Of a stretch of DNA of 64,000 nucleotides, positions 1 to 64,000 are shown piece after piece. This DNA comes from Lysobacter sp. MMG2 (GTDB lineage Bacteria; Pseudomonadota; Gammaproteobacteria; Xanthomonadales; Xanthomonadaceae). Under the pieces are notes generated by a model, which was given only the letters and a program-made list of their open reading frames with translations, ran no database searches and was not told where the DNA came from. A program made the position numbers and the translations under genes. Location: contig NZ_JAERQY020000001.1 in the NCBI RefSeq assembly GCF_016735495.2, forward strand, positions 1,178,001-1,242,000, in the 5' to 3' direction. Within the stretch, counting starts at the first letter, position 1; every line of letters begins with the position of its first letter.

Positions 1-1472
1 CCCGCCTGCGCGACGATCTGCGCTTCGCGCTCGTGCTGCTTGGCGTTGAGCACTTCGTGGTGGATGCCGGCATCGCGCAGCTGCTGGCTGAGCATTTCCG
101 ACACTTCGATCGAGGTCGTGCCGACCAGCACCGGCTGCTTGCGCGCGTTGGCGTCCTTGATCTCGTTCAGCACCGCGCGGTACTTGCCGTTGCGGTTGAG
201 GAACACCGCGTCCGGATGGTCCTTCCGCTGCACCGGCCTGTTGGGCGGAATCACGATGACTTCCAGGCCGTAGATGGTCTGGAACTCGTAGGCTTCCGTA
301 TCGGCCGTACCGGTCATGCCGGACAGCTTCTTGTACATGCGGAACAGGTTCTGGAAGGTGATGCTCGCCAGCGTCTGGTTCTCACGCTGGACCGGCACGC
401 CTTCCTTCGCTTCCACCGCCTGGTGCAGGCCGTCCGACCAGCGGCGGCCCGGCAGCGTGCGGCCGGTGAATTCGTCGACGATCACGACTTCGCCATCGCG
501 GACGATGTAGTCCACGTCGCGCTGGTAGATCGCATGCGCGCGCATGGCGGCATTGAGGTGATGGACCACGCTCAGGTTCTGCGCGCCGTACAGCGCGTCG
601 TCGTCGCCCTGCAGGATGCCCGCCTGGCGCAGCAGGCTCTCGGCGAGTTCCTGGCCGGCTTCGGACAGGTGCACCTGCTTGCTCTTCTCGTCGACCCAGT
701 AGTCGCCTTCGCTGTCTTCCGTCGCCTGGCGGGTGAGCTGCGGAACGAGGCGGTTGACCTTGATGTACAGCTCCGGCGACTCGTCGGCCGGGCCGGAAAT
801 GATCAGCGGCGTGCGCGCCTCGTCGATCAGGATCGAGTCGACTTCGTCGACGATCGCGTAATGCAGGCCGCGCTGGAAGCGGTCTTCCTTCGACAGCGCC
901 ATGTTGTCGCGCAGGTAGTCGAAGCCGAATTCGTTGTTGGTGCCGTAGGTGATGTCCGCGCCATAGGCCGCGTGCTTGTCGCCGTGCGGCATGCCCGGGT
1001 AGACGACGCCGACCGACAGGCCCAGCCAGTTGTACAGGCGGCCCATCCAGGCCGAGTCGCGGCGGGCCAGGTAGTCGTTCACGGTGACGACGTGGACGCC
1101 CTTGCCTTCCAGCGCGTTGAGGTAGACCGGCAGGGTCGCCACCAGGGTCTTGCCCTCGCCCGTGCGCATCTCGGCGATCTTGCCCAGGTGCAGGACCATG
1201 CCGCCGATCAGCTGGACGTCGTAATGGCGCATGCCGAGCACGCGCTTGGACGCCTCGCGGCAGACGGCGAAGGCTTCAGGGAGGATCTTGTCCAGCGATT
1301 CGCCGTCGGCGATGCGCTTCTGGAATTCCGGAGTCTTGGCCTGCAGCTCCTCGTCGGAGAGCTTCTGCATCTCCCCTTCGAGGGCGTTGATCTTGAGGAC
1401 GGATCGTTGCAGTTGGCGCAGCAGGCGTTCGTTGCGGCTGCCAAAGACACGGGTAAGCAGGCTGTTGAACAT
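1..1472 (-). CDS. secA: SecA preprotein translocase ATPase (N-terminal part)
   Basis: SecA is the cytosolic ATPase that drives unfolded precursors through SecYEG. The frame is open from ATG at 1472 to the left window edge, giving about 490 of the roughly 900 residues expected; the rest lies outside. It starts [20 protein letters not shown], close to E. coli SecA. Walker A (GEGKTL) is at about residues 105-110, and the [13 protein letters not shown] helicase box and the [13 protein letters not shown]-type region of the preprotein-binding part are all present. A hairpin at 1582-1604 separates it from the M23 peptidase upstream, so it probably has its own promoter. No break is visible in the part seen. 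The identification is secure. Confidence 0.97.
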
Positions 1473-1581
1473 GGAGTACTGGGGTCCGGGAAGCGGAACA
1501 GGGAAACCGGCGGGCAGGACGCATTCAGAGTCCGCGTCCGCCGATGAGTTCCCCGAAGGAAGTCTGGTCGGCTCAAACGAA

Positions 1582-1604
1582 ATCGGGGCGCCGCGCGCCC
1601 CGAT
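1582..1604 (-). terminator. hairpin between M23 peptidase gene and secA
   Basis: A perfect 10-bp stem (ATCGGGGCGC at 1582-1591, GCGCCCCGAT at 1595-1604) with a 3-nt loop, followed on the minus strand by a T-rich ATTTCGTTTG. It lies 110 bp upstream of secA and is best read as a terminator insulating secA from the gene before it. Terminator activity is inferred from structure only. Confidence 0.5.
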
Positions 1605-1707
1605 CGTATCGAGCCTGAACTGTGGCCACGCCGATTGTAGCGTGGGGACACCGGCCCGTGCTTGCAAGGCGCGGCTGACCGGCCATGGCGCGATCCGCGA
1701 CCGCCTT

Positions 1708-1733
1708 CGCAACCCGCCTTGGGGCGGGTCGCG
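1708..1733 (-). terminator. terminator-like hairpin after the M23 peptidase gene
   Basis: An 11-bp stem with one G-T pair (CGCAACCCGCC at 1708-1718 and GGCGGGTCGCG at 1723-1733, loop TTGG), starting 7 bp past the stop codon of the M23 gene. There is no clear U-run, so it may be a weak terminator or an RNA-stabilising end. Confidence 0.45.
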
Positions 1734-1739
1734 GCGACC

Positions 1740-2663
1740 TCAGCCGTTGATCTCCATCTTCAGCGGCGACTGCTGGCTGAGAAACTTGCGCGGATTCACG
1801 ACGCGGCCGTCTTCCCACACCTCGAAGTGGACGTGGGCGCCGGTCGAACGGCCCGTGGAGCCGGCCTTGGCGATCTCCTGCCCAGCCCGGACCAGTTCGC
1901 CGACCTTGCGGGTCAGACGCGAGTTGTGGGCGTAGCGGGTGACGTAGCCGTTGCCGTGATCGACCTCGATGACGTTGCCATAGCCCGAGCGCACGCCCGA
2001 GTAGCTGACCACGCCGTCGGCGACGGACAGCACCGGGTCGCCCACGTTGGCCTTGAAGTCGATGCCCTTGTGGTTGGCATGGCCGCCGCTGAAGGGGTCG
2101 GCGCGGCCGCCGAAGCCGGAGGTGATGTAGCTGTTGGCGATCGGCTCGCGGCCCGGCACGGCGTTCATGTCGAGCTGGCGGTTGAACAGCAGCGATTCCA
2201 GCACGGAGAGCTGCTCGCCCGACGCCTTGAACTGAGCGCCCAGCGTGGCCATGCCGTCGTCGAGCTCGGTCTTGGTCATGTCGCGGACCGGGCCGACGCC
2301 GCCGACGCCGACCGGCTTGTCGAAATCGAACTCGCCGTCCTGCAGCTGACCGATGCGGGTCAGGCGTTCGCCCAGGGCATTGAGGCGGTTGGCCTCGGCC
2401 TGCAGCTCGCCCATGCGGGCGGCCAGGGCGTTGATCTCTCGCTGCGCGTCGCGACGGGTTACCGCTATCAGCGCTTCCTGCTTCTCTGCCTTGCTGCGCA
2501 GCATGGCGTTGTCGGCCAGGCTGACGCCGGCCCCCAGCGCCGTGCCCGTGCCCAGCAGGAGCGCGATCGCGAGGCCCGGGCGCTGTGCGCCCCAGTGGCC
2601 GGCGCTCGCAAGCCAATGCGACAGGTGCGTGCGGGATTTGTTTACGATGGTCGAATAAGTCAT
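1740..2663 (-). CDS. M23 family (LytM-type) metallopeptidase, membrane-anchored
   Basis: A predicted peptidoglycan endopeptidase of 307 residues. It begins MTYSTIVNKSRTHLSHW, then has a membrane segment (LAIALLLGTGTALGAG), a helical coiled stretch rich in charged residues (about 60-125), and a C-terminal M23/LytM domain with zinc motifs NHKGID and HVHFEVW. The active site looks complete. The inner-membrane anchor implies action in the periplasm, probably in wall remodelling at division or growth. The chosen start overlaps the start of the divergent DUF721 gene in a single CATG. The frame stays open upstream to 2849, but that extension is low-complexity and reads as shadow. The family is certain; the exact substrate is not. 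Confidence 0.88.
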   Translation of the reverse strand: MTYSTIVNKSRTHLSHWLASAGHWGAQRPGLAIALLLGTGTALGAGVSLADNAMLRSKAEKQEALIAVTRRDAQREINALAARMGELQAEANRLNALGERLTRIGQLQDGEFDFDKPVGVGGVGPVRDMTKTELDDGMATLGAQFKASGEQLSVLESLLFNRQLDMNAVPGREPIANSYITSGFGGRADPFSGGHANHKGIDFKANVGDPVLSVADGVVSYSGVRSGYGNVIEVDHGNGYVTRYAHNSRLTRKVGELVRAGQEIAKAGSTGRSTGAHVHFEVWEDGRVVNPRKFLSQQSPLKMEING

Positions 2664-3117
2664 GTCTAGTTCTGATTCCAAGCCCAGGTCGCCCAAAGGC
2701 CACCCTTCGACTCCGCGAAATGCGCTGGATGCGCTCCTCGCCGAGCCCGCTGGCGGTCCGGTGCGTCGTGCCATGTGGCTTGACGAACTGGACCAACGGT
2801 TTCGCCCACTCCTGCCGCCTTCTTTGGCCGCGCATGCGCGACTGGCCAATTACGAACGCGGCCGGCTCGTGTTTGTCGTCGATGCCCCGGTGTGGCGAGC
2901 CAAGATGCGGCTCGCTGCCCCTGAACTGCTCGACGCGGCCCGTTCCATCGGGCTGGATGCGGCTGAACTCATCGTCAAAACGACAACGCCGGTGACTGCC
3001 TCCCCGCAATCTGGCCGGAACGCCAAACCCATCTCTGCGGCTGCACTGCAAGCTCTGCAGGCAGCCTTGGAATCACTGAAGGACCCGGACTCCTCCGGCT
3101 CCAGCGACCCGACCTGA
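2662..3117 (+). CDS. DUF721 (DciA-like) protein
   Basis: A 151-residue protein of the DUF721 family. Members related to DciA act as loaders or operators of the replicative helicase DnaB in bacteria lacking DnaC/DnaI. The conserved core is residues 24-112 (ALDALLA, WLDELDQRFRPLLPPSLAAHARLAN, then a strand GRLVFVVDAPVWRAKMR). The tail is Ser/Pro/Ala-rich. An in-frame TAA lies two codons before the ATG, so the start cannot move upstream. It is divergent from the M23 peptidase with overlapping start codons and convergent with lpxC. The family is clear; a helicase role is inferred from the family and untested here. Confidence 0.85.
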   Translation: MSSSDSKPRSPKGHPSTPRNALDALLAEPAGGPVRRAMWLDELDQRFRPLLPPSLAAHARLANYERGRLVFVVDAPVWRAKMRLAAPELLDAARSIGLDAAELIVKTTTPVTASPQSGRNAKPISAAALQALQAALESLKDPDSSGSSDPT

Positions 3118-3189
3118 GCTCACGTCGACTTTGGCAGGGTTATTGCCGCGGACGCCGATACGCCAGGGTCGGGGGCATGCTAAAGGCCT

Positions 3190-3250
3190 AACCCTTTGAA
3201 CTTGTTAAAGGGTTGGAAACATTTCGGAAGAAAAACGTAAAAAATACGTT
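3190..3250. repeat. two perfect inverted repeats in an AT-rich patch
   Basis: AACCCTTT (3190-3197) pairs with AAAGGGTT (3207-3214), and AACGTA (3234-3239) pairs with TACGTT (3245-3250) across five A residues. They lie in the 223-bp gap between the convergent ends of the DUF721 gene and lpxC, in unusually AT-rich sequence for this genome. They could form a bidirectional terminator, but no classical U-run follows the first stem. Confidence 0.5.
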
Positions 3251-3340
3251 AATGCGTCACGCGAAGTTCACGTCTGTGACGTCCGGCCAATTCATGAAAC
3301 CGATTGCGGCGCCTTTCGCGGACCGCCCACGTGCCCCGCC

Positions 3341-4255
3341 TCAGACCGTGGCGGGGATCCCGTAGGTGACGGGAGCCTCTTTGACGTCGGCCTGCGTGAA
3401 CGTGACTTCGTCCCAGGCTGAACGTTCGGCAAGCAGCGCGCGCACGAGCTTGTTGTTGAGCGCGTGGCCCGACTTGTAGCCCACATAGGCGCCGATGACC
3501 GGGTGACCGGCCAGATACAGGTCGCCCACGGCGTCGAGGATCTTGTGGCGCACGAACTCGTCGGCGTAACGCAGCCCGTCCTCGTTGAGGACGCGGAACT
3601 CGTCCAGCACGATCGCGTTGTCCATCGAGCCACCCAGGCCGAGATTGCGGTCGCGCATGTACTCCAGGTCGCGCATGAACCCGAACGTGCGGGCGCGGCT
3701 GACTTCCTGGATGTAGTTGGCGGTGGAGAACTCCACTACGGCCCGCGATTGCGACGCCGGGATGGCCGGATGGTCGAACTGCACGGTGAAATCCAGGCGG
3801 AAGCCGTCGTAAGGCTCGAAGCGGGCGACCTTGTCGCCGTCGCGCACTTCCACCGGGTGCTTGATGCGGATGAAGCGCTTGGGCGCCTCCTGCTCCTGGA
3901 TGCCGGCGGACTGCAGCAGGAACACGAATGGGCCAGAGGAACCGTCCATGATCGGCACTTCGGCCGCGGACAGCTCCACATATAGATTGTCGACGCCCAG
4001 GCCGGCCAGGGCCGACAGCAGGTGTTCGACGGTCTGGATCTTGGCCGGGCCGCAGGTCAGGCCGGTGCACAGCGTGGTCTCGGTGACCAGTTCGGCGCTG
4101 GCGGGCACTTCAATCACCGGCTCCAGGTCCACGCGACGGAACACGATGCCGGTATCGACCGGCGCCGGACGCAGGGTGAGAAAGACCTTCTCGCCACTGT
4201 GCAGGCCCACGCCGGTGGCGCGGATCACATTCTTGAGGGTGCGCTGGCGCAGCAT
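3341..4255 (-). CDS. lpxC: UDP-3-O-acyl-N-acetylglucosamine deacetylase
   Basis: LpxC is the zinc amidase that removes the acetyl group from UDP-3-O-acyl-GlcNAc, the committed step of lipid A synthesis in the cytosol. The protein has 304 residues starting [22 protein letters not shown], the usual length and N-terminus. Zinc ligands lie in EHLLSAL (His78) and in the [10 protein letters not shown] block, and the catalytic His is in [13 protein letters not shown]. The start was placed at 4255; a longer reading to 4369 adds residues unlike the family. It follows ftsZ after a 260-bp gap holding two hairpins, so it may have its own promoter. Confident. Confidence 0.97.
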
Positions 4256-4403
4256 CGCAAGGGACCTATCGGGGGACGGCGTCTTCTTAGGTGAGTCCGA
4301 CAGCAGGCGGATGCAAATGGTTCTCGCCTGAACGGGCCGGCAAGAATAGCACCGCAGGCCCTGAACCATGACGGAAACAAGTCACGAACCGGGACAGCAA
4401 GAC

Positions 4404-4438
4404 GGCCGGCCGGACCCGCTAGAGCGGACCGGCCGGCC
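4404..4438 (-). terminator. GC-rich hairpin between ftsZ and lpxC
   Basis: Outer arms GGCCGGCCGG (4404-4413) and CCGGCCGGCC (4429-4438) are perfectly complementary, with an inner CCGCT/AGCGG stem. There is no U-run. It may be a pause or terminator element behind ftsZ, or a leader structure of lpxC. Confidence 0.45.
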
Positions 4439-4481
4439 CCTGCCCCACGAGGGGCCAGAAAGGACGACGGACGACTAAGGC

Positions 4482-4503
4482 CCTCCCCCATCACTGGGGG
4501 AGG
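4482..4503 (-). terminator. ftsZ terminator-like hairpin
   Basis: A perfect 9-bp stem CCTCCCCCA/TGGGGGAGG with a 4-nt loop begins 12 bp after the ftsZ stop codon. U residues after it are sparse, so termination would be partial, allowing some readthrough into lpxC. Confidence 0.5.
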
Positions 4504-4515
4504 ACCGGGTGAAAC

Positions 4516-5736
4516 TCAGTCCGCCTGCCTGCGCAGGAACGCCGGAATGTCCAGATAGCTGCTGTCGCTGCCGAAATCGGCGACGGCCGGGGCCGCCGGC
4601 TCCACGCTGCGGCTGCCGGCGCTTCCGCGCAGGCTGGTGCCGAAGCTCGGACGGGCGGTCGGCATCTCGTCCATGGCCGAGAACTCCGGCTGCCCGGTCG
4701 TGGCGTTGCGAACCAGCGTGATCGGGGCCCGATGGGCCTCGCGCTCGTTGCCGCGCACGGACTGGCGGGCGACCGCACGGTTCAGGCCCGTGGCAACCAC
4801 CGTGACCTTCACCTCGTCCTGCATGTCCGGATCCAGCACGGTGCCGATGACGACGGTCGCGTCTTCGGACGCGAAGTTCTCGATGGTGCGACCGACTTCG
4901 TCGAACTCGGCCATCGTGAAGTCCGGACCGGCGGTGATGTTGACCAGGATGCCGTTGGCGCCGGACAGGTTCACGTCGTCCAGCAGCGGGTTCTGGATCG
5001 CCGCTTCGGCCGCGGCCTGCGCACGATCGTCGCCGCGAGCCGCGCCGGTGCCCATCATCGCCAGGCCCATCTCGCTCATCACGGTGCGCACGTCGGCGAA
5101 GTCGACGTTGATCAGGCCCGGACGCACGATCAGATCGGCGATGCCCTGCACGGCGCCGAGCAGCACGTCGTTGGCGGCGCGGAACGCCTGGATCATCGTG
5201 GCGTTGCGGCCCAGCACGGTGATCAGCTTTTCATTCGGGATGGTGATCAGTGAGTCGCAGTGGTGGCTCAGTTCCTCGATGCCCTTCAGCGCGACCTGCA
5301 TGCGACGACGGCCTTCGAACGGGAACGGCTTGGTCACCACGGCCACGGTCAGGATGCCCATCTCCTTGGCCAGCTGCGCCACGACCGGAGCCGCGCCCGT
5401 GCCGGTGCCGCCGCCCATGCCCGCGGTGATGAACACCATGTCGGCGCCGGTGAGGGCGTCCATGATGCGCTCACGGTCTTCCAGCGCAGCCTGACGGCCG
5501 ACTTCCGGATTCGCGCCCGCACCCAGGCCCTTGGTGACGTTGCTGCCCAGCTGCAGCTGCAGCTTCGCGCCGCAGTTCTTGATGGCCTGCGAGTCGGTGT
5601 TGGCGGTGATGAACTCCACGCCGTCGACGTTGCCGCTGACCATGTGCGCCACGGCGTTGCCGCCGCCGCCACCCACGCCGATGACCTTGATCACCGCATT
5701 CGGGGCCATTTTTTCAACCAGTTCGAAATGTGCCAT
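4516..5736 (-). CDS. ftsZ: cell division GTPase FtsZ
   Basis: FtsZ is the tubulin-like GTPase that forms the Z-ring at mid-cell. It has 406 residues. The tubulin signature GGGTGTG is at 108-114, the glycine-rich loop GVGGGGGN at 20-27, and the C-terminal peptide LDIPAFLRRQ, which binds FtsA and ZipA, ends the protein. Between about 320 and 390 runs a variable linker. GAGGA lies just upstream of the ATG. A 186-bp gap separates it from ftsA, whereas most genes upstream overlap, so an extra ftsZ promoter there is likely. All key residues are present. Confidence 0.98.
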   Translation of the reverse strand: MAHFELVEKMAPNAVIKVIGVGGGGGNAVAHMVSGNVDGVEFITANTDSQAIKNCGAKLQLQLGSNVTKGLGAGANPEVGRQAALEDRERIMDALTGADMVFITAGMGGGTGTGAAPVVAQLAKEMGILTVAVVTKPFPFEGRRRMQVALKGIEELSHHCDSLITIPNEKLITVLGRNATMIQAFRAANDVLLGAVQGIADLIVRPGLINVDFADVRTVMSEMGLAMMGTGAARGDDRAQAAAEAAIQNPLLDDVNLSGANGILVNITAGPDFTMAEFDEVGRTIENFASEDATVVIGTVLDPDMQDEVKVTVVATGLNRAVARQSVRGNEREAHRAPITLVRNATTGQPEFSAMDEMPTARPSFGTSLRGSAGSRSVEPAAPAVADFGSDSSYLDIPAFLRRQAD

Positions 5737-5922
5737 GTCGTCGTCCTCGTTATGTAGTGCTAGTTATGTGGTGTGTCTTTCGAATCGATGGTGTTGCCGA
5801 ACCGCAAGTACCGCTTCGCCTTCGCCTCGCCTGCCCGCGTGATCCGGCTTGCCTCTCCGGACCGGGAACCGGCGTCGGCCCTTGCCGCGTCGATTCCATG
5901 AAACCTGTGGCGCGTTCGATCA

Positions 5923-7158
5923 TCAGAACTCGCCGCGATACCAATTCTTGAGTTTGCTGAAGAAGCTGCCCGCGCGACCGGTCGGAATCACCGGACGCCG
6001 CGGGTTCTCGATCTGGCTGCCCATCAGCAACAGGCCCACGCCCGTTGCATGCACCGGGTTGCCGACCACTTCGCCCAGCCCCGTCACGTGCTGCGGAATG
6101 CCCACGCGCACCGGCATCTGCAGCATCTCTTCGGCCAGCTCGACCACGCCTTCCATCTTCGCGGCGCCGCCGGTGAGCACCATGCCGGCGCGCACGTGCT
6201 GCTCGAAGCCGCTGCGACGCAGTTCGGCCTGGATCATTTCGAAGATTTCCTCGTAACGCGCCTGCACCGCCTGCGCGAGCGACGCGCGCGGCATGCGGCG
6301 CGGCGGGCGATCGCCGACGCTGGGCACCTGGATGGATTCTTCCGCCGTCGCCATCTGCGCCAGCGCGCACGCATAGCGAACCTTGATCTGCTCGGCTTCC
6401 GGCGTGGGCGTGCGCAGCATGTGCGCGATGTCCTCGGTCACCTTGTCGCCGGCGATCGGCAGGCTCGCGCTGTGCGCGATCGCGCCGCCGACGAACACGG
6501 CGATGTCGGTCGTGCCCGCGCCGATATCGACCAGCACGACACCGAGTTCACGCTCGTCGCTGGTCAGCACGGCCTGGCTGGACGCCAGCACGCTCAGGAC
6601 CAGGTCGTCCACCTGCAAGCCGCAGCGCTGCACGCACTTGCTGATGTTCGCCGCCGCCGACTGCGCGCACACCACCAGGTGCGCATGCACCTCCAGGCGC
6701 ACGCCGGTCATGCCGACGGGATTGCGGATGCCTTCCTGCGAATCGTCCAGCACGTAGTCGCGCGGGATCGCGTGCAGGATCTTCTGATCGGCGGGAATCG
6801 CCACGGCCTTGGCCGCATCGAGCACGCGATCGAGATCACCGTAAGTCACCTCGCCGTCGCGGATCGGCGCGATGCCCTGCGAGTTTCGGCACTGCACGTG
6901 GTTGCCGGAGATCGAGGCGTACACCGAGCGGATCTCGCAGCCGGCCATCAGCTCGGCTTCCTCGATGGCGCGCTGGATCGACTGCACCGTGGATTCGATG
7001 TCCACGACCACGCCGCGCTTTAGGCCGCGCGATTCGTGCGAACCGATGCCGATCACCTCGATGGGATTGCCCTGGGAATATTCACCCACCAGCGCCACCA
7101 CCTTGGAGGTGCCGATGTCGAGGCCGACGATGAGCGACTTGTCACCCTTGCGGTTCAT
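5923..7158 (-). CDS. ftsA: cell division protein FtsA
   Basis: FtsA is an actin-like ATPase that tethers FtsZ to the inner membrane and recruits later divisome proteins. It has 411 residues starting [26 protein letters not shown], with the phosphate-1 motif GLDIGTSK at about 12-19, the phosphate-2 region VLVDIGAGTTDIAVF and the adenosine motif GMVLTGGAAKMEG. A C-terminal amphipathic helix (FSKLKNWYRGEF) ends the protein, as expected for membrane binding. The ATG overlaps the ftsQ stop codon (ATGA), implying translational coupling. A 70-residue upstream extension of the frame is shadow. Confidence 0.97.
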   Translation of the reverse strand: MNRKGDKSLIVGLDIGTSKVVALVGEYSQGNPIEVIGIGSHESRGLKRGVVVDIESTVQSIQRAIEEAELMAGCEIRSVYASISGNHVQCRNSQGIAPIRDGEVTYGDLDRVLDAAKAVAIPADQKILHAIPRDYVLDDSQEGIRNPVGMTGVRLEVHAHLVVCAQSAAANISKCVQRCGLQVDDLVLSVLASSQAVLTSDERELGVVLVDIGAGTTDIAVFVGGAIAHSASLPIAGDKVTEDIAHMLRTPTPEAEQIKVRYACALAQMATAEESIQVPSVGDRPPRRMPRASLAQAVQARYEEIFEMIQAELRRSGFEQHVRAGMVLTGGAAKMEGVVELAEEMLQMPVRVGIPQHVTGLGEVVGNPVHATGVGLLLMGSQIENPRRPVIPTGRAGSFFSKLKNWYRGEF

Positions 7159-7895
7159 GATTGTCCTTGCTGCTGTTGCGGCACCGGCGCCGACACCGGA
7201 ATCGGCGCCCACGTGAGTGCAAAACCATTGGTGTAACGAAGGTCGGCGCGCTTGAGCACCTGCGCCTGTTGCGAGAGAAGCTGCGGCAGCAGTCGCACGA
7301 AACGGCCCAGCCGGGCGCGCGCCTCGCTGCGGCCGACGACGATCCGCGCGCCGTTGTCCAACGCAAGCGTCCAACTGCCGCGCGGATCGAGCTCGACCTC
7401 GCGCACCTCCAGACCGATCGGCGCGAACATCGCGCGCGACTCGTTGTAGAGCTCCACGACATCACCGACGCGCGACTCCGGGCCACCGAATTGCGGCAGG
7501 CCTTCCGGCACCTGGATGCCCTTGGCCGGGAACAACCGCCCCTGTTGCGAGAGCAACAGGTCGTCGCCCCAGCGCGCGAACGGGCGGTGTTCGTACACCG
7601 TCACTTCCAGCACGTCGGGCCAGCGCTTGCGCACTTCCGCACGCTCGACCCACGGCAGCTTCGACACGGCATCCTGCGCCGCCGCCAGATCCACCGCGAA
7701 GAAGCCGCGCTGCGCATACGGCAACAGCGTCTTCTGCAGCAGCGCGCCGTCCACGCGTTCGAACTCGGCGGTCGCGCGCAGCTTGGTCAGCGGCCAATGG
7801 CCTGCACCGACCCAGCCGTTGAGCACGGCCACGACCGGCAGCACGACCAGCGCTACCGCGAGGATCCATCCGACGAGGCGAAGCATGGCGTTCAC
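7155..7895 (-). CDS. ftsQ: cell division protein FtsQ
   Basis: FtsQ is a bitopic inner-membrane protein that links the cytoplasmic Z-ring to FtsL, FtsB and the septal synthase. From GTG at 7895 it has 246 residues: a membrane segment (about 6-25), a POTRA domain ([24 protein letters not shown], about 60-100) and a beta domain. The GTG start makes a GTGA overlap with the ddl stop; an internal ATG three codons on is the alternative. The C-terminus ends in a Gln-rich tail before the ATGA overlap with ftsA. Confident from domain content and position. Confidence 0.95.
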
Positions 7896-8872
7896 GCCAC
7901 CGCACCTCCTTCGTCGGCCAGGCTGGACTCGAGCACGCGCCAGCACAGTTCATCGAATTCGATGCCGACCTGGCGCGCGGCCTTGGGCACCAGCGAATGA
8001 CTCGTCATGCCCGGCGCGGTGTTCACTTCCAGCAGGTACAGCTGGCCGGTGGCGCGATCGCGCATGAAGTCGACGCGGCCCCAGCCGCGGCAGCCGGCGG
8101 CGACGAACGCTTCGCTTGCGATGCGGCCGATCTCGGTCTCTTCCGCGCCTTCGAGCCCGGGGCACAGGTACTGCGTGTCGTCGGCGATGTACTTGGCGTG
8201 GTAGTCGTACCACTCGCCCTTGGGCACGATGCGGATCGACGGCAACGCCACGCCGCCCAGCACCGGCACGGTGAGTTCCTCGCCGACGATGAGCTGCTCC
8301 ATCAGCATCTCGCCCGGGTAGTTCGCAGCCAGTTCGACGGCCGCCTCGAGGTCCGCATCGTTCAGCACGCGCGAGACACCGACACTGGAGCCTTCACTGG
8401 ACGGCTTGATGAACACCGGCAGGCCCAGCTGACGGGCAGCGGCGTGCACGTCGTCGCCCTTGGCAAGCCTGACGTAGCGCGGGGTCGGCAGATCGAGGCT
8501 CAGCCACACCTGCTTGGTGCGGATCTTGTCCATCGTCAGCGCCGAGCCGAGCACGCCCGAGCCCGTGTACGGCACGCCCAGCGCCTCGCACAGCCCCTGC
8601 AGCACGCCGTCTTCGCCGCCGCCCTTGTTGCCGTGGAGGATGTTGAACACGCGGTCGACACTGCCGGCGCGAATCGCGTCGATCAGGGCGGGAATGCCGT
8701 CCACCGCAAAGGCGTCTACATTGCGCGAGCGCAACGCTTCGAGCACGTTGCGACCGGAGTCGAGCGAGACCTCGCGTTCGGCGCTGGTACCGCCCATCAG
8801 CACGGCGACGCGGCCGAAGGCGGCCGGATCGGTGATCCGGAGCGAACCGATGTTGGCGGGCCGTGCGCTCAC
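7892..8872 (-). CDS. ddl: D-alanine--D-alanine ligase
   Basis: Ddl makes D-Ala-D-Ala with ATP in the cytosol for addition to UDP-MurNAc-tripeptide by MurF. It has 326 residues and an ATP-grasp fold: the N-terminal [14 protein letters not shown] motif, [15 protein letters not shown], the grasp loop [12 protein letters not shown] and the metal site [20 protein letters not shown]. The start is GTG at 8872 in a GTGA overlap with the end of murC; there is no ATG nearby. It is of the DdlB type found in dcw clusters. Confidence 0.96.
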
Positions 8873-10323
8873 TTCTTCTCTCCGTTGGAACCGTCGAAGC
8901 CGTTCGCGGCGATCTGCTGCGCGGCGTAGCCGATGTCGCCCGCGCCCATCATCAGCAGCAGGTCGCCATCGTTGAGGACATCGGGAAGCACCGACGACAG
9001 ATCGCCGGCGCCGCTCACCACGACCGGATCGATGCGGCCGCGCGCGCGGATCGCGCGTGCCAGCGACTTCGCATCGGCACCGGCGATCGGCGCTTCGCCG
9101 GCCGGATACACCTCGGTCAGCACGAGCACGTCCACGCTCGACAGCACGGCGGCGAATTCGTCGAACAGATCGCGCGTGCGGCTGTAGCGGTGCGGCTGGA
9201 ACGCGACGACCAGGCGCTTGTCCGGCCAGCCCCCGCGCGCGGCGGCGAACACCGCCTCCAGCTCCTTGGGATGATGACCGTAGTCGTCGACCAGCTGCAC
9301 CGTCGCGCCCTTCGACGTGGACGGAGTTCCGAGCAGGTTGAAGCGGCGGCCGACGCCGGCGAAGTTCTGCAACGCGCGCGCGATCGCATCGGCGGCGACG
9401 CCGAGCTGCCACGCGACGGAAGCGGCCGCCAGCGCGTTCTGCACGTTGTGGCGGCCCGGCAGCGCGAGCGTGATCGGCGTGCGCGTCGCATCGGGCAGGC
9501 ACAGCGTGAAGCGCATGTTCGGGCCGTGCTGCTGCACGTCCTCGGCGCGCACGTCGGCATCAATGCTGAAGCCGTAGGTCATCACGTGGCGCGGCGTCTT
9601 CGCCGCCAGCGCCGCGACTTCCGCGTCATCGATGCACAGCACGGCCAGGCCGTAGAACGGCAGGCGGTGCATGAATTCCTCGAACGCCGCCTGCACGCGG
9701 GCGAAGTCGCCGCCGTAGTTTTCCAGGTGATCGGCGTCGATGTTGGTGACGATGGCGATCTGCGGGTTCAGGCGCAGGAAGCTGCCGTCGCTTTCGTCGG
9801 CCTCCGCCACCAGCCATTCGCCCTTGCCCAGGCGCGCGTTCGCGCCTGCGGCGAGCAGCTGCCCGCCGATCACGAACGTCGGGTCGATGCCGCCTTCGGC
9901 GAGCACGCTCGCGGCCAGCGACGTCGTCGTGGTCTTGCCGTGCGTGCCGGCCACCGCGATGCCGCGCTTGAAGCGCATCAGCTCGGCCAGCATTTCCGCA
10001 CGCGGCACGACCGGGATGCGCTGCGCGTGCGCTTCCATCAGCTCGGGGTTGTCGGCCTTGATCGCGCTCGACACGACCACGCAATCCGTGCCCAGTACGT
10101 TCGCCGCAGCGTGACCCTTGTTGACGGTCACGCCGAGCTTGGCCAGACGGCGCGTCACCGCGTTATCGGCGTTGTCCGAGCCGGACACCTGATAGCCCAG
10201 CGTGCACATCACCTCGGCCAGGCCGCTCATGCCGACGCCGCCGATGCCGACGAAGTGCACGCGCGGGAACGCCTTGGCGAGGTCGCCGGTGTGCTGCAGG
10301 CGGCGACGCAGGGCCGTACTCAT
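8869..10323 (-). CDS. murC: UDP-N-acetylmuramate--L-alanine ligase
   Basis: MurC adds L-Ala to UDP-MurNAc, the first peptide-forming step of peptidoglycan synthesis. It has 484 residues: the nucleotide-sugar binding domain starts [17 protein letters not shown] (22-38), the ATP loop GTHGKTTT is at 126-133, and the central motif [10 protein letters not shown] and DDYGHHPKE of the C-terminal domain follow. The ATG overlaps the murG stop (ATGA). Downstream ddl overlaps its stop. No oddities seen. Confidence 0.97.
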
Positions 10324-11414
10324 TCGACTTGCTCCAGAACCAGTTGGGCGACGCGGTCGGCCGCGTCGGGCTTGGCGATCGCGCGTGCGGCCTGCGCCAT
10401 CTGCAGCAGGGCGCCGCGTTCGCCGAGGATTTCGAGGGTGGCCGACAGACGCTGGCCGAGATCGCCCGCCGTGCCCTGCGGCAGCAACTGCGCGGCACCG
10501 CGATCGACGAGGTATTGCGCGTTCTTGGTCTGGTGGTCGTCCACCGCCTGTGGGAACGGCACCAGCACGCTGCCCACGCCGACGGCGCACAGCTCCGCGA
10601 GCGTCAACGCGCCGGCGCGGCAGACGACGACATCGGCCCAGGCGTACGCCGAGGCCATGTCGGCGATAAAGGGTTCGACCGAAGCCTGCACGCCCGCCTG
10701 CGCGTAAGCGCGCTCGGCTTCCTCGCGCAGCTTCTCGCCACTCTGGTGCCGCACTTCGCACTGCACGCGGCCACGCAGTCCGGCGACGGCCTGCGGCACG
10801 GCGCTGTTGAGCGCACGCGCACCCTGGCTGCCGCCCAGCACGAGCACGCGCAGCGGGCCGCTGCGTCCGGCGAAGCGCTGTTCCGGCGGCGCCACCGCCG
10901 AGATTTCCGCACGCACCGGATTGCCGACCACTTCCTCGTTCGCGAACGTGCCGGGGAACCCCGTCAGCACATGCCGCGCGAAACGCGCGAGAACGCGGTT
11001 GGTCAGGCCCGGTGCGCGGTTCTGCTCGTGCACGATCAGTGGAATGCCGGCCAGTCGCGCCGCCAGACCACCCGGCCCCGCCGCATAACCGCCGAAGCTG
11101 ATGACCGCGCGCGGCTGTCGCTCGCGCAGTGTCTGCAGTGCGGCGCGCACCGCGCCGATCATGCGGAACGGCGTGGCCAGCAGCGTCGCGACGCCCTTGC
11201 CGCGCATGCCGCGCACGGCGATGGTGTCGATGGCGATGCCGTGCTGCGGGACCAGGCGCGTTTCCATCCCGCCTTCGGCACCGAGCCAGAGCACGGGCAC
11301 GCCGCGCTCGTTGAGTGCCCTGGCGACGGCGAGGCCCGGGAAGATGTGCCCGCCGGTGCCGCCGGCGAGGATCATCACCGGATGCAGGTCGGAGTCGGTC
11401 GCAGGCAACATCAT
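10320..11414 (-). CDS. murG: undecaprenyldiphospho-muramoylpentapeptide beta-N-acetylglucosaminyltransferase
   Basis: MurG transfers GlcNAc from UDP-GlcNAc to lipid I on the inner face of the membrane, giving lipid II. It has 364 residues with the GT28 loop [11 protein letters not shown] near 17-27, a second glycine-rich HEQN segment ([16 protein letters not shown]), [12 protein letters not shown] and the donor site [21 protein letters not shown]. Two consecutive ATG codons begin the gene; the first makes an ATGA overlap with ftsW and was chosen. Confidence 0.97.
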
Positions 11415-12736
11415 GCGATCCTCCCGAGCGTCGGTTCGACGCGCTGCTGCAGGCGGCTGGTGCCGCGCGCGGACGCGGTTGCGGCGGCCGGCTTGCGCGA
11501 CGGCAGCGGCGTCGCATTCGGTGCGGCGGTTTCGTTCGACGACGGCGTGGGCGACAGCGGCGCGTTGTCGTTGCGCACGCGGGCGACCTGGCGCTGCGCG
11601 CGGTCGAGTTCGTACGACACGCGCAGCAGCAGGCCGAGCGCGGCGCAGGTCATGATCACGCTCGAACCGCCGTAGGAAATCATCGGCAGCGTGAGGCCCT
11701 TGGTCGGCAGCAGGCCCAGGTTCACGCCGATCGAGACGAAGCTCTGCAGGCTCATCCACAGCGCGATGCCGAAGGCGCAGTAGCCAGCGAAGTGACGGCG
11801 CATCTCCACGCACTTCAGGCCGAGCCAGAACGCGCGTCCGGCCAGGGCCGCGTACAGGCCGACGACGGCGCACACGCCCAGGAAGCCGAACTCTTCCGCG
11901 ATCACGGCCATGATGAAGTCGGTGTGCGCTTCGGGCAGGTAGGACAGCTTCTGCACCGACGCGCCCAGGCCCACGCCCAGCCATTCGCCGCGACCCACTG
12001 CCATCAGGGCGTTGGTGAGCTGGTAGCCGGTCTTGAACGGGTCCTGCCACGGATCCAGGAACGAGGTCAGGCGCACGACGCGATACGGCTCCGCGATCGC
12101 GACGACCGCCAGCACCGGCAGGCCGATCAGCACCGGGCCGAACATGCGTGGCATGTTCACGCCGCCCAGCACCAGCATGCCGGCGGTGATCGCCAGCAGC
12201 AGCGAGGACGAACCGAAGTCCGGCTGCAACAGCAGCATCATCACCAGCGCCACGGCGACGCCGATCGGCTTGAGCATCGCGCCCCAGGTCGCGGTGACCT
12301 CTTCGCTGTAACGCTTGAGGTAGCTGGCCAGCCAGACGATGTAGAGCAGCTTCACCGCCTCCACCGCCTGGAAGTTGGAGAAGCCCAGGTTGAGCCAGCG
12401 CCGTGCGCCGTTCACGCTGCGGCCGATGCCCGGCACGAACACCGCGATCAGCAGTACGAAGCACACCAGCAGCAGCCACTGATTGTGCTGCTCGATGGTC
12501 TTCAGTTCGGTGCGCATCACCCACAGCGCCATCACCAGGCCGATGGCGAGGAACACCACGTGGCGCGTGAGGAAGTAGAACGGACTGACGTCGTGGCCAT
12601 CGGCGACACCGATCGAAGCCGAGCCGACCATCACCACGCCCAGGCACGCCAACGCGCACGAGATCCCAAGCAGCCACGGGTCGAAGTGGCCGCCGATCGC
12701 GTCGAGTCGTGTTGCCTGGCGCGCGGATTCGCTCAT
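11411..12736 (-). CDS. ftsW: septal peptidoglycan polymerase FtsW (SEDS family)
   Basis: FtsW is the SEDS-family glycosyltransferase that polymerises lipid II at the septum with FtsI. It has 441 residues and about ten membrane segments. SEDS signatures present include [12 protein letters not shown], the catalytic-loop stretch [21 protein letters not shown] and the [10 protein letters not shown] block. The last 70 residues form a hydrophilic Pro/Ala/Ser-rich cytoplasmic tail, longer than in E. coli. The start ATG shares its A with the mraY stop TGA, so no murD gene intervenes. Confidence 0.96.
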
Positions 12737-13821
12737 CAACGTACCTTCAGCGTGGCCAGGCCGACGAGGACGAGCACCACCGAGATGATCCAGAAGCGCA
12801 CGATCACGCGCGGCTCCGGCCAGCCCTTGAGCTCGAAGTGGTGGTGGATCGGCGCCATGCGGAACACGCGCTTGCCGGTGAGCTTGAACGAAGCCACCTG
12901 GATCATCACCGAGAGCGTCTCGATCACGAAGATGCCGCCCATGATCACCAGCACCAGTTCCTGGCGCACGATCACCGCGATGGTGCCCAGCACGGCGCCC
13001 AGCGCGAGCGCGCCGATGTCGCCCATGAACACCATCGCCGGGTAGGTGTTGAACCACAGGAACCCGAGTCCCGCGCCGGCGATCGCCGCGCAGATGATCA
13101 CCAGTTCACCCGCGCCGGGCACGGCGGGAATCTGCAGGTACTTGGAGAACTCTGCATGGCCCGAGGCGTAGGCGAAGATACCCAGCGCGCAGGCGACCAG
13201 CACGGTCGGCATGATCGCCAGACCGTCGAGGCCGTCGGTGAGGTTCACCGCATTGGAGAAGCCGACGATCCACAGGTAGGCGATGGTGACGAAACCGATG
13301 CCCGCCAGCGGCAGCGCGATCGACTTGAAGAACGGCACGTAGAAGGTCGTCGCCGCCGGCACGTCGGCGAAGAACCACAGGTACAGGCCGGCGCCGAGGC
13401 CGAAGATCGACTGCAGCAGGTACTTCCAGCGCGACTTCAGGCCGTTGGGATCGCGGCGGACGATCTTGATCCAGTCGTCGTACCAGCCGATCGCGCCGAA
13501 GGCGAGCATTACCAGCAGCACGATCCAAACGTACTTGTTGCGCAGGTCGCCCCACAGCAGGACCGAAGCCATCACCGTGAGCAGGATCAGCGCGCCGCCC
13601 ATGGTCGGCGTGCCGGCCTTGGAGAAGTGCGACTGCGGGCCGTCCTTGCGGATCGGCTGGCCGCCCTTGAGCTGGCCGAGCTTGCGGATCACCGCCGGCC
13701 CCCACCACAGCGACAGCGCAAGCGCGGTGAGCGCGCTGAGGATGCCGCGGAAGGTGAGATACCCGAACAGACCGAACAGGCTCTGCAGTTGTTCAAGCCA
13801 ACGCGTGAGTTCAAGCAGCAT
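12736..13821 (-). CDS. mraY: phospho-N-acetylmuramoyl-pentapeptide transferase
   Basis: MraY moves phospho-MurNAc-pentapeptide onto undecaprenyl phosphate, making lipid I in the inner membrane. It has 361 residues with ten predicted helices. Hallmarks are GTPTMGG, the aspartate pair in GWYDDWIK, the [10 protein letters not shown] metal site, [16 protein letters not shown] and the [11 protein letters not shown] loop near the C-terminus. It overlaps murF by 11 nt upstream and ftsW by 1 nt downstream. Confidence 0.97.
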
Positions 13822-15199
13822 GGGGTTCCCCTTCTTGCGGGCCCACGAGCGCGGCCACGATCCTGTCCATCGCGCTTCCGCGCGAACCCTTGACCAGCAC
13901 GCGCACGCCGTCGTGCAGCTCGTTGCCGAGCGCCTGCGCCAGCGCGGTGTGCGTTTCGAAATGCCTGGCGCCCTCGCCGAACGCGGCCGATGCGGCGGCG
14001 CTGTACGGCCCGAGCGTGTAGAGACGGCGGATGCCGGCGCCCTTGGCGCGGCGACCTGCCTCGGCGTGCATCGCTTCGGCGTCGGCGCCGAGTTCGCGCA
14101 TGTCGCCCAGCACCAGCCACGACTCACCGCCGCCTGCGGCGAGCGTGTCGATGGCCGCGGCGAGCGAGCCGGGATTGGCGTTGTAGCTGTCGTCGATGAT
14201 CACCGCGCCGTTTTCGAGGCGGTGCGAGATCAGCCGGCCGGCGACCGGACGCGCGGCGTTGAGCCCTTCGGCCACCGCCTCCAGCGAAGCGCCTGCGCTC
14301 AGCGCCAGACCTGCCGCCGCGAGCGCGTTGCTTACGTTGTGGCGGCCCGGCAGTGCGAGCGCGATCGCCGCTTCGCCCTGCGGCGTCACGAGCACGAAGC
14401 GCGAGCCGTCGGCCAGCGCTTCGATGTTGCGCGCGGTGATGTCGGCGCTCGCTTCCAGCCCGAAACGCAGCAGGCGCCGGCCGTGCGCGCGCTCGGCGAA
14501 GTACGGCGCGAATGCGTCGTCGGCGTTGATGACGGCGACGCCGTCCGCCGGCAGCGCGTCGTAGATCGCCGCCTTGGTGTCGGCCACGCCGAGCAGGCTG
14601 CCCATGCGTTCCAGGTGGCCGGGCGCGATGTTGTTGACGATCGACACGTCCGGACGCGCGATGTCGGTGAGGTACGCGATGTCGCCCGGCTTGCCGGCGC
14701 CCATCTCGTAGATCGCGAATTGCACGCCTTCGGGTGCGTCGATGACCGCCAGCGGCAGGCCGATCTCGTTGTTGCGATTGCCCGGCGTGGCGTAGGTGAC
14801 GCCGACGCGCTGCAGGATCGACAGCGTCAGCGCCTTCACGCTGGTCTTGCCGTTGCTGCCGGTGATCGCCACGACCTTCTGCGCGTTACCTTCCGAAAGC
14901 CGTTCGCGATGCACGGCGGCGGCAAAGTCGGCCAGCGCCCGCTCGGTGTCGGCGACGACGATCTGCGCGACGGGCGCATCCACGTCGCGCGATACCAGCG
15001 CCGCGGCGACACCGGCCTGCGCGGCCTTGGCGACGTGGTCGTGGCCGTCGAAGCGCTCGCCCTTGAGTGCGACGAACAGCGCTGCGCCCTGCTTCGGCAG
15101 CGCGCGGGTGTCGGTGGCGATGGCGTCGACCACGCGGTCCTCACCGACCAGGCGGCCGCGGGTCATGCGCGCGATCTCGGACAGGCGACGCGGCTTCAC
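13811..15199 (-). CDS. murF: UDP-MurNAc-tripeptide--D-alanyl-D-alanine ligase
   Basis: MurF joins D-Ala-D-Ala to UDP-MurNAc-tripeptide, completing the pentapeptide. It has 462 residues from a GTG start that overlaps the murE stop (GTGA). It shows the ATP loop GSNGKTSVK, the central-domain signature [12 protein letters not shown] and the C-terminal domain [15 protein letters not shown]. The paired ligase Ddl lies further down the same operon. Confidence 0.97.
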
Positions 15200-16668
15200 T
15201 GGCGTGCCTCCAGCGCCGCGCGGGCGACCTGCGTGTCGTCGAAGGGATGCTGCACGCCCTGGATGTCCTGGTACGGCTCGTGGCCCTTGCCGGCCACCAG
15301 CACGATGTCGTCGGCGCCGGCCATGCCCACCGCGTGCGCGATGGCGGCAGCGCGGTCGCGCTGCACGGTCACGCGCTGCGGATGCGCGAAGCCGGCCATG
15401 ATGTCGGCGACGATGGCATCGCCGTCCTCGAAGCGCGGGTTGTCGTCGGTGACGATCACCACGTCGGCATGCTGCTCGGCAATGGCGGCCATCTGCGGAC
15501 GCTTGCCGCGATCACGGTCGCCGCCGCAGCCGAACACGCAGATCAGCCGGGCCTGCACATGGCCTCGCAGCGAAGACAGCGCCTGTTCCAGCGCGTCGGG
15601 CGTGTGCGCGTAGTCGATCACCACCAGCGGTGCGACGCCGTCGCCGCCGAGGCGGTTCATGCGTCCGTGGATCGGCCGCAGCAAGGACAGCGTGTCGGCG
15701 ACCTGCGCCGGCGCATCGCCGAGCGCCAGCAGCACGCCCGCGACCGCCAGCAGGTTGTCGACGTTGAAGCGGCCCAGCAGCGGCGACTGCACCGCATGCG
15801 TTTCGCCGTCGACGACTAGGTCGAAGCCGATGCCGGCGTTGTCGAAGCGCAGGTTGTGCGCGCGCAGCGTCGCCGCCGCGTCGTCGCGCGAGCTCACGCC
15901 GATCGCGCGCACGCCGGCCGGCAGCGTGCCGATCAGCTCGCGCCCGAATGCGTCGTCGAGGTTGATCACCGCGGCCTTCAACCCCGGCCACGCGAACAGG
16001 CGCGCCTTGGCGGCGCCGTAGGTCGCCATGTCGCCGTGGTAATCGAGGTGATCGCGCGTGAGGTTGGTGAACACCGCCACGTCGAAATGCACGCCGTCCA
16101 CGCGGCCCTGGTCGAGCGCGTGCGAGCTGGCTTCCATCGCGATGGCCTGCGCGCCGTCGTCGTGCATCTGCGCGAGCAGCTCATGCGTCTGCAGCACCAG
16201 CGGCGTGGTGAAGCCGGTCGGAACGACCTGGCCATACAGGCCGGCGCCGAGCGTGCCCACGCTGCCGCTGACGATGCCGCGCACGTTCCATGCCTGCGTG
16301 AGCAGCTGCACGGTGGAGGTCTTGCCGTTGGTGCCGGTCACGCCGACCACGGTCATCGCCTCGGTGGCGCGGCCGTGGAAGCGGTCGCCCATCTCGCCCA
16401 GGCGCTCACGCAGCCCGGGCACGGCGATGGCGTCGTGCGGCGCGGGCAGGTCGTCCGGCGCAGGCGGCTCGAACAGGATCGCGGCGGCACCGGCCGCGCG
16501 CGCCTGCTCGACGAAGCGCAGGCCGTGCGCGCCGAAGCCGGCGATCGCGACGAATGCGTTGCCCGGTCGCACCGCACGGCTGTCGAGCACGAGCCCGGTG
16601 ATGACCAGCTCCGGCGGAATGCCGTCCACGTCGGGCAACAGTTCGGCCAGCGGCATGAGGCGGCTCAT
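15196..16668 (-). CDS. murE: UDP-MurNAc-L-Ala-Glu--meso-diaminopimelate ligase
   Basis: MurE adds the third peptide residue in the cytosol. It has 490 residues with the ATP loop GTNGKT at 112-117, and [10 protein letters not shown] in the central domain. The DDNPR motif in the C-terminal domain, which selects meso-diaminopimelate over lysine, predicts DAP-type peptidoglycan, as expected for a Gram-negative. The ATG overlaps the ftsI stop (ATGA). Confidence 0.97.
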
Positions 16669-18605
16669 CGCGCACCTCCCGGCTGGCTCACCATGCCGGT
16701 GGGCAACGGCAGTGCGGCGGCGGAGGCATGGACCGGTGCGGGCAGCACGGCGCCGGTCGGCTTGCCGCCGTTGGCCTTGGCGCGCTTGGCCTCGGCTTCG
16801 GCCTGCGCGGCCATCCAGGTGTCGATGTCGTCCGGGGCGACGTCCATCAGACGCAGCGCGCCTTCCATGACGCTCTTGAAGACCGGGCCCGACACGAAGC
16901 CGCCGAAGTAACCCTTCGCCGGATCCGGATCGTTGACCACCACCACCATCGAGAAGCGCGGATTGTTCACCGGCACCACGCCGGCGAAGAACGACACGTA
17001 GCGGCGCGAGTAGCCGCCGAATTCGTTGAACTTACGCGCCGTGCCGGTCTTGCCGGCGACGTGGTAGCCCAGGATCGCCGCCTGCGTGGCGGTGCCGCCC
17101 GGCTCGGTCACGGTCTGCATCATGCGCATGATCTGGCCGGAGATGGCCGGATCGAGCACCTGCACCGGCTCGTGCCGTTCGCCCTTCACGAAGGTCGGCG
17201 CGATCAGCTTGCCGCCGTTGCCCAGCGCCGCATACGCCTGCGCGATTTGCAGCGGTGTCGCCGACAGGCCGTAGCCGTAGGACATCGTCTGCTTGGTCGT
17301 GCCGCTCCAGCGCGACGGCGGCGCGAGCACGCCCGAGGACTCGCCCGGGAAGCCGCTGTTGGTCTTGCGACCGTAGCCGAAGCGCTTGAGGAACTCGTAG
17401 TACTCCTGGTTCGGCAGCTTGGCGACGATCTTCGACACGCCGACGTTGGAGCTCTTGGTGATCACGCCCGTCGTGTCGAGCACGCCGTAGTTGTGGTGGT
17501 CGGTCGTGCGGAACCGGCCGTTCGGCATCCAGCCCGGGTTGGTGTCGAAGCGCGTGTGCGGGGTGATCACCCCCGCTTCCAGCGCAGCGGCCACGGTGAG
17601 CGGCTTCATCGTCGAACCCGGCTCGATCACGTCGGTCACCGCGCGATTGCGGTGCGTGTCGGGATTGCCGACGGAGAGCGCATTGGGGTTGTAGGTCGGC
17701 AGGTTCGCCATGGCCAGTACTTCGCCGGTGGCGATGTCGAGCACGACGGCCGAACCGCTGCTGGCGCCAGTGCGCTCCAGCGCGCCGCGCAGTTCGCGCG
17801 TGGCGAGGAACTGGATGCGGCGGTCGATGGTGAGGGTGAGGTCGCGGCCGGGTTCGGCGGCCTTCACCAGGTCCACGCTCTCGACGATGCGGCCGGCGCC
17901 GTCGCGGATCACGCGCTTGGCGCCGGGCTTGCCGCGCAGCCAGTCGTCGAACGCGAGCTCAAGGCCTTCCTGTCCCAGGTCGTCGATGTTGGTGAAGCCC
18001 AGGATGTGCGCCATCGCTTCGCCCTGCGGGTAGAAGCGGCGGAACTCGCGCTGCGAGAACACGCCCGGCACCTTGTAGGCAAGGATGCGCTTGGCCTCGT
18101 CGGGATTGATGCGGCGCTTGAGGTAAACGAATTCCTTGCTCGAGCGCTGGCTGAGCTTGCGTGTCAGCGCATCGGGCGACACGCCCAGCGCCTTCGCCAG
18201 CTGCGGGATGCGAGTGGGATTCTTCAGCAGTTCCTGCGGGTTGGCCCAGATCGACTCGACCGGCGTGGACACGGCGAGCGGCTCGCCGTTGCGGTCGGTG
18301 ATCATGCCGCGCGAGGTCGGGATCGGAATCTCGCGCAGCGAGCGTGCATCGCCCTGCTGGCGATAGAAATCGTTGCTGATGACCTGCAGGTCCAGCGCGC
18401 GGCCGACCAGCGCGATCGAGCACAGCCCCAGCGCGCCGCCCACCAGGATAAGCCGGTTGCGCAGGTTGAACGAGGCGCGCACACGGTTCTTGCCGCCGTT
18501 GCGATCGCGATCGCCGGCGAACTTCTCACGCAATGCGAGCACGGCATCGAGCGGCCCGCTGCGTCCGGACTTGTTGCCACGCGAATGCTTCGAAGGGCCG
18601 TTCAT
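16665..18605 (-). CDS. ftsI: septal transpeptidase FtsI (PBP3)
   Basis: FtsI is the class B penicillin-binding protein that crosslinks septal peptidoglycan with FtsW. It has 646 residues: a basic cytoplasmic start, one membrane segment at about 49-69, a pedestal domain, and a transpeptidase domain with the SxxK serine motif STMK (331-334), SSN (385-387) and KTG (519-521). The C-terminus carries an Ala/Pro-rich tail of about 40 residues beyond the usual fold. The start overlaps the ftsL stop (ATGA). Confidence 0.97.
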
Positions 18606-18871
18606 GGACGGATCACCACGGTTTCGGCGCCTTCGGGGAACTTCATGCCCAGGCGGTCGCGCGCGACCTGGTCGATGCGGTTGCTCTCCGCCCAGGTGGC
18701 CTGTTCGAGCTGGAGGCGGCCGAACTCGATGTTGAGTTCGTCGCGCGAACGCTCCAGACGGCTGAGCTGCACGAACAGCTGCCGGTGCTCATGGCGCGCC
18801 TGCACGACGGCCAGCGCCGAAACGACGTTGGCCACCACCAGCACGCTCAGCAGCAGGCGCACGACGCTCAC
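18602..18871 (-). CDS. ftsL: cell division protein FtsL
   Basis: FtsL is a small bitopic protein that forms a complex with FtsB and FtsQ. It has 89 residues: a membrane segment (about 4-22), then a heptad-rich helix ([22 protein letters not shown]) typical of its coiled coil, and the short GMKFPEG end found in FtsL. The GTG start overlaps the rsmH stop (GTGA). The sequence is weakly conserved in the family; position, size and topology support the call. Confidence 0.92.
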
Positions 18872-19989
18872 AGTCGCGCCTCCTCGTGCCGCTCCACAGC
18901 AGCCGGGAATCGGGTACGCGGAAGACGGAATCGCCGGAGTTCCGGCTCACCGGGCGCCATCGCTTCCCGCCGGTCTCCACGGCCCGTTGCCGGCTGTGCC
19001 GTGTCGGAGACGCCGTCCGAGGCGTTTGCGCCTTCCTCGTTCCCGATTCCCAGCTTTTCCGCCACGCGCAGTACCGCGCTGCGAGCCCGCGGATTGGCCG
19101 AGGTTTCTTCGTCGTATGCCTTCTGCGCCGAACCGATCGCGCGCAGCACCGGCGTGAACGCCACCTCTACCGGCATGCGGCGGTTGGCCGGCGGCGCCTT
19201 GCTGTGGCGCGCGATGAACTGCTTGACGATGCGGTCTTCCAGCGAATGGAAGCTGATCACCGCGAGCCGGCCGCCGGGCTTCAGGCGCGCCAATGCGGCG
19301 TCCAGGCCGGTTTCCAGGTCGACGAGTTCGCGGTTGATGAAGATGCGGATGGCCTGGAAGCTGCGCGTGGCCGGATGGATCTTCTGGTCGCCGCGCGGCA
19401 CCACGGAGGCAATGAGATCGGCCAGCTGTGCGGTGCGTAGCAGCGGCTGCGCGTCGCGACGGGCCACGATGGCGCGCGCGATCTTGCGGCTCATGCGCTC
19501 CTCGCCGTAGGTCCACAGGACGTCGGCGATCTCGCGGTCTTCGGCGCGCGCGAGCCACTGCGCCGCGCTCTCGCCGCTGTCGGGGTCCATGCGCATATCC
19601 AGCGGGCCGTCCTTGCCGAAGCTGAAACCGCGCTCGGCGACGTCCAGCTGCGGCGAAGACACGCCCAGGTCGAACAGCACGCCGTCGAGACCGGCGGCGG
19701 TTTCGTTCCACTGCGCAAGCTCGGCGAAGCTGCCACGGAAGACCGCGACGCGGGCGTCCTGCGCGAACTCGCGCATCGCCACCGCAATCGCTTCGGGGTC
19801 CTTGTCCATGAGCAGCAGACGGCCTCCGGGGCCGAGTCGTTCCAGCACGCCGCGCGCATGACCGCCACGCCCGAACGTGCCGTCCAGGTACGTTCCATTC
19901 CCGCGCACGTTCAGGCCGTCGAGCACCTGCGCGTACATCACGGGAAGGTGGCCGGAAAGCGCGCCGCGCTCCATGCCACCCACCGTCAC
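18868..19989 (-). CDS. rsmH: 16S rRNA m4C1402 methyltransferase with extended C-terminus
   Basis: RsmH (MraW) methylates N4 of C1402 in 16S rRNA with S-adenosylmethionine. It has 373 residues from GTG at 19989 (GTGA overlap with mraZ). Motifs seen are [13 protein letters not shown], the SAM-binding [12 protein letters not shown] and the C-terminal block [20 protein letters not shown] followed by [13 protein letters not shown]. Homologues usually end a few residues past that block. Here about 55 more residues follow, encoded by DNA whose ends form an imperfect inverted repeat (18903-18924 against 19032-19053). The tail is hydrophilic and looks inserted, not catalytic. Confidence 0.95.
18903..19053. 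repeat. inverted-repeat element inside the rsmH 3' end
   Basis: The arm at 18903-18924 and the reverse complement of 19032-19053 match at 19 of 22 positions, each holding a GGGAATCGGG core. The element encodes the extra RsmH tail in frame and ends 30 bp before ftsL. The core resembles the GATTCGG repeats at 34432-34520 and 55888-55953, so it may be a degenerate member of the same family. Confidence 0.55.
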
Positions 19990-20432
19990 AGCTGAAGGTC
20001 GAGCAGCTCCGCGCTCAGATCGTCGTCAGAGACCGTCTGACGGATCTGCGCGTGGTGCGCCTGCTCGCTCCACAGTTCGAACTTGTCGCCCATGCCCAGC
20101 AGCACGGCCTTCTTCTCGATGCCGACCGCGGCGCGGTGGCTGGCCGGGATGCTGATGCGCCCGTTGCCGTCGAGCTCGACGAACGCCGCCGCGCCGACGA
20201 GCTTGAGCTGCATGCTCCGGTTGACCGCCTTCGCCTTGGGCAGCGCATTGACCTGGTCGCGCAGCCGCTCCCACGCAGCCTGCGGGTACAGGTACAGCGA
20301 GCCGGACTCGAAGGGGTTGTAGGTGATGACCAGGCGACCGGCGCATTCACGCGCGACGACGTCACGGTAGACGGTGGGCACCGCCAGCCGGCCCTTGTCG
20401 TCAATCGTGATGGCGGTCTCACCCTGGAACAT
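19986..20432 (-). CDS. mraZ: transcriptional regulator MraZ
   Basis: MraZ is a DNA-binding protein that represses its own dcw promoter in E. coli. It has 148 residues and two AbrB-like swapped-hairpin repeats ([17 protein letters not shown] at about 8-24 and [17 protein letters not shown] at about 86-102). AGGTG lies six nt before the ATG. It is the first gene of the cluster. GGG boxes spaced nine to ten bases apart lie in its leader, matching known MraZ targets, so autoregulation is likely. Confidence 0.96.
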
Positions 20433-20475
20433 TGAGCACCTGTTGGGGCCGCCTCTAGGCGGGCGACTTGATCCT

Positions 20476-20502
20476 GGAAAACCACAAAAAACCCGGTTTT
20501 CC
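20476..20502 (-). promoter_or_regulatory. hairpin in the mraZ leader
   Basis: A perfect 8-bp inverted repeat, GGAAAACC (20476-20483) and GGTTTTCC (20495-20502), lies in the predicted 5' leader between the promoter and the mraZ start. Its loop holds a run of six A on the plus strand (U in RNA). It partly covers two GGG boxes. A second small hairpin, CCGCCT/AGGCGG, is at 20449-20462. Possible attenuation or RNA-stability role. Confidence 0.4.
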
Positions 20503-20513
20503 CTCAGATGCCC
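20492..20513 (-). promoter_or_regulatory. candidate MraZ boxes
   Basis: On the minus strand three GGG triplets lie at 20511-20513, 20501-20503 and 20492-20494, spaced 10 and 9 bp, just downstream of the -10 hexamer; the first is preceded by T (TGGG). MraZ of E. coli binds TGGG-type direct repeats with about 10-bp period. Binding here is inferred. Confidence 0.5.
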
Positions 20514-20542
20514 ACCTTAGGCACGCCCCACAGGGTTGTCAA
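20514..20542 (-). promoter_or_regulatory. mraZ / dcw operon promoter
   Basis: A consensus -35 TTGACA (complement of 20537-20542) is followed after 17 bp by TAAGGT (complement of 20514-20519). This is the best sigma-70-like promoter seen in the window and is placed to drive the long overlapping gene chain from mraZ. The transcript would have a leader of about 75 nt. Confidence 0.6.
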
Positions 20543-20760
20543 CAAGTTTTAGGGAGCAAATTCACCTGTCTCGTCAATGACTTGCGAAGAACTTCACAGG
20601 TTTGTTCAAGACTTATCCACTACCCATTGTTTAGTCTCAAATTTTGAGACTTGACCACCTTGTCGCAGGACATTGGCAAAGCCCGGCCTAATGCCGAAAG
20701 GCCGATGCTGCGCCGCAGCACCGGCCTTCCATTTGCGAAAACGATCGGAATCCTTCGATC
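20543..20760. other. intergenic stretch without a gene
   Basis: Between the mraZ promoter and the tandem repeats. It holds an AT-rich portion (20550-20660). Short open frames here run into repeat DNA and have no coding features. No gene supported. Confidence 0.6.
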
Positions 20761-21068
20761 GATCACCGAGGCCTAACACGCCAGCCACCCTGACGAACGA
20801 GCCAGCCCCCTTTAGCAAAGGGGGCGCCGCGGCAGCGGCGGGTAATTGGTGGCGATGCCTCGGGGCCCGAAGTTTCGCTACGCGAAACTTTGGGGTTCTT
20901 CCCAGGCCAGCCTGGATCACCCGGACCTAACCCACCGATCACCCTGACGAAAGACGCCAGCCCCCTTTGGTAAAGGGGGCGCGGCGGCAGCCGCGGGGAA
21001 TTGGAGGCGATGCCTCGGGGCCCGAAGTTTCGCTACGCGAAACTTTGGGGTTCTTCCCAGGCCAGCCT
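20761..21068. repeat. two tandem copies of a 154-bp palindromic repeat
   Basis: Unit A begins at 20761 and unit B at 20915. Shared parts, in order: GATCACC, a CCTAAC segment, ACCCTGACGAA, a CCCCCTTT/AAAGGGGG hairpin, GCGGCGGCAGC-like sequence, GCCTCGGGGCCCGAAG, a GTTTCGC/GCGAAAC hairpin and CCCAGGCCAGCCTGG. The last 60 bp are identical in both units. A third, inverted and diverged copy lies at 21471-21572 on the other side of rnpB. Non-coding. Confidence 0.85.
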
Positions 21069-21077
21069 GGGAAGAAC
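21050..21077 (-). terminator. palindrome at the 3' end of rnpB
   Basis: GTTCTTCCCAGGC (21050-21062) and GCCTGGGAAGAAC (21065-21077) form a perfect 13-bp stem. It abuts the 3' end of the RNase P RNA, and the next stem GTTTCGC/GCGAAAC follows. It lies in repeat unit B and may have been recruited as the rnpB terminator. Confidence 0.5.
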
Positions 21078-21437
<360 letters not shown>

Positions 21438-21470
21438 AGGCGAATTCTACTGCTTCGCAGCTGAATTCAC

Positions 21471-21572
21471 CTCCCGAAGTTTGCTGCGCAAACTTCGGGC
21501 CCCGCGCCGCCACTCCAATTCCCCGCGGCTGCCGCCGCGCCCCCTCTACTAAAGGGGGCTCTGGCTTCGACT
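21471..21572. repeat. third, inverted copy of the rnpB-flanking repeat
   Basis: In reverse orientation it shows CCCTTTAGTAGAGGGGGCG, GCGGCGGCAGCCGCGGGGAA, GGGGCCCGAAGTTTGC and its complement GCAAACTTCGGG. It lies upstream of rnpB, mirroring the two direct copies downstream. Confidence 0.75.
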
Positions 21573-21667
21573 ACGGAGGGCTGGCTTCGAGGGGGTTGCC
21601 TTCGACCAAATGGGCTGTGGCGCCATGCCCGAGCCCGTGTTCCGCGGCGATGCCACCCCAAAAAGCC

Positions 21668-21693
21668 GTCATTCCCGCGAAGGCGGGAATCCA
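21668..21693. repeat. REP-like palindrome
   Basis: A GTCATTCCCGCG / CGCGGGAATCCA type palindrome with a GAAG loop, between rnpB and rsmI. The same family recurs at 38751-38774, 38824-38849, 38927-38948, 39936-39961, 39987-40013, 55975-56001 and 56382-56408. Confidence 0.8.
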
Positions 21694-21732
21694 ACTGTCC
21701 GGCCTATCACCCTCGCCGCAACGCGGGAGGCA

Positions 21733-22584
21733 TCACTCGTCGGAGTGGTACAAGGCCTTGCGCGGCGCGCCGCTCAGCTCGGCCGCCAGCTTCGCCGCCT
21801 GCGACGGCTTCAGATGCTCGGTGAGCTTGGCGTACAGCCGGCGACCCTCGGCGATGGCGGCGTCGGCGTCCTCGCCCGCGCCTTCGACGATCACCACGAA
21901 CTCCCCCTTGCGCTGGTTCGGATCGGCGGCGACACGCGAGCGCAGTTCGCCCAGCGTGGCATCGAGCACGGTTTCGAACAGCTTGGTCAGTTCGCGTGCG
22001 ATTACGCCGCGCCGCGATTCGCCGAATGCGGCGGACAGGTCTTCCAGCGACTCTTCGATGCGGTGCGCGGATTCGTAGAAGATCAGCGTGCGCACCTCGC
22101 CGGTGAGCCGCGAGAGGCGTTCGCGGCGCGCGGACGCCTTCGCCGGGAGGAAGCCTTCGAATACGAAACGGTCGCTGGGAATCCCCGCCACGCTCAGCGC
22201 GGCGATCGCGGCGCACGCGCCCGGCACGGGCGAGACCCGCAGGTTGGCGGCGCGCGCGGCGCGCACCAGGCGGAAGCCGGGGTCGCTTACCAGCGGCGTG
22301 CCCGCGTCCGAGACCAGCGCGAATGATTCGCCCGCTTGCAGGCGCGCGACCAGGTGCACGGCCTGCGCTTCCTCGTTGTGTTCGTGCAGCGCGATCAGCG
22401 GTCGTTCCAGACCGAAGTGCGAGAGCAGCTGGCGCGTATGGCGCGTGTCCTCGGCGCAGATGGCGTCGACAGTCTTCAGGGTTTCCAGCGCGCGCGCGGA
22501 GAGATCGCCAAGGTTGCCGATGGGCGTGGCGACGACGTGGAGGGTGCCGGGGGCCTTCGAGGCGCCTGGTTGGGACGTGTGCAT
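21733..22584 (-). CDS. rsmI: 16S rRNA 2'-O-ribose C1402 methyltransferase
   Basis: RsmI methylates the 2'-OH of C1402 in 16S rRNA, the same nucleotide that RsmH modifies on the base. It has 283 residues with the tetrapyrrole-methylase fold: LHVVATPIGNLGDLSARALE at the start, AEDTRHTRQLLSHF, the SDAGTPLVSDPG loop and RVSPVPGACAAIAAL. It is divergent from the LpoA-like gene with 70 bp between starts, the arrangement seen in E. coli. Confidence 0.95.
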   Translation of the reverse strand: MHTSQPGASKAPGTLHVVATPIGNLGDLSARALETLKTVDAICAEDTRHTRQLLSHFGLERPLIALHEHNEEAQAVHLVARLQAGESFALVSDAGTPLVSDPGFRLVRAARAANLRVSPVPGACAAIAALSVAGIPSDRFVFEGFLPAKASARRERLSRLTGEVRTLIFYESAHRIEESLEDLSAAFGESRRGVIARELTKLFETVLDATLGELRSRVAADPNQRKGEFVVIVEGAGEDADAAIAEGRRLYAKLTEHLKPSQAAKLAAELSGAPRKALYHSDE

Positions 22585-22654
22585 CGTGCGTCTGCGGTGG
22601 GGCCGGGTAGAATCCTAACCGGTTCCCTCAAGAACGCCGTGTAGCGGCGCGCGC

Positions 22655-24049
22655 ATGCCGATGATCCAGGCTTCCAACCGTTGGGCAATGAAGTGGATGT
22701 TCGCGGCGGCCATCAGTGCCGCGCTGCTGGGCGGTTGCGCCACGGTTTCCACCACCGGCACGTCCAGCTCGCAGCAGAGCCGCAATCCGGCCATCGCCCA
22801 GGCCGGCGAGCTCGCCCGCAACGGCGCCGCGCTCACCGGTGCGGCGCGCAGCGCCAATGAGCGCGAGATCGAGCGCCTGCTGTCCACGCTCGACAACGCC
22901 ACCCTCGCCCGCGAGGCCGCGTCGCTCGCCGCCGGCGACCCGCTCTACAACCACGCCGGCCAGGCGCTGCTGCGCCGCGGCCTGCCGCTGCCGCGGCCGT
23001 TCGACCGCACCGGCTGGAACTTCGACGCCGCCAATCGTCCGGCGGCCGAGGGCGACGGTTACCGCCCGCCGGTGAAGGTGGCCGTGCTGCTGCCGATGTC
23101 GGGCAATCTCGCCGTCGCCGCTGCGCCGGTGCGCGATGGTTTCCTCGCCGGCTACTACGGCGAACCGCGTCGCCGCCCGGACGTGAGCTTCTACGACACC
23201 GCCGACACGGCCGGCGGCGCGCTCGCCGCGTACGACCGTGCGGCGCTGGAAGGCAACGATTTCGTGGTCGGGCCGCTGGGCCGCGACGAGGTCAACGCGC
23301 TGTTCTCCAGGGGCCCGCTGCAGGTGCCGGTGCTCGCGCTCAACCGCGGCGATGCCGCGCCGCCGGCCGGCAACGCCAGCTTCTCGCTCTCGCCGGACGA
23401 CGAGGGCATCGCCGCCGCCGAATACCTGCTGGGCCTCAACGCCAAGCGCGTGCTGGTGATCGCCGCCGCCGACGACACGCAGCAACGCGCCGTCGCCAGC
23501 CTGCGCGAACGCCTGGTTGCGCGCGGCGCGACGGTGACCGATGTCGTCGGCGAGGGCACGTCCGATTTCGTGCCCTACGCGCAGAAGGAAGGCGGCGTGG
23601 ACGCCGTGTTCCTGGCGGTGAAGGGCAGCAGCGCGCGCCTGCTGATGCCCCGCCTCGCCCTCGCCGGCCTGGCCGGCAAACCGCGCGTGGCGACCTCGCA
23701 GCTGCTCTCGGGCACCGGCAAGGCCGAGGAAGACCGCGCTCTGGACGGCATCGCCTTCCCGACCGAAATCTGGACCACGCGCGGCGTGCCGGGCCTGCCG
23801 CCGGCGGCGATCGCCGCCGCGCAGCTCAACAGCACCAAGGGTCCGGCCGCGCGCCTGTTCGCGTTCGGCTTCGACGCCTGGCAGATCACCGCCTACCTGC
23901 AACGACTGGCGACCACCGCCGACGGCCACATCGACGGCGCGACCGGCACGCTGCGCCTGGACGGCTTCGGCAACGTGCAGCGCACGCCGGCCTGGTCGAC
24001 CTTCACCGCCGGCATCGCCACGCCGCTGGCGGATGCGTCCCGCCGCTGA
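22655..24049 (+). CDS. LpoA-like penicillin-binding protein activator lipoprotein
   Basis: Outer-membrane lipoprotein that in E. coli (LpoA, YraM) activates the synthase PBP1A. It has 464 residues, with a lipobox LLGGC at about 24-28; an alternative start at 22688 leaves a shorter signal peptide. After a roughly 90-residue helical region comes a periplasmic-binding-protein fold beginning [24 protein letters not shown], with [14 protein letters not shown] and [10 protein letters not shown]. coli LpoA is about 680 residues with a large TPR N-domain; most of that is missing here. Location next to rsmI and yraN supports the call. Activation of PBP1A is inferred. Confidence 0.82.
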
Positions 24050-24413
24050 TCGCCGCGCCCGCGGCGCGGCGGTGGAAGCCGCCGCGCGTGCGTACCTGGC
24101 TCGCGCGGGACTGCGCGATGTCGCCGCGAACGCGAGCTACCGTTTCGGCGAACTCGACCTGGTGATGCTCGACGGCGCCACACTGGTGTTCGTGGAAGTG
24201 CGCTACCGGCGCGACGCACGCTTCGGCGGCGGCGCGGCTTCGATCGACGGGCACAAGCGCCGCAGGATCGTGCAGGCCGCCCACGCCTTCCTCGCACAGC
24301 ATCCAAAGCACGCGAACGCGCCGTGCCGCTTCGACGTGGTCGAAGCCGACGGCGATCCCGCCTCCCCTCGCCTGAACTGGCTGAAGGACGCCTTCCGCGC
24401 CGACGACGTCTGA
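24033..24413 (+). CDS. yraN: UPF0102 family protein YraN
   Basis: A 126-residue protein of the YraN family, which has a restriction-endonuclease-like fold. The motif [24 protein letters not shown] contains the GELDLV and VEVR residues of the predicted nuclease core. It overlaps the 3' end of the LpoA-like gene by 17 nt, so the two are probably co-translated. The cellular role is not established. Confidence 0.9.
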
Positions 24414-24502
24414 GGGCAGTTCGTATTGCGCGTGACGATGGGCAACCCCGACTATCGCGGGCATCCGTTGGCCATGACGCCATGACGAGAGGGAACCGAT
24501 CG

Positions 24503-25507
24503 ATGCGTATCAAGCTCCATGCGGGCCTGCTGGCCTGCGCGTTGGTGTTGGGCGGGTGCTCCAGGCAGGACCACGCGGCCGATGCCGAGAGTGCGGCCGA
24601 CGCCGCGATGGAGGCCCCCGCCGCGAGCGCGGCCCCCGCTGCAAGCGCGGCCGATGCCGCGATGGACGAGAGCGCGCCCCCCGCCGCGTCGGCTCCGGCG
24701 CAGCCCGCCTCCGCACCGGCCGATATGCAGACGCAGCTGGAATCGGCTGTGGCGACGCAGCCCTCGGGCGAACGGCGCTTCATCCGCACCGCCTCGGCCG
24801 AATTCCGCGTGGGCGATGTCTCCCGCTCTGCGCTTGCGATCGAGGATCTGGTGGCCCAGCAGGGCGGCTTCGTCGCCAGCAACCGCATCCAGACCCACGT
24901 GTTCGAACGGCAGACGCGCCCCAGCGGCGACGGCAAGCTGGTCGAGCTGTCCACGTACACCGTGCGCGGACAGCTGCAGGTCCGCGTGCCCAGCGAGCAC
25001 ACGCAAACGTTCCTGCGCGCGCTCGCGCAGCATGTGGAGTTCCTCGACAACCGCAACTTCGAGGCGGTCGATGCGCAGTTCGAACTGCTGCGCCAGCGCC
25101 TGGCGTATGCGCGCCACCAGGACGCGCAGCGTTCGCTCGGCGACGTCGCCGCCGAGCGCGGCAAGACCGGCGAAAAGATCGACGCGATCAACGCGCGCGC
25201 CGATGCCCAGACGCAGCGCGATGAAGCGACGATCGCACGGGCGACGCTGGAAGACCGCATCGCTTTCGCCACGATCGACCTGACGCTGTACCAGGCACCT
25301 CAGGTGAGCCGCGCCGAACGCATCGACGTCGAAGAGGTCGTGCGTCGCGATGGCCCGGGCTTCTTCGCGCGACTGGGTCATGCGCTGCAGGCGGGCTGGC
25401 GCGGCGCGCTGGACGTGTCCATAGCGCTCGCGCTGTTGTGGCCGCTGTGGCTGGCCATGCTGGCGGCGGCGTTCGTCGTGCTGCGCTGGCGCAGGCGCAA
25501 GCCCTGA
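24503..25507 (+). CDS. DUF4349 lipoprotein
   Basis: A 334-residue predicted lipoprotein (lipobox LVLGGC at 14-19). Residues 20-75 are an Ala/Ser/Pro-rich spacer with short internal repeats. The DUF4349 domain follows (RFIRTASAEFRVGDVSRSALAIEDLVAQQGGFV and a coiled helix at about 190-240), and a membrane segment lies near 300-325 before a basic end RWRRRKP. A membrane role is likely; no function is known for the family. A GAGGG-type ribosome site precedes the ATG. Confidence 0.8.
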   Translation: MRIKLHAGLLACALVLGGCSRQDHAADAESAADAAMEAPAASAAPAASAADAAMDESAPPAASAPAQPASAPADMQTQLESAVATQPSGERRFIRTASAEFRVGDVSRSALAIEDLVAQQGGFVASNRIQTHVFERQTRPSGDGKLVELSTYTVRGQLQVRVPSEHTQTFLRALAQHVEFLDNRNFEAVDAQFELLRQRLAYARHQDAQRSLGDVAAERGKTGEKIDAINARADAQTQRDEATIARATLEDRIAFATIDLTLYQAPQVSRAERIDVEEVVRRDGPGFFARLGHALQAGWRGALDVSIALALLWPLWLAMLAAAFVVLRWRRRKP

Positions 25508-25508
25508 C

Positions 25509-26042
25509 ATGCCGACCGTCTTCACCCATGCCGTGGTGCCGCTGGCGATCGGGATTGCACTGGGCCCGCGCGCCATCGATCGACGCTTGCTGCTCGCCGG
25601 CGCGGTCGCCGCGGTGCTGCCGGACGCGGACGTCGTCGCGTTCAAGCTGGGCATCGCCTATGCGGACGACTTTGGACATCGCGGCGCCAGCCATTCGCTG
25701 GTGTTCGCGGTGACACTGGGCCTGCTCGCGGCCTGCTTCCACGGCGCGCTACGCAGCGCACCATGGAAGGCGGCACTGTGGTGTTTCGCCTGTGCGTTGT
25801 CGCATCCGCTCCTGGACGCGCTGACCAACGGCGGGCTCGGCGTCGCGCTGTGGTGGCCCTGGTCGGATGCGCGCCTGTTCGCACCGTGGCGCCCGATCGC
25901 GGTGTCGCCGATCGGCGCGGGATTCTTCAGCGCACGCGGGCTTGCGGTCATCGCTTCGGAAATCCGCTGGGTGTGGCTGCCCTGCGCGTTCCTCGCGATG
26001 ACGATCCTTGCACTGCGCCGGGCAGTATCCTCGCGTCCATGA
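25509..26042 (+). CDS. DUF457/YdjM-type inner-membrane protein
   Basis: A 177-residue protein starting one base after the DUF4349 stop codon. It carries the features of the LexA-regulated YdjM / metal-dependent hydrolase family: HAVVPLAIG, LPDADVVAF, HRGASHSLVFA and LSHPLLDALTNGG, with conserved His and Asp that may bind metal, set among four hydrophobic segments. The stop overlaps the next gene (ATGA). Biochemical function unknown. Confidence 0.85.
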   Translation: MPTVFTHAVVPLAIGIALGPRAIDRRLLLAGAVAAVLPDADVVAFKLGIAYADDFGHRGASHSLVFAVTLGLLAACFHGALRSAPWKAALWCFACALSHPLLDALTNGGLGVALWWPWSDARLFAPWRPIAVSPIGAGFFSARGLAVIASEIRWVWLPCAFLAMTILALRRAVSSRP

Positions 26043-27421
26043 GTTCTCTGCCGCACGCACTGACGTCCGAACTGCAATCGCTGCTCGGCGACGGCTGGCG
26101 CACGGACGCCAGCGAACGTCTCACGTATGCGTATGACAATTCGCGTCGGCAGGCGTTGCCCGACGCCGTCGCGCTGCCGACGACGACCGAACAGGTCGTC
26201 GCGCTGGTGCGCGCCTGCCGCGCGGCGCGCGTGCCGGTGATCGCGCGCGGGCGCGGCACCAACACCACCGGCGCGGCGGTGCCGGTCGCGGGCGGCGTGG
26301 TGGTGTCGTTCGAACGCATGAACCGCATCCTCGACATCCGCCCCGGCGATCGCTGCGCGGTGGTCGAGCCGGGCGTGCTCAACGGCGACCTGCAGGCGGC
26401 GCTGAAACCGCACGGCCTGTTCTGGCCGCCGGACCCGACCAGCGCCGGCTACAGCAGCATCGGCGGCAACCTCGCCTGCAACGCGGGCGGCCCGCGCGCG
26501 GTGAAGTACGGCGCCACGCGCGACAACGTGCTCGCGCTGACGGCCGTTACCGGCACGGGCGAGCTCATCCACTGCGGCACCGCCACGACCAAGGGCGCGA
26601 CCGGCTACGACCTGCAACGCCTGCTGGTCGGCAGCGAGGGCACGCTGGCGTTGATCGTCGAAGCCAGCCTGCGCCTCACGCCCGCCCCGAAAGCACGCCG
26701 CGCGCTGCGCGCGATCTACCGTGACGTGTCATCCGCCGCGCAGGCCGTCGCGCGATTGATGGCGCAGCCGGTCACGCCGTCGATGCTGGAATTCATGGAC
26801 TGCGATGCCGTTCGCCTGGCGCGCGACGTCGGCGGCGCGGACCTTCCGCCCGATGCCGGTGCTTTGCTGATGATCGAAGCCGACGGCGATGCCCAGACAT
26901 TGCCGCACGACATGGAGGCGTTGATGCGCGCCGCCGACGGCGACGGGCTGGTGTCGCTCGACGATGCCGCCGACGAGTTCGCGCGCGAGAAGCTGTGGGC
27001 CGCGCGCAAGGCGCTGTCGCCATCGCTGCGCACGCTCGCGCCGGGCAAGATCAACGAGGACGTGGTGGTGCCGGTGTCGCGCATCCCGCAGCTGGTCGAC
27101 GGCGTGCAGGCGCTGTCGCGCGAATTCGACCTGCCCATCGTCTGCTTCGGCCATGCCGGCAACGGCAACCTGCACGTCAACCTGCTTTATCACCCCGAGG
27201 ACGATGCGCAAACCGCGCGTGCGCATGCGGCGATGGCACGCGTGTTCGCACTGACCTTGTCGCTGGGCGGCACGCTGTCGGGCGAACACGGCATCGGGCT
27301 GGCCAAGCGCGAGTTCATGCCGCAGGCGATCGACGCACCCACGCTGGCGATGATGCGCGCGGTGAAGGCGGCGTTCGATCCGGACGGGATCCTCAACCCG
27401 GGCAAGCTGCTGCCGGATTGA
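26039..27421 (+). CDS. FAD-binding oxidoreductase, GlcD/D-2-hydroxyacid dehydrogenase type
   Basis: A 460-residue VAO-family flavoprotein. The FAD domain covers residues 1-220 with PVIARGRGTNTTGAAVPVAGG, SIGGNLACNAGGPRAVKYG and LVGSEGTLALIVEA. The C-terminal cap contains the metal or substrate His segment CFGHAGNGNLHVNLL and ends LSGEHGIGLAKREFM...FDPDGILNPGK. These suit oxidation of a D-2-hydroxyacid (glycolate, D-lactate or D-2-hydroxyglutarate); sequence alone does not decide. ATGA overlap with the gene upstream sets the start. Confidence 0.88.
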   Translation: MSSLPHALTSELQSLLGDGWRTDASERLTYAYDNSRRQALPDAVALPTTTEQVVALVRACRAARVPVIARGRGTNTTGAAVPVAGGVVVSFERMNRILDIRPGDRCAVVEPGVLNGDLQAALKPHGLFWPPDPTSAGYSSIGGNLACNAGGPRAVKYGATRDNVLALTAVTGTGELIHCGTATTKGATGYDLQRLLVGSEGTLALIVEASLRLTPAPKARRALRAIYRDVSSAAQAVARLMAQPVTPSMLEFMDCDAVRLARDVGGADLPPDAGALLMIEADGDAQTLPHDMEALMRAADGDGLVSLDDAADEFAREKLWAARKALSPSLRTLAPGKINEDVVVPVSRIPQLVDGVQALSREFDLPIVCFGHAGNGNLHVNLLYHPEDDAQTARAHAAMARVFALTLSLGGTLSGEHGIGLAKREFMPQAIDAPTLAMMRAVKAAFDPDGILNPGKLLPD

Positions 27422-27428
27422 CGCGGGT

Positions 27429-27614
27429 CTAGAGGAACTGGTCGAGCTTGCGCATCACCAGCATCATCCCGACCACCCAGCACAGGATCACCATCACCAC
27501 CGCGCCCCAGTTGTTGGCCATCCTGCCGCGACGGCGCTGGACCCAGAACCCCACCGCAAGCAGCACGGTGGGCACGATGAAGAACAACAAGCCGAGCAGC
27601 AGCCTCGTCTCCAC
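27429..27614 (-). CDS. small two-helix membrane protein
   Basis: A 61-residue protein with two hydrophobic segments (about 5-24 and 38-54) separated by a basic loop QRRRGRMANN. The start is GTG with a strong GGAGG six bases upstream, which is the main reason to accept it. It lies downstream of thiL on the same strand and converges with the flavoprotein gene. No family recognised. Confidence 0.65.
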   Translation of the reverse strand: METRLLLGLLFFIVPTVLLAVGFWVQRRRGRMANNWGAVVMVILCWVVGMMLVMRKLDQFL

Positions 27615-27728
27615 GCGAATCCTCCTTCGGGTTGGTGCCGGCGCAGCGGGTCGCCTCGGTGTTCGCGCGATGCATCGGCGCGTTCGATCTTACGCCGGGG
27701 CCGTGACGCTGGCGCGCTCCCTCCGGGC

Positions 27729-28709
27729 TCAGGTGAAATGCACGAAGCCGGCCCGGGCCGGCTGCCACTGGCTGCCGTCGGCAAGCAGGGCGCGCACCGC
27801 GTCGCCCTCCTCGATGCGGCCGATGCGCGCCACCGGCGTGCCGGCCTCGCGTGCGGCACGTTCGACCTCGTCGCGAAGGTCGGGCGATGCGGTGAAGCAC
27901 AGCTCGTAGTCATCGCCGCCGCTCGCCTGGAGCGCGCGGCGCGTCTCGCCGTCGAACCTTGCGCGCAGGGCGTCGGATGCGGGCAGGCGCTCCAGGTCGA
28001 TCTGCGCGCCCACGCCGCTGGCACGGCACACATGCGCCAGATCGGCGAGCAGGCCGTCGGACACGTCGATGCACGCATGCGCCACATCGACCAGGCTGCG
28101 CCCCAGTGAAAGGCGCGGCGTCGGGCGATCCAGCCGCGCACGCAGCCAGGCATCGCGTGTGCCGCCGTCGCGCCACTGCGCAAGCGCGCCGGCGGCGTCG
28201 CCCGGCGTGCCGCTGATCCAGACATCATCGCCCACACGGGCCGCATCGCGTCGCAGTACGCGGCCCGGCGCGGCGAAGCCATGCACGGTGACGCTGATCG
28301 ACAACGGACCGCGCGTCGTATCGCCGCCGACCAGCGCGACGCGGTGGAGATCGGCCAGGCCGAGGAAACCGTCGAGGAAGGCCTCCACCCAGCGTTCATC
28401 GCCGTCGGGCAATGACAGCGACAACGTGCACCACGCCGCCTCCGCGCCCATCGCGGCCAGGTCGGACAGGTTCACCGCCAGCGACTTCCAGCCGATGTCG
28501 GCCGGCGCGGTATCGTCGGGAAAATGCACGCCGGCATTGAGCGTGTCGGCCGCGACCACGAGGAGCCGGCCGGGCGGCACGCGCAGCAGCGCGGCGTCGT
28601 CGCCGATGCCCAGTTCCACGTCGTCGCGACGGGGAACGCGGCGGCGGATGCGATCGATCAGATCGAACTCGGGCGCGATGCGATGCACTTCAGCCACGAT
28701 CGTCTCCAT
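27729..28709 (-). CDS. thiL: thiamine-monophosphate kinase
   Basis: ThiL phosphorylates thiamine monophosphate to the active diphosphate cofactor. It has up to 326 residues: PEFDLIDRIRRR, the ATP/metal motif LGIGDDAALL, DTLNAGVHFP, GWKSLAVNLSDLAAMGA, and VGGDTTRGPLSISVT. Homologues tend to start close to the EFDLI segment, so a GTG start nearer 28697 is possible. It follows nusB at the end of the riboflavin gene string, as in many gammaproteobacteria. Confidence 0.93.
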   Translation of the reverse strand: METIVAEVHRIAPEFDLIDRIRRRVPRRDDVELGIGDDAALLRVPPGRLLVVAADTLNAGVHFPDDTAPADIGWKSLAVNLSDLAAMGAEAAWCTLSLSLPDGDERWVEAFLDGFLGLADLHRVALVGGDTTRGPLSISVTVHGFAAPGRVLRRDAARVGDDVWISGTPGDAAGALAQWRDGGTRDAWLRARLDRPTPRLSLGRSLVDVAHACIDVSDGLLADLAHVCRASGVGAQIDLERLPASDALRARFDGETRRALQASGGDDYELCFTASPDLRDEVERAAREAGTPVARIGRIEEGDAVRALLADGSQWQPARAGFVHFT

Positions 28710-28774
28710 CGCGCCGCGGCGCGTGACAGCGGCACAGTCGCGGCGTGAGGAATCGTCCGTGCGCCGCGATGTTC

Positions 28775-29236
28775 TCAGCGCGCCTTGGGCGCCTTCACTT
28801 CCGTTGCGCGCCACTCGGCGGCGGCGTGGTCGAGTACGCCGTTGACGTAGGTGTGACCGTGCTCGGCGCCGAAGCGCTTGGCCGTTTCGATGGCCTCGTT
28901 GATCACCACGCGGTACGGCACGTCCGGACGCAGGCGCAGCTCGTAGGCGGCGATGCGCAACACCGCGCGCTCGATCGCGTCGACCTGGTCGATATCGCGG
29001 TCGAGGAAGGGCTTGAGCGCCTCGTCCAGTTCGGAGACATGCTGGTCGACGCCGCGCACGAGGTCCTCGAAGTATTCCAGGTCCGCAGGCTCCTTGGCCT
29101 GTTCGTGTGCGAACTGCGCAATCACGTCGCGCGCGGTGGCGCCCGACATCTGCCACGCGTAGACGGCCTGCAGCGCGCGGCGACGCGCACGCGAACGGGC
29201 AACGGGATCGATTCCATCCGGACGACGACGGTTCAT
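28775..29236 (-). CDS. nusB: transcription antitermination factor NusB
   Basis: NusB binds the boxA element of rRNA leaders with NusE (S10) and supports antitermination. It has 153 residues, all helical, with the family motifs [41 protein letters not shown] and [17 protein letters not shown]. The ATG overlaps the ribH stop (ATGA), so it is coupled to riboflavin gene translation. Confidence 0.96.
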
Positions 29237-29700
29237 GGCAGTTGCCCCAGCAGGTGACTCATTTCCAATGCGGCCAGCGCCGCCTCTTCGCCCTTGTTGC
29301 CGTGCGTGCCGCCGGCGCGGGCCTCGGCGTCCTCGTGACGCTCCACGGCGAGCACGCCGTTGGCGACGGGCAGCCCGTAATCCAGTTGCACACGCATCAG
29401 GCCGTCCGAACAACCGTCGGCCACCTGTTCGTAATGGCGCGTGTCGCCGCGCACGACGCAACCCAGCGCGACCACAGCGGCGTGCTTGCCGGCCTTGGCC
29501 AGGCGCGTGGCGACCACCGGGATTTCCCAGGCGCCGGGCACGCGGATGACGTCGACCGCGCTTTCGGCCACGCCGTTGTCGGCAAAGGTCTTGCGCGCGC
29601 CCGCGACCAGCGTATCGGTGATGCGCGGGTTCCAGCGGCTGGCGATGATCGCGAAACGCGCGCCTTCGGGGCTGCGCAGGTCGCCTTCGTAGTGGGTCAT
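29233..29700 (-). CDS. ribH: 6,7-dimethyl-8-ribityllumazine synthase
   Basis: RibH condenses the RibB product with the pyrimidine intermediate to lumazine, the penultimate step of riboflavin synthesis; it usually assembles as a pentamer or icosahedral shell. It has 155 residues with [43 protein letters not shown] (catalytic His) and [16 protein letters not shown]. Spacing to ribBX is 84 bp with a hairpin between. Confidence 0.96.
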
Positions 29701-29744
29701 GGGGTGTTCTTCGTGAAGGGCGGGAATTCTAACCCGTCGCGGCT

Positions 29745-29768
29745 CCCTCCCCTGTTTAGAGGGGAGGG
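29745..29768 (-). terminator. hairpin between ribBX and ribH
   Basis: A perfect 9-bp stem CCCTCCCCT/AGGGGAGGG (29745-29753, 29760-29768). It is not followed by a U-run. It may be a partial terminator that lowers ribH-nusB-thiL expression, or a processing end. Confidence 0.4.
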
Positions 29769-29784
29769 TCGGGGACGCCGGGGT

Positions 29785-30897
29785 TCAGTGCGGCAATTCG
29801 ACGTACTCGACCACTTCCAGCCCGAAGCCGGCCAGGCCAATCTGCTTGCGCGGCGTGCCCAGCACGCGCAGCCGGCCCAGGCCCAGGTCGGCCAGGATCT
29901 GGCCGCCGGCGCCGTTGCGCCGCCATTCGGCCAGTGCGTGGGCACGGGCGGACGGGGCCTCGTCGGCGTGCTGGGGCGCGCGGATGCGGGCCAGCAGGCT
30001 GTCGGCGTCGGCATGGTCGGCCAGCAGCACCAGCGCGCCACGGCCTTCGGCGGCGATGGTCCGCAGCACGTCGCCCACGGCGGGGCCGAAGTCCGGCCGG
30101 CGCCAATGCAGCGCGTCCGCCAGCGGGTTCTGCACATGCACGCGCACCAGCGTCGGCGTCGCGGGATCGGGCTCGCCGCGGCGCAGGGCGAAGTGCAGCG
30201 CGTGGCTCAGGCGATCGCGGTAGGTGACCAGTTCGAACGGGCCGTGCTCGGTCTCGATCGGGCGCGCGTCGACGCGCTCGACCGTGTGCTCGGTGTTCAG
30301 GCGGTAGCGGATTAGCTCTTCGATCGAACCGATCTTCAATCCGTGCTCGGCGGCGAAGGCCTCCAGCTCCGGCCGGCGCGCCATGCTGCCGTCGGGGTTG
30401 AGGATCTCCACCAGCACGCCGGCCGGCTCCAGGCCGGCGAGCAGCGCCAGGTCGCTCGCCGCCTCGGTATGGCCGGCGCGGTTGAGCACCCCGCCCGGCT
30501 GCGCCTGCAGCGGGAAGATGTGGCCGGGCTGCGACAGGTCGCTCGCCGCCGCGTCGGGCCGCACGGCCGTGCGCACGGTGTGCGCGCGATCGTAGGCGCT
30601 GATGCCGGTGGTCACGCCTTCGGCCGCCTCGATGCTGACGGTGAAGTTGGTGTGGTGCGGCGAAGTGTTGTCGCGCACCATCGGCGGCAGGCCGAGCTGA
30701 CGGCAACGTTCGCGCGTGAGCGACAGGCACACCAGGCCGCGCGCGTGCGTGACCATGAAGTTGATGTCCTGCGGGCGCACGAGTTCGGCGGCCATGATCA
30801 GGTCGCCTTCGTTCTCGCGGTCCTCGTCGTCGACGATGACGACCATGCGACCGTTGCGGATCTCTTCGAGCAATTCGGGAATCGGGCTGAAAGGCAT
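29785..30897 (-). CDS. ribB: 3,4-dihydroxy-2-butanone-4-phosphate synthase with degenerate GTP cyclohydrolase II domain (RibBX)
   Basis: The N-terminal ~205 residues are RibB, which makes dihydroxybutanone phosphate from ribulose-5-phosphate: [52 protein letters not shown], and [21 protein letters not shown] are intact. The C-terminal ~165 residues are related to GTP cyclohydrolase II but hold no cysteine, so the zinc triad is missing and GTP cyclohydrolase activity is not expected. Such RibBX hybrids are known in proteobacteria. A separate ribA must exist elsewhere. Total 370 residues. Confidence 0.94.
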
Positions 30898-30909
30898 GCG
30901 TGCGTTCCC

Positions 30910-31515
30910 TTATGCGTTGACGGCGCGATCGGCCAGCAGCCGTTCGACATAGCGCGCGACGAGGTCGATCTCCAGGTTCACTGCATCGCCCACGTTCGTG
31001 TGCGCGAAGCGCGTGTGCGCGACGGTGTGCGGGATCAGCGCGACTTCGAAGCCGGTGTCGTCCGCTTCGTTCACGGTGAGGCTGACGCCGTCGACGCAGA
31101 TCGAGCCCTTCTTGGCGATATAGCGCAGCAGCGGCGCCGGCGCGGTGAAGCGCCAGCGCTGCGCGCGCGCGTCGGGTTCGATGCGCTCCACGCGGCCCAC
31201 GCCATCGACGTGCCCGCTGACCAGGTGACCGCCGAGGCGATCGGTCGGACGCATCGCGCGCTCCAGGTTCACCGCGTCGCCGACCGAGAGCGCGCCCAGC
31301 GTGGTGAGCGCGAGCGTTTCATTCGATGCATCGGCGGCGAAGCCGCGCGCGTCGAATTCGATGACGGTCAGGCATACGCCGTTGACGGCGATGCTCTCGC
31401 CCAGTTGCACGGCGTCGAATGGGAGCGTGCCGACTTCGACGCTCAGGCGGACATCGCCGCCGCGATGCTCGGTGGCGGCCAGCCGGCCGACGCCTTCGAT
31501 GATGCCGGTGAACAT
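30910..31515 (-). CDS. ribE: riboflavin synthase alpha subunit
   Basis: RibE dismutates two lumazine molecules to riboflavin and the pyrimidine precursor. It has 201 residues made of two similar barrels, each with the [10 protein letters not shown] / [12 protein letters not shown] type pattern and the motifs [13 protein letters not shown] and [22 protein letters not shown] lies just before the ATG. It is the first gene behind the FMN riboswitch, with a 126-nt spacer after the riboswitch terminator. Confidence 0.96.
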
Positions 31516-31640
31516 CAGCGCCCTCCCCGCTTCAGGCGCGAAAGGGAGACGAAGGCTACTGGCGAGGTTCCGGCACGCGGATGCGCCGGCGATTGCGGTA
31601 GGAGCTGCATATGAAACGTTTCCCGATCAAGAAATGAGCG

Positions 31641-31663
31641 AAAAACGCCTCAAGGCATGAGGC
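31641..31663 (-). terminator. intrinsic terminator of the FMN riboswitch
   Basis: Stem GCCTCA/TGAGGC (31647-31652, 31658-31663) with a 5-nt loop followed by GTTTTTCGC on the minus strand. It lies just after the aptamer, the standard place for transcriptional control when FMN is bound. Confidence 0.75.
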
Positions 31664-31692
31664 AGGCGCACGGCACGGGGCCGTGTGCGGCT

Positions 31693-31877
31693 GTCTTCTT
31701 TCATCCGGACTTTCCGGAGCCCACGGTCGCCCGCGATTTCCGACCGTCGGCTCCGGCATTGGACCGGATCTGCTGACCTTCGCGCATTGAGTCTTGCATC
31801 AATGTCGAAGCGCTCGCGGGCTCGCACGGACGAACCGTGCCTACCGCCGGTGGGGAGTTCCACCCCGCCCTGAAGAC
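31693..31877 (-). promoter_or_regulatory. FMN riboswitch (RFN element)
   Basis: The aptamer is read on the minus strand. It opens with GTCTTCAGGGCGGGG, which pairs at its ends with GAAGAC (complement of 31693-31698). Conserved blocks follow: CCCCACCGGCGGTAGG, AGCCCGCGAGCG, GATCCGGTCCAATGCCGGAG, GCCGACGGTC and AGTCCGGATGAAAGAAGAC. It binds FMN and controls the downstream genes ribE-ribBX-ribH. Its total length of 185 nt includes a long variable arm between the second and third helices. Confidence 0.95.
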
Positions 31878-32023
31878 GTTACGAGTTGTTTTTGCCGGCG
31901 AACCGGCCCGCGAATTCTAGCACCCGGTCCAGCGCGGGCCCGGCGGATGGTGTGTTCCGGCGATGGTGCGGAAAGGCCGCCGAAGCCCTGCCCGTTCATG
32001 CGGACTGGGCGAAGCGGTCCGCC
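31878..32023. other. gap between riboswitch and methyltransferase gene
   Basis: It should hold the promoter for the rib transcript. A weak TAACGT-like -10 lies close to the aptamer, but no convincing -35 is seen. No gene. Confidence 0.4.
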
Positions 32024-32785
32024 CTAGGCCTTCCGCCGCAAATGCAGGAACAGCGGCCACTGGATCGTCCGCGCCTCGTCCGCATCCCCCCAGGCTGCCG
32101 CCAGTGCGGGCGCGTGCCGCGCGACGGGGTCTTCGCCGGTGTCAGCCGCGCAGCGGGCCACGGCGGACATGCTGGACAGGTAACGCAGGAACTGCGGCAG
32201 TCGCCATTCCATCTCCAGCCAGAGCGAAGGCGCCGGCAGTGCCGGGAACGGCCACTCGTAGCCGGCGTAATGCGCATCCACCTGCGCCCGCTCCGGCGGC
32301 CAGTACGGTTCGATGCGGGAGCGGAACGCCGCCACGGCCTCGACCATGCCCTCGGGCGCGATGAAATCGCCATAGCCCCATGCCGCCAACACGCCACCGG
32401 GCGAGAGTACGCGTTCGCACTGCGCGAAGAACGTCGGCCGGTCGAACCAGTGCAGCGCCTGTGCGACCGCCACCAATTGCACGCTCGCGTCGGGCAGTGT
32501 CGTGCGCTCACCGGGTTCGACCGCGAGGCTCACCTTGTTCGTGCCCGGCTGCGCCCAATGCTGCGCGAGCTGCTTCGCACTCGGCTCGGTCGCATGCACG
32601 TGGGCGAAGCGCGCCGCGAGCCCGCGCGTGGCCTGGCCGCTGCCGCAACCGGGCTCCCACACGCGCGCCGTGCGCGGCACGACGTCGGCGATCGCATCGA
32701 ACAGCGCGTCGGGGTATTCCGGTCGCGCCTGCGCATACGCATCGGCGATGCCGGAGAAGTGGTCTTTGAAATCCGCGCCGGTCAT
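32024..32785 (-). CDS. class I SAM-dependent methyltransferase
   Basis: A 253-residue Rossmann methyltransferase. Motif I EPGCGSGQ is at about 44-51, followed by an acidic ATEPSA and the post-motif region SVQLVAVAQALHWFDRPTFFAQCERVLSPGGVLAAWGYG. The HWFD signature is typical of the group that includes yeast trans-aconitate methyltransferase-like proteins. The substrate cannot be told from sequence. It lies 23 bp beyond ribD on the same strand and upstream of the FMN riboswitch; a link with riboflavin metabolism is possible but unproven. Confidence 0.82.
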   Translation of the reverse strand: MTGADFKDHFSGIADAYAQARPEYPDALFDAIADVVPRTARVWEPGCGSGQATRGLAARFAHVHATEPSAKQLAQHWAQPGTNKVSLAVEPGERTTLPDASVQLVAVAQALHWFDRPTFFAQCERVLSPGGVLAAWGYGDFIAPEGMVEAVAAFRSRIEPYWPPERAQVDAHYAGYEWPFPALPAPSLWLEMEWRLPQFLRYLSSMSAVARCAADTGEDPVARHAPALAAAWGDADEARTIQWPLFLHLRRKA

Positions 32786-32808
32786 GGCGGCTACTCGAGT
32801 GCATGGAC

Positions 32809-33903
32809 TCAGGTTTGCGGATCGGGCCTCATCAGCAGGCGGATGTCCTGTCCGAGGTAGCGCGATTCGACGATCGACATCTTCACCTTCTGCGCCATCG
32901 TGTCGATCGCCAGGCCGTCGAACATCGGCCGCGCGCGCTCGCCCAGCAACACCGGCGCGACGTACAGCAGGACTTCGTCGACGAGGCCGGCGCCCAGGAA
33001 CGCGCCCGCCAGCGTCGCGCCGGCTTCGAGCTGGATTTCGTTGACACCGCGTTCGGCCAGCAGTCGCAGCACGGCGTCGAGGTCGAACCGGCCTTCGTGC
33101 ACCGGCACGGCCGCATGATCGGCCTGGAAACCGCGCGGCGCTTTCGCATCGGGCGCGTGCAGATAGAGCGTGGGCGCATCGCCCTCGCGTACGCGACCGC
33201 GTGCGACGGTGGCCAAGCCCGGATCAAGCACCACGCGCAGCGGCGGCACGAAGGGCGTGTCGTCGGGGAAGCGCACGGTGAGCGCGGGATCGTCGGCGAG
33301 CACGGTGCCGGCGCCGGTGACGATCGCGCCGCTGCGCGCGCGCCAGTGCTGCACGTCCAGGCGCGAGGCTTCGCCGCTGATCCACTTCGATTCGCCGCTG
33401 GCGAGCGCGCTGCGTCCGTCCAGGCTGGTCGCCAGCTTCACGCGCAGCCACGGCCGACCGCGCTGCATGCGCGAGAGGAAGCCGCGGTTGATCGCGCGCG
33501 CCTGCGTTTCCATCAGACCCGATTCCACCGCGATGCCGGCCGCGCGCAGCTTCTCGAAGCCGGCACCGTCGACCTGCGGGAACGGGTCGCGCATCGCCGC
33601 GATCACGTGCGAAACGCCGGCGGCGATGAGCGCATCGGCACACGGGCCGGTGCGGCCGGTGTGCGCGCAGGGTTCGAGCGTGACGTAAGCCGTCGCACCC
33701 TTCGCGCGTTCGCCCGCCTCGCGCAGCGCGAACACTTCCGCGTGCGGTTCGCCGGTGCGCTGGTGCCAGCCTTCGCCGACGACCTCCTCGCCGTGCGCGA
33801 TCACGCAGCCGACCATCGGGTTGGGCTTGGTCGTGTACGCGCCGCGCTCGGCCAGGCGCAGCGCGCGGGCCATCATCGCGTGATCGGTTGCGGTGAAGGC
33901 CAT
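32809..33903 (-). CDS. ribD: bifunctional pyrimidine deaminase/reductase RibD
   Basis: RibD carries out the deaminase and reductase steps that turn the GTP cyclohydrolase product into the pyrimidine used by RibH. It has 364 residues. The N-terminal deaminase has zinc ligands His54 (HAEV) and Cys79/Cys88 in PCAHTGRTGPC. The C-terminal reductase starts at about 150 (RPWLRVKLATSLDGRSALASGESKWISG). Its ATG shares one base with the nrdR stop. It sits outside the FMN riboswitch unit. Confidence 0.96.
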   Translation of the reverse strand: MAFTATDHAMMARALRLAERGAYTTKPNPMVGCVIAHGEEVVGEGWHQRTGEPHAEVFALREAGERAKGATAYVTLEPCAHTGRTGPCADALIAAGVSHVIAAMRDPFPQVDGAGFEKLRAAGIAVESGLMETQARAINRGFLSRMQRGRPWLRVKLATSLDGRSALASGESKWISGEASRLDVQHWRARSGAIVTGAGTVLADDPALTVRFPDDTPFVPPLRVVLDPGLATVARGRVREGDAPTLYLHAPDAKAPRGFQADHAAVPVHEGRFDLDAVLRLLAERGVNEIQLEAGATLAGAFLGAGLVDEVLLYVAPVLLGERARPMFDGLAIDTMAQKVKMSIVESRYLGQDIRLLMRPDPQT

Positions 33904-34424
33904 CAGCGTTTGCCCTTGCGTGGGGACGGCTCGGCATCTTCGTCGAGCAGCGGCAGCTGCCCTTCGCCGGCGTTGTCGCTTTCCAGCCGGTCCAGTTCCT
34001 CGCGGAAATCGGCCACGTCCTGGAACGCTCGGTAGACGGAAGCGAAGCGCACATAGGCGACGTGGTCGAGCTTGCGCAGCTCGGTCATGACGAAATCGCC
34101 GACGCGGCGCGAAGGCAGTTCGCGTTCGGCCGTCATGCGCAGGTGATGCACGACGGCGCGCACGGAGGCTTCGATCTGCTCCTCCGACACGGGCCGCTTC
34201 TGCAGCGCGCGGTCGAAGCTGGCGCGCAGCTTGCGCGTTTCGAACGCCTCGCGGCGACCGTCGCTCTTGATGATCAGCGGCAGCTTGAGCTCGATGGTTT
34301 CCAGCGTGGAAAACCGCTCGCCGCAGGCTTCGCACACGCGACGGCGGCGGATCGTCGCGCCGTCGTCGGACACACGCGAATCGATCACGCGGGTGTCGTT
34401 GTGCTGGCAGAAGGGACAGTGCAT
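33903..34424 (-). CDS. nrdR: transcriptional repressor NrdR
   Basis: NrdR senses (d)ATP and represses ribonucleotide reductase genes. It has 173 residues: an N-terminal zinc ribbon with CPFC (3-6) and CEAC (31-34), then an ATP-cone domain (about 49-140) with the [17 protein letters not shown] segment. A 25-residue acidic to basic tail ends the protein. It is followed without a gap by ribD. Confidence 0.96.
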
Positions 34425-34431
34425 GAGGACC

Positions 34432-34520
34432 GGGATTCGTGATTAGGGATTCGTGATTCGGAAGGGCGAAAGCCGGTGGCGTCGATTACGAATCCCGAAT
34501 CCCGTCATCCCGAATCCCGC
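34432..34520. repeat. GATTCG-rich inverted repeat between glyA and nrdR
   Basis: The left half has GGGATTCGTGATT repeated, and the right half has CGAATCCCGAATCCCG and CCCGAATCCCG, so the two can pair. It fills the 99-bp gap between the glyA stop and nrdR start. It is related in unit to the heptamer array at 55888-55953. Confidence 0.7.
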
Positions 34521-34523
34521 TAC

Positions 34524-35777
<1,254 letters not shown>

Positions 35778-35947
35778 TCGCGAACCTCGGGCGTGGGGTG
35801 AACGGGGGGCCGGCGGGGGCCCGAAAAGCTGGCGCGGCCGGGGCGAAGATGGTAGCCCAGGCCTTAAAATGCAGCCAGCGAGCACGCCGGCCGGAAGGCC
35901 GTCAACGCGAACATCCCGCCCCAAACCCCACAGGGAATCCTCCGACC

Positions 35948-36853
35948 GTGAAATGGGTCTTTGTCCTGCTGTTCCTCGCCAGCGCGGTGTACGTGCACCT
36001 GCGCGGCCGGGTCCGGCACCGCCTGGGCCGGCAATTGCTGGACCACTCCACCTTCATGGCGCCGATCAACGTACTGATGTACGCCTTCTCGCGCGTGCCG
36101 ACGACGCCGTTCATCCAGGAGCCCGGCCAGCACTTCCCCGAGCTGGAACCGCTGCGCCAGAACTGGCAGGCCATCCGCGAGGAGGCCCGCCGCCTGCGCG
36201 AGCTGCAGCACATCAAGGCCGCCGACGGCTACACGGACGTGGGCTTCAACTCGTTCTTCCGCCGCGGCTGGAAGCGCTTCTACCTGAAGTGGTACGACGA
36301 GGCCCACCCCTCGGCGGCCGAGCTGTGCCCGACCACCACCGCCCTGCTCCGCCAGATCCCGAGCGTGAAGGCGGCGATGTTCACCGAGCTGCCGCCGGGC
36401 AGCGAGCTGCGTCCCCACCGCGACCCCTACGCCGGCTCGCTGCGCCTGCACCTGGGCCTGGAAACGCCCAACGACGACGGCTGCTTCATCGACGTGGACG
36501 GCCAGCGCTACAGCTGGCGCGACGGCCAGTGGACGATGTTCGACGAGACTTACATCCACAGCGCCCGCAACGACACCCAGGCCAACCGCATCATCCTGTT
36601 CTGCGACGTGGAGCGGCCGCTGCGCTTCGGCTGGGCCCGCGCCTTCAACCGCTTCGTCGCCCGCAACCTGATCGCCGCCGGCGCCTCGCCGAACATGGAA
36701 GGCGACAAGACCGGCCGGATCAACCGCCTGTTCAAGTACTTCTACGCCCAGCGCCTGAAGGCCAAGGCCCTGCGCGAACGCAACAAGACGCTGTATTACG
36801 GCCTGAAGTACGCGGCCGTGGCGCTGGTGGTGGCGTTCATCGTCTGGATTTGA
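35948..36853 (+). CDS. lpxO: lipid A hydroxylase (aspartyl/asparaginyl beta-hydroxylase family)
   Basis: LpxO is an Fe(II)/2-oxoglutarate dioxygenase that adds a 2-hydroxyl to an acyl chain of lipid A at the inner membrane. The protein has 301 residues from a GTG start. The iron triad is visible as His157-x-Asp159 (RPHRDPYAG) and His204 (YIHSARND), and the 2-oxoglutarate Arg lies in [10 protein letters not shown]. Membrane segments lie at the N-terminus (about 3-17) and the C-terminus (about 284-301). The exact lipid target is inferred from the family. Confidence 0.85.
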
Positions 36854-36860
36854 CGCCGCC

Positions 36861-36920
36861 GGGCGCTCTCATGCCCCTCCCCCTGCCTCGCAGGGGGAGG
36901 GGGCGATTGAGGGAGCGCCC
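36861..36920 (+). terminator. lpxO terminator, two nested stems
   Basis: Inner stem at 36873-36886 with 36890-36904 (13-14 bp, one bulge, 3-nt loop) inside outer arms GGGCGCTC (36861-36868) and GAGCGCCC (36913-36920). It begins seven bases after the stop. No U-run, but the fold is very stable. Confidence 0.5.
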
Positions 36921-37043
36921 AACCTGAAGCCCGCAGCCGTCAGGCTGGGAAACCGCACCCGCCTGCGGGATAATCGCCGCTTCCAACCGCCCGACGCAGG
37001 CCATTCCCGGCCGGCACGGGCGCGTCCCGGTTCCGGAGAGCGC

Positions 37044-38703
<1,660 letters not shown>

Positions 38704-38705
<2 letters not shown>

Positions 38706-38753
38706 CGATCTGACCCGCGCCCGCATCTGCGGGCGCGGCTTTGTCAGATCGTC
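38704..38753 (+). terminator. ettA terminator, 21-bp interrupted palindrome
   Basis: Outer arms GACGATCTGAC (38704-38714) and GTCAGATCGTC (38743-38753) and an inner stem CCGCGCCCGC (38715-38724) / GCGGGCGCGG (38729-38738) with loop ATCT; CTTT lies on the 3' side. The palindrome begins within the ettA stop codon. Confidence 0.75.
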
Positions 38754-38948
38754 ATCCCGGCGAGGCCGGGAGCCAGGCCCGCATGCTGTCCGACGCAAGT
38801 GAGTTCGTTACAGATCTGGAGCTGTCATCCCCGCGAAGGCGGGGATCCATACCTCCGCCGTATCACGCCTGACGAAGGGTGACGCGTTTGCGAGTTGGAT
38901 GGTGCCGCCATTCGGCGGCCCAGAAGACCCCGCCTTCGCGGGAATGAC
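38751..38948. repeat. cluster of REP-like palindromes between ettA and pyrF
   Basis: Three members of the GTCATYCCCGCGAAGGCGGG family: 38751-38774, 38824-38849 and, inverted, 38927-38948. A GCCGCC/GGCGGC hairpin lies between the last two. They fill most of the 273-bp gap; no gene is seen. Confidence 0.8.
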
Positions 38949-38978
38949 AACAAAGAACAAGAAAGACAAGGACCCAGC

Positions 38979-39791
38979 ATGACCTTCATGTCATCCCTGA
39001 AACATCGCTGGAGTGAAGCCGACTCCCTGGTCTGCGTCGGCCTCGATCCCGAACCTTCCAAATTCCCGGCAAAGTTCGCGAACGATCCCGATGCGGTCTT
39101 CGCCTTCTGCCGCGACATCGCCGACGCCACCGCGCAATACGCCTGCGCGTTCAAGCCGCAGATCGCGCACTTCGCCGCCCTGGGCGCGGAAGGCGCGTTG
39201 CAGCGACTCATCGCGCACATCCACGCCACGCATCCCGGCGTGCCGGTGATCCTGGACAGCAAGCGCGGCGACATCGGCAGCACGGCACAGCATTACGCGT
39301 CCGAAGCCTTCGACCGCTACGCCGCCGATGCGGTGACGGTGAACCCGTACCTGGGCCGCGATTCCGTGCAGCCCTTCCTGGATCGCGCCGATCGCGGCGT
39401 GGTGATCCTGTGCCGCACGTCGAATCCGGGCGCGGGTGATCTCCAGGATCTCGTCATCGACGGCCGCCCGCTGTACCAGCACGTCGCCGAGAAGATCGCG
39501 CGCGAATGGAACGGCAACGGCAACTGCTCGCTGGTCGTCGGCGCGACATGGCCGGCGCAGCTGAAGGAAGTGCGTGCGATCGTCGGCGAGGTGCCGTTCC
39601 TGGTGCCTGGCGTCGGCGCGCAGGGTGGCGACGTGGAAGCGGTCGTGACGAACGCGAAGACCGCTGACGGCACCGGCCTGATGGTGAGCAGCTCGCGCGC
39701 GATCCTGTATGCCTCGTCGGGCGCGGATTACGCGCAAGCGGCTGCGAATGCGGCGCGTGAGTTGCGCGATCAGATCAACCGGTATCGCTGA
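38979..39791 (+). CDS. pyrF: orotidine-5'-phosphate decarboxylase, type 2
   Basis: PyrF decarboxylates OMP to UMP, the last step of de novo pyrimidine synthesis. It has 270 residues and the type-2 signature VILDSKRGDIGSTAQHYA, longer than the roughly 230-residue E. coli type. Other blocks: LVCVGLDPEPSKFP near the start, NPYLGRDSVQPF and FLVPGVGAQGGD. The start was placed at ATG 38979; ATG 38988 three codons on is possible. The upstream extension reads through REP DNA. Confidence 0.94.
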   Translation: MTFMSSLKHRWSEADSLVCVGLDPEPSKFPAKFANDPDAVFAFCRDIADATAQYACAFKPQIAHFAALGAEGALQRLIAHIHATHPGVPVILDSKRGDIGSTAQHYASEAFDRYAADAVTVNPYLGRDSVQPFLDRADRGVVILCRTSNPGAGDLQDLVIDGRPLYQHVAEKIAREWNGNGNCSLVVGATWPAQLKEVRAIVGEVPFLVPGVGAQGGDVEAVVTNAKTADGTGLMVSSSRAILYASSGADYAQAAANAARELRDQINRYR

Positions 39792-39838
39792 AATCCACGC
39801 GCCGGTTCGCTGAACCACGCGCGCCGTGGGTGCTTGAG

Positions 39839-39861
39839 CCCCTCTCCCACCGGGAGAGGGG
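39839..39861 (+). terminator. pyrF terminator-like hairpin
   Basis: CCCCTCTCCC (39839-39848) and GGGAGAGGGG (39852-39861), a perfect 10-bp stem with loop ACC, 47 bp past the pyrF stop. It may be a repeat family of its own; no U-run. Confidence 0.45.
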
Positions 39862-40166
39862 TTGGGGTGAGGGTCGGCGGAGTGTCAGCGCCGGAGCTCG
39901 CGGGGCCGCTATCAAGCCGATCGCAAGAAGCAAAATGGATTCCAGCTTTCGCTGGAATGACGGTGAGCAGCGTCGAGGCTGCGGGCCTGGATCCCGGCCT
40001 TCGCCGGGATGACAGCAGGGTTCTGCAGTGCCGCACAGTCACGGATTTCGATAGCGAGATCGCTGCCATCCATGGCGTCACGCAACGGGCTTCGGATCGC
40101 CCTGCCCGTCCATCCATGGCCGGGCGTTCGGCAGGCCACGCGGCAGTGCCGCGTAAGCGGCCTGCC
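39862..40166. repeat. REP-containing gap between pyrF and the DUF1501 gene
   Basis: Two adjacent palindromes of the REP-like family at 39936-39961 and 39987-40013, in direct orientation to each other. The rest has no credible open frame. The two convergent genes end on either side. Confidence 0.7.
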
Positions 40167-41615
40167 TCACCCCAAGAACCCCACCTTCGACGAACCGAAG
40201 TTCTCGATCCCCGGGAAGATCGTGCTCACCTCGCCAGCCGGCAGACCGAACCACTGCGCCAGCGTCGCACCCATCTGGTTCACCGACATCGTCGGCACCA
40301 TGCGTCCGCGACCGACCGCCTGCGCGCCGTCGAGTTCCAGCAGCGGGTAACTGCCCCACACCTGTTGCCCGCGCAGCGCGCCGCCGTTGGCCGCCGCACC
40401 GCCCATCACTAGCTGCACGCCGCCCCAGCCGTGGTCGGTGCCGTTGCCGTTGCTGTTGAGCGTGCGACCGAAGTCGCTCATCGTGAACGCCGTGGTGTCG
40501 TTGAGCGCGCCGATCTCCGCCAGCGCCGCGCGGAACGCCGCCAGGCCTTCCGACAGCTGCCGCAGCAACTGGCCGTGGCCGTTCGCCGCCATCTGGTTCT
40601 GGTGCGTGTCGAAACCGCCCAGGCTTACGTAGTAGATCTGCCGGCGGTGATTGATCGCCGACGTCCGGCTGGCCTTGATCATGCGCGCGACCATGCGCAG
40701 CTGCGAGGCGATGTTGCTGCCGGTCGGGAACACGGTGGCGATGTCGCCGCCGTTGACCGGGTCCAGCGCCACGCGCAGCGTGTCGTTGAGGTTGATCGCG
40801 CTTTCGCCGATCACCGCGTACTGGTCCTGCATGATCGGCGTGTGCGAGGCCTCGATGATCCCGCGCAGCGATTCGTAGCGGATGCGGTCGGCATTGTTGC
40901 CGTTGTTGCGGAAGCGGTTGATCGTCGCCGCGCCGCCGGAGGACATCGCGAACGGCAGCGTCGTCTGGCCGAACTGGAACAGGTTGCTGCCGGAGATCGA
41001 GATCGACGGCGGCAACGACTGCAGCCCCAGGTTCGACGCTTCCACGCGGTCGCCGAGCAGACCGCCCCAGCCGGTGACGCCGGCGCGGTTGGTGTGCCCG
41101 CGCATCCACAGCTTCTGCTGATCGTTGTGCGAGTACAGGTACGGCGGCAGCGCCTTCAGGCGGCGGACGACGTCGTCCTTCGTCAGCGGCACCGTCAGCG
41201 GCCCGACGTTGGCCAGGAACGCCAGTTCACCCGCATCGAACAACGGCTTCATCGCCGCGCAGCCGGGATTGAGGCCCCAGGTCTTGCCGCCGGTGTCGGT
41301 GACCTGCACCAGCGCGTCGCGCGCATAGCCCAGGCCGAACGGATTGGTGGTGGCCTCGAACACGCCACCGCGGCTGGTCAGGTACGCCGCATGCTCGGCC
41401 GCCTCGTGCGGGATCAGCATGTTGAACGAGTCGCTGCCGCCGAACAGGAAGATGCATACCAGCGCCTTGTAGTCGTTGCCCGGCAACGGCTCGGCGGCGA
41501 ATGCGCGGCCGACGAGTTCGAGCTGCGGCATCAGCGCATAGGCGGCGCCGCCGGCGATCACGGCCTGCACGCGGCGCAGGAACGCGCGGCGGTCTTCGCG
41601 AATGGAACGGGACAT
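40167..41615 (-). CDS. DUF1501 secreted protein with twin-arginine signal
   Basis: A 482-residue protein of the DUF1501 family, whose members resemble sulfatases/alkaline phosphatases. It starts with a Tat-type signal, DRRAFLRRVQAVIAGGAAYAL, cut near AFAAE, predicting folded export to the periplasm. Conserved blocks are CIFLFGGSDSFNMLIP, YVSLGGFDTHQNQMAANG and TAFTMSDFGRTLNSNGNGTDHGWGG. It follows the DUF1800 gene with only 10 bp between, a pairing common in bacteria. No enzymatic function is established. Confidence 0.87.
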   Translation of the reverse strand: MSRSIREDRRAFLRRVQAVIAGGAAYALMPQLELVGRAFAAEPLPGNDYKALVCIFLFGGSDSFNMLIPHEAAEHAAYLTSRGGVFEATTNPFGLGYARDALVQVTDTGGKTWGLNPGCAAMKPLFDAGELAFLANVGPLTVPLTKDDVVRRLKALPPYLYSHNDQQKLWMRGHTNRAGVTGWGGLLGDRVEASNLGLQSLPPSISISGSNLFQFGQTTLPFAMSSGGAATINRFRNNGNNADRIRYESLRGIIEASHTPIMQDQYAVIGESAINLNDTLRVALDPVNGGDIATVFPTGSNIASQLRMVARMIKASRTSAINHRRQIYYVSLGGFDTHQNQMAANGHGQLLRQLSEGLAAFRAALAEIGALNDTTAFTMSDFGRTLNSNGNGTDHGWGGVQLVMGGAAANGGALRGQQVWGSYPLLELDGAQAVGRGRMVPTMSVNQMGATLAQWFGLPAGEVSTIFPGIENFGSSKVGFLG

Positions 41616-41625
41616 GGTCGGGCTC

Positions 41626-43350
41626 CTAGCGCTGGATCGCGAATTCGGGGGTGGCCATCGCCAGCAGCACCAGCGACTTGGCGCGGTTGCCGGCGGACTC
41701 GTTGGCGGTGGCGAGGCGGTCGAGCATCCCCACCATCGCCTGCGACGTGGCGGCGCTGAGCGCGCCATGGAACATCAGCAGGTTCACCCGCTGCACCATG
41801 CCGGCGTGATCCTTCGCTTCGGCCAGCGCGGTGAGCTGCACGAGGTCGAGGTACGGCGCATTCGAGGTCGTCGTCGGCGGTGTGGCGGCGTTGTTCCAGA
41901 CCAGCGAATCGTGCTGGTTGAGCATGCTCAGGTACGTCGCTTCCGTGAGGATCTGGAACTCCGGCGCGAACATGCCCTGCACGCCGTCGGCGGCGGGAAG
42001 CCGGTAGTCGGGCTCGAAGAAGTTGAACACCGACGGCGCGCGTTGCGATTCCTGCTGCAGCGAGGCGCTCAGGTCGCCCGCGTTGGAGAACGCGAAGCGC
42101 ACCTCGCCCGTCGCGGCAGGCACGTAGCGCGCGTTGAAGGCACGCCACACTGTGGCCAGCTTCACCAGCGGTTCGCGTGCCTTGCCGAAGCTGCCGCTCG
42201 TGGGCGGCAGGCGTGCTTCGATGTCCAGCAGCACGGCGCGGATCACGCGACCCAGATCGCCCCGGCTGTCCACCCACACGTTCGCCACGCGCTCCACGTA
42301 TTCGCTGCTGGGATTGCTGGTGACGAAACGCTGGATCAGCTGGCGGCTGATGAACGGCGCGACGTTGGAATGCCCGGCGAGCGCGTCCAGTGTCTTGCTC
42401 AGGCTCGCCACGCAGTTGTTGCCTTCGTTGATGACGATGCCATCGAAGATGGTCTTGGGCTGGTCGTCGTGGAAGGCGGCGTGGCATTCCATCGGTGCGT
42501 AGCTGGTGTTGTCGCCGCGGCCGAATTGCGCGTCGGTCTGGCCGGCATAGGTCCACCCGGTGAACACGCGCGCCATGCCGCTGACGACCTGCTCGTCGTA
42601 GGTCGGAATCGTCTGGCCGCTGGCATCCAGCACCGGCGTGAAGTTGCGGTTGCGCTTCACCAGGCCGATGGAGAACAGCTGCATCACTTCGCGGCCGTAG
42701 TTCTCGTCGGGGGTGATGTTGCGGCGCGGATCGGCCTTGCGGTTGCCGACGTGGCTGAGGAAGTAGCCCATCGCCGGATGCACGCTCACCTGCTCCAGCA
42801 GCGTGCGGTAGCTGCCGAACGCGCCACGCGCCAGCGTGTCCTGGTAGTCGGCGATGCGGAACACGGTGGCGTTGGAATCGGCGACTTCGCGATCGGACAC
42901 CACCATGATCTCGCTCAGCGCGAAGGCCATGCGCAATCGCAGCTGGTCGCGCCCGTTCGCCGCCTGCCACAGCCAGTAGTTGCGGCGATTCTGCGGCGTC
43001 GGCGTGGCGACGCCGTTGGCGACGAGCTGCTGCAGGTGCGGCAGCATCAGCGTCGGCGTCTCGGCGATCTGCTCGTCGATCCAGCGCTTGTAGCCGATCT
43101 GGCGCACGCGCGTGATCTCGGCCGCGGTTGGTCCGAACGTCGCCTGCGTGAGGAAGCGCGCCGCGTCGGCGTCGGTGGCCGGGATGTCGGGATACGGCGC
43201 CGGCTGCTGCGGCGTGCCCGGCGAACCCCCGCTCCCGTCGGACGGCGGCGCGAAGGTGCCGCCATCGCTACCACCGCCGCCCCCGCACGCGGTGAGCACG
43301 CAAAACGCGAGCGCGAGCATGCCGGCTCGCGCGCCCTGCCTGATGTCCAT
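41626..43350 (-). CDS. DUF1800 lipoprotein
   Basis: A 574-residue protein of the DUF1800 family. The N-terminus is a lipoprotein signal (LAFCVLTACGG) followed by a Gly/Ser/Pro linker to about residue 50. The family domain then runs DADAARFLTQATFGPTAAEI, KRWIDEQI, RMAFALSEIMVVS, NYGREVMQLFSIGL and GWTYAG. It is the first gene of the DUF1800-DUF1501 pair, which is likely exported as a surface or periplasmic system. Function unknown. Confidence 0.87.
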   Translation of the reverse strand: MDIRQGARAGMLALAFCVLTACGGGGGSDGGTFAPPSDGSGGSPGTPQQPAPYPDIPATDADAARFLTQATFGPTAAEITRVRQIGYKRWIDEQIAETPTLMLPHLQQLVANGVATPTPQNRRNYWLWQAANGRDQLRLRMAFALSEIMVVSDREVADSNATVFRIADYQDTLARGAFGSYRTLLEQVSVHPAMGYFLSHVGNRKADPRRNITPDENYGREVMQLFSIGLVKRNRNFTPVLDASGQTIPTYDEQVVSGMARVFTGWTYAGQTDAQFGRGDNTSYAPMECHAAFHDDQPKTIFDGIVINEGNNCVASLSKTLDALAGHSNVAPFISRQLIQRFVTSNPSSEYVERVANVWVDSRGDLGRVIRAVLLDIEARLPPTSGSFGKAREPLVKLATVWRAFNARYVPAATGEVRFAFSNAGDLSASLQQESQRAPSVFNFFEPDYRLPAADGVQGMFAPEFQILTEATYLSMLNQHDSLVWNNAATPPTTTSNAPYLDLVQLTALAEAKDHAGMVQRVNLLMFHGALSAATSQAMVGMLDRLATANESAGNRAKSLVLLAMATPEFAIQR

Positions 43351-43613
43351 GAGAATCCCCTGTCGGCCGCAAAGCACGCGGCGAGCGGTGCGCACGGTAG
43401 CGCGCACACCCCTGCCACAATCGGCGCTACGTCCGGGTTTCAAAATCCTGAACGTGACCGGTGTATCAACTCTGCAACGCGGCTTTTGCCGCCTGGGGCG
43501 ATCGGACGGCCGGGGCCGGTGGGCGGCATCACGCGGCGCAGGCGACGATTTCCCGATGCTGCGCTGCGCGACACCGCGCTAACCTCCACGCCCGCCCTCC
43601 CCCAGGACTCGCC
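43351..43613. other. divergent promoter region, no gene
   Basis: This stretch of 263 bp lies between the DUF1800 gene (minus) and the permease gene (plus). It must hold both promoters, but no strong -35/-10 pair was recognised. The open frame extending the permease upstream to 43461 lacks coding character. Confidence 0.4.
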
Positions 43614-44957
43614 ATGTCACGCCCTGCGCCCCGCTTCCTGGACTCGCTGTTCAAGCTGGGACGGCACGGAACCGACGTGCGAACCGAGGTGATCGCCGGC
43701 ATCACCACCTTCCTCACCATGTCCTACATCGTGTTCGTGAATCCGAGCATCCTCGGCAACACGGGCATGGACACCGGCGCGGTGTTCGTCGCCACCTGCC
43801 TGGCCGCGGCGATCGGATCGCTGGTGATGGCCTTCGCCGCCAACTACCCCGTCGGCATGGCGCCGGGCATGGGCCTGAATGCGTTCTTCGCCTTCACCGT
43901 GGTCGGCGCGATGGGCTACACCTGGCAGCAGGCGCTGGGCGCGGTGTTCGTGTCCGGCGTGGTGTTTTTGCTGCTCACCATCACCGGCGCGCGCGCCTGG
44001 CTGATCGCCGGCATTCCGCATTCGCTGCGCAGCGCGATCACCGCCGGCATCGGCCTGTTCCTGGCGATCATCGCGCTGCAGAAATCCGAAGTGATCGTCG
44101 GTGATCCCGACACGCTGGTCGCGCTCGGCAACCTGCGCCAGCCCGAGCCGCTGCTCGCCGTCGCGGGCTTCCTGCTGATCGCGGTGCTGGAAGCCTGGCG
44201 CGTACGCGGCGCGATCCTGATCGGCATTCTCGCCGTCACCGCCACGGCGCTGCTGTTCGGGCGCGTGCAGTACCACGGCATCGTCGACCTGCCGCCGAGC
44301 CTGGCGCCGACCTTCATGCAACTGGACATCCGCGGCGCGCTCGGCGGCGGCGAAGGGTTTTCGCTCGCGGCGATGCTGCATGTGGTGATCGTGTTCGTGC
44401 TGGTGGAGGTGTTCGACGCCACCGGCACGCTGATGGGGGTCGCGCGCCGTGCCGGGCTGCTTCCACCGGACGATGCGTCCGCCGCGCAGCAGAAGCGTTT
44501 CGGACGTGCGCTGTTCGCCGACAGCACGGCGATCCTCGCCGGCTCCATGCTCGGCACCAGCAGCACGACGGCGTACATCGAAAGCGCCTCGGGCGTGCAG
44601 GCCGGCGGCCGCACCGGACTCACCGCGCTGGTGATCGCCGCGCTGTTCCTGCTCGCATTGCTGTTTTCGCCACTGGCCGCGATGGTGCCGCCGTACGCGA
44701 CCGCGCCGGCGCTGCTCTTCGTTGCCGGGCTGATGCTGCGCGAACTCGGCGACGTGCACTGGGAAGACCTGACCGAAGCCATCCCCGCCGCGCTGTGCAC
44801 GCTGGCGATGCCGTTCACCTACTCCATCGCCAACGGCCTGGCTTTCGGCTTCATCGCCTATGCGGTGCTCAAGCTGTTCACCGGACGCGCGCGCGAAGCG
44901 CATGCGGCCGTGTGGGTGGTGGCGGGGTTGTTCGTGCTGCGGTTTGCGCTGGAGTGA
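43614..44957 (+). CDS. NCS2/AzgA-family purine permease
   Basis: A 447-residue membrane transporter with about 13 hydrophobic segments. Family motifs are GRHGTDVRTEVIAGITTFLTMSYIVFVNPSIL at the start, PVGMAPGMGLNAFFAF, the QKSEVIVGDPDTLV region, and GTSSTTAYIESASGVQAGGRTGLTA in the second half. Relatives (GhxP/GhxQ, AdeP, PbuG) take up hypoxanthine, guanine or adenine with protons; the exact base is not decided. It converges with the glycosyltransferase gene with only 4 bp between stop codons. Confidence 0.9.
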   Translation: MSRPAPRFLDSLFKLGRHGTDVRTEVIAGITTFLTMSYIVFVNPSILGNTGMDTGAVFVATCLAAAIGSLVMAFAANYPVGMAPGMGLNAFFAFTVVGAMGYTWQQALGAVFVSGVVFLLLTITGARAWLIAGIPHSLRSAITAGIGLFLAIIALQKSEVIVGDPDTLVALGNLRQPEPLLAVAGFLLIAVLEAWRVRGAILIGILAVTATALLFGRVQYHGIVDLPPSLAPTFMQLDIRGALGGGEGFSLAAMLHVVIVFVLVEVFDATGTLMGVARRAGLLPPDDASAAQQKRFGRALFADSTAILAGSMLGTSSTTAYIESASGVQAGGRTGLTALVIAALFLLALLFSPLAAMVPPYATAPALLFVAGLMLRELGDVHWEDLTEAIPAALCTLAMPFTYSIANGLAFGFIAYAVLKLFTGRAREAHAAVWVVAGLFVLRFALE

Positions 44958-44961
44958 GCGC

Positions 44962-45831
44962 TCAGGCCTTCATCCGCGCACGCAGATACGCCACCGGAAA
45001 CCGCAACCAGATCGCCGCGAACACCGCCGCCGCCATGCCCGTGCTGCGGCGTGGCGCTTCGAACTTGCGGAAGTAGCGCCACAGGCCGCGGTGCTTGTGC
45101 CATTCCACGAAGAACGGGCGCGAGCGGCTCGACACACCGCGCACGTGCAGCACGCGCACGTGGTTGGCCACGGCGACCAGCGCGCCGGATTCGCGCGCGC
45201 GACGCGACAGGTCGAGGTCTTCGGCGTGCAGGCGGTAGCCTTCGTCGAAGCCGTGCAGTCGTTCGAACAGCGCGCGCGGCATCAGCATCAGCGCGCCGGA
45301 CACGGCTTCCACCTGCTGCAGCGCGCGCGTGTCGTCGATGGGAAGCTCCAGCTTCGGCGCCGGCGTGCCGCCGAGCGCGGCGCTGAGCATCGCGCCGAAG
45401 TCCGGATCCCGGCGTCGTGCCGCGCCGTCGCGCACGCCGTGGTCGTCGACCAGGTCCGCGCCGAGCAGCGCTTCGCCCTGCGGCGCGGCGAGCGTGCGCA
45501 AACGCGCGAGCGTGTCGCGTTCGACCATGCAATCGGGATTGACGAAGGCCAGCCACTGCTCGCCTTCGCCCACGTCGCGCGCGCCCTGGTTGCAGGCCAC
45601 GCCGAAGCCGGGATTGTCCGGGTTGGCGATGAAGCGCACGCGCGCGTCCGCGCTGGCGTGGCGCTGCACGATTTCAAGCGTGCCGTCGTCGGAACTGTTG
45701 TCGACCACGCGGATCGCGCTCACGCCGTCCGCGGCGCGCAGGCGCACCAGGCAGTCGTCGATGGTTTCAGCGCTGCGGTAAGTCACCACCACCGCAGCGA
45801 TGCCGGCGTTGGGGTCAGGCGAAGAGATCAC
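44962..45831 (-). CDS. glycosyltransferase family 2 (rhamnosyltransferase-like)
   Basis: A 289-residue GT-A enzyme. GIAAVVVTYRSAETIDDCLVRL opens the nucleotide-sugar fold, then VVDNSSDDGTLEIVQ, NPGFGVACNQGARDVG, the metal-site region AFVNPDCMVE, and acceptor-side GALMLMPRALFERLHGFDEGYRLHAEDLDLSRRARESG. These fit WbbL-type rhamnosyl/hexosyl transferases. The GTG start overlaps the preceding GT gene by 17 nt. Donor and acceptor are unknown. Confidence 0.85.
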   Translation of the reverse strand: MISSPDPNAGIAAVVVTYRSAETIDDCLVRLRAADGVSAIRVVDNSSDDGTLEIVQRHASADARVRFIANPDNPGFGVACNQGARDVGEGEQWLAFVNPDCMVERDTLARLRTLAAPQGEALLGADLVDDHGVRDGAARRRDPDFGAMLSAALGGTPAPKLELPIDDTRALQQVEAVSGALMLMPRALFERLHGFDEGYRLHAEDLDLSRRARESGALVAVANHVRVLHVRGVSSRSRPFFVEWHKHRGLWRYFRKFEAPRRSTGMAAAVFAAIWLRFPVAYLRARMKA

Positions 45832-46669
45832 GTTGCGGTTCCGGCGGTCCAAGGTTGTCGAGCAATGCGGTGAGCTGGACACGCGAGGCACGCAGCGGGT
45901 CCTGCATCAGATAGTTCGCCAGGCGCGCGTGCCAGTCGGGCCAGCGGGCAGCGAGCGCATCCATGTCGCCGTCGAACGGCAGGCCCTCGGCTTGCCGGCC
46001 GACGAAGGCGGTGTCGCACAGTACATTGCGCCAGCCCAGGCCCGCCAGTCGCAGCGAGAGGTCGATGAGCGCCGCGTACCACGACCCGTAACTGCTGGCG
46101 TCCAGCCCGCCCGCACGGCGTCGGGCGACGCCGCGCACCAGCACGGCGTGGCTGACCGCGGCCGGCAGTTCGGGATGCAGCGCCGGCATCGCCTTGGCTG
46201 CGCGCGCGATGCGGTCCAGGTCCGGCGGCACGGGGTCGATCTCGCCGATGCGCGGCCAGGCGGCCGCTTCGCCTGCATTGCACCAGGGCGTCGCCGTGGC
46301 GATCGCGCCGTCGCTGGCAAGGCCGGCCGACAGGCGCGCCAGCCAGCCCGGCGCCGGCACGGCATCGCTGGCGAGCACGACGACGTCGGCATCGCCGCAG
46401 GCGGCCAGCACTTCGTCCAGATGCGCGACTTCGCCCACGCTGCGCTGGCGGCGGGTGTAGTCGGCCTTCAGCGCGGTGCGCGCGACCCAGCGCTCGATGA
46501 TCGCGTAGCCGCGCGGGCCGGCCTGCGCATCGTCGGCCAGCCACACCGGCGTGCCGGGGGCGGTGGCGGCGTCGAGCGCCGCGAGGCAGGCGTCGAGCGC
46601 TTCGTCGTCGCGGCCCACCGGCACGACGACGACCGGGCCGGCGATGGACGACGAAGCCGTCGTCGTCAC
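45815..46669 (-). CDS. glycosyltransferase-like protein coupled to gspD
   Basis: A 284-residue protein with a GT-A-type N-terminus (GPVVVVPVGRDDEALDACLAAL), the segment ADVVVLASDAVPAPGWLARL in place of the usual DxD region, and a C-terminal part rich in Trp (SYGSWYAALIDLSLRLAGLGW). Probable family 2 transferase, more diverged than its neighbour; the altered DxD leaves activity uncertain. The GTG start overlaps the gspD stop (GTGA), so it is translated behind the secretin. Confidence 0.7.
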   Translation of the reverse strand: MTTTASSSIAGPVVVVPVGRDDEALDACLAALDAATAPGTPVWLADDAQAGPRGYAIIERWVARTALKADYTRRQRSVGEVAHLDEVLAACGDADVVVLASDAVPAPGWLARLSAGLASDGAIATATPWCNAGEAAAWPRIGEIDPVPPDLDRIARAAKAMPALHPELPAAVSHAVLVRGVARRRAGGLDASSYGSWYAALIDLSLRLAGLGWRNVLCDTAFVGRQAEGLPFDGDMDALAARWPDWHARLANYLMQDPLRASRVQLTALLDNLGPPEPQRDLFA

Positions 46670-48942
46670 TGCTGGCCTGGCCGTCGCGGCTTGCGCTGCA
46701 GGGGTTCCATCGCGCGGAAACGACGCCCGTACTCGTCGGTGAGATCGCGCGCTTCCTGCGGGTTGCGGACGATGGTCGGCGTGAGCAGGACGATGACTTC
46801 GTTGCGCGTCTTGCTCGAACGCTGCGCTCCGAACAGGCCGCCGATCACGGGGATGCGGCTCAGTCCCGGGAAGCCGGACGCGCCACGCTCCACACCGTCG
46901 CTGATCAGGCCGGCGAGCATCACGGTATCGCCACTCTGCACGACCGCTTCGGTCTTGAGCTTGCGCGTGTCGATGCGCACGTTGCCATTGGGATCGGCCG
47001 TGTCCGGCGCACCGGGCGAGCTGACCTCCTGGACGATGTCGAGGAACACGACGCCGTCCTTCGCCACGCGCGGACGCACCTTGAGGATCGTGCCGGTATC
47101 CAGGTACTGCACCTGGCTGTAAGAGTTGTCGACGCCGACGCCGGGATTGACCGTGACCGAGGAGATCGGGATGCGGCTGCCGACATTCAGCGTGGCCTCC
47201 GCGTTGTTGCGCACCATCACCGACGGCGTCTGCAGCAGTTGCAGGTCGGTGACCGCGTCCAGCGCGCTGATGACGGCCGCCGCGTTGCGCCCGAGGAAGG
47301 TCCAGGCCAGGCCGGCGGGGTTGCCGGTGGCGGACTGGACGCTGCCGGCCAGCGTGCTCCACGTGGTGCGACCGACGGCATCGGGGAGGCCGGCGTCGGT
47401 GACCGCGCGCTCGAAGTACCAGTTGACGCCGTACTCGAGCTCGCCCTTGAGCTGGACTTCGACCACCTGCGCCTCGATGTGCACCTGCATCGGCATCACG
47501 TCCAGGCGCTCGATCACGTCGCGGATCGACTTCCACGCAGAAGGGCTGGAGCGGACGATGATCGAATTGGTTTCCTCCACCGCAGACACGCCGACGCGGT
47601 CGCCGTTGACGTCGAGCGTGAGGCTGGTGTTGCCGGCTTGCCGGCCGTTGAGCGAAAGGGAACCGCCCGAACCGCCTGTGCCCGAGCTGCCGCCGATGCC
47701 CGTGTCGCTGCCCGAATCGTAATTGCCTCCCAGCGTCGCGGAGCTGCCGCCGTCGGTGTCCTTCAGTTCCACCGATTCCAGGCCCGGCATCAGCGACGGA
47801 GGGCCGCCGCCGTTGTCGCCTCGCCCGGAGCGCCCGGAACCGAACACGTCCGACAGCCGGTCGGCGAGGTCCTTCGCCTTGATGTACTTCAGCTCGTACG
47901 AGTACAGCTGCACGCTGCCACCCGCGCTGTCGATGCGGTCCAGCCACTGCTGGATGTCGTCCAGGTAGTTCGCCTGCGAGGTGATGACCAGCACGGCGTT
48001 GGCGCCTTCCAGCGGCATGAAGCGGAACATGCCCGCGACCGGCGACTTGCTCTGCTCGCCGAAGACCTTCTCCAGGTCGGCCACGACCTTGGTCGCCTTG
48101 CCCGACTGCAACGGGAACACGCCCACCGACATGCCGGCGAGCCAGTCCACGTCGAACACTTCGATGGTGCGCAGGTAGTTTTCGAGTTCGGCGCGGCTGC
48201 CGCCGACGGTGATGACGTTGCGCGAGTTGTCGACGTTCACTATCGCGTTGGGTCGCGCGTACGGCTTGAGGATCTTCTCCATCTCCGTCGCCGAGACGAA
48301 CTTCAGCGGCACGGTGCGCACTTCGAAACCGCGCGCGGTGTTGGCCGCGCCGGTGCGTGCGGCGACGTTGCCGGCCAGCGCCTGGTCGGAAGGCACGATG
48401 TTGTAGCGGCCACCGCTGTAGACCAGGCGCGCGTTGTTCCAGCCCAGCACCATCTCCAGCAGGTTCAGCGCTTCGGCCGGGCTTACCGGCTTGGGCGTGG
48501 CCAGCGTCACCGTGCCCTGCACGCCCGGCGCGATGACGTAGTTCTGGCCGAGCATGTCGCCCAGGATCGCCTTGACCACGGCGTGCAGCGATTCGCCTTC
48601 GAAATTGAACGTGGCCGAGCCGGTGGTGCCGCCCAGGTTCGGCGGCGGTGCGGTCGCGGCGCTGCGGTTGATGACCTGCCCCGTGCCCCGACGGATCTGC
48701 GGACGCGCATCGCCGCCCACGGTCGACTGCGGCAGCGGTTCCTGCGCGCCCGGTGCGGCGGCGGTGTTGCCGGGCTGCGGTCCGGGCACGCCGTCGCGTC
48801 GCACGCTGGGCACCGGCGCGGTCGCGCACGAGGCCAGCAGGCTGGCGATGGTGGCCGCGGCCAGTGCCTGCGTGGCGCACGCTCTGGCCTTGGAGCGGAG
48901 GGGACGTGGTGTTATCGGGCGGTGCTTCATGCGGTCTCTCAT
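46666..48942 (-). CDS. gspD: type II secretion secretin GspD (XpsD)
   Basis: GspD forms the outer-membrane channel of the type II system. It has 758 residues from ATG at 48942 (ATGA overlap with gspC/N; ATG at 48930 is an alternative). The signal ends in a lipobox LLASC. Domains: N0 (ATFNFEGESLHAVVKAILGDML), N1-N3 repeats to about 450 with a Gly/Ser-rich insertion in N3 (GGNYDSGSDTGIGGSSGTGG), and the secretin domain ending VPVIGGLFG-type motif SRIPVIGGLFGAQ and VIVLLTPTIV. Being a lipoprotein suits XpsD of Xanthomonas. Confidence 0.96.
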   Translation of the reverse strand: MRDRMKHRPITPRPLRSKARACATQALAAATIASLLASCATAPVPSVRRDGVPGPQPGNTAAAPGAQEPLPQSTVGGDARPQIRRGTGQVINRSAATAPPPNLGGTTGSATFNFEGESLHAVVKAILGDMLGQNYVIAPGVQGTVTLATPKPVSPAEALNLLEMVLGWNNARLVYSGGRYNIVPSDQALAGNVAARTGAANTARGFEVRTVPLKFVSATEMEKILKPYARPNAIVNVDNSRNVITVGGSRAELENYLRTIEVFDVDWLAGMSVGVFPLQSGKATKVVADLEKVFGEQSKSPVAGMFRFMPLEGANAVLVITSQANYLDDIQQWLDRIDSAGGSVQLYSYELKYIKAKDLADRLSDVFGSGRSGRGDNGGGPPSLMPGLESVELKDTDGGSSATLGGNYDSGSDTGIGGSSGTGGSGGSLSLNGRQAGNTSLTLDVNGDRVGVSAVEETNSIIVRSSPSAWKSIRDVIERLDVMPMQVHIEAQVVEVQLKGELEYGVNWYFERAVTDAGLPDAVGRTTWSTLAGSVQSATGNPAGLAWTFLGRNAAAVISALDAVTDLQLLQTPSVMVRNNAEATLNVGSRIPISSVTVNPGVGVDNSYSQVQYLDTGTILKVRPRVAKDGVVFLDIVQEVSSPGAPDTADPNGNVRIDTRKLKTEAVVQSGDTVMLAGLISDGVERGASGFPGLSRIPVIGGLFGAQRSSKTRNEVIVLLTPTIVRNPQEARDLTDEYGRRFRAMEPLQRKPRRPGQQ

Positions 48943-49784
48943 GGCGTCTGGCCGGGGGGCGCGGCTTGCTGCTGCCGCATCTGCGCGCGACGTGCTTCGA
49001 TCCGCTTGCGGATCGCTTCCATCTGCGCCTCCGGCGTCATGGGCGCGTTTTCGCTGGGGTCGACCACCGGCGGCGTAACGGGGGTCGTCGGGGGACTGGC
49101 TGGCGTGGCGGCGTTGCGGTTCTGGGACGGGGCGTTGCCGCCCGAGGGCGGCGCCACGCGCTGGGCGGTGATCTGGCTCTTGTCGCCCGGCGGCGGTGGT
49201 GGCGGCACCGGCACGCCGACCGGCAGCGGACGGTTCATGCCGGGCGCTGCGGTGTTGATCGCGGTCGGCGGCTGGCCGCCCTGCCCGTCGAACACGCGCA
49301 GGGTCATTTCGCGACGGCCTTCGGGTCCTTCGAAAACGGCGCTGCGCGCGTCCAGCGACGTCAGTCGCCAGGCCGGATGCGAGTCGGGCACTTCGCCCAG
49401 CCGCACACGCACCGACTCGCTGCCGTCGGCCGGCTGCAGGATCGCCATGCGCAGGTTCGGCGTGATCAGCACGCTGGTCAGCACGTAGTCGAACGCGGTC
49501 TGCTGCCCCTCGCCGTCGCCCTGCCCTTGCAGGAAGAACGGCTTGGGTTGGCGATCCTGCGTGAACAGCGGGCGCTGCGCGATGGCGGCGTACTGCGGGA
49601 ACGGTCCCAACCGCTGCGGCGCCGACGCGCGCGCCTGCGGCAACGGGCGCAGCAGGCCGGGATCGGGTTCCAGCGCGTCGGCATGGCGCCCCATGCCGAG
49701 CAGCGCCAGCAGCCATGCAAGCAGTGCCCAGCCGGCGACGGTCGCCAGCAGCCAGGTGCGGGGGCCGGCGTCGTCAAGGCGCAC
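48939..49784 (-). CDS. type II secretion protein GspC/XpsN
   Basis: An inner-membrane connector between the secretin and the inner platform, in the position of xpsN. It has 281 residues: a short cytoplasmic start, one membrane segment (about 10-30), a homology-region-like domain (FPQYAAIAQRPLFTQDRQ to about 170) and a long Pro-rich C-terminal region (PPPPPPG, PASPPTTPVTPPVV) ending in a basic helix. The GTG start overlaps gspM by 11 nt. Low similarity is normal for this component; position supports the call. Confidence 0.85.
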   Translation of the reverse strand: MRLDDAGPRTWLLATVAGWALLAWLLALLGMGRHADALEPDPGLLRPLPQARASAPQRLGPFPQYAAIAQRPLFTQDRQPKPFFLQGQGDGEGQQTAFDYVLTSVLITPNLRMAILQPADGSESVRVRLGEVPDSHPAWRLTSLDARSAVFEGPEGRREMTLRVFDGQGGQPPTAINTAAPGMNRPLPVGVPVPPPPPPGDKSQITAQRVAPPSGGNAPSQNRNAATPASPPTTPVTPPVVDPSENAPMTPEAQMEAIRKRIEARRAQMRQQQAAPPGQTP

Positions 49785-50439
49785 GCGTCGCCTCCGTGCC
49801 GGTCGGTGCCGGTCGCAGGTAGCCGTAGAGATCGAACGACACGTCCAGGCCGCCGTCGCCGGTGGGCTGGGTGTTGCCCGGCAGGAAGTAACCGCGCGAG
49901 GACAGCACGTTGAGATTGCCGACGAACAGGCGCGGTGCGCCGCTTTCCAGTGCGTAGAGCACGCTGGCCAGTTCCGGCGTGCCGCAGCGCATGCGCACCT
50001 GCACCACCACGCGCGCGTAGCGTTCGCGGCGGGGCTCGCTGAGCGGCGAACGGTTGCTGATCTGGCAGCTGCGATTGCCCGGACTGGCCTGCGCGACCAC
50101 CGCTTCCAGCCGCTGCACGAGGCTGGCCGTGGCCAGTTCGGCGCTGCTCTCGGGCAGGAAACCCGGCGTGCGCGCCTGCTGCGCGCGCACCTGCGTCAGC
50201 CGTTGCTGCACCTGCGGCGCCTGCTGCAACTGCATGCGCTGGCGCAGTTCGCGCTGCTGCAGGGAGGCGATGCGTTCGTTCGCATCCAGCATCGGCACCG
50301 TCCACCACGGATGCACGAGCACCAGGTACCCCATCGCCAGCGCCGCGAACAACAGGCCCAGTGCGAGCCATTGGTCGCGGCCGATGCGGCGCGCGGGTGT
50401 GGCAGGCACGTGGGCGAGGGTCATCGGATCAGCCGCCAT
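49774..50439 (-). CDS. gspM: type II secretion protein GspM (XpsM)
   Basis: An inner-membrane platform protein that pairs with GspL. It has 221 residues: a cytoplasmic start, a membrane segment at about 25-45 (WLALGLLFAALAMGYLVLV), a coiled helix (ERIASLQQRELRQRMQLQQAPQ) and a ferredoxin-like periplasmic domain (YARVVVQVRMRCGTPELASVLYALESGAPRLFVGNLNVLS). Overlaps gspL by 11 nt and gspC/N by 11 nt. Confidence 0.9.
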   Translation of the reverse strand: MAADPMTLAHVPATPARRIGRDQWLALGLLFAALAMGYLVLVHPWWTVPMLDANERIASLQQRELRQRMQLQQAPQVQQRLTQVRAQQARTPGFLPESSAELATASLVQRLEAVVAQASPGNRSCQISNRSPLSEPRRERYARVVVQVRMRCGTPELASVLYALESGAPRLFVGNLNVLSSRGYFLPGNTQPTGDGGLDVSFDLYGYLRPAPTGTEATRAP

Positions 50440-51652
50440 CGGCGTCCTCCGTCGATGGCGGCGGGCTTTGGGCGCGCGAAGCGGCGGCGGGCGTGGCGGG
50501 GCCGAGCTCCGCGGTCAGGGTGAAGCGATCCCGGCCGCTGGCCGGATCGGGCATCAGCGCGCCGGTGAGCGAAGGGGCGCGCCACAGCTTGGATTCCTGC
50601 AGGCGCTGGATCAGCGACGGCGCTTCGCGGCTGAGGCCGATCATCAGCAGGTTGTTGTCCTCGATGGCCAGCTTTTCCAGGTACGTGGTGTCGGGCAGAC
50701 GACGGGTGAGTTCGTCCATCACCTCCACCGCAGTCGGACGCTGCGCGCGTTCCCGGTCGAGGAAGGCCTGGCCTTCGATCAGGTCGATCAACGCCTGCCG
50801 CTGCGCGGCGGCGCTGCGTGCGGCGGCGGCCTGGCTGGCGATGCGCTGCTGGAGTTCGTCCGCGGCGGCGCGGCGGTTCTCCAGCAACTGCCACATCGTC
50901 GCCGCAACGGCGACCACCGCCACCGCGGCGAGTGCGAGATTCCAGAAGCGGAACGCGTCGCCATGGCGACGGCGCTGCGCGGGATCGAGCAGGTTGACGC
51001 CCAGCGGCGTGCCGTTCTCGGCGCACAGGTCCACGCCCGCCAGCGAGCGCGCGAGCGGGCCGAGCGCGGCCAATGGCGCGTCCAGGCGCTGGCGCGGCAC
51101 GACCACCAGTTCGGCGTCGATCAGGCCATCGCCATCGCGGCGTGCCAGCACGCGTGCGTCGTAGGCGACGGTCTCGACGGTGAAGGGCGTCTGCCGGTCG
51201 ATCTCGAAGCCCACCACGTCGCGCAGTCGCTCGCCCGCGGCGGCGGGCAACGACAGGCGACGGCGCAGGCCGGTCGCGGCCGGCAGGAGCAGCCAGCGCG
51301 GCAGGTCGGTCAGGCGCGCGGGCAGCAGGGTCGCCAGCGGATCGACCGGGGCGACGATGGCGTTGTCGTCGGGCAGGCCCAGTTGCGGCACGGTGCCCAG
51401 GTCGCGCAGGTCGCCGCCTTGCTGCAGGCGAAGCTGCACGCCATCGACTTGCAGTTGCAGCAGCAGGCGGCCCCGGTCGAAGCCGAGCACGCGCCGCACC
51501 CGCGCCGGCAGCCATGCGGCGAGGTTGTGCGCCCACCAGTGGACGAACCCGCCCGCGCCGGGCGCCAGCCGCGCGCCGAGGCGGCGCAGCGTGTCCTGCG
51601 CCCAGTCGGCGGCAGGCCGGTTTCCAGGCCGGCTTTCGCTCCTTGCGTTCAT
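50429..51652 (-). CDS. gspL: type II secretion protein GspL (XpsL)
   Basis: GspL anchors the ATPase GspE to the membrane. It has 407 residues: an actin-like cytoplasmic part (about 30-220) related to PilM (LRDVVGFEIDRQTPFTVETVAYD), a membrane helix at about 237-255 (WNLALAAVAVVAVAATMW), and a PilN-like periplasmic part with a coiled helix. The ATG overlaps the gspK stop (ATGA). Confidence 0.92.
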   Translation of the reverse strand: MNARSESRPGNRPAADWAQDTLRRLGARLAPGAGGFVHWWAHNLAAWLPARVRRVLGFDRGRLLLQLQVDGVQLRLQQGGDLRDLGTVPQLGLPDDNAIVAPVDPLATLLPARLTDLPRWLLLPAATGLRRRLSLPAAAGERLRDVVGFEIDRQTPFTVETVAYDARVLARRDGDGLIDAELVVVPRQRLDAPLAALGPLARSLAGVDLCAENGTPLGVNLLDPAQRRRHGDAFRFWNLALAAVAVVAVAATMWQLLENRRAAADELQQRIASQAAAARSAAAQRQALIDLIEGQAFLDRERAQRPTAVEVMDELTRRLPDTTYLEKLAIEDNNLLMIGLSREAPSLIQRLQESKLWRAPSLTGALMPDPASGRDRFTLTAELGPATPAAASRAQSPPPSTEDADGG

Positions 51653-52554
51653 CGCGGTGATGCTCCCTCCTCCCAGCGCAACGGCACATACGCCATGCCA
51701 GGCAGGCCCCCTCCGCCCGTGCGAACCACCGCTCGCAGCAGCGACTGCCGACCATCCGGAAGCCGTGCGCGGCTGTCGATACTATAGGTGCCGCTGCCGG
51801 CGCCGACCATGTTCGCACCTGGCAGGGCTCCGTCCACGGGAAGGCCACCGCCCGGCCCTCGCCGCTGGGCAACCAGGTCGGTGCCGTTCATCCCCATCGC
51901 GTCGAGCACCTCCGCCGAGGCATACGCCGGGTCGGGCTGGGCACGGCCACTGAAGACGGTGAGGTCCGGCTCCAGCTTCGCGTACAGCGCCGGCGTCATG
52001 CCCAGCACCTGCTGGAGTTCGGCCACGCTCTCGAAGTCGGCATCCTTGGCCCCGTAGGGCCGGCCGGCGGCTTCGTAATCGCCGTCCTCGGCGCCACCTG
52101 CGGGCTGGGTGAGCGGATCGGAGTCGCGCCAGTCGATGATCGCCGCGGCGATTCGCTCGGCCTGCTGCGGCTCGGCTCCGGCCTTGCGGACCAGAGCCGA
52201 CAGCAGGGGATGCCCGGCCTGGTTGAGATCGACCTTGCCGTTCTCGTCGACGATCTTCACTTCCACCTGCGCATCGCCGAAACGCCAGCGGTAGGGGCGT
52301 CCGTCGGGCTTCCATTGCAGGCGCGGATCGGTGAGCGGAATGCGGGTCAGCGCGTATTCGAGCCCGGCGCGCGAGGCGTTGGACGCGACCAGCCCGCGCA
52401 CCAGCACGCGCCCCTGCAAGGCCTCCACGCGCGCGGCGAGGGCGAAGCCGCCGATCAGCGCCGTCAGCAGCACGATCAGCCACAGCACCAGGATGAGCGC
52501 CGCACCGCGCGACGCGGCGCCACGCACGGGAACTGGGGTACGCGCGCGACTCAT
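51649..52554 (-). CDS. gspK: type II secretion minor pseudopilin GspK (XpsK)
   Basis: GspK caps the pseudopilus tip with GspI and GspJ. It has 301 residues; after a basic leader (about 18 residues) comes the prepilin helix RGAALILVLWLIVLLTALIGGFAL. Instead of Glu at position 5 it has Leu/Ile, as GspK proteins do. It is larger than the other pseudopilins, with inserted helical domain (DWRDSDPLTQPAGGAEDGDY). ATGA overlap with gspJ. Confidence 0.93.
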   Translation of the reverse strand: MSRARTPVPVRGAASRGAALILVLWLIVLLTALIGGFALAARVEALQGRVLVRGLVASNASRAGLEYALTRIPLTDPRLQWKPDGRPYRWRFGDAQVEVKIVDENGKVDLNQAGHPLLSALVRKAGAEPQQAERIAAAIIDWRDSDPLTQPAGGAEDGDYEAAGRPYGAKDADFESVAELQQVLGMTPALYAKLEPDLTVFSGRAQPDPAYASAEVLDAMGMNGTDLVAQRRGPGGGLPVDGALPGANMVGAGSGTYSIDSRARLPDGRQSLLRAVVRTGGGGLPGMAYVPLRWEEGASPR

Positions 52555-53198
52555 TGCGTCTGCACCGGCGCGGCGAAACTGCTGAAGGCCGGCGCCAGCG
52601 GCAACGCGACCACCACCGGCGGCCAGGCGGCGCCGTTGCGATCGATCATCGTGACCTCGACCAGCAGCGGCAGTTGTTCGCTTGCCTCCCACTTGTCGAG
52701 CCACTCGCCCAGGCGTCCTTCCTCGTCCAGCGCGCGGTAGCGGAAGCGCGCTTCACGCAGTCCATCGACCAGCACTTCCGGCGGTCGTGCGTCGCGTTCC
52801 TCCACGGTCTTGCCGGCTAGCACCATGTTCAACGCCAGCGTCATGCGGACTCCGTCGCCGTCGTCCTCGACGGTGAAGTCGTGCAGATACGGGCCGCCGC
52901 GGCCGAGGTAGTCCGGCAGATCGGCGACGAAACGCATGCGCTCGGGCTCGCCGATGAAGCGCACCGCCACCGCGCGCGATTGGTCGAAATCGAAACCGAC
53001 CGGACGCGAGCCGGTGATGCGCGTGCGCAGGAAACCTTCGACCGCGCGCATGCGCTCGCTGCGATCGGCCATCGCCTCGCCCCGCGCCGCGGTGCGCGTG
53101 GCGGCGCCGAGCGTGGCGAACGCCAGCGCCAGACCGGCCACGAGCAGCACCATCGCGATCAGCACCTCGATGAGCGTGAAGCCGTGCGCGCGCCTCAT
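52551..53198 (-). CDS. gspJ: type II secretion minor pseudopilin GspJ (XpsJ)
   Basis: A pseudopilin of the tip complex, 215 residues. The leader MRRAHG is cut before the methylated Phe: G-FTLIEVLIAMVLLVAGLALAFATLGAAT, with Glu5 present. The C-terminal beta domain includes RFRYRALDEEGRLGEWLDKWEA. Overlaps gspI and gspK at ATGA junctions. Confidence 0.94.
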   Translation of the reverse strand: MRRAHGFTLIEVLIAMVLLVAGLALAFATLGAATRTAARGEAMADRSERMRAVEGFLRTRITGSRPVGFDFDQSRAVAVRFIGEPERMRFVADLPDYLGRGGPYLHDFTVEDDGDGVRMTLALNMVLAGKTVEERDARPPEVLVDGLREARFRYRALDEEGRLGEWLDKWEASEQLPLLVEVTMIDRNGAAWPPVVVALPLAPAFSSFAAPVQTQ

Positions 53199-53617
53199 GG
53201 CAGCGAGCCCCCGCTGCCGGCCGCGGCGATGCGCAGCGTGCGCAGTTGCAGGCGCTGGTTCGGGCCGTCTCCCCACTGCATCGCCAGGGTGATCTCGAAC
53301 AGTTCCGGCGCGGCCATCGCCATCGGTTGGTTACTCGCGGCCACGGCGGCATCGCGCCAGGGCGACACACGCAACTGCCAGCGGTAGCGGCCTTGCTCGA
53401 ATTCGCCGTCGCGCTGGCCGGCGGCGATGCGTTCGCCCACGCCGACCTGGTCCATCAGCGACTGCGCATACAACGCCGCGCGTCCTGCATCGCTCGACAC
53501 GCGCACCTGCCGCGCCGCGCCCGAGAGAATGCCCAGCAACAACGTCAGCGCCATCGCCAGCAGGGCGAAGGCGACGATCACTTCCAGCAACGTGTAACCG
53601 CGTTGGGCGCGTCTCAT
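53195..53617 (-). CDS. gspI: type II secretion minor pseudopilin GspI (XpsI)
   Basis: A small pseudopilin of 140 residues with leader MRRAQRG and helix YTLLEVIVAFALLAMALTLLLGILSGA. The first residue after the cut is Tyr rather than Phe, and Glu5 is present. Overlaps gspH by ATGA. It forms the tip with GspJ and GspK. Confidence 0.94.
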   Translation of the reverse strand: MRRAQRGYTLLEVIVAFALLAMALTLLLGILSGAARQVRVSSDAGRAALYAQSLMDQVGVGERIAAGQRDGEFEQGRYRWQLRVSPWRDAAVAASNQPMAMAAPELFEITLAMQWGDGPNQRLQLRTLRIAAAGSGGSLP

Positions 53618-54069
53618 TGCGACACCTGCGCGCGCTTGAGCTTCACTTCACCGGTCAGCCAGGCGACGTCGATGTTCCATGCCGCCTTGCGCGCACCCAG
53701 TTGCACGCGACCGCCGGTGCTGGCGCCGTCGGGAAAGAACACGATCGCCCCTTCGCTGCGCCTGGGCTGGACTTCGCGCGCGCCGGTGAAGGTGATGCGC
53801 AGGTTTGGCGGAATGTCGCCGCTGCGGCCCATCGGCGCGGTCCACGCGTGTTTGGCCGGATCCAGCGTGAACCGCTGCGGCTGTCCGGTGGCGATGGCGT
53901 GCGTGCGTGTGAAGCGCAACGCCGCCGCCACCGTCTTGGCTTGCGAGCGCAGTTGCAGGCCTTCGCGTCCGCCGCTCATTGCCGACAGGGCGAGCACGCT
54001 GATCGCGGCGATCAGCGCGATCACCAGCAGCATCTCCAGCAGGGAAACGCCGCGTGCCCGACGATGCAT
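53614..54069 (-). CDS. gspH: type II secretion minor pseudopilin GspH (XpsH)
   Basis: A pseudopilin of 151 residues. Leader MHRRARG, then VSLLEMLLVIALIAAISVLALSAM; Glu5 present, Val1 instead of Phe. The GspH domain follows (AKTVAAALRFTRTHAIATGQPQRFTLD). It lies 24 bp after gspG and overlaps gspI. Confidence 0.93.
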   Translation of the reverse strand: MHRRARGVSLLEMLLVIALIAAISVLALSAMSGGREGLQLRSQAKTVAAALRFTRTHAIATGQPQRFTLDPAKHAWTAPMGRSGDIPPNLRITFTGAREVQPRRSEGAIVFFPDGASTGGRVQLGARKAAWNIDVAWLTGEVKLKRAQVSQ

Positions 54070-54093
54070 GGGAAGACCCCGGACCTGTCTGGC

Positions 54094-54528
54094 TTACTCG
54101 TACTTGATGTCGCCGTCGACGCTGGTGCCGCCGGGCTTGCCGTCCTTGCCCAGGCTGACCAGGTCGAACGGTCCGCTCTCGCCCGGCGCGCGGTACTCCA
54201 GCGCGTGGCCCCACGGATCCTTCAATTCCGCCGGCTTGGCATACGGACCCAGCCAGCCGTTGACGTCGCTGGGCTGGGTGACCAGTTCATCCAGCGCGGT
54301 CGGCAGGCGCCCGGTGTCCATCTGGAACGACTCGATTTTGCCCGCCATCGTCTGCACCTGCGCCTTGGCGATGTTGTAGTCGCCACGGTCCTTGCCACCG
54401 AGCACGCGGCTGCCGACGAAGGCCAGCACCGCACCGATCAGCACGATCACGATGATGATCTCGATCAGGCTCATGCCGCGCTGGCGGGCGGACGACGGCG
54501 AACGGGTCAAAGAGCGGCGATTGCGCAT
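54094..54528 (-). CDS. gspG: type II secretion major pseudopilin GspG (XpsG)
   Basis: The main subunit of the pseudopilus, 144 residues. The leader of about 18 residues ends RQRG, then MSLIEIIIVIVLIGAVLAFVGSRVLG; position 1 is Met, with Glu5 present. The C-terminal domain has the calcium-loop motif ending in ...GPFDLVSLGKDGKPGGTSVDGDI. It is separated from gspF by 133 bp, the largest gap in the operon apart from the GIY-YIG insertion, and AAGGAA precedes its ATG. Confidence 0.95.
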   Translation of the reverse strand: MRNRRSLTRSPSSARQRGMSLIEIIIVIVLIGAVLAFVGSRVLGGKDRGDYNIAKAQVQTMAGKIESFQMDTGRLPTALDELVTQPSDVNGWLGPYAKPAELKDPWGHALEYRAPGESGPFDLVSLGKDGKPGGTSVDGDIKYE

Positions 54529-54661
54529 GTGGGTTCCTTGTCGAAAGGCGTCCGGGGTGAACGTGGGTCGAATGATGATCGCAAAGCAGGGGTATCAGGG
54601 TGACTGCGCGGGACGGCGTTCAGTTCCATGACTGCGCAGAACGCTTGCCGCGTGAGCGCGA

Positions 54662-55879
54662 TCACCCTATCGCATTGGTCAGTCCATACAGCGGCATCAG
54701 CACGGCCATGACGACGATGCCGACGACCGCGGCCAGCACGATCGTCACCACCGGCACCAGCGCCGCCAACATGCGGTCGAGCGCGAGCGAGGTTTCCTGC
54801 TCGAACGTCTCGGCCGTCTTCACCAGCATCGCGTCCAGCGCACCGGACTCCTCGCCCACCTGGATCATCTGCAGTGCCAGGCGAGGGAAGCGCTTGCCGC
54901 GTCCGAGCGCGGTGGACAGCGCGATACCGTTCTTTACTTCCTGCGCCGCCGCTTCCACGTCCGCCGCCAGCACGCGGTTGCCCAGCACGTTGCGGCCGAT
55001 GCCCAGCGCGGTGATCAGCGGCACGCCGTTGCGCACCAAGGTTCCGAGCGTGCGCGCCAGGCGCGCGGTCTCGGCCTTGGCCACCAGGCCGCCGACGAAG
55101 CGTCGCTGCAACAGCCACGCATCGAAGGCTTCGCGGAATACCGGATCGCGGCGCTTGCGGTCAAACCACCACAGCGCCAGCGCGGGCAATGCCAGCAGCA
55201 CGATCCACCAGTCGCGCACGAACAGGCCGATGCCGAGCACGATGCGGGTGAACAGCGGCAGCTCGGCGTCGAGGCTTTCGTACATCGCGCCGAACTGCGG
55301 GACCACGTAACCGAACAGGAACAGCAGGCTGCCGCCAACCATCACCAGCAGGATCGCCGGATAGATCAGCGCGTTGACGACCCTGCCTTGCAGGGCGCGC
55401 GTGCGTTCCAGGTAATCGGCCAGGCGCGCGAGGGTTTCCTGCAGGCTGCCGCCGGCTTCGCCCGCGCGCACCATGTTCACGTACAGGCGCGAGAACGTGC
55501 CGTGCTGGCGTTCCAGCGCCGCAGACAGCGAACTGCCGCCGCGCACGGCATCGCGCACGTCGCCGATGGTGCGGCGTGCGGCCTCGTCTTCGGGCAACTC
55601 GAGCAGGATCGTCAGCGCGCGATCGAGCGGCTGGCCCGCACCGAGCAAGGTCGCCAGCTGCTGGGTGAACTGCACCAGGCGTGCGCCCGCGAACGGCCTG
55701 GGCTTGAACAGCGTGCGCCACGTCGAAGCGCCCGACGCCTCGCTGGCGAGTTTCGCCTCCACCGGCAGATGCCCCTGCTCCTGCAATCGCGCGACGACTT
55801 CGGCGCTCGTGCCGGCTTCCATCTGGCCGTCGAGCAGTTCGCCGCGCGGGTTGAGCGCCTTGTAGTGGTAGAGGGGCAT
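54662..55879 (-). CDS. gspF: type II secretion inner-membrane platform protein GspF (XpsF)
   Basis: GspF is the polytopic platform protein that couples the ATPase to pseudopilus assembly. It has 405 residues and two GspF domains: FTQQLATLLGAGQPLDRAL...YVNMVRAGEAGGSLQETLARLADYLE and ARTLGTLVRNGVPLITALGI...MIQVGEESGALDAMLVKTAETFE, with three membrane segments. No clear ribosome-binding site is seen: the ATG is eight bases from a nine-copy 7-bp tandem repeat that fills its leader. Confidence 0.96.
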   Translation of the reverse strand: MPLYHYKALNPRGELLDGQMEAGTSAEVVARLQEQGHLPVEAKLASEASGASTWRTLFKPRPFAGARLVQFTQQLATLLGAGQPLDRALTILLELPEDEAARRTIGDVRDAVRGGSSLSAALERQHGTFSRLYVNMVRAGEAGGSLQETLARLADYLERTRALQGRVVNALIYPAILLVMVGGSLLFLFGYVVPQFGAMYESLDAELPLFTRIVLGIGLFVRDWWIVLLALPALALWWFDRKRRDPVFREAFDAWLLQRRFVGGLVAKAETARLARTLGTLVRNGVPLITALGIGRNVLGNRVLAADVEAAAQEVKNGIALSTALGRGKRFPRLALQMIQVGEESGALDAMLVKTAETFEQETSLALDRMLAALVPVVTIVLAAVVGIVVMAVLMPLYGLTNAIG

Positions 55880-55887
55880 TGTCGGCC

Positions 55888-55953
55888 GGGATTCGGGATT
55901 CGGGATTCGGGATTCGGGATTCGGGATTCGGGATTCGGGATTCGGGATTCGGG
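55888..55953. repeat. nine tandem copies of a 7-bp unit upstream of gspF
   Basis: GGG followed by nine perfect copies of ATTCGGG (55891-55953). On the gspF strand the unit is CCCGAAT. It lies between the gspF start and the REP at 55975. Perfect short tandem arrays of this kind tend to change length by slippage. Confidence 0.95.
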
Positions 55954-55974
55954 TAGAGCGTATCTGTGTTGCAC

Positions 55975-56408
55975 GTCATTCCCGCGAAAGCGGGAATCCA
56001 GTGACTTCCTTGCGCCTCAGGTCGCTTGATCGCCGCTTTGGCGAGGATGACGAATAGGCGATTGCGCGCCTGTCATCTCCGGCCACAAGTCACGCCAATA
56101 GGGATTGCCCGCCTCGACAAGCCCGATCTTCCATTGCCGCCGCCACTTCTTGATCTGCTTCTCGCGTGTGATTGCCGACTCCATCGTCTCGTGCGCTTCG
56201 TACCAGACCAGACGAGTCACTTCATACCGATCACTGAACCCCTCGACTACATGCTCGCGGTGCTGCCAGATGCGCTTGACTGGATCGCTCGTCACGCCCA
56301 GGTACAAGGTGCCGTTTCGACCACTCGCCAGGAGATAAACGCAAGGCTGCCTTTCCATTCTCGTCCGTGAAAGATAAGTCGCTGGATTCCCGCTTCCGCG
56401 GGAATGAC
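55975..56408. mobile_element. REP-bounded GIY-YIG cassette (candidate)
   Basis: A 434-bp unit made of a GIY-YIG nuclease gene bounded by two 27-bp REP-like palindromes in inverted orientation (55975-56001 and 56382-56408), which differ at a single base. It interrupts the otherwise tightly packed secretion operon between gspE and gspF. Mobility is inferred from structure; no target duplication was recognised. Confidence 0.55.
56017..56358 (-). CDS. GIY-YIG nuclease family protein
   Basis: A 113-residue single-domain GIY-YIG protein, the UvrC/YhbQ/Slx1-like type. The motif is visible as CVYLLASGRNGTLYLGVTSDPVKRIWQHR (Tyr8, Tyr19, Arg29, His33), with the metal Glu expected in the TREKQIKKWRR helix. 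The last dozen residues run towards the REP. Its ORF is wholly inside the REP pair at 55975-56001 and 56382-56408. No secretion role is expected; it may nick DNA. Confidence 0.85.
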   Translation of the reverse strand: MERQPCVYLLASGRNGTLYLGVTSDPVKRIWQHREHVVEGFSDRYEVTRLVWYEAHETMESAITREKQIKKWRRQWKIGLVEAGNPYWRDLWPEMTGAQSPIRHPRQSGDQAT

Positions 56409-56446
56409 GTGAGGGGATGACTACGCTCCCAACGACATCAGTACGC

Positions 56447-58168
56447 TCACGCATCCTCCGTAACGCGCAAAACCTCCTCGATCGTCGTCTCCCCGCGCAG
56501 CGCCTTGGCGATGCCGTCCTCGTACATCGTGCGCATGCCGTGCTGGCGCGCGATCTGCTCGATCTCGCCCATGCCCGCATGACGCATCACCGCGCGGCGC
56601 AGCTCGTCGTTCATCACCAGGAATTCCATGATCGTCGTGCGACCGTGATAGCCGGTCGTCGACAGCGGCGACGGCATCGGGTGGTACAGGAAGATCTCGC
56701 CTTCGGGCTGGTAGCGGCGCAGGTTGAACTTCTCGATCTCTTCCGGCGAGGCCGGATAACGCCGTGCATGCGTCGGCTCCAGGCGGCGCACCAGGCGCTG
56801 GGCGAGGATGCCGTTGACGGTGGAGGTGAGCAGGTAATCCTCCACGCCCATGTCGAGCAGGCGCGTGATACCGCCGGCGGCGTTGTTGGTGTGCAGCGTC
56901 GACAGCACCAGGTGGCCGGTCAGCGCGGACTGGATCGCGATGCGGCACGTCTCCAAGTCGCGCATTTCGCCGATCATGATGATGTCGGGGTCCTGTCGCA
57001 CGATGCTGCGCAGCGCATGGGAGAAATCCAGCCCGATCTGCGGTTTCGCCTGGATCTGGTTGATGCCTTCGATCTGGTATTCCACCGGATCTTCAACGGT
57101 GATGATCTTGACGTCCGGCGTGTTGAGCTTGCTCAGCGCGGTGTACAGCGTGGTCGTCTTGCCCGAGCCGGTCGGGCCGGTGACGAGCAGGATTCCGTGT
57201 GGCTGGTCCAGCACTTTCTGGAACTGCGGCAGGAACGCGTCGGTGAAGCCCAGCCGCTTGAAATCGAAGACGACGGTTTCGCGATCCAGCAATCGCATCA
57301 CCACGCTTTCGCCGTGCGCGGTCGGCACGGTGCTTACGCGCAAGTCCAGTTCCTTGCCCTGCACGCGCAGCATGATGCGGCCGTCCTGCGGCAGGCGGCG
57401 TTCGGCGATGTTGAGCTTGGCCATGATCTTGATGCGGCTGATCACGGCGGCGGTGAGATTGGCCGGCGGGCTTTCGCCTTCGCTGAGCACGCCGTCGATG
57501 CGGTAGCGCACCTTCAGACGATTCTCGAACGGCTCGATGTGGATGTCGGAGGCGCGCAGTTCGACGGCACGCTGGATGATCAGGTTCACCAGTCGGATCA
57601 CCGGCGCTTCGGACGCGAGGTCGCGCAGGTGCTCCACGTCGTCGAGGTCGCCCCCGGCGCCCTCGCCTTCGGCCGTTTCCACGATGGCACCCATCGCGCT
57701 GCGGCCCTGGCCGTACCAGCGTTCGACGAGGTCACCGATTTCCGAACGCAGCGCCACCGCCGGGCGGATGTCGCGGCCGGTGGCCAGGCGCAGGGCATCG
57801 AGCGTGTAGAGGTCCTGCGGATCGGCCATGAGCACGTCGACCGCGCTGTCGCTCTCGCCGACCGGACAGACGGCGAACTGCTTCATGAAGCGCATGGACA
57901 GCGTGACGCCTTCCGGTGGCAGCTCCGGCGCGTCCTTCACGCTGACCAGCGGCAGGCCAAGGACCTCGGCGCAGGTTTCGGCGTGGTCGCGCTCGGACAC
58001 CAGGCCCAGTCGCGCCAGCAATGCGAGCAGGCTGCCGCCCGTCTCGTCCTGCAGGCGGCGCGCGCGGACGAGGTCGGCGTCCTTGAGGCGTCCTCTGGCG
58101 AGCAGCGCATCGACGATGCGTTCCTCGGCGGCGGAGGCCATGGCGATGTCGTGGGCGACTGCGTTCAC
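56447..58168 (-). CDS. gspE: type II secretion ATPase GspE (XpsE)
   Basis: GspE is the cytoplasmic hexameric ATPase powering pseudopilus assembly. It has 573 residues from GTG 58168; ATG 58141 is possible. The N1E/N2E domains lead to VIRLVNLIIQRAVELRASDIHIEP (about 190-212). Walker A GPTGSGKTTT is at 331-340, the Asp box ITVEDPVEYQ and Walker B/His boxes RQDPDIIMIGEMRD and TGHLVLSTLHTN follow. The tetracysteine zinc motif normally near 460-510 is missing: that stretch has no Cys (RRLEPTHARR ... STTGYHGRT). It is the first gene of the operon. Confidence 0.96.
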   Translation of the reverse strand: MNAVAHDIAMASAAEERIVDALLARGRLKDADLVRARRLQDETGGSLLALLARLGLVSERDHAETCAEVLGLPLVSVKDAPELPPEGVTLSMRFMKQFAVCPVGESDSAVDVLMADPQDLYTLDALRLATGRDIRPAVALRSEIGDLVERWYGQGRSAMGAIVETAEGEGAGGDLDDVEHLRDLASEAPVIRLVNLIIQRAVELRASDIHIEPFENRLKVRYRIDGVLSEGESPPANLTAAVISRIKIMAKLNIAERRLPQDGRIMLRVQGKELDLRVSTVPTAHGESVVMRLLDRETVVFDFKRLGFTDAFLPQFQKVLDQPHGILLVTGPTGSGKTTTLYTALSKLNTPDVKIITVEDPVEYQIEGINQIQAKPQIGLDFSHALRSIVRQDPDIIMIGEMRDLETCRIAIQSALTGHLVLSTLHTNNAAGGITRLLDMGVEDYLLTSTVNGILAQRLVRRLEPTHARRYPASPEEIEKFNLRRYQPEGEIFLYHPMPSPLSTTGYHGRTTIMEFLVMNDELRRAVMRHAGMGEIEQIARQHGMRTMYEDGIAKALRGETTIEEVLRVTEDA

Positions 58169-58350
58169 GCTCTCCAGGTCGTTGCCGACCTCCTCCGCTG
58201 TGGTCCCGCCGACTTTAGCAGGCAGGCGTCGACGTTAGCGCGCACGCGGCAGGGCCCGGTGCACCGATTGAGACATTCACCGCACCCGCCCCCATTGGCG
58301 CCGCAGGCACTGCTTGCGTAGGCTCTCCCCATTCACCAGGGGAAACACGC

Positions 58351-58884
58351 ATGAAGACCTCTCTCGCGGCCGTCGCGGCCGTGATCGTGTTCGTCGCGGG
58401 CGCCGGCGTCGGCTACACCGCACAGAAGCAGCAGCGCACCGCCACCGCGATGTACCACGCGAAGGAGAACCAGGACGCCGCCCGCGAACTGCTCGCCGTT
58501 GCCCGCATCCAGGCCGGCAAGGGCAGTTGGGAGCAGATCGCGGTGGGCCGCGTCTATTACCTGGGCGGCTACAAGCCGGACGGACAGGCGATCTTCGACG
58601 CGATCCTCGCCGGCAAGCACGAGGACAGCGACGTCTACCGCATCGCCCGCGTCTACAGCGAGGCCGGCGAATGGGACAAGGCGAAGGACCTGTTCCAGCG
58701 CTACTTCAAGGGCACCGACGACGATGCCGCCGCCTACGCCGAAGTCGGTGCGCTGTATCTGCTGAAGGGCGACCGTCAGACGGCCGAGCAGATGTTCGAC
58801 CGCTCGGTGGCGATCGAACCGGAAGACCTGTGGGCGACGCTGCACATCGCCGGTGCGTACCTCAATGTGAGGCCGCAGGAGTAA
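58351..58884 (+). CDS. exported TPR-repeat protein
   Basis: A 177-residue protein with an N-terminal hydrophobic segment (MKTSLAAVAAVIVFVAGAGVGYTA, about 4-23), probably a signal or anchor, followed by three to four helical pairs of the tetratricopeptide type (about 40-170; for example AAAYAEVGALYLLKGDRQTAEQMFDRSVAIEPED). CAGGGGAA precedes the ATG. It is divergent from gspE with a 182-bp gap; a link with secretion is possible but not shown. No specific homologue recognised. Confidence 0.8.
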   Translation: MKTSLAAVAAVIVFVAGAGVGYTAQKQQRTATAMYHAKENQDAARELLAVARIQAGKGSWEQIAVGRVYYLGGYKPDGQAIFDAILAGKHEDSDVYRIARVYSEAGEWDKAKDLFQRYFKGTDDDAAAYAEVGALYLLKGDRQTAEQMFDRSVAIEPEDLWATLHIAGAYLNVRPQE

Positions 58885-59090
58885 AGGGAGCTTCCTTCTC
58901 TCCTTGGGGCGACCGTAGGAAGTGCAGAGCTGAGAAGGTGGTGCGAAGCGCCGAAAGAGGGACGCGCAAAGCGCGGGCTTTCCGTCGTCGCCCCTCTCCC
59001 TGGCCGCCTTCGGCGGCCTGTCCCTCTCAGCTCTGCACTCCCTACGGTCGCTTCAAGGCGAGAGGGATGGCACTTCCCTTGCTACAGCCG
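58884..59090. repeat. large imperfect palindrome between the TPR gene and purL
   Basis: The left arm (about 58896-58938, CTTGGGGCGACCGTAGGAAG then TGCAGAGCTGAGA) and the right arm (about 59023-59066) match over about 40 bp with few differences. The loop holds GGCCGCC/GGCGGCC and GCGCGCAAAGCGCG-type small hairpins. It could be a MITE-like element or a shared terminator for the two convergent genes. Confidence 0.8.
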
Positions 59091-59124
59091 CTTCCATTGC
59101 GGCTGACATAGCGAAGGACGCCGC

Positions 59125-62100
59125 TCAGCCCACCCAGACCCGCGCGTTGCGGAACATCCGCATCCACGGCGAATCCTCGCCCCACTCGGCCGGTGCCCAG
59201 CTCAGGTTGGCGCTGCGCAGGGTGCGTTCCGGGTGCGGCATCAGGATCGTCGCGCGGCCGTCGGCACTGGTCAGGCCGGTGATGCCGTCGGGCGAGCCGT
59301 TCGGGTTGAGCGGATAGCGCGTGGCCACGTTGCCGTTGCCGTCGATGTAGCGCAGCGAGACGTGCGCGGCCGACTGGTCCAGCGAGCTGTCGAAATCCGC
59401 ACGACCTTCGCCATGCGCCACCGCCACCGGGATGCGCGAGCCGGCCATGCCGCGGAAGAACAGCGACGGCGACTCGACGACTTCCAGCAGGCCCAGGCGT
59501 GCTTCGAACTGCTCGCTGCGGTTGCGCAGGAACTTCGGCCAGTGCTCGGCGCCCGGAATGATGGGCTTGAGCTGCGAGAGCATCTGGCAGCCGTTGCACA
59601 CGCCCAGCGAGAAACTGTCTTCACGCGCGAAGAACGCGGCGAAGGCATCGCGCAGCGCGCTGCGCTCCAGCACCGACGTCGCCCAGCCACGACCCGCGCC
59701 GAGCACATCGCCGTAACTGAAGCCACCGCAGGCGGCGAAGCCCTTGAAGTCGGCCAGGTCGAAGCGGCCGGCGATGAGGTCGCTCATGTGCACGTCGACC
59801 GCTTCGAAGCCGGCGCGCGTGAACGCCAACGCCATTTCGACCTGGCCGTTGACGCCCTGCTCGCGCAGGATCGCCACGCGCGGACGCACGCCGGTGTTGA
59901 TGAACGGTGCGGCGACGTCGTCGGCGGCAGCGAAGGTCAGCTTCGGCTTCAGGCCCGGCGCGTTGAAGTCGCGCGCGACCGTGCGTTCCTCGTCGGCGCC
60001 TTCCGGGTTGTCGCGCAGCTTCTGCAGCGCATGGCTGGTGGCCCACCAGGCGTCGAAAAGTTCTTCCCAGCGCCATTCGACCAGCGTCTTGCCTTCGTCG
60101 CGCACGCGGATCACCGGCGCCGTGGTCGGCTTGGCGATGCGCTGGGCGCAGTCGATCAGGCCGTGACGCGCGACGAGGTCGGCGAACTCCGCGCGGTCCT
60201 CGACGGACACCTGCACGATCGCACCGAGCTCCTCGTTGAACAGCGTGCGGAAGGGATCGTCGCCCCAGCCGTCCAGGTTGATGTCGAGGCCCGTGCGCGA
60301 GCAGAACGCCATCTCGCACAGCGCAGCGAACGCGCCGCCGTCGGAACGGTCGTGGTAGGCCTTGGCGATGCCGGCCTCGCGCGCGTCGCGGATGAGTTCG
60401 AAGAAGTCGCGCAGGCGCTGCGGGTTGTCGAGGTCAGGCACGCCCAGCGCGCCGGCGAACGCCGGCAGCGTGCCGTTGCCGTCGGCCGCTTCGGGGTGGC
60501 ACTGGGCCAGCACCGAACCACCCAGGCGCTGCTTGCCGGCGCCCAGGCCGATCAGCCACAGCTCGCTTTCTTCTTCGCGCGCGAGCAGCGGCGTGAGCTG
60601 CGCGCGCACGTCGACCACCGGCGCGAAGGCGCTGACGATGAGCGACACCGGCGACACCGACTTGTGCGCCTTGCCGTCGGCATGCCACTGCGCCTGCATC
60701 GACAGCGAGTCCTTGCCGACCGGGATGCTGAGGTCGAGTTCCGGGCACAGCTCCAGGCCCACGGCCTTCACCGCGTCGAACAGGCGCGCGTCCTCGCCGT
60801 CGTGGCCGGCGGCGGCCATCCAGTTGGCGGACAGCTTGATGCGGTTGAGCGATTCCACCGGCGCGGCGCACAGGTTGGTGATCGCCTCGCCCACGGCCAT
60901 GCGCGCGGCGGCGGCGGCGTCGATCAACGCCAGCGGCGTGCGCTCGCCGATCGCCATCGCCTCGCCGACGAAACCGTCGAAGCCGGCGAAAGTGATCGCG
61001 CAATCGGCCACCGGCAGCTGCCACGGGCCGATCATCTGGTCGCGCGCGGTCAGGCCGCCGACGGTGCGGTCGCCGATGGTGATCAGGAAGTTCTTCGAAG
61101 CGACCGCCGGGTGCGCCATCACGCGCAGCGCGGCGTCGCGCAGTTCCAGGCCGTCCCAGCGCAGCGCCGGCCACGGCGCGGCGGGCGGGTGGCGCGCGTC
61201 GCGGTGCATCTTCGGCGGCTTGCCGAACAGCACGTCCATGGGCAGGTCGATCGGCCAGTCGCGGCCGGCTTCGCGCGCGGTCTCGCGCGTGGCGCCGTAG
61301 CCGACGACCAAGCGCTCTTCCGCCGTGGCGAAGCCGACGGCCGCGAACGGGCACCGCTCACGGGCGCAGATCGCGGCGAACTCTTCGACGCGATCGGCGG
61401 GAATGCCGAGCACGTAGCGTTCCTGCGATTCGTTGCACCACAGCTGCATCGGCGACAGCGACGGATCGTCGCTGGGCACCTTGGCCAGGTCGATGATGCC
61501 GCCCAGGCCGGAGTCGTGGAGCAGTTCGGGAATCGCGTTGGACAGGCCGCCGGCACCGACGTCGTGCGCGGTGGCGATGGGGTTGTCCTCGCCGCGCGCG
61601 ACGCAGCGGTCGATGACTTCCTGCGCGCGACGCTCCATTTCCGGGTTGTCGCGCTGCACGCTGGCGAAATCGAGTTCCTCGTGGCTGTCGCCGGAGGCCA
61701 CCGAACTGGCGGCACCGCCGCCCAGGCCGATCAGCATGGCCGGGCCGCCGAGCACGATCACCGCATCGCCCGGCTGCAGGCCGAGCTTTTTCACCTGCAC
61801 GCGGTCGATGGCGCCCAGGCCGCCGGCGAGCATGATCGGCTTGTCGTACGCGCGGGCGTGCGTGCCTTCGTCGAGCTCGAAGCTGCGGAAGTAACCCGCC
61901 AGGTTCGGGCGGCCGAATTCGTTGTTGAACGCGGCGGCACCGATCGGGCCGTCGAGCATGATTTCCAGCGCCGAGGCCATGCGCGGGTTGAGCGAACGCT
62001 CGCGTTCCCACGGCTGCGGCAGCGTCGGGATGCGCAGGTGCGAGACGCTGAAACCGCACAGGCCGGCCTTGGGACGGCCGCCGCGCCCGGTCGCGCCTTC

Positions 62101-63033
62101 GTCGCGGATCTCGCCGCCGTTGCCGGTGGATGCGCCCGGGAACGGCGCAATCGCGGTGGGATGGTTGTGGGTTTCGACCTTGATCGCGAAGGCCGAATCG
62201 ACCTGCGCTTCCTCGCGGTACGCGTGCGTGAGCGGGTCCGGACGGAAGCGGCGGCTGGCGTAGCCTTCCACCACCGCGGCGTTGTCGCTGTAAGCCGAGA
62301 GCGTGTGCTCGGGCGTGGTCGCGTGCGTGTGCTTGATCATCTTGAACAGCGACGTGGTCTGCTCGACGCCGTCGATGGTCCAGGACGCGTTGAAGATCTT
62401 GTGGCGGCAGTGCTCGGAGTTGGCCTGCGCGAACATCATCAGCTCGACGTCCGCCGGCTCGCGGCCGAGCGCGGTGTAGCGCTCGCGCAGGTAGGCGATC
62501 TCGTCTTCGGCCAGGGCCAGGCCCAGGCGCGTGTTCGCCAGTTCCAGGTCCACCAGGGGGATGCGCTCCAGTTCGCCGCGGGCCGGCACGGAGAACAGCG
62601 CGACGGCGTCCTCGCGTGCGTCCAGCAGCGACTGGGTCATCGGGTCGTGCAGCACCTTCGCCAGCGCGCCCTGCGTGGGCGCGTCGGCCGGCCAGCCGGT
62701 CAGGTCGAACCGGGTGCCGCGCTCCACGCGCTTGACCGGCAGACCGGCGCCGTGGAGGAGCTCGGTCGACTTGCTCGCCCAGGGCGAAAGCGTGCCCAGG
62801 CGCGGCGTGACGTAGCGGGAAATCGCCTCCGGCGCGCGAGGTGCCTCGGCGGGCTCGGCCTGGAGGATGCGACGCAGCGCATCCGGATCGGGCGTTGCAC
62901 CGGCCTCCGGCTCGACCCAGTAAACGGGCCAGGCGCCGAGGACGCGGATGGACGGATGGAGGGCTTGCAGGCGGGCTTGGAGCCGTTCCAGGCGGAACGG
63001 CGACAGGGCGGAAGCGCCCTCGAGGACGATCAT
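59125..63033 (-). CDS. purL: phosphoribosylformylglycinamidine synthase
   Basis: PurL converts FGAR to FGAM with glutamine and ATP in purine synthesis. It has 1302 residues, the large single-chain form. From the N-terminus: a PurS-like domain starting [18 protein letters not shown], a linker, two AIR synthase domains ([48 protein letters not shown]), and a C-terminal glutaminase with [16 protein letters not shown], the nucleophile Cys in [11 protein letters not shown] and the His-Glu end MPHPERT. The start matches E. coli; ATG at 63066 is an alternative. Confidence 0.97.
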
Positions 63034-63126
63034 GTCCGGGGAACCGTGCAACGTCGGGCCCGCCATTGTACTCAAAGCGCCCGCCTGCCCCACGCCGGAA
63101 CCTGACCGATGTGGGGTCCGGAAACG

Positions 63127-63154
63127 CCGACGCCGCCCGTAGGGGCGGCGTCGG
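63127..63154 (-). terminator. dsbC terminator
   Basis: A perfect 12-bp GC-rich stem CCGACGCCGCCC (63127-63138) / GGGCGGCGTCGG (63143-63154), loop GTAG, then GCGTTTCC on the minus strand. It lies between the end of dsbC and the start of purL. Confidence 0.65.
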
Positions 63155-63171
63155 TGGGTCTGTCGGAGGTT

Positions 63172-64000
63172 TCAGGCGCCCGGTTTGGCGGGCGTGGCCG
63201 AGGCGGTATGCGCCTGCTCTGCCGCCAGCTTGTCCAGCGCCTCGCGCAGGGCGGCCGGCGGGATGTAGCCGCCGAGCTGGACGCCCTCGCGGGTCAGGAT
63301 CATCGGCGTGCCGGTCAGACCGACGCGCTGGCCCACGTCGTACTGCTGGTTCACGCTCGACTTGCAGTCGGCCTTGGTCGGGCCGCGGTCGTTCTTGGCA
63401 TCGGTCAGCGCCTTGCGGCGGTCCGGCGCGCACCACACGGCTACCATCTTGCGGTAGTCCTCGCTGCCCAGGCCCATGCGCGGGAAGGCCAGGTATTCGA
63501 TGGCGATGCCCTGCCGGTTGTATTCGGCGATCTCGCTGTGCAGCTTGCGGCAGTAGCCGCACTCCACGTCGGTGAAGACGGTGACGGTGTACTTGGGCTT
63601 GGCCGGCGAGAAGACGATGCGCTCGCTGGTGGGAATGGTGCCGAGCAGGTCGCGGCGCACGGCGGCCATCGCGTCCTCGCTCAGGTTCTTTTTCGCGGCG
63701 ACGTCGAACAGCGCGCCGCCGGAACCGGGCAGGAACAGGTAGCGGCCGTCGTCGCTGACATAGACGACCTGGCCGCTGACGATGGCCTCGCGGAAGCCGG
63801 GCATCGGCGCGGCGGTCACGTGGTCGACCTGGACCTGCGGGTTGAGCCTGCGCACGGCCTCGATGGCGCGAGCCTCCGGCGTTCCCGCGGCCGGCTTGGG
63901 CGCGGCGGCCTGCTTCACCGGGGCGCTCGCGGCGGTGGGCGCCTGCGCGGCGGTTCCGCTGGGCGCCTGGGCGCAGGCAGAGAGGCTGATGGCGCCGAGC
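63172..64000 (-). CDS. dsbC: DsbC-like thiol:disulfide interchange protein (partial)
   Basis: A periplasmic disulfide isomerase. The window holds its C-terminal ~276 codons; the start lies beyond 64000. The N-terminal part in view reads as the end of an export signal with a lipobox-like LSAC, then an Ala/Pro linker. The dimerisation domain (about VDHVTAAPMPGFREAIVSGQVVYVSDDGRYLF) is followed by a thioredoxin fold with active site CGYC in VFTDVECGYCRKLH and cis-Pro in LTGTPMIL. Lipid attachment, if real, would be unusual for DsbC. Confidence 0.92.
   Translation of the reverse strand, partial: LGAISLSACAQAPSGTAAQAPTAASAPVKQAAAPKPAAGTPEARAIEAVRRLNPQVQVDHVTAAPMPGFREAIVSGQVVYVSDDGRYLFLPGSGGALFDVAAKKNLSEDAMAAVRRDLLGTIPTSERIVFSPAKPKYTVTVFTDVECGYCRKLHSEIAEYNRQGIAIEYLAFPRMGLGSEDYRKMVAVWCAPDRRKALTDAKNDRGPTKADCKSSVNQQYDVGQRVGLTGTPMILTREGVQLGGYIPPAALREALDKLAAEQAHTASATPAKPGA

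Follow-up and report, generated by a model that had tools for sequence, protein, structure and literature searches.

A GIY-YIG nuclease gene family located between or beside CGTC-tagged REP sequences: a candidate minimal mobile cassette

Short palindromic REP sequences carrying a CGTC tag were described by Di Nocera, De Gregorio and Rocco (2013; PMC3733652), who equated the dRS3 repeats of Neisseria with the CGTC-1 type; in the excerpted text of that paper no transposase gene is associated with CGTC repeats, which "apparently lack a dedicated transposase". The locus analysed here resembles the repeats of that description in the tag, the stem starting with AT, the stem of 8 bp, the 4-nt loop, the CCA, the high copy number and the pairing, and differs in having a GIY-YIG gene between or beside the REPs where the excerpted text has no transposase gene (PMC3733652). 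A second close parallel is provided by the REPtrons, or RAYT (TnpA_REP) elements, in which an enzyme gene likewise lies within inverted REPs of its own type and short REP pairs are presumed non-autonomous derivatives; their enzyme is an HUH tyrosine transposase and their tag is GTAG, whereas the cassette described below has a GIY-YIG domain and a CGTC tag. The third comparison is with GIY-YIG homing endonucleases, of which I-TevI is an example. Among the papers listed by our literature search, with bioRxiv and most subscription journals outside its scope, none appears to connect GIY-YIG nucleases with REP, REPIN, RAYT or dRS3; a Moraxella survey (PMC9465073) was listed as containing both terms of one query, once each.

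The window, that is, the whole 64,000-nucleotide stretch of Lysobacter DNA analysed here, belongs to a 4.17-Mb genome that carries a second copy of the nuclease elsewhere. Two inverted 27-nt hairpins flank the gene in the window, a downstream CGTC-1 REP, CGTCATTCCCGCGAAAGCGGGAATCCA, at 55974-56000 (+) and an upstream one, CGTCATTCCCGCGGAAGCGGGAATCCA, at 56383-56409 (-), which differ in a single loop base. Each folds into an unpaired 4-nt CGTC, an 8-bp stem, a 4-nt loop and an unpaired CCA, and at both ends the CGTC tag is outermost and the CCA faces the gene. Between them lies an ORF of 113 aa (56017..56358, - strand; Pfam PF01541, E 5.4e-15), consisting of a core of ~97 aa and a C-terminal tail partly encoded by a decayed REP, tentatively placed at 56026..56052 (-) with 5 mismatches. 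These data confirm the first-pass annotation, which had described two inverted 27-bp palindromes differing by one base around a nuclease gene; its further statement that the gene fills the intervening space is right as to position and wrong as to completeness, 24 bp being spare between REP and ATG and 16 bp between stop codon and REP. With the hairpin surroundings, the inverted repeat extends to 36 nt (94% identity), reached through the heptamer GCGACTT adjoining the upstream REP (56376..56382, -) and its counterpart GTGACTT at the other end of the cassette; a GCGACTT-type motif also adjoins the REPs in three Pseudoxanthomonas copies (L193, L195, L198). A tandem array of the 7-bp unit CGGGATT (55887..55953, +; 9.6 perfect copies) separates the cassette from gspF. 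This array, absent from the first-pass annotation, may lie outside the cassette proper and is perhaps a variable-length spacer before gspF. Similar arrays were seen at the gspE-gspF junction of three other genomes of the genus (G009, G007, G002).

The host genes are gspE upstream (56447..58168, -; T2SSE, E 1e-143) and gspF downstream (54662..55879, -; T2SSF, E 1.6e-60), and the operon neighbours match T2SSE, T2SSF, T2SSG, GspH and T2SSK, in agreement with the earlier placement of the cassette inside a type II secretion operon. That the operon genes mostly overlap holds, by the ORF coordinates, from gspH onwards, and fails for gspF/gspG and gspG/gspH. The gspE-gspF gap measures 567 bp in the window and 3-4 bp in five of the 12 genus genomes (G004, G005, G006, G008, G011), so that the empty site proposed for comparison in relatives does occur. 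The other seven junctions comprise three with the full cassette (G000, G009, G007), two with a gene remnant between REPs (G002 and G010, the upstream REP being truncated in the latter) and two with REPs only (G001, G003). This mixture of full, remnant, REP-only and empty states does not support the suggestion that the cassette arrived recently; the pattern that was to refute the first-pass proposal, all relatives having the gene here without REPs, is absent from the genus comparison. On the unrooted gspF tree, insertion versus empty requires at least three changes and gene or remnant versus neither at least four, counts that do not separate gain from loss.

Relatives of the protein were found in 10 of the 12 genus genomes at E 1e-15 (missing in G005 and G001), and the 16 genus copies occupy three junctions: gspE-gspF (5 copies), the position before a gene we take to encode a YhdH-type oxidoreductase-like protein (7) and that before a presumably KMO-like gene (4). 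At the KMO site the cassette is full in G011, G002 and G006, the gene carries a stop in G007, and a single REP, intact or decayed, stands in G008, G004 and G003; no REP was seen at this site in G000, G009, G005, G010 and G001. Two genus junctions therefore display presence/absence polymorphism, REP-free sites included, of the kind expected of an insertion sequence or MITE. Such elements share with the cassette the terminal inverted repeats, the coexistence of gene-bearing and gene-less forms and the REP-free sites in relatives, and are unlike it in that its ends are self-complementary hairpins, its protein has no known transposase fold and no target duplication was resolved. A REP-like hairpin (up to 5 mismatches) lies within 150 bp of the gene in all 16 genus copies; with the strict REP finder, 12/16 have a REP on any side and 6/16 on both, and 8/16 have a matched inverted repeat. 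The seven copies at the second junction, the second copy of this genome among them, have REPs upstream only, mostly as a short pair. Double-tagged hairpins of the form CGTC-core-GACG were observed in L008 and at the gspE-gspF junction of G003 (L156), and may have been left behind when two REP cores recombined.

The window ORF scores 55.9 bits against the GIY-YIG Pfam model (cut-off 22.6), and an alignment of 50 sequences shows Y8, Y19, R29, H33, E66 and N85 to be invariant; we take these to be the conserved catalytic residues of GIY-YIG nucleases. On this sequence evidence the protein is likely a member of the GIY-YIG nuclease superfamily and a DNA-cutting enzyme. The median dN/dS is 0.10 (38 pairs with dS <1.5, pairs sharing sequences), which indicates that the protein is maintained. 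Among small GIY-YIG proteins, the UPF0213 structures PDB 1zg2 and 1ywl are similar at the profile level and distant (E 4e-5 and 0.0019), and NCBIfam assigned no family to the window protein. The nearest relatives among the best 80 of 588 named-record loci, from which very near records may be absent, belong to a Lysobacteraceae bacterium and Pseudoxanthomonas. The protein resembles GIY-YIG homing endonucleases in its domain and in that selfish spread via host repair is plausible; it is unlike them in being a single domain of ~95 aa, in its hairpin-repeat flanks and in having no match among 50,697 phage records. With no PHROGs match and no PADLOC defence family for the two proteins searched, the reading as a phage or defence gene was rejected. 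A plasmid-borne element was also rejected, matches being present in just 33 of 72,556 plasmid records, several of them chromosome-sized.

To place the locus in its family, we used two sets of relatives. The first comes from a profile search of 397 Pseudomonadota genomes, in which at least 129 gave a relative at E 1e-8, part of the candidates having been scored; the 148 loci of this set are all matches listed outside the genome of the window (150 listed in total; weaker relatives are unrepresented). The second set consists of named records and holds the best 80 of 588 confirmed loci, many of them MAGs. Two loci were excluded before counting, L020, which is the copy of the window again, and L003, a distant GIY-YIG relative in the same genome with 31% identity. 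In this single case the REP scan found none.

In both sets the gene family occurs between or beside CGTC-type REPs far above controls. A matched inverted repeat (score at least 14) spans the gene at 112 of the 148 listed loci, compared with 8/148 when partners were swapped and 2/141 in outer flanks at least 330 bp away. GTCA or TGAC is present on 85 of the 112 matched arms, so that the other 27 cannot be assigned with confidence to the CGTC type. Strict CGTC REPs were located no more than 200 bp away at 62/148 loci and on both sides at 40/148, and the density of strict REPs is 15 times higher near the gene (117 in 59.0 kb) than far from it (22 in 164.4 kb; first 129 loci). For the named records, the matched repeat was found at 59/80 loci and in none of 69 outer flanks, and a strict CGTC REP within 200 bp at 69/80 (both sides 43/80), versus 6/130 shifted positions, a control limited to loci with at least 1300 bp on each side. 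Many named loci share the ATTCCCGCG type, which weakens the partner-swap null (149/400 at score at least 14), and they were therefore judged by the outer-flank control. The controls with other genes were low: ParE toxin genes had neither a matched repeat nor a strict CGTC REP (0/30 each, a few loci being cut by contig ends), and a strict CGTC REP was near 1/30 Y1_Tnp loci, scored over a fixed stretch per locus rather than from gene ends. The check proposed by the first-pass annotation, whether other GIY-YIG genes are bounded by the same REP, is answered in the affirmative for REPs of CGTC type in both sets; copies without palindromes, the observation that was to speak against it, do exist as a minority, since 127/148 loci have a matched repeat or strict REP and 21/148 show neither sign, and the seven genus copies with upstream-only REPs lack one side.

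At two-sided loci, CGTC is outermost on both ends of the inner pair in 18/34 and 24/43 cases in the respective sets. Among records named to other phyla, which as MAG records may be misassigned, a strict REP was present at 6/9 loci and on both sides at 4/9 (L225, Planctomycetes; L256; L260; L261). Neisseria gonorrhoeae DSM 9188 has a GIY-YIG relative with 68% identity amid dRS3-type repeats (L204). Two further N. gonorrhoeae records gave a match without a listed gene beneath it, their gene table being said to be incomplete.

The REPs of the cassette have the full CGTC-1 anatomy, namely an unpaired CGTC tag, a stem starting with AT and 8 bp long, a 4-nt loop and a CCA tail, and they belong to a large population. 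The core occurs in 231 copies in the genome at up to 3 mismatches, far beyond chance expectation, and a relaxed pattern at 404 places at up to 2 mismatches, reversed controls giving 0 in both cases. All 12 genus genomes contain CGTC REPs, their number ranging from 23 to 453, and the reversed pattern again gave none. No relative of the protein was detected in the genome with the fewest (G005, 23) or in G001, which has 129 REPs. In 800 kb of the genome, neighbouring strict REPs no more than 150 nt apart form +- pairs in 20 of 29 cases and -+ pairs in none, and the window adds one -- pair; the +- orientation of the short pairs is that of the cassette. Four +- pairs are 150-1500 nt apart in the 800 kb plus the window, the cassette among them; the longest ORFs of two others are 42 and 77 aa, and the last is a pair of differing REP type, 1086 nt apart around a 298-aa ORF in the window at 38823-39962. 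Two short pairs elsewhere in the genome (C1:771370 and C3:729057) contain the inner stretch of ~25 nt that adjoins the downstream REP of the cassette (56001..56025, +); a pattern of this inner end, composed after these two pairs had been seen, has 3 genomic matches, one of which carries 3 mismatches, whereas its reversed control has none. Among 20 chosen REP pairs, five are nested, the inner one within an outer CCCGGCG-like pair (L309, L311, L312, L316, L318), and L304 has the CCCGGCG type in one outer REP only; the nesting gives the impression that REPs of one class have inserted into those of a different class.

On a FastTree protein tree of 137 loci, the REP loop class, which was taken from the flanks rather than the protein, changes 23 times, compared with a mean of 32.6 and a minimum of 28 in 200 shuffles. 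Shuffling within host families gave 10 observed changes versus a mean of 17.8 (46 loci; 0/500 as low), and family f53 alone gave 5 versus 8.9 (22 loci; 0/500 as low), while genome labels are unclustered on the tree (10 versus 8.8; 14 loci). The tree covers 137 of 225 loci: L012, L016 and L017 were omitted, as was every locus that lacked a matched repeat or fell into the class "other", and the 19 loci that complete the Pseudomonadota set lie outside both the tree and the dN/dS count.

That gene and REPs duplicate as a single unit is partly shown, by few pairs. Alignments of at least 200 nt were obtained for 24 of the 76 pairs within a genome, and most of them cover the gene only. The alignment of the G382 duplicates starts and ends no more than 3 nt from the arms in both copies; those of G258 and G130 start within 1 nt of the arms and end 10-13 nt and ~25 nt beyond them, respectively; that of the G066 pair (L389/L391) fits the arms of one copy; and that of G169 extends well past the arms. 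The sole near-identical pair (99.3%; G072) starts to align 11 bp outside the REP and ceases within the gene. Across genomes, L050 and L059, which occupy different sites, align from -67 to +61, ~5 nt from the arms; other cross-genome pairs come from orthologous sites and resemble each other in their flanks too.

Genomes rich in CGTC REPs also tend to have the gene. With REP-rich defined as at least 60 matches to CGTCATN{14,20}ATCCA, a threshold set after the counts were known, the gene was detected in 35/41 REP-rich and 94/356 other genomes (Fisher p 1.8e-13, uncorrected for relatedness), a result that holds for thresholds from 40 to 100. The REP-rich genomes represent 19 host families, and in 15 of these at least one such genome has the gene (counted by hand); no gene was detected in six REP-rich genomes (G397, G048, G064, G114, G149, G244). 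Y1_Tnp, the RAYT-type domain, shows no such enrichment (15/41 versus 156/356, p 0.41), and among the REP-rich genomes with the gene 23 are without a Y1_Tnp match and 12 have one. In the 12 genus genomes no Y1_Tnp was found above the cut-off, G002 and G003 having weak matches below it. A RAYT was accordingly rejected as the mover, being below cut-off in the genus and unenriched in CGTC-rich genomes, and with its GIY-YIG domain and CGTC tag the REP-bounded unit is, as first proposed, distinct from the REP-associated tyrosine transposases.

We consider that the arrangement CGTC-REP, GIY-YIG gene, inverted CGTC-REP is probably a minimal mobile cassette, of which the short REP pairs would be gene-less kin using the same machinery, and the nuclease is a strong candidate for the partner that spreads CGTC REPs. 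The cassette would be the gene-bearing member of the CGTC REP population of its genome. Its nuclease would recognise the CGTC tag and hairpin of the REP type that accompanies it, either in single-stranded form at a replication fork or as an extruded cruciform, and would cut at or beside that REP. GIY-YIG enzymes hydrolyse DNA and, unlike HUH transposases, form no covalent DNA link. For this reason the nuclease alone should not paste DNA, and host repair or replication would finish the move: a copy of REP-gene-REP, or of a REP pair, would be made in a new place, with the REPs serving as ends or homology arms; extra bases outside the REPs mean that the exact insertion points are not fixed. Against the cassette we count the 21/148 loci with neither sign of REPs, the 27 matched arms of doubtful type, the outward orientation at no more than 18/34 and 24/43 two-sided loci, the one-sided copies, with strict REPs on two sides at only 40/148, 43/80 and 6/16 loci, the 6/41 REP-rich genomes without a detected gene and the 94/356 REP-poor genomes with one, and the small number of duplicates that match from REP to REP.

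Several of the same observations would suit a selfish gene of the homing type, in which the nuclease cuts REPs or REP pairs lacking the gene, repair from a REP-gene-REP copy inserts it, and the REPs are a target made by other means. A single nuclease domain has no joining activity, REPs could supply the homology arms, some duplicates align about from REP to REP, REP-only states occur at both the gspE-gspF and the KMO sites, and the second genus site has REPs on one side only. We nevertheless regard homing as unlikely, because it leaves the source of the REPs unexplained in the 23 of 41 REP-rich genomes in which the gene is present without a Y1_Tnp match, some sites are without any REP (possibly through loss, or never invaded), and the REP class follows the protein.

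It is still less probable that an unrelated enzyme moves the CGTC REPs and the nuclease gene was merely caught between two of them. In favour of such a capture, REP pairs are abundant, and 12 of the 35 gene-bearing REP-rich genomes also contain Y1_Tnp; it is countered by the lack of Y1_Tnp above cut-off in 12/12 genus genomes (two weak matches), by the 1/30 Y1 loci near a strict CGTC REP, by the unlike contents of the other wide +- pairs and by the recurrence of one gene family beside differing REP types. A purely passive relationship, in which REPs persist next to the gene because it is dispensable and the two are functionally unconnected, is very improbable: the gene is decayed in some genomes and REPs are mostly intergenic according to the excerpted text of PMC3733652, but ParE toxin genes, likewise accessory, scored 0/30, and this control disfavours a REP sink, as do a dN/dS of ~0.1 and a protein tree that follows the REP class.

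Returning to the mobile cassette, some genomes contain hundreds of CGTC REPs, and the defining paper of 2013, in its excerpted text, found no enzyme for them (PMC3733652). The presence of a gene family of ~95 aa between or beside these REPs makes their origin directly testable. Tentatively, and with some reserve, we propose that CGTC REPs, including the dRS3 of Neisseria, might be mobile DNA that owes its spread to a hydrolytic GIY-YIG nuclease instead of a transposase. Each lineage of the nuclease would cut the hairpins of the REP type belonging to it, host repair would complete the spread, and the hundreds of REP pairs per genome would be gene-less passengers. The cassette and its REPs would then parallel the REP/RAYT pair as a second system with a different chemistry, and a role would be suggested for small proteins annotated just as "GIY-YIG nuclease family protein". 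If CGTC REPs are indeed driven by this nuclease, they would constitute a new class of bacterial mobile elements, and a large superfamily of repeats would have gained the enzyme that it has so far lacked.
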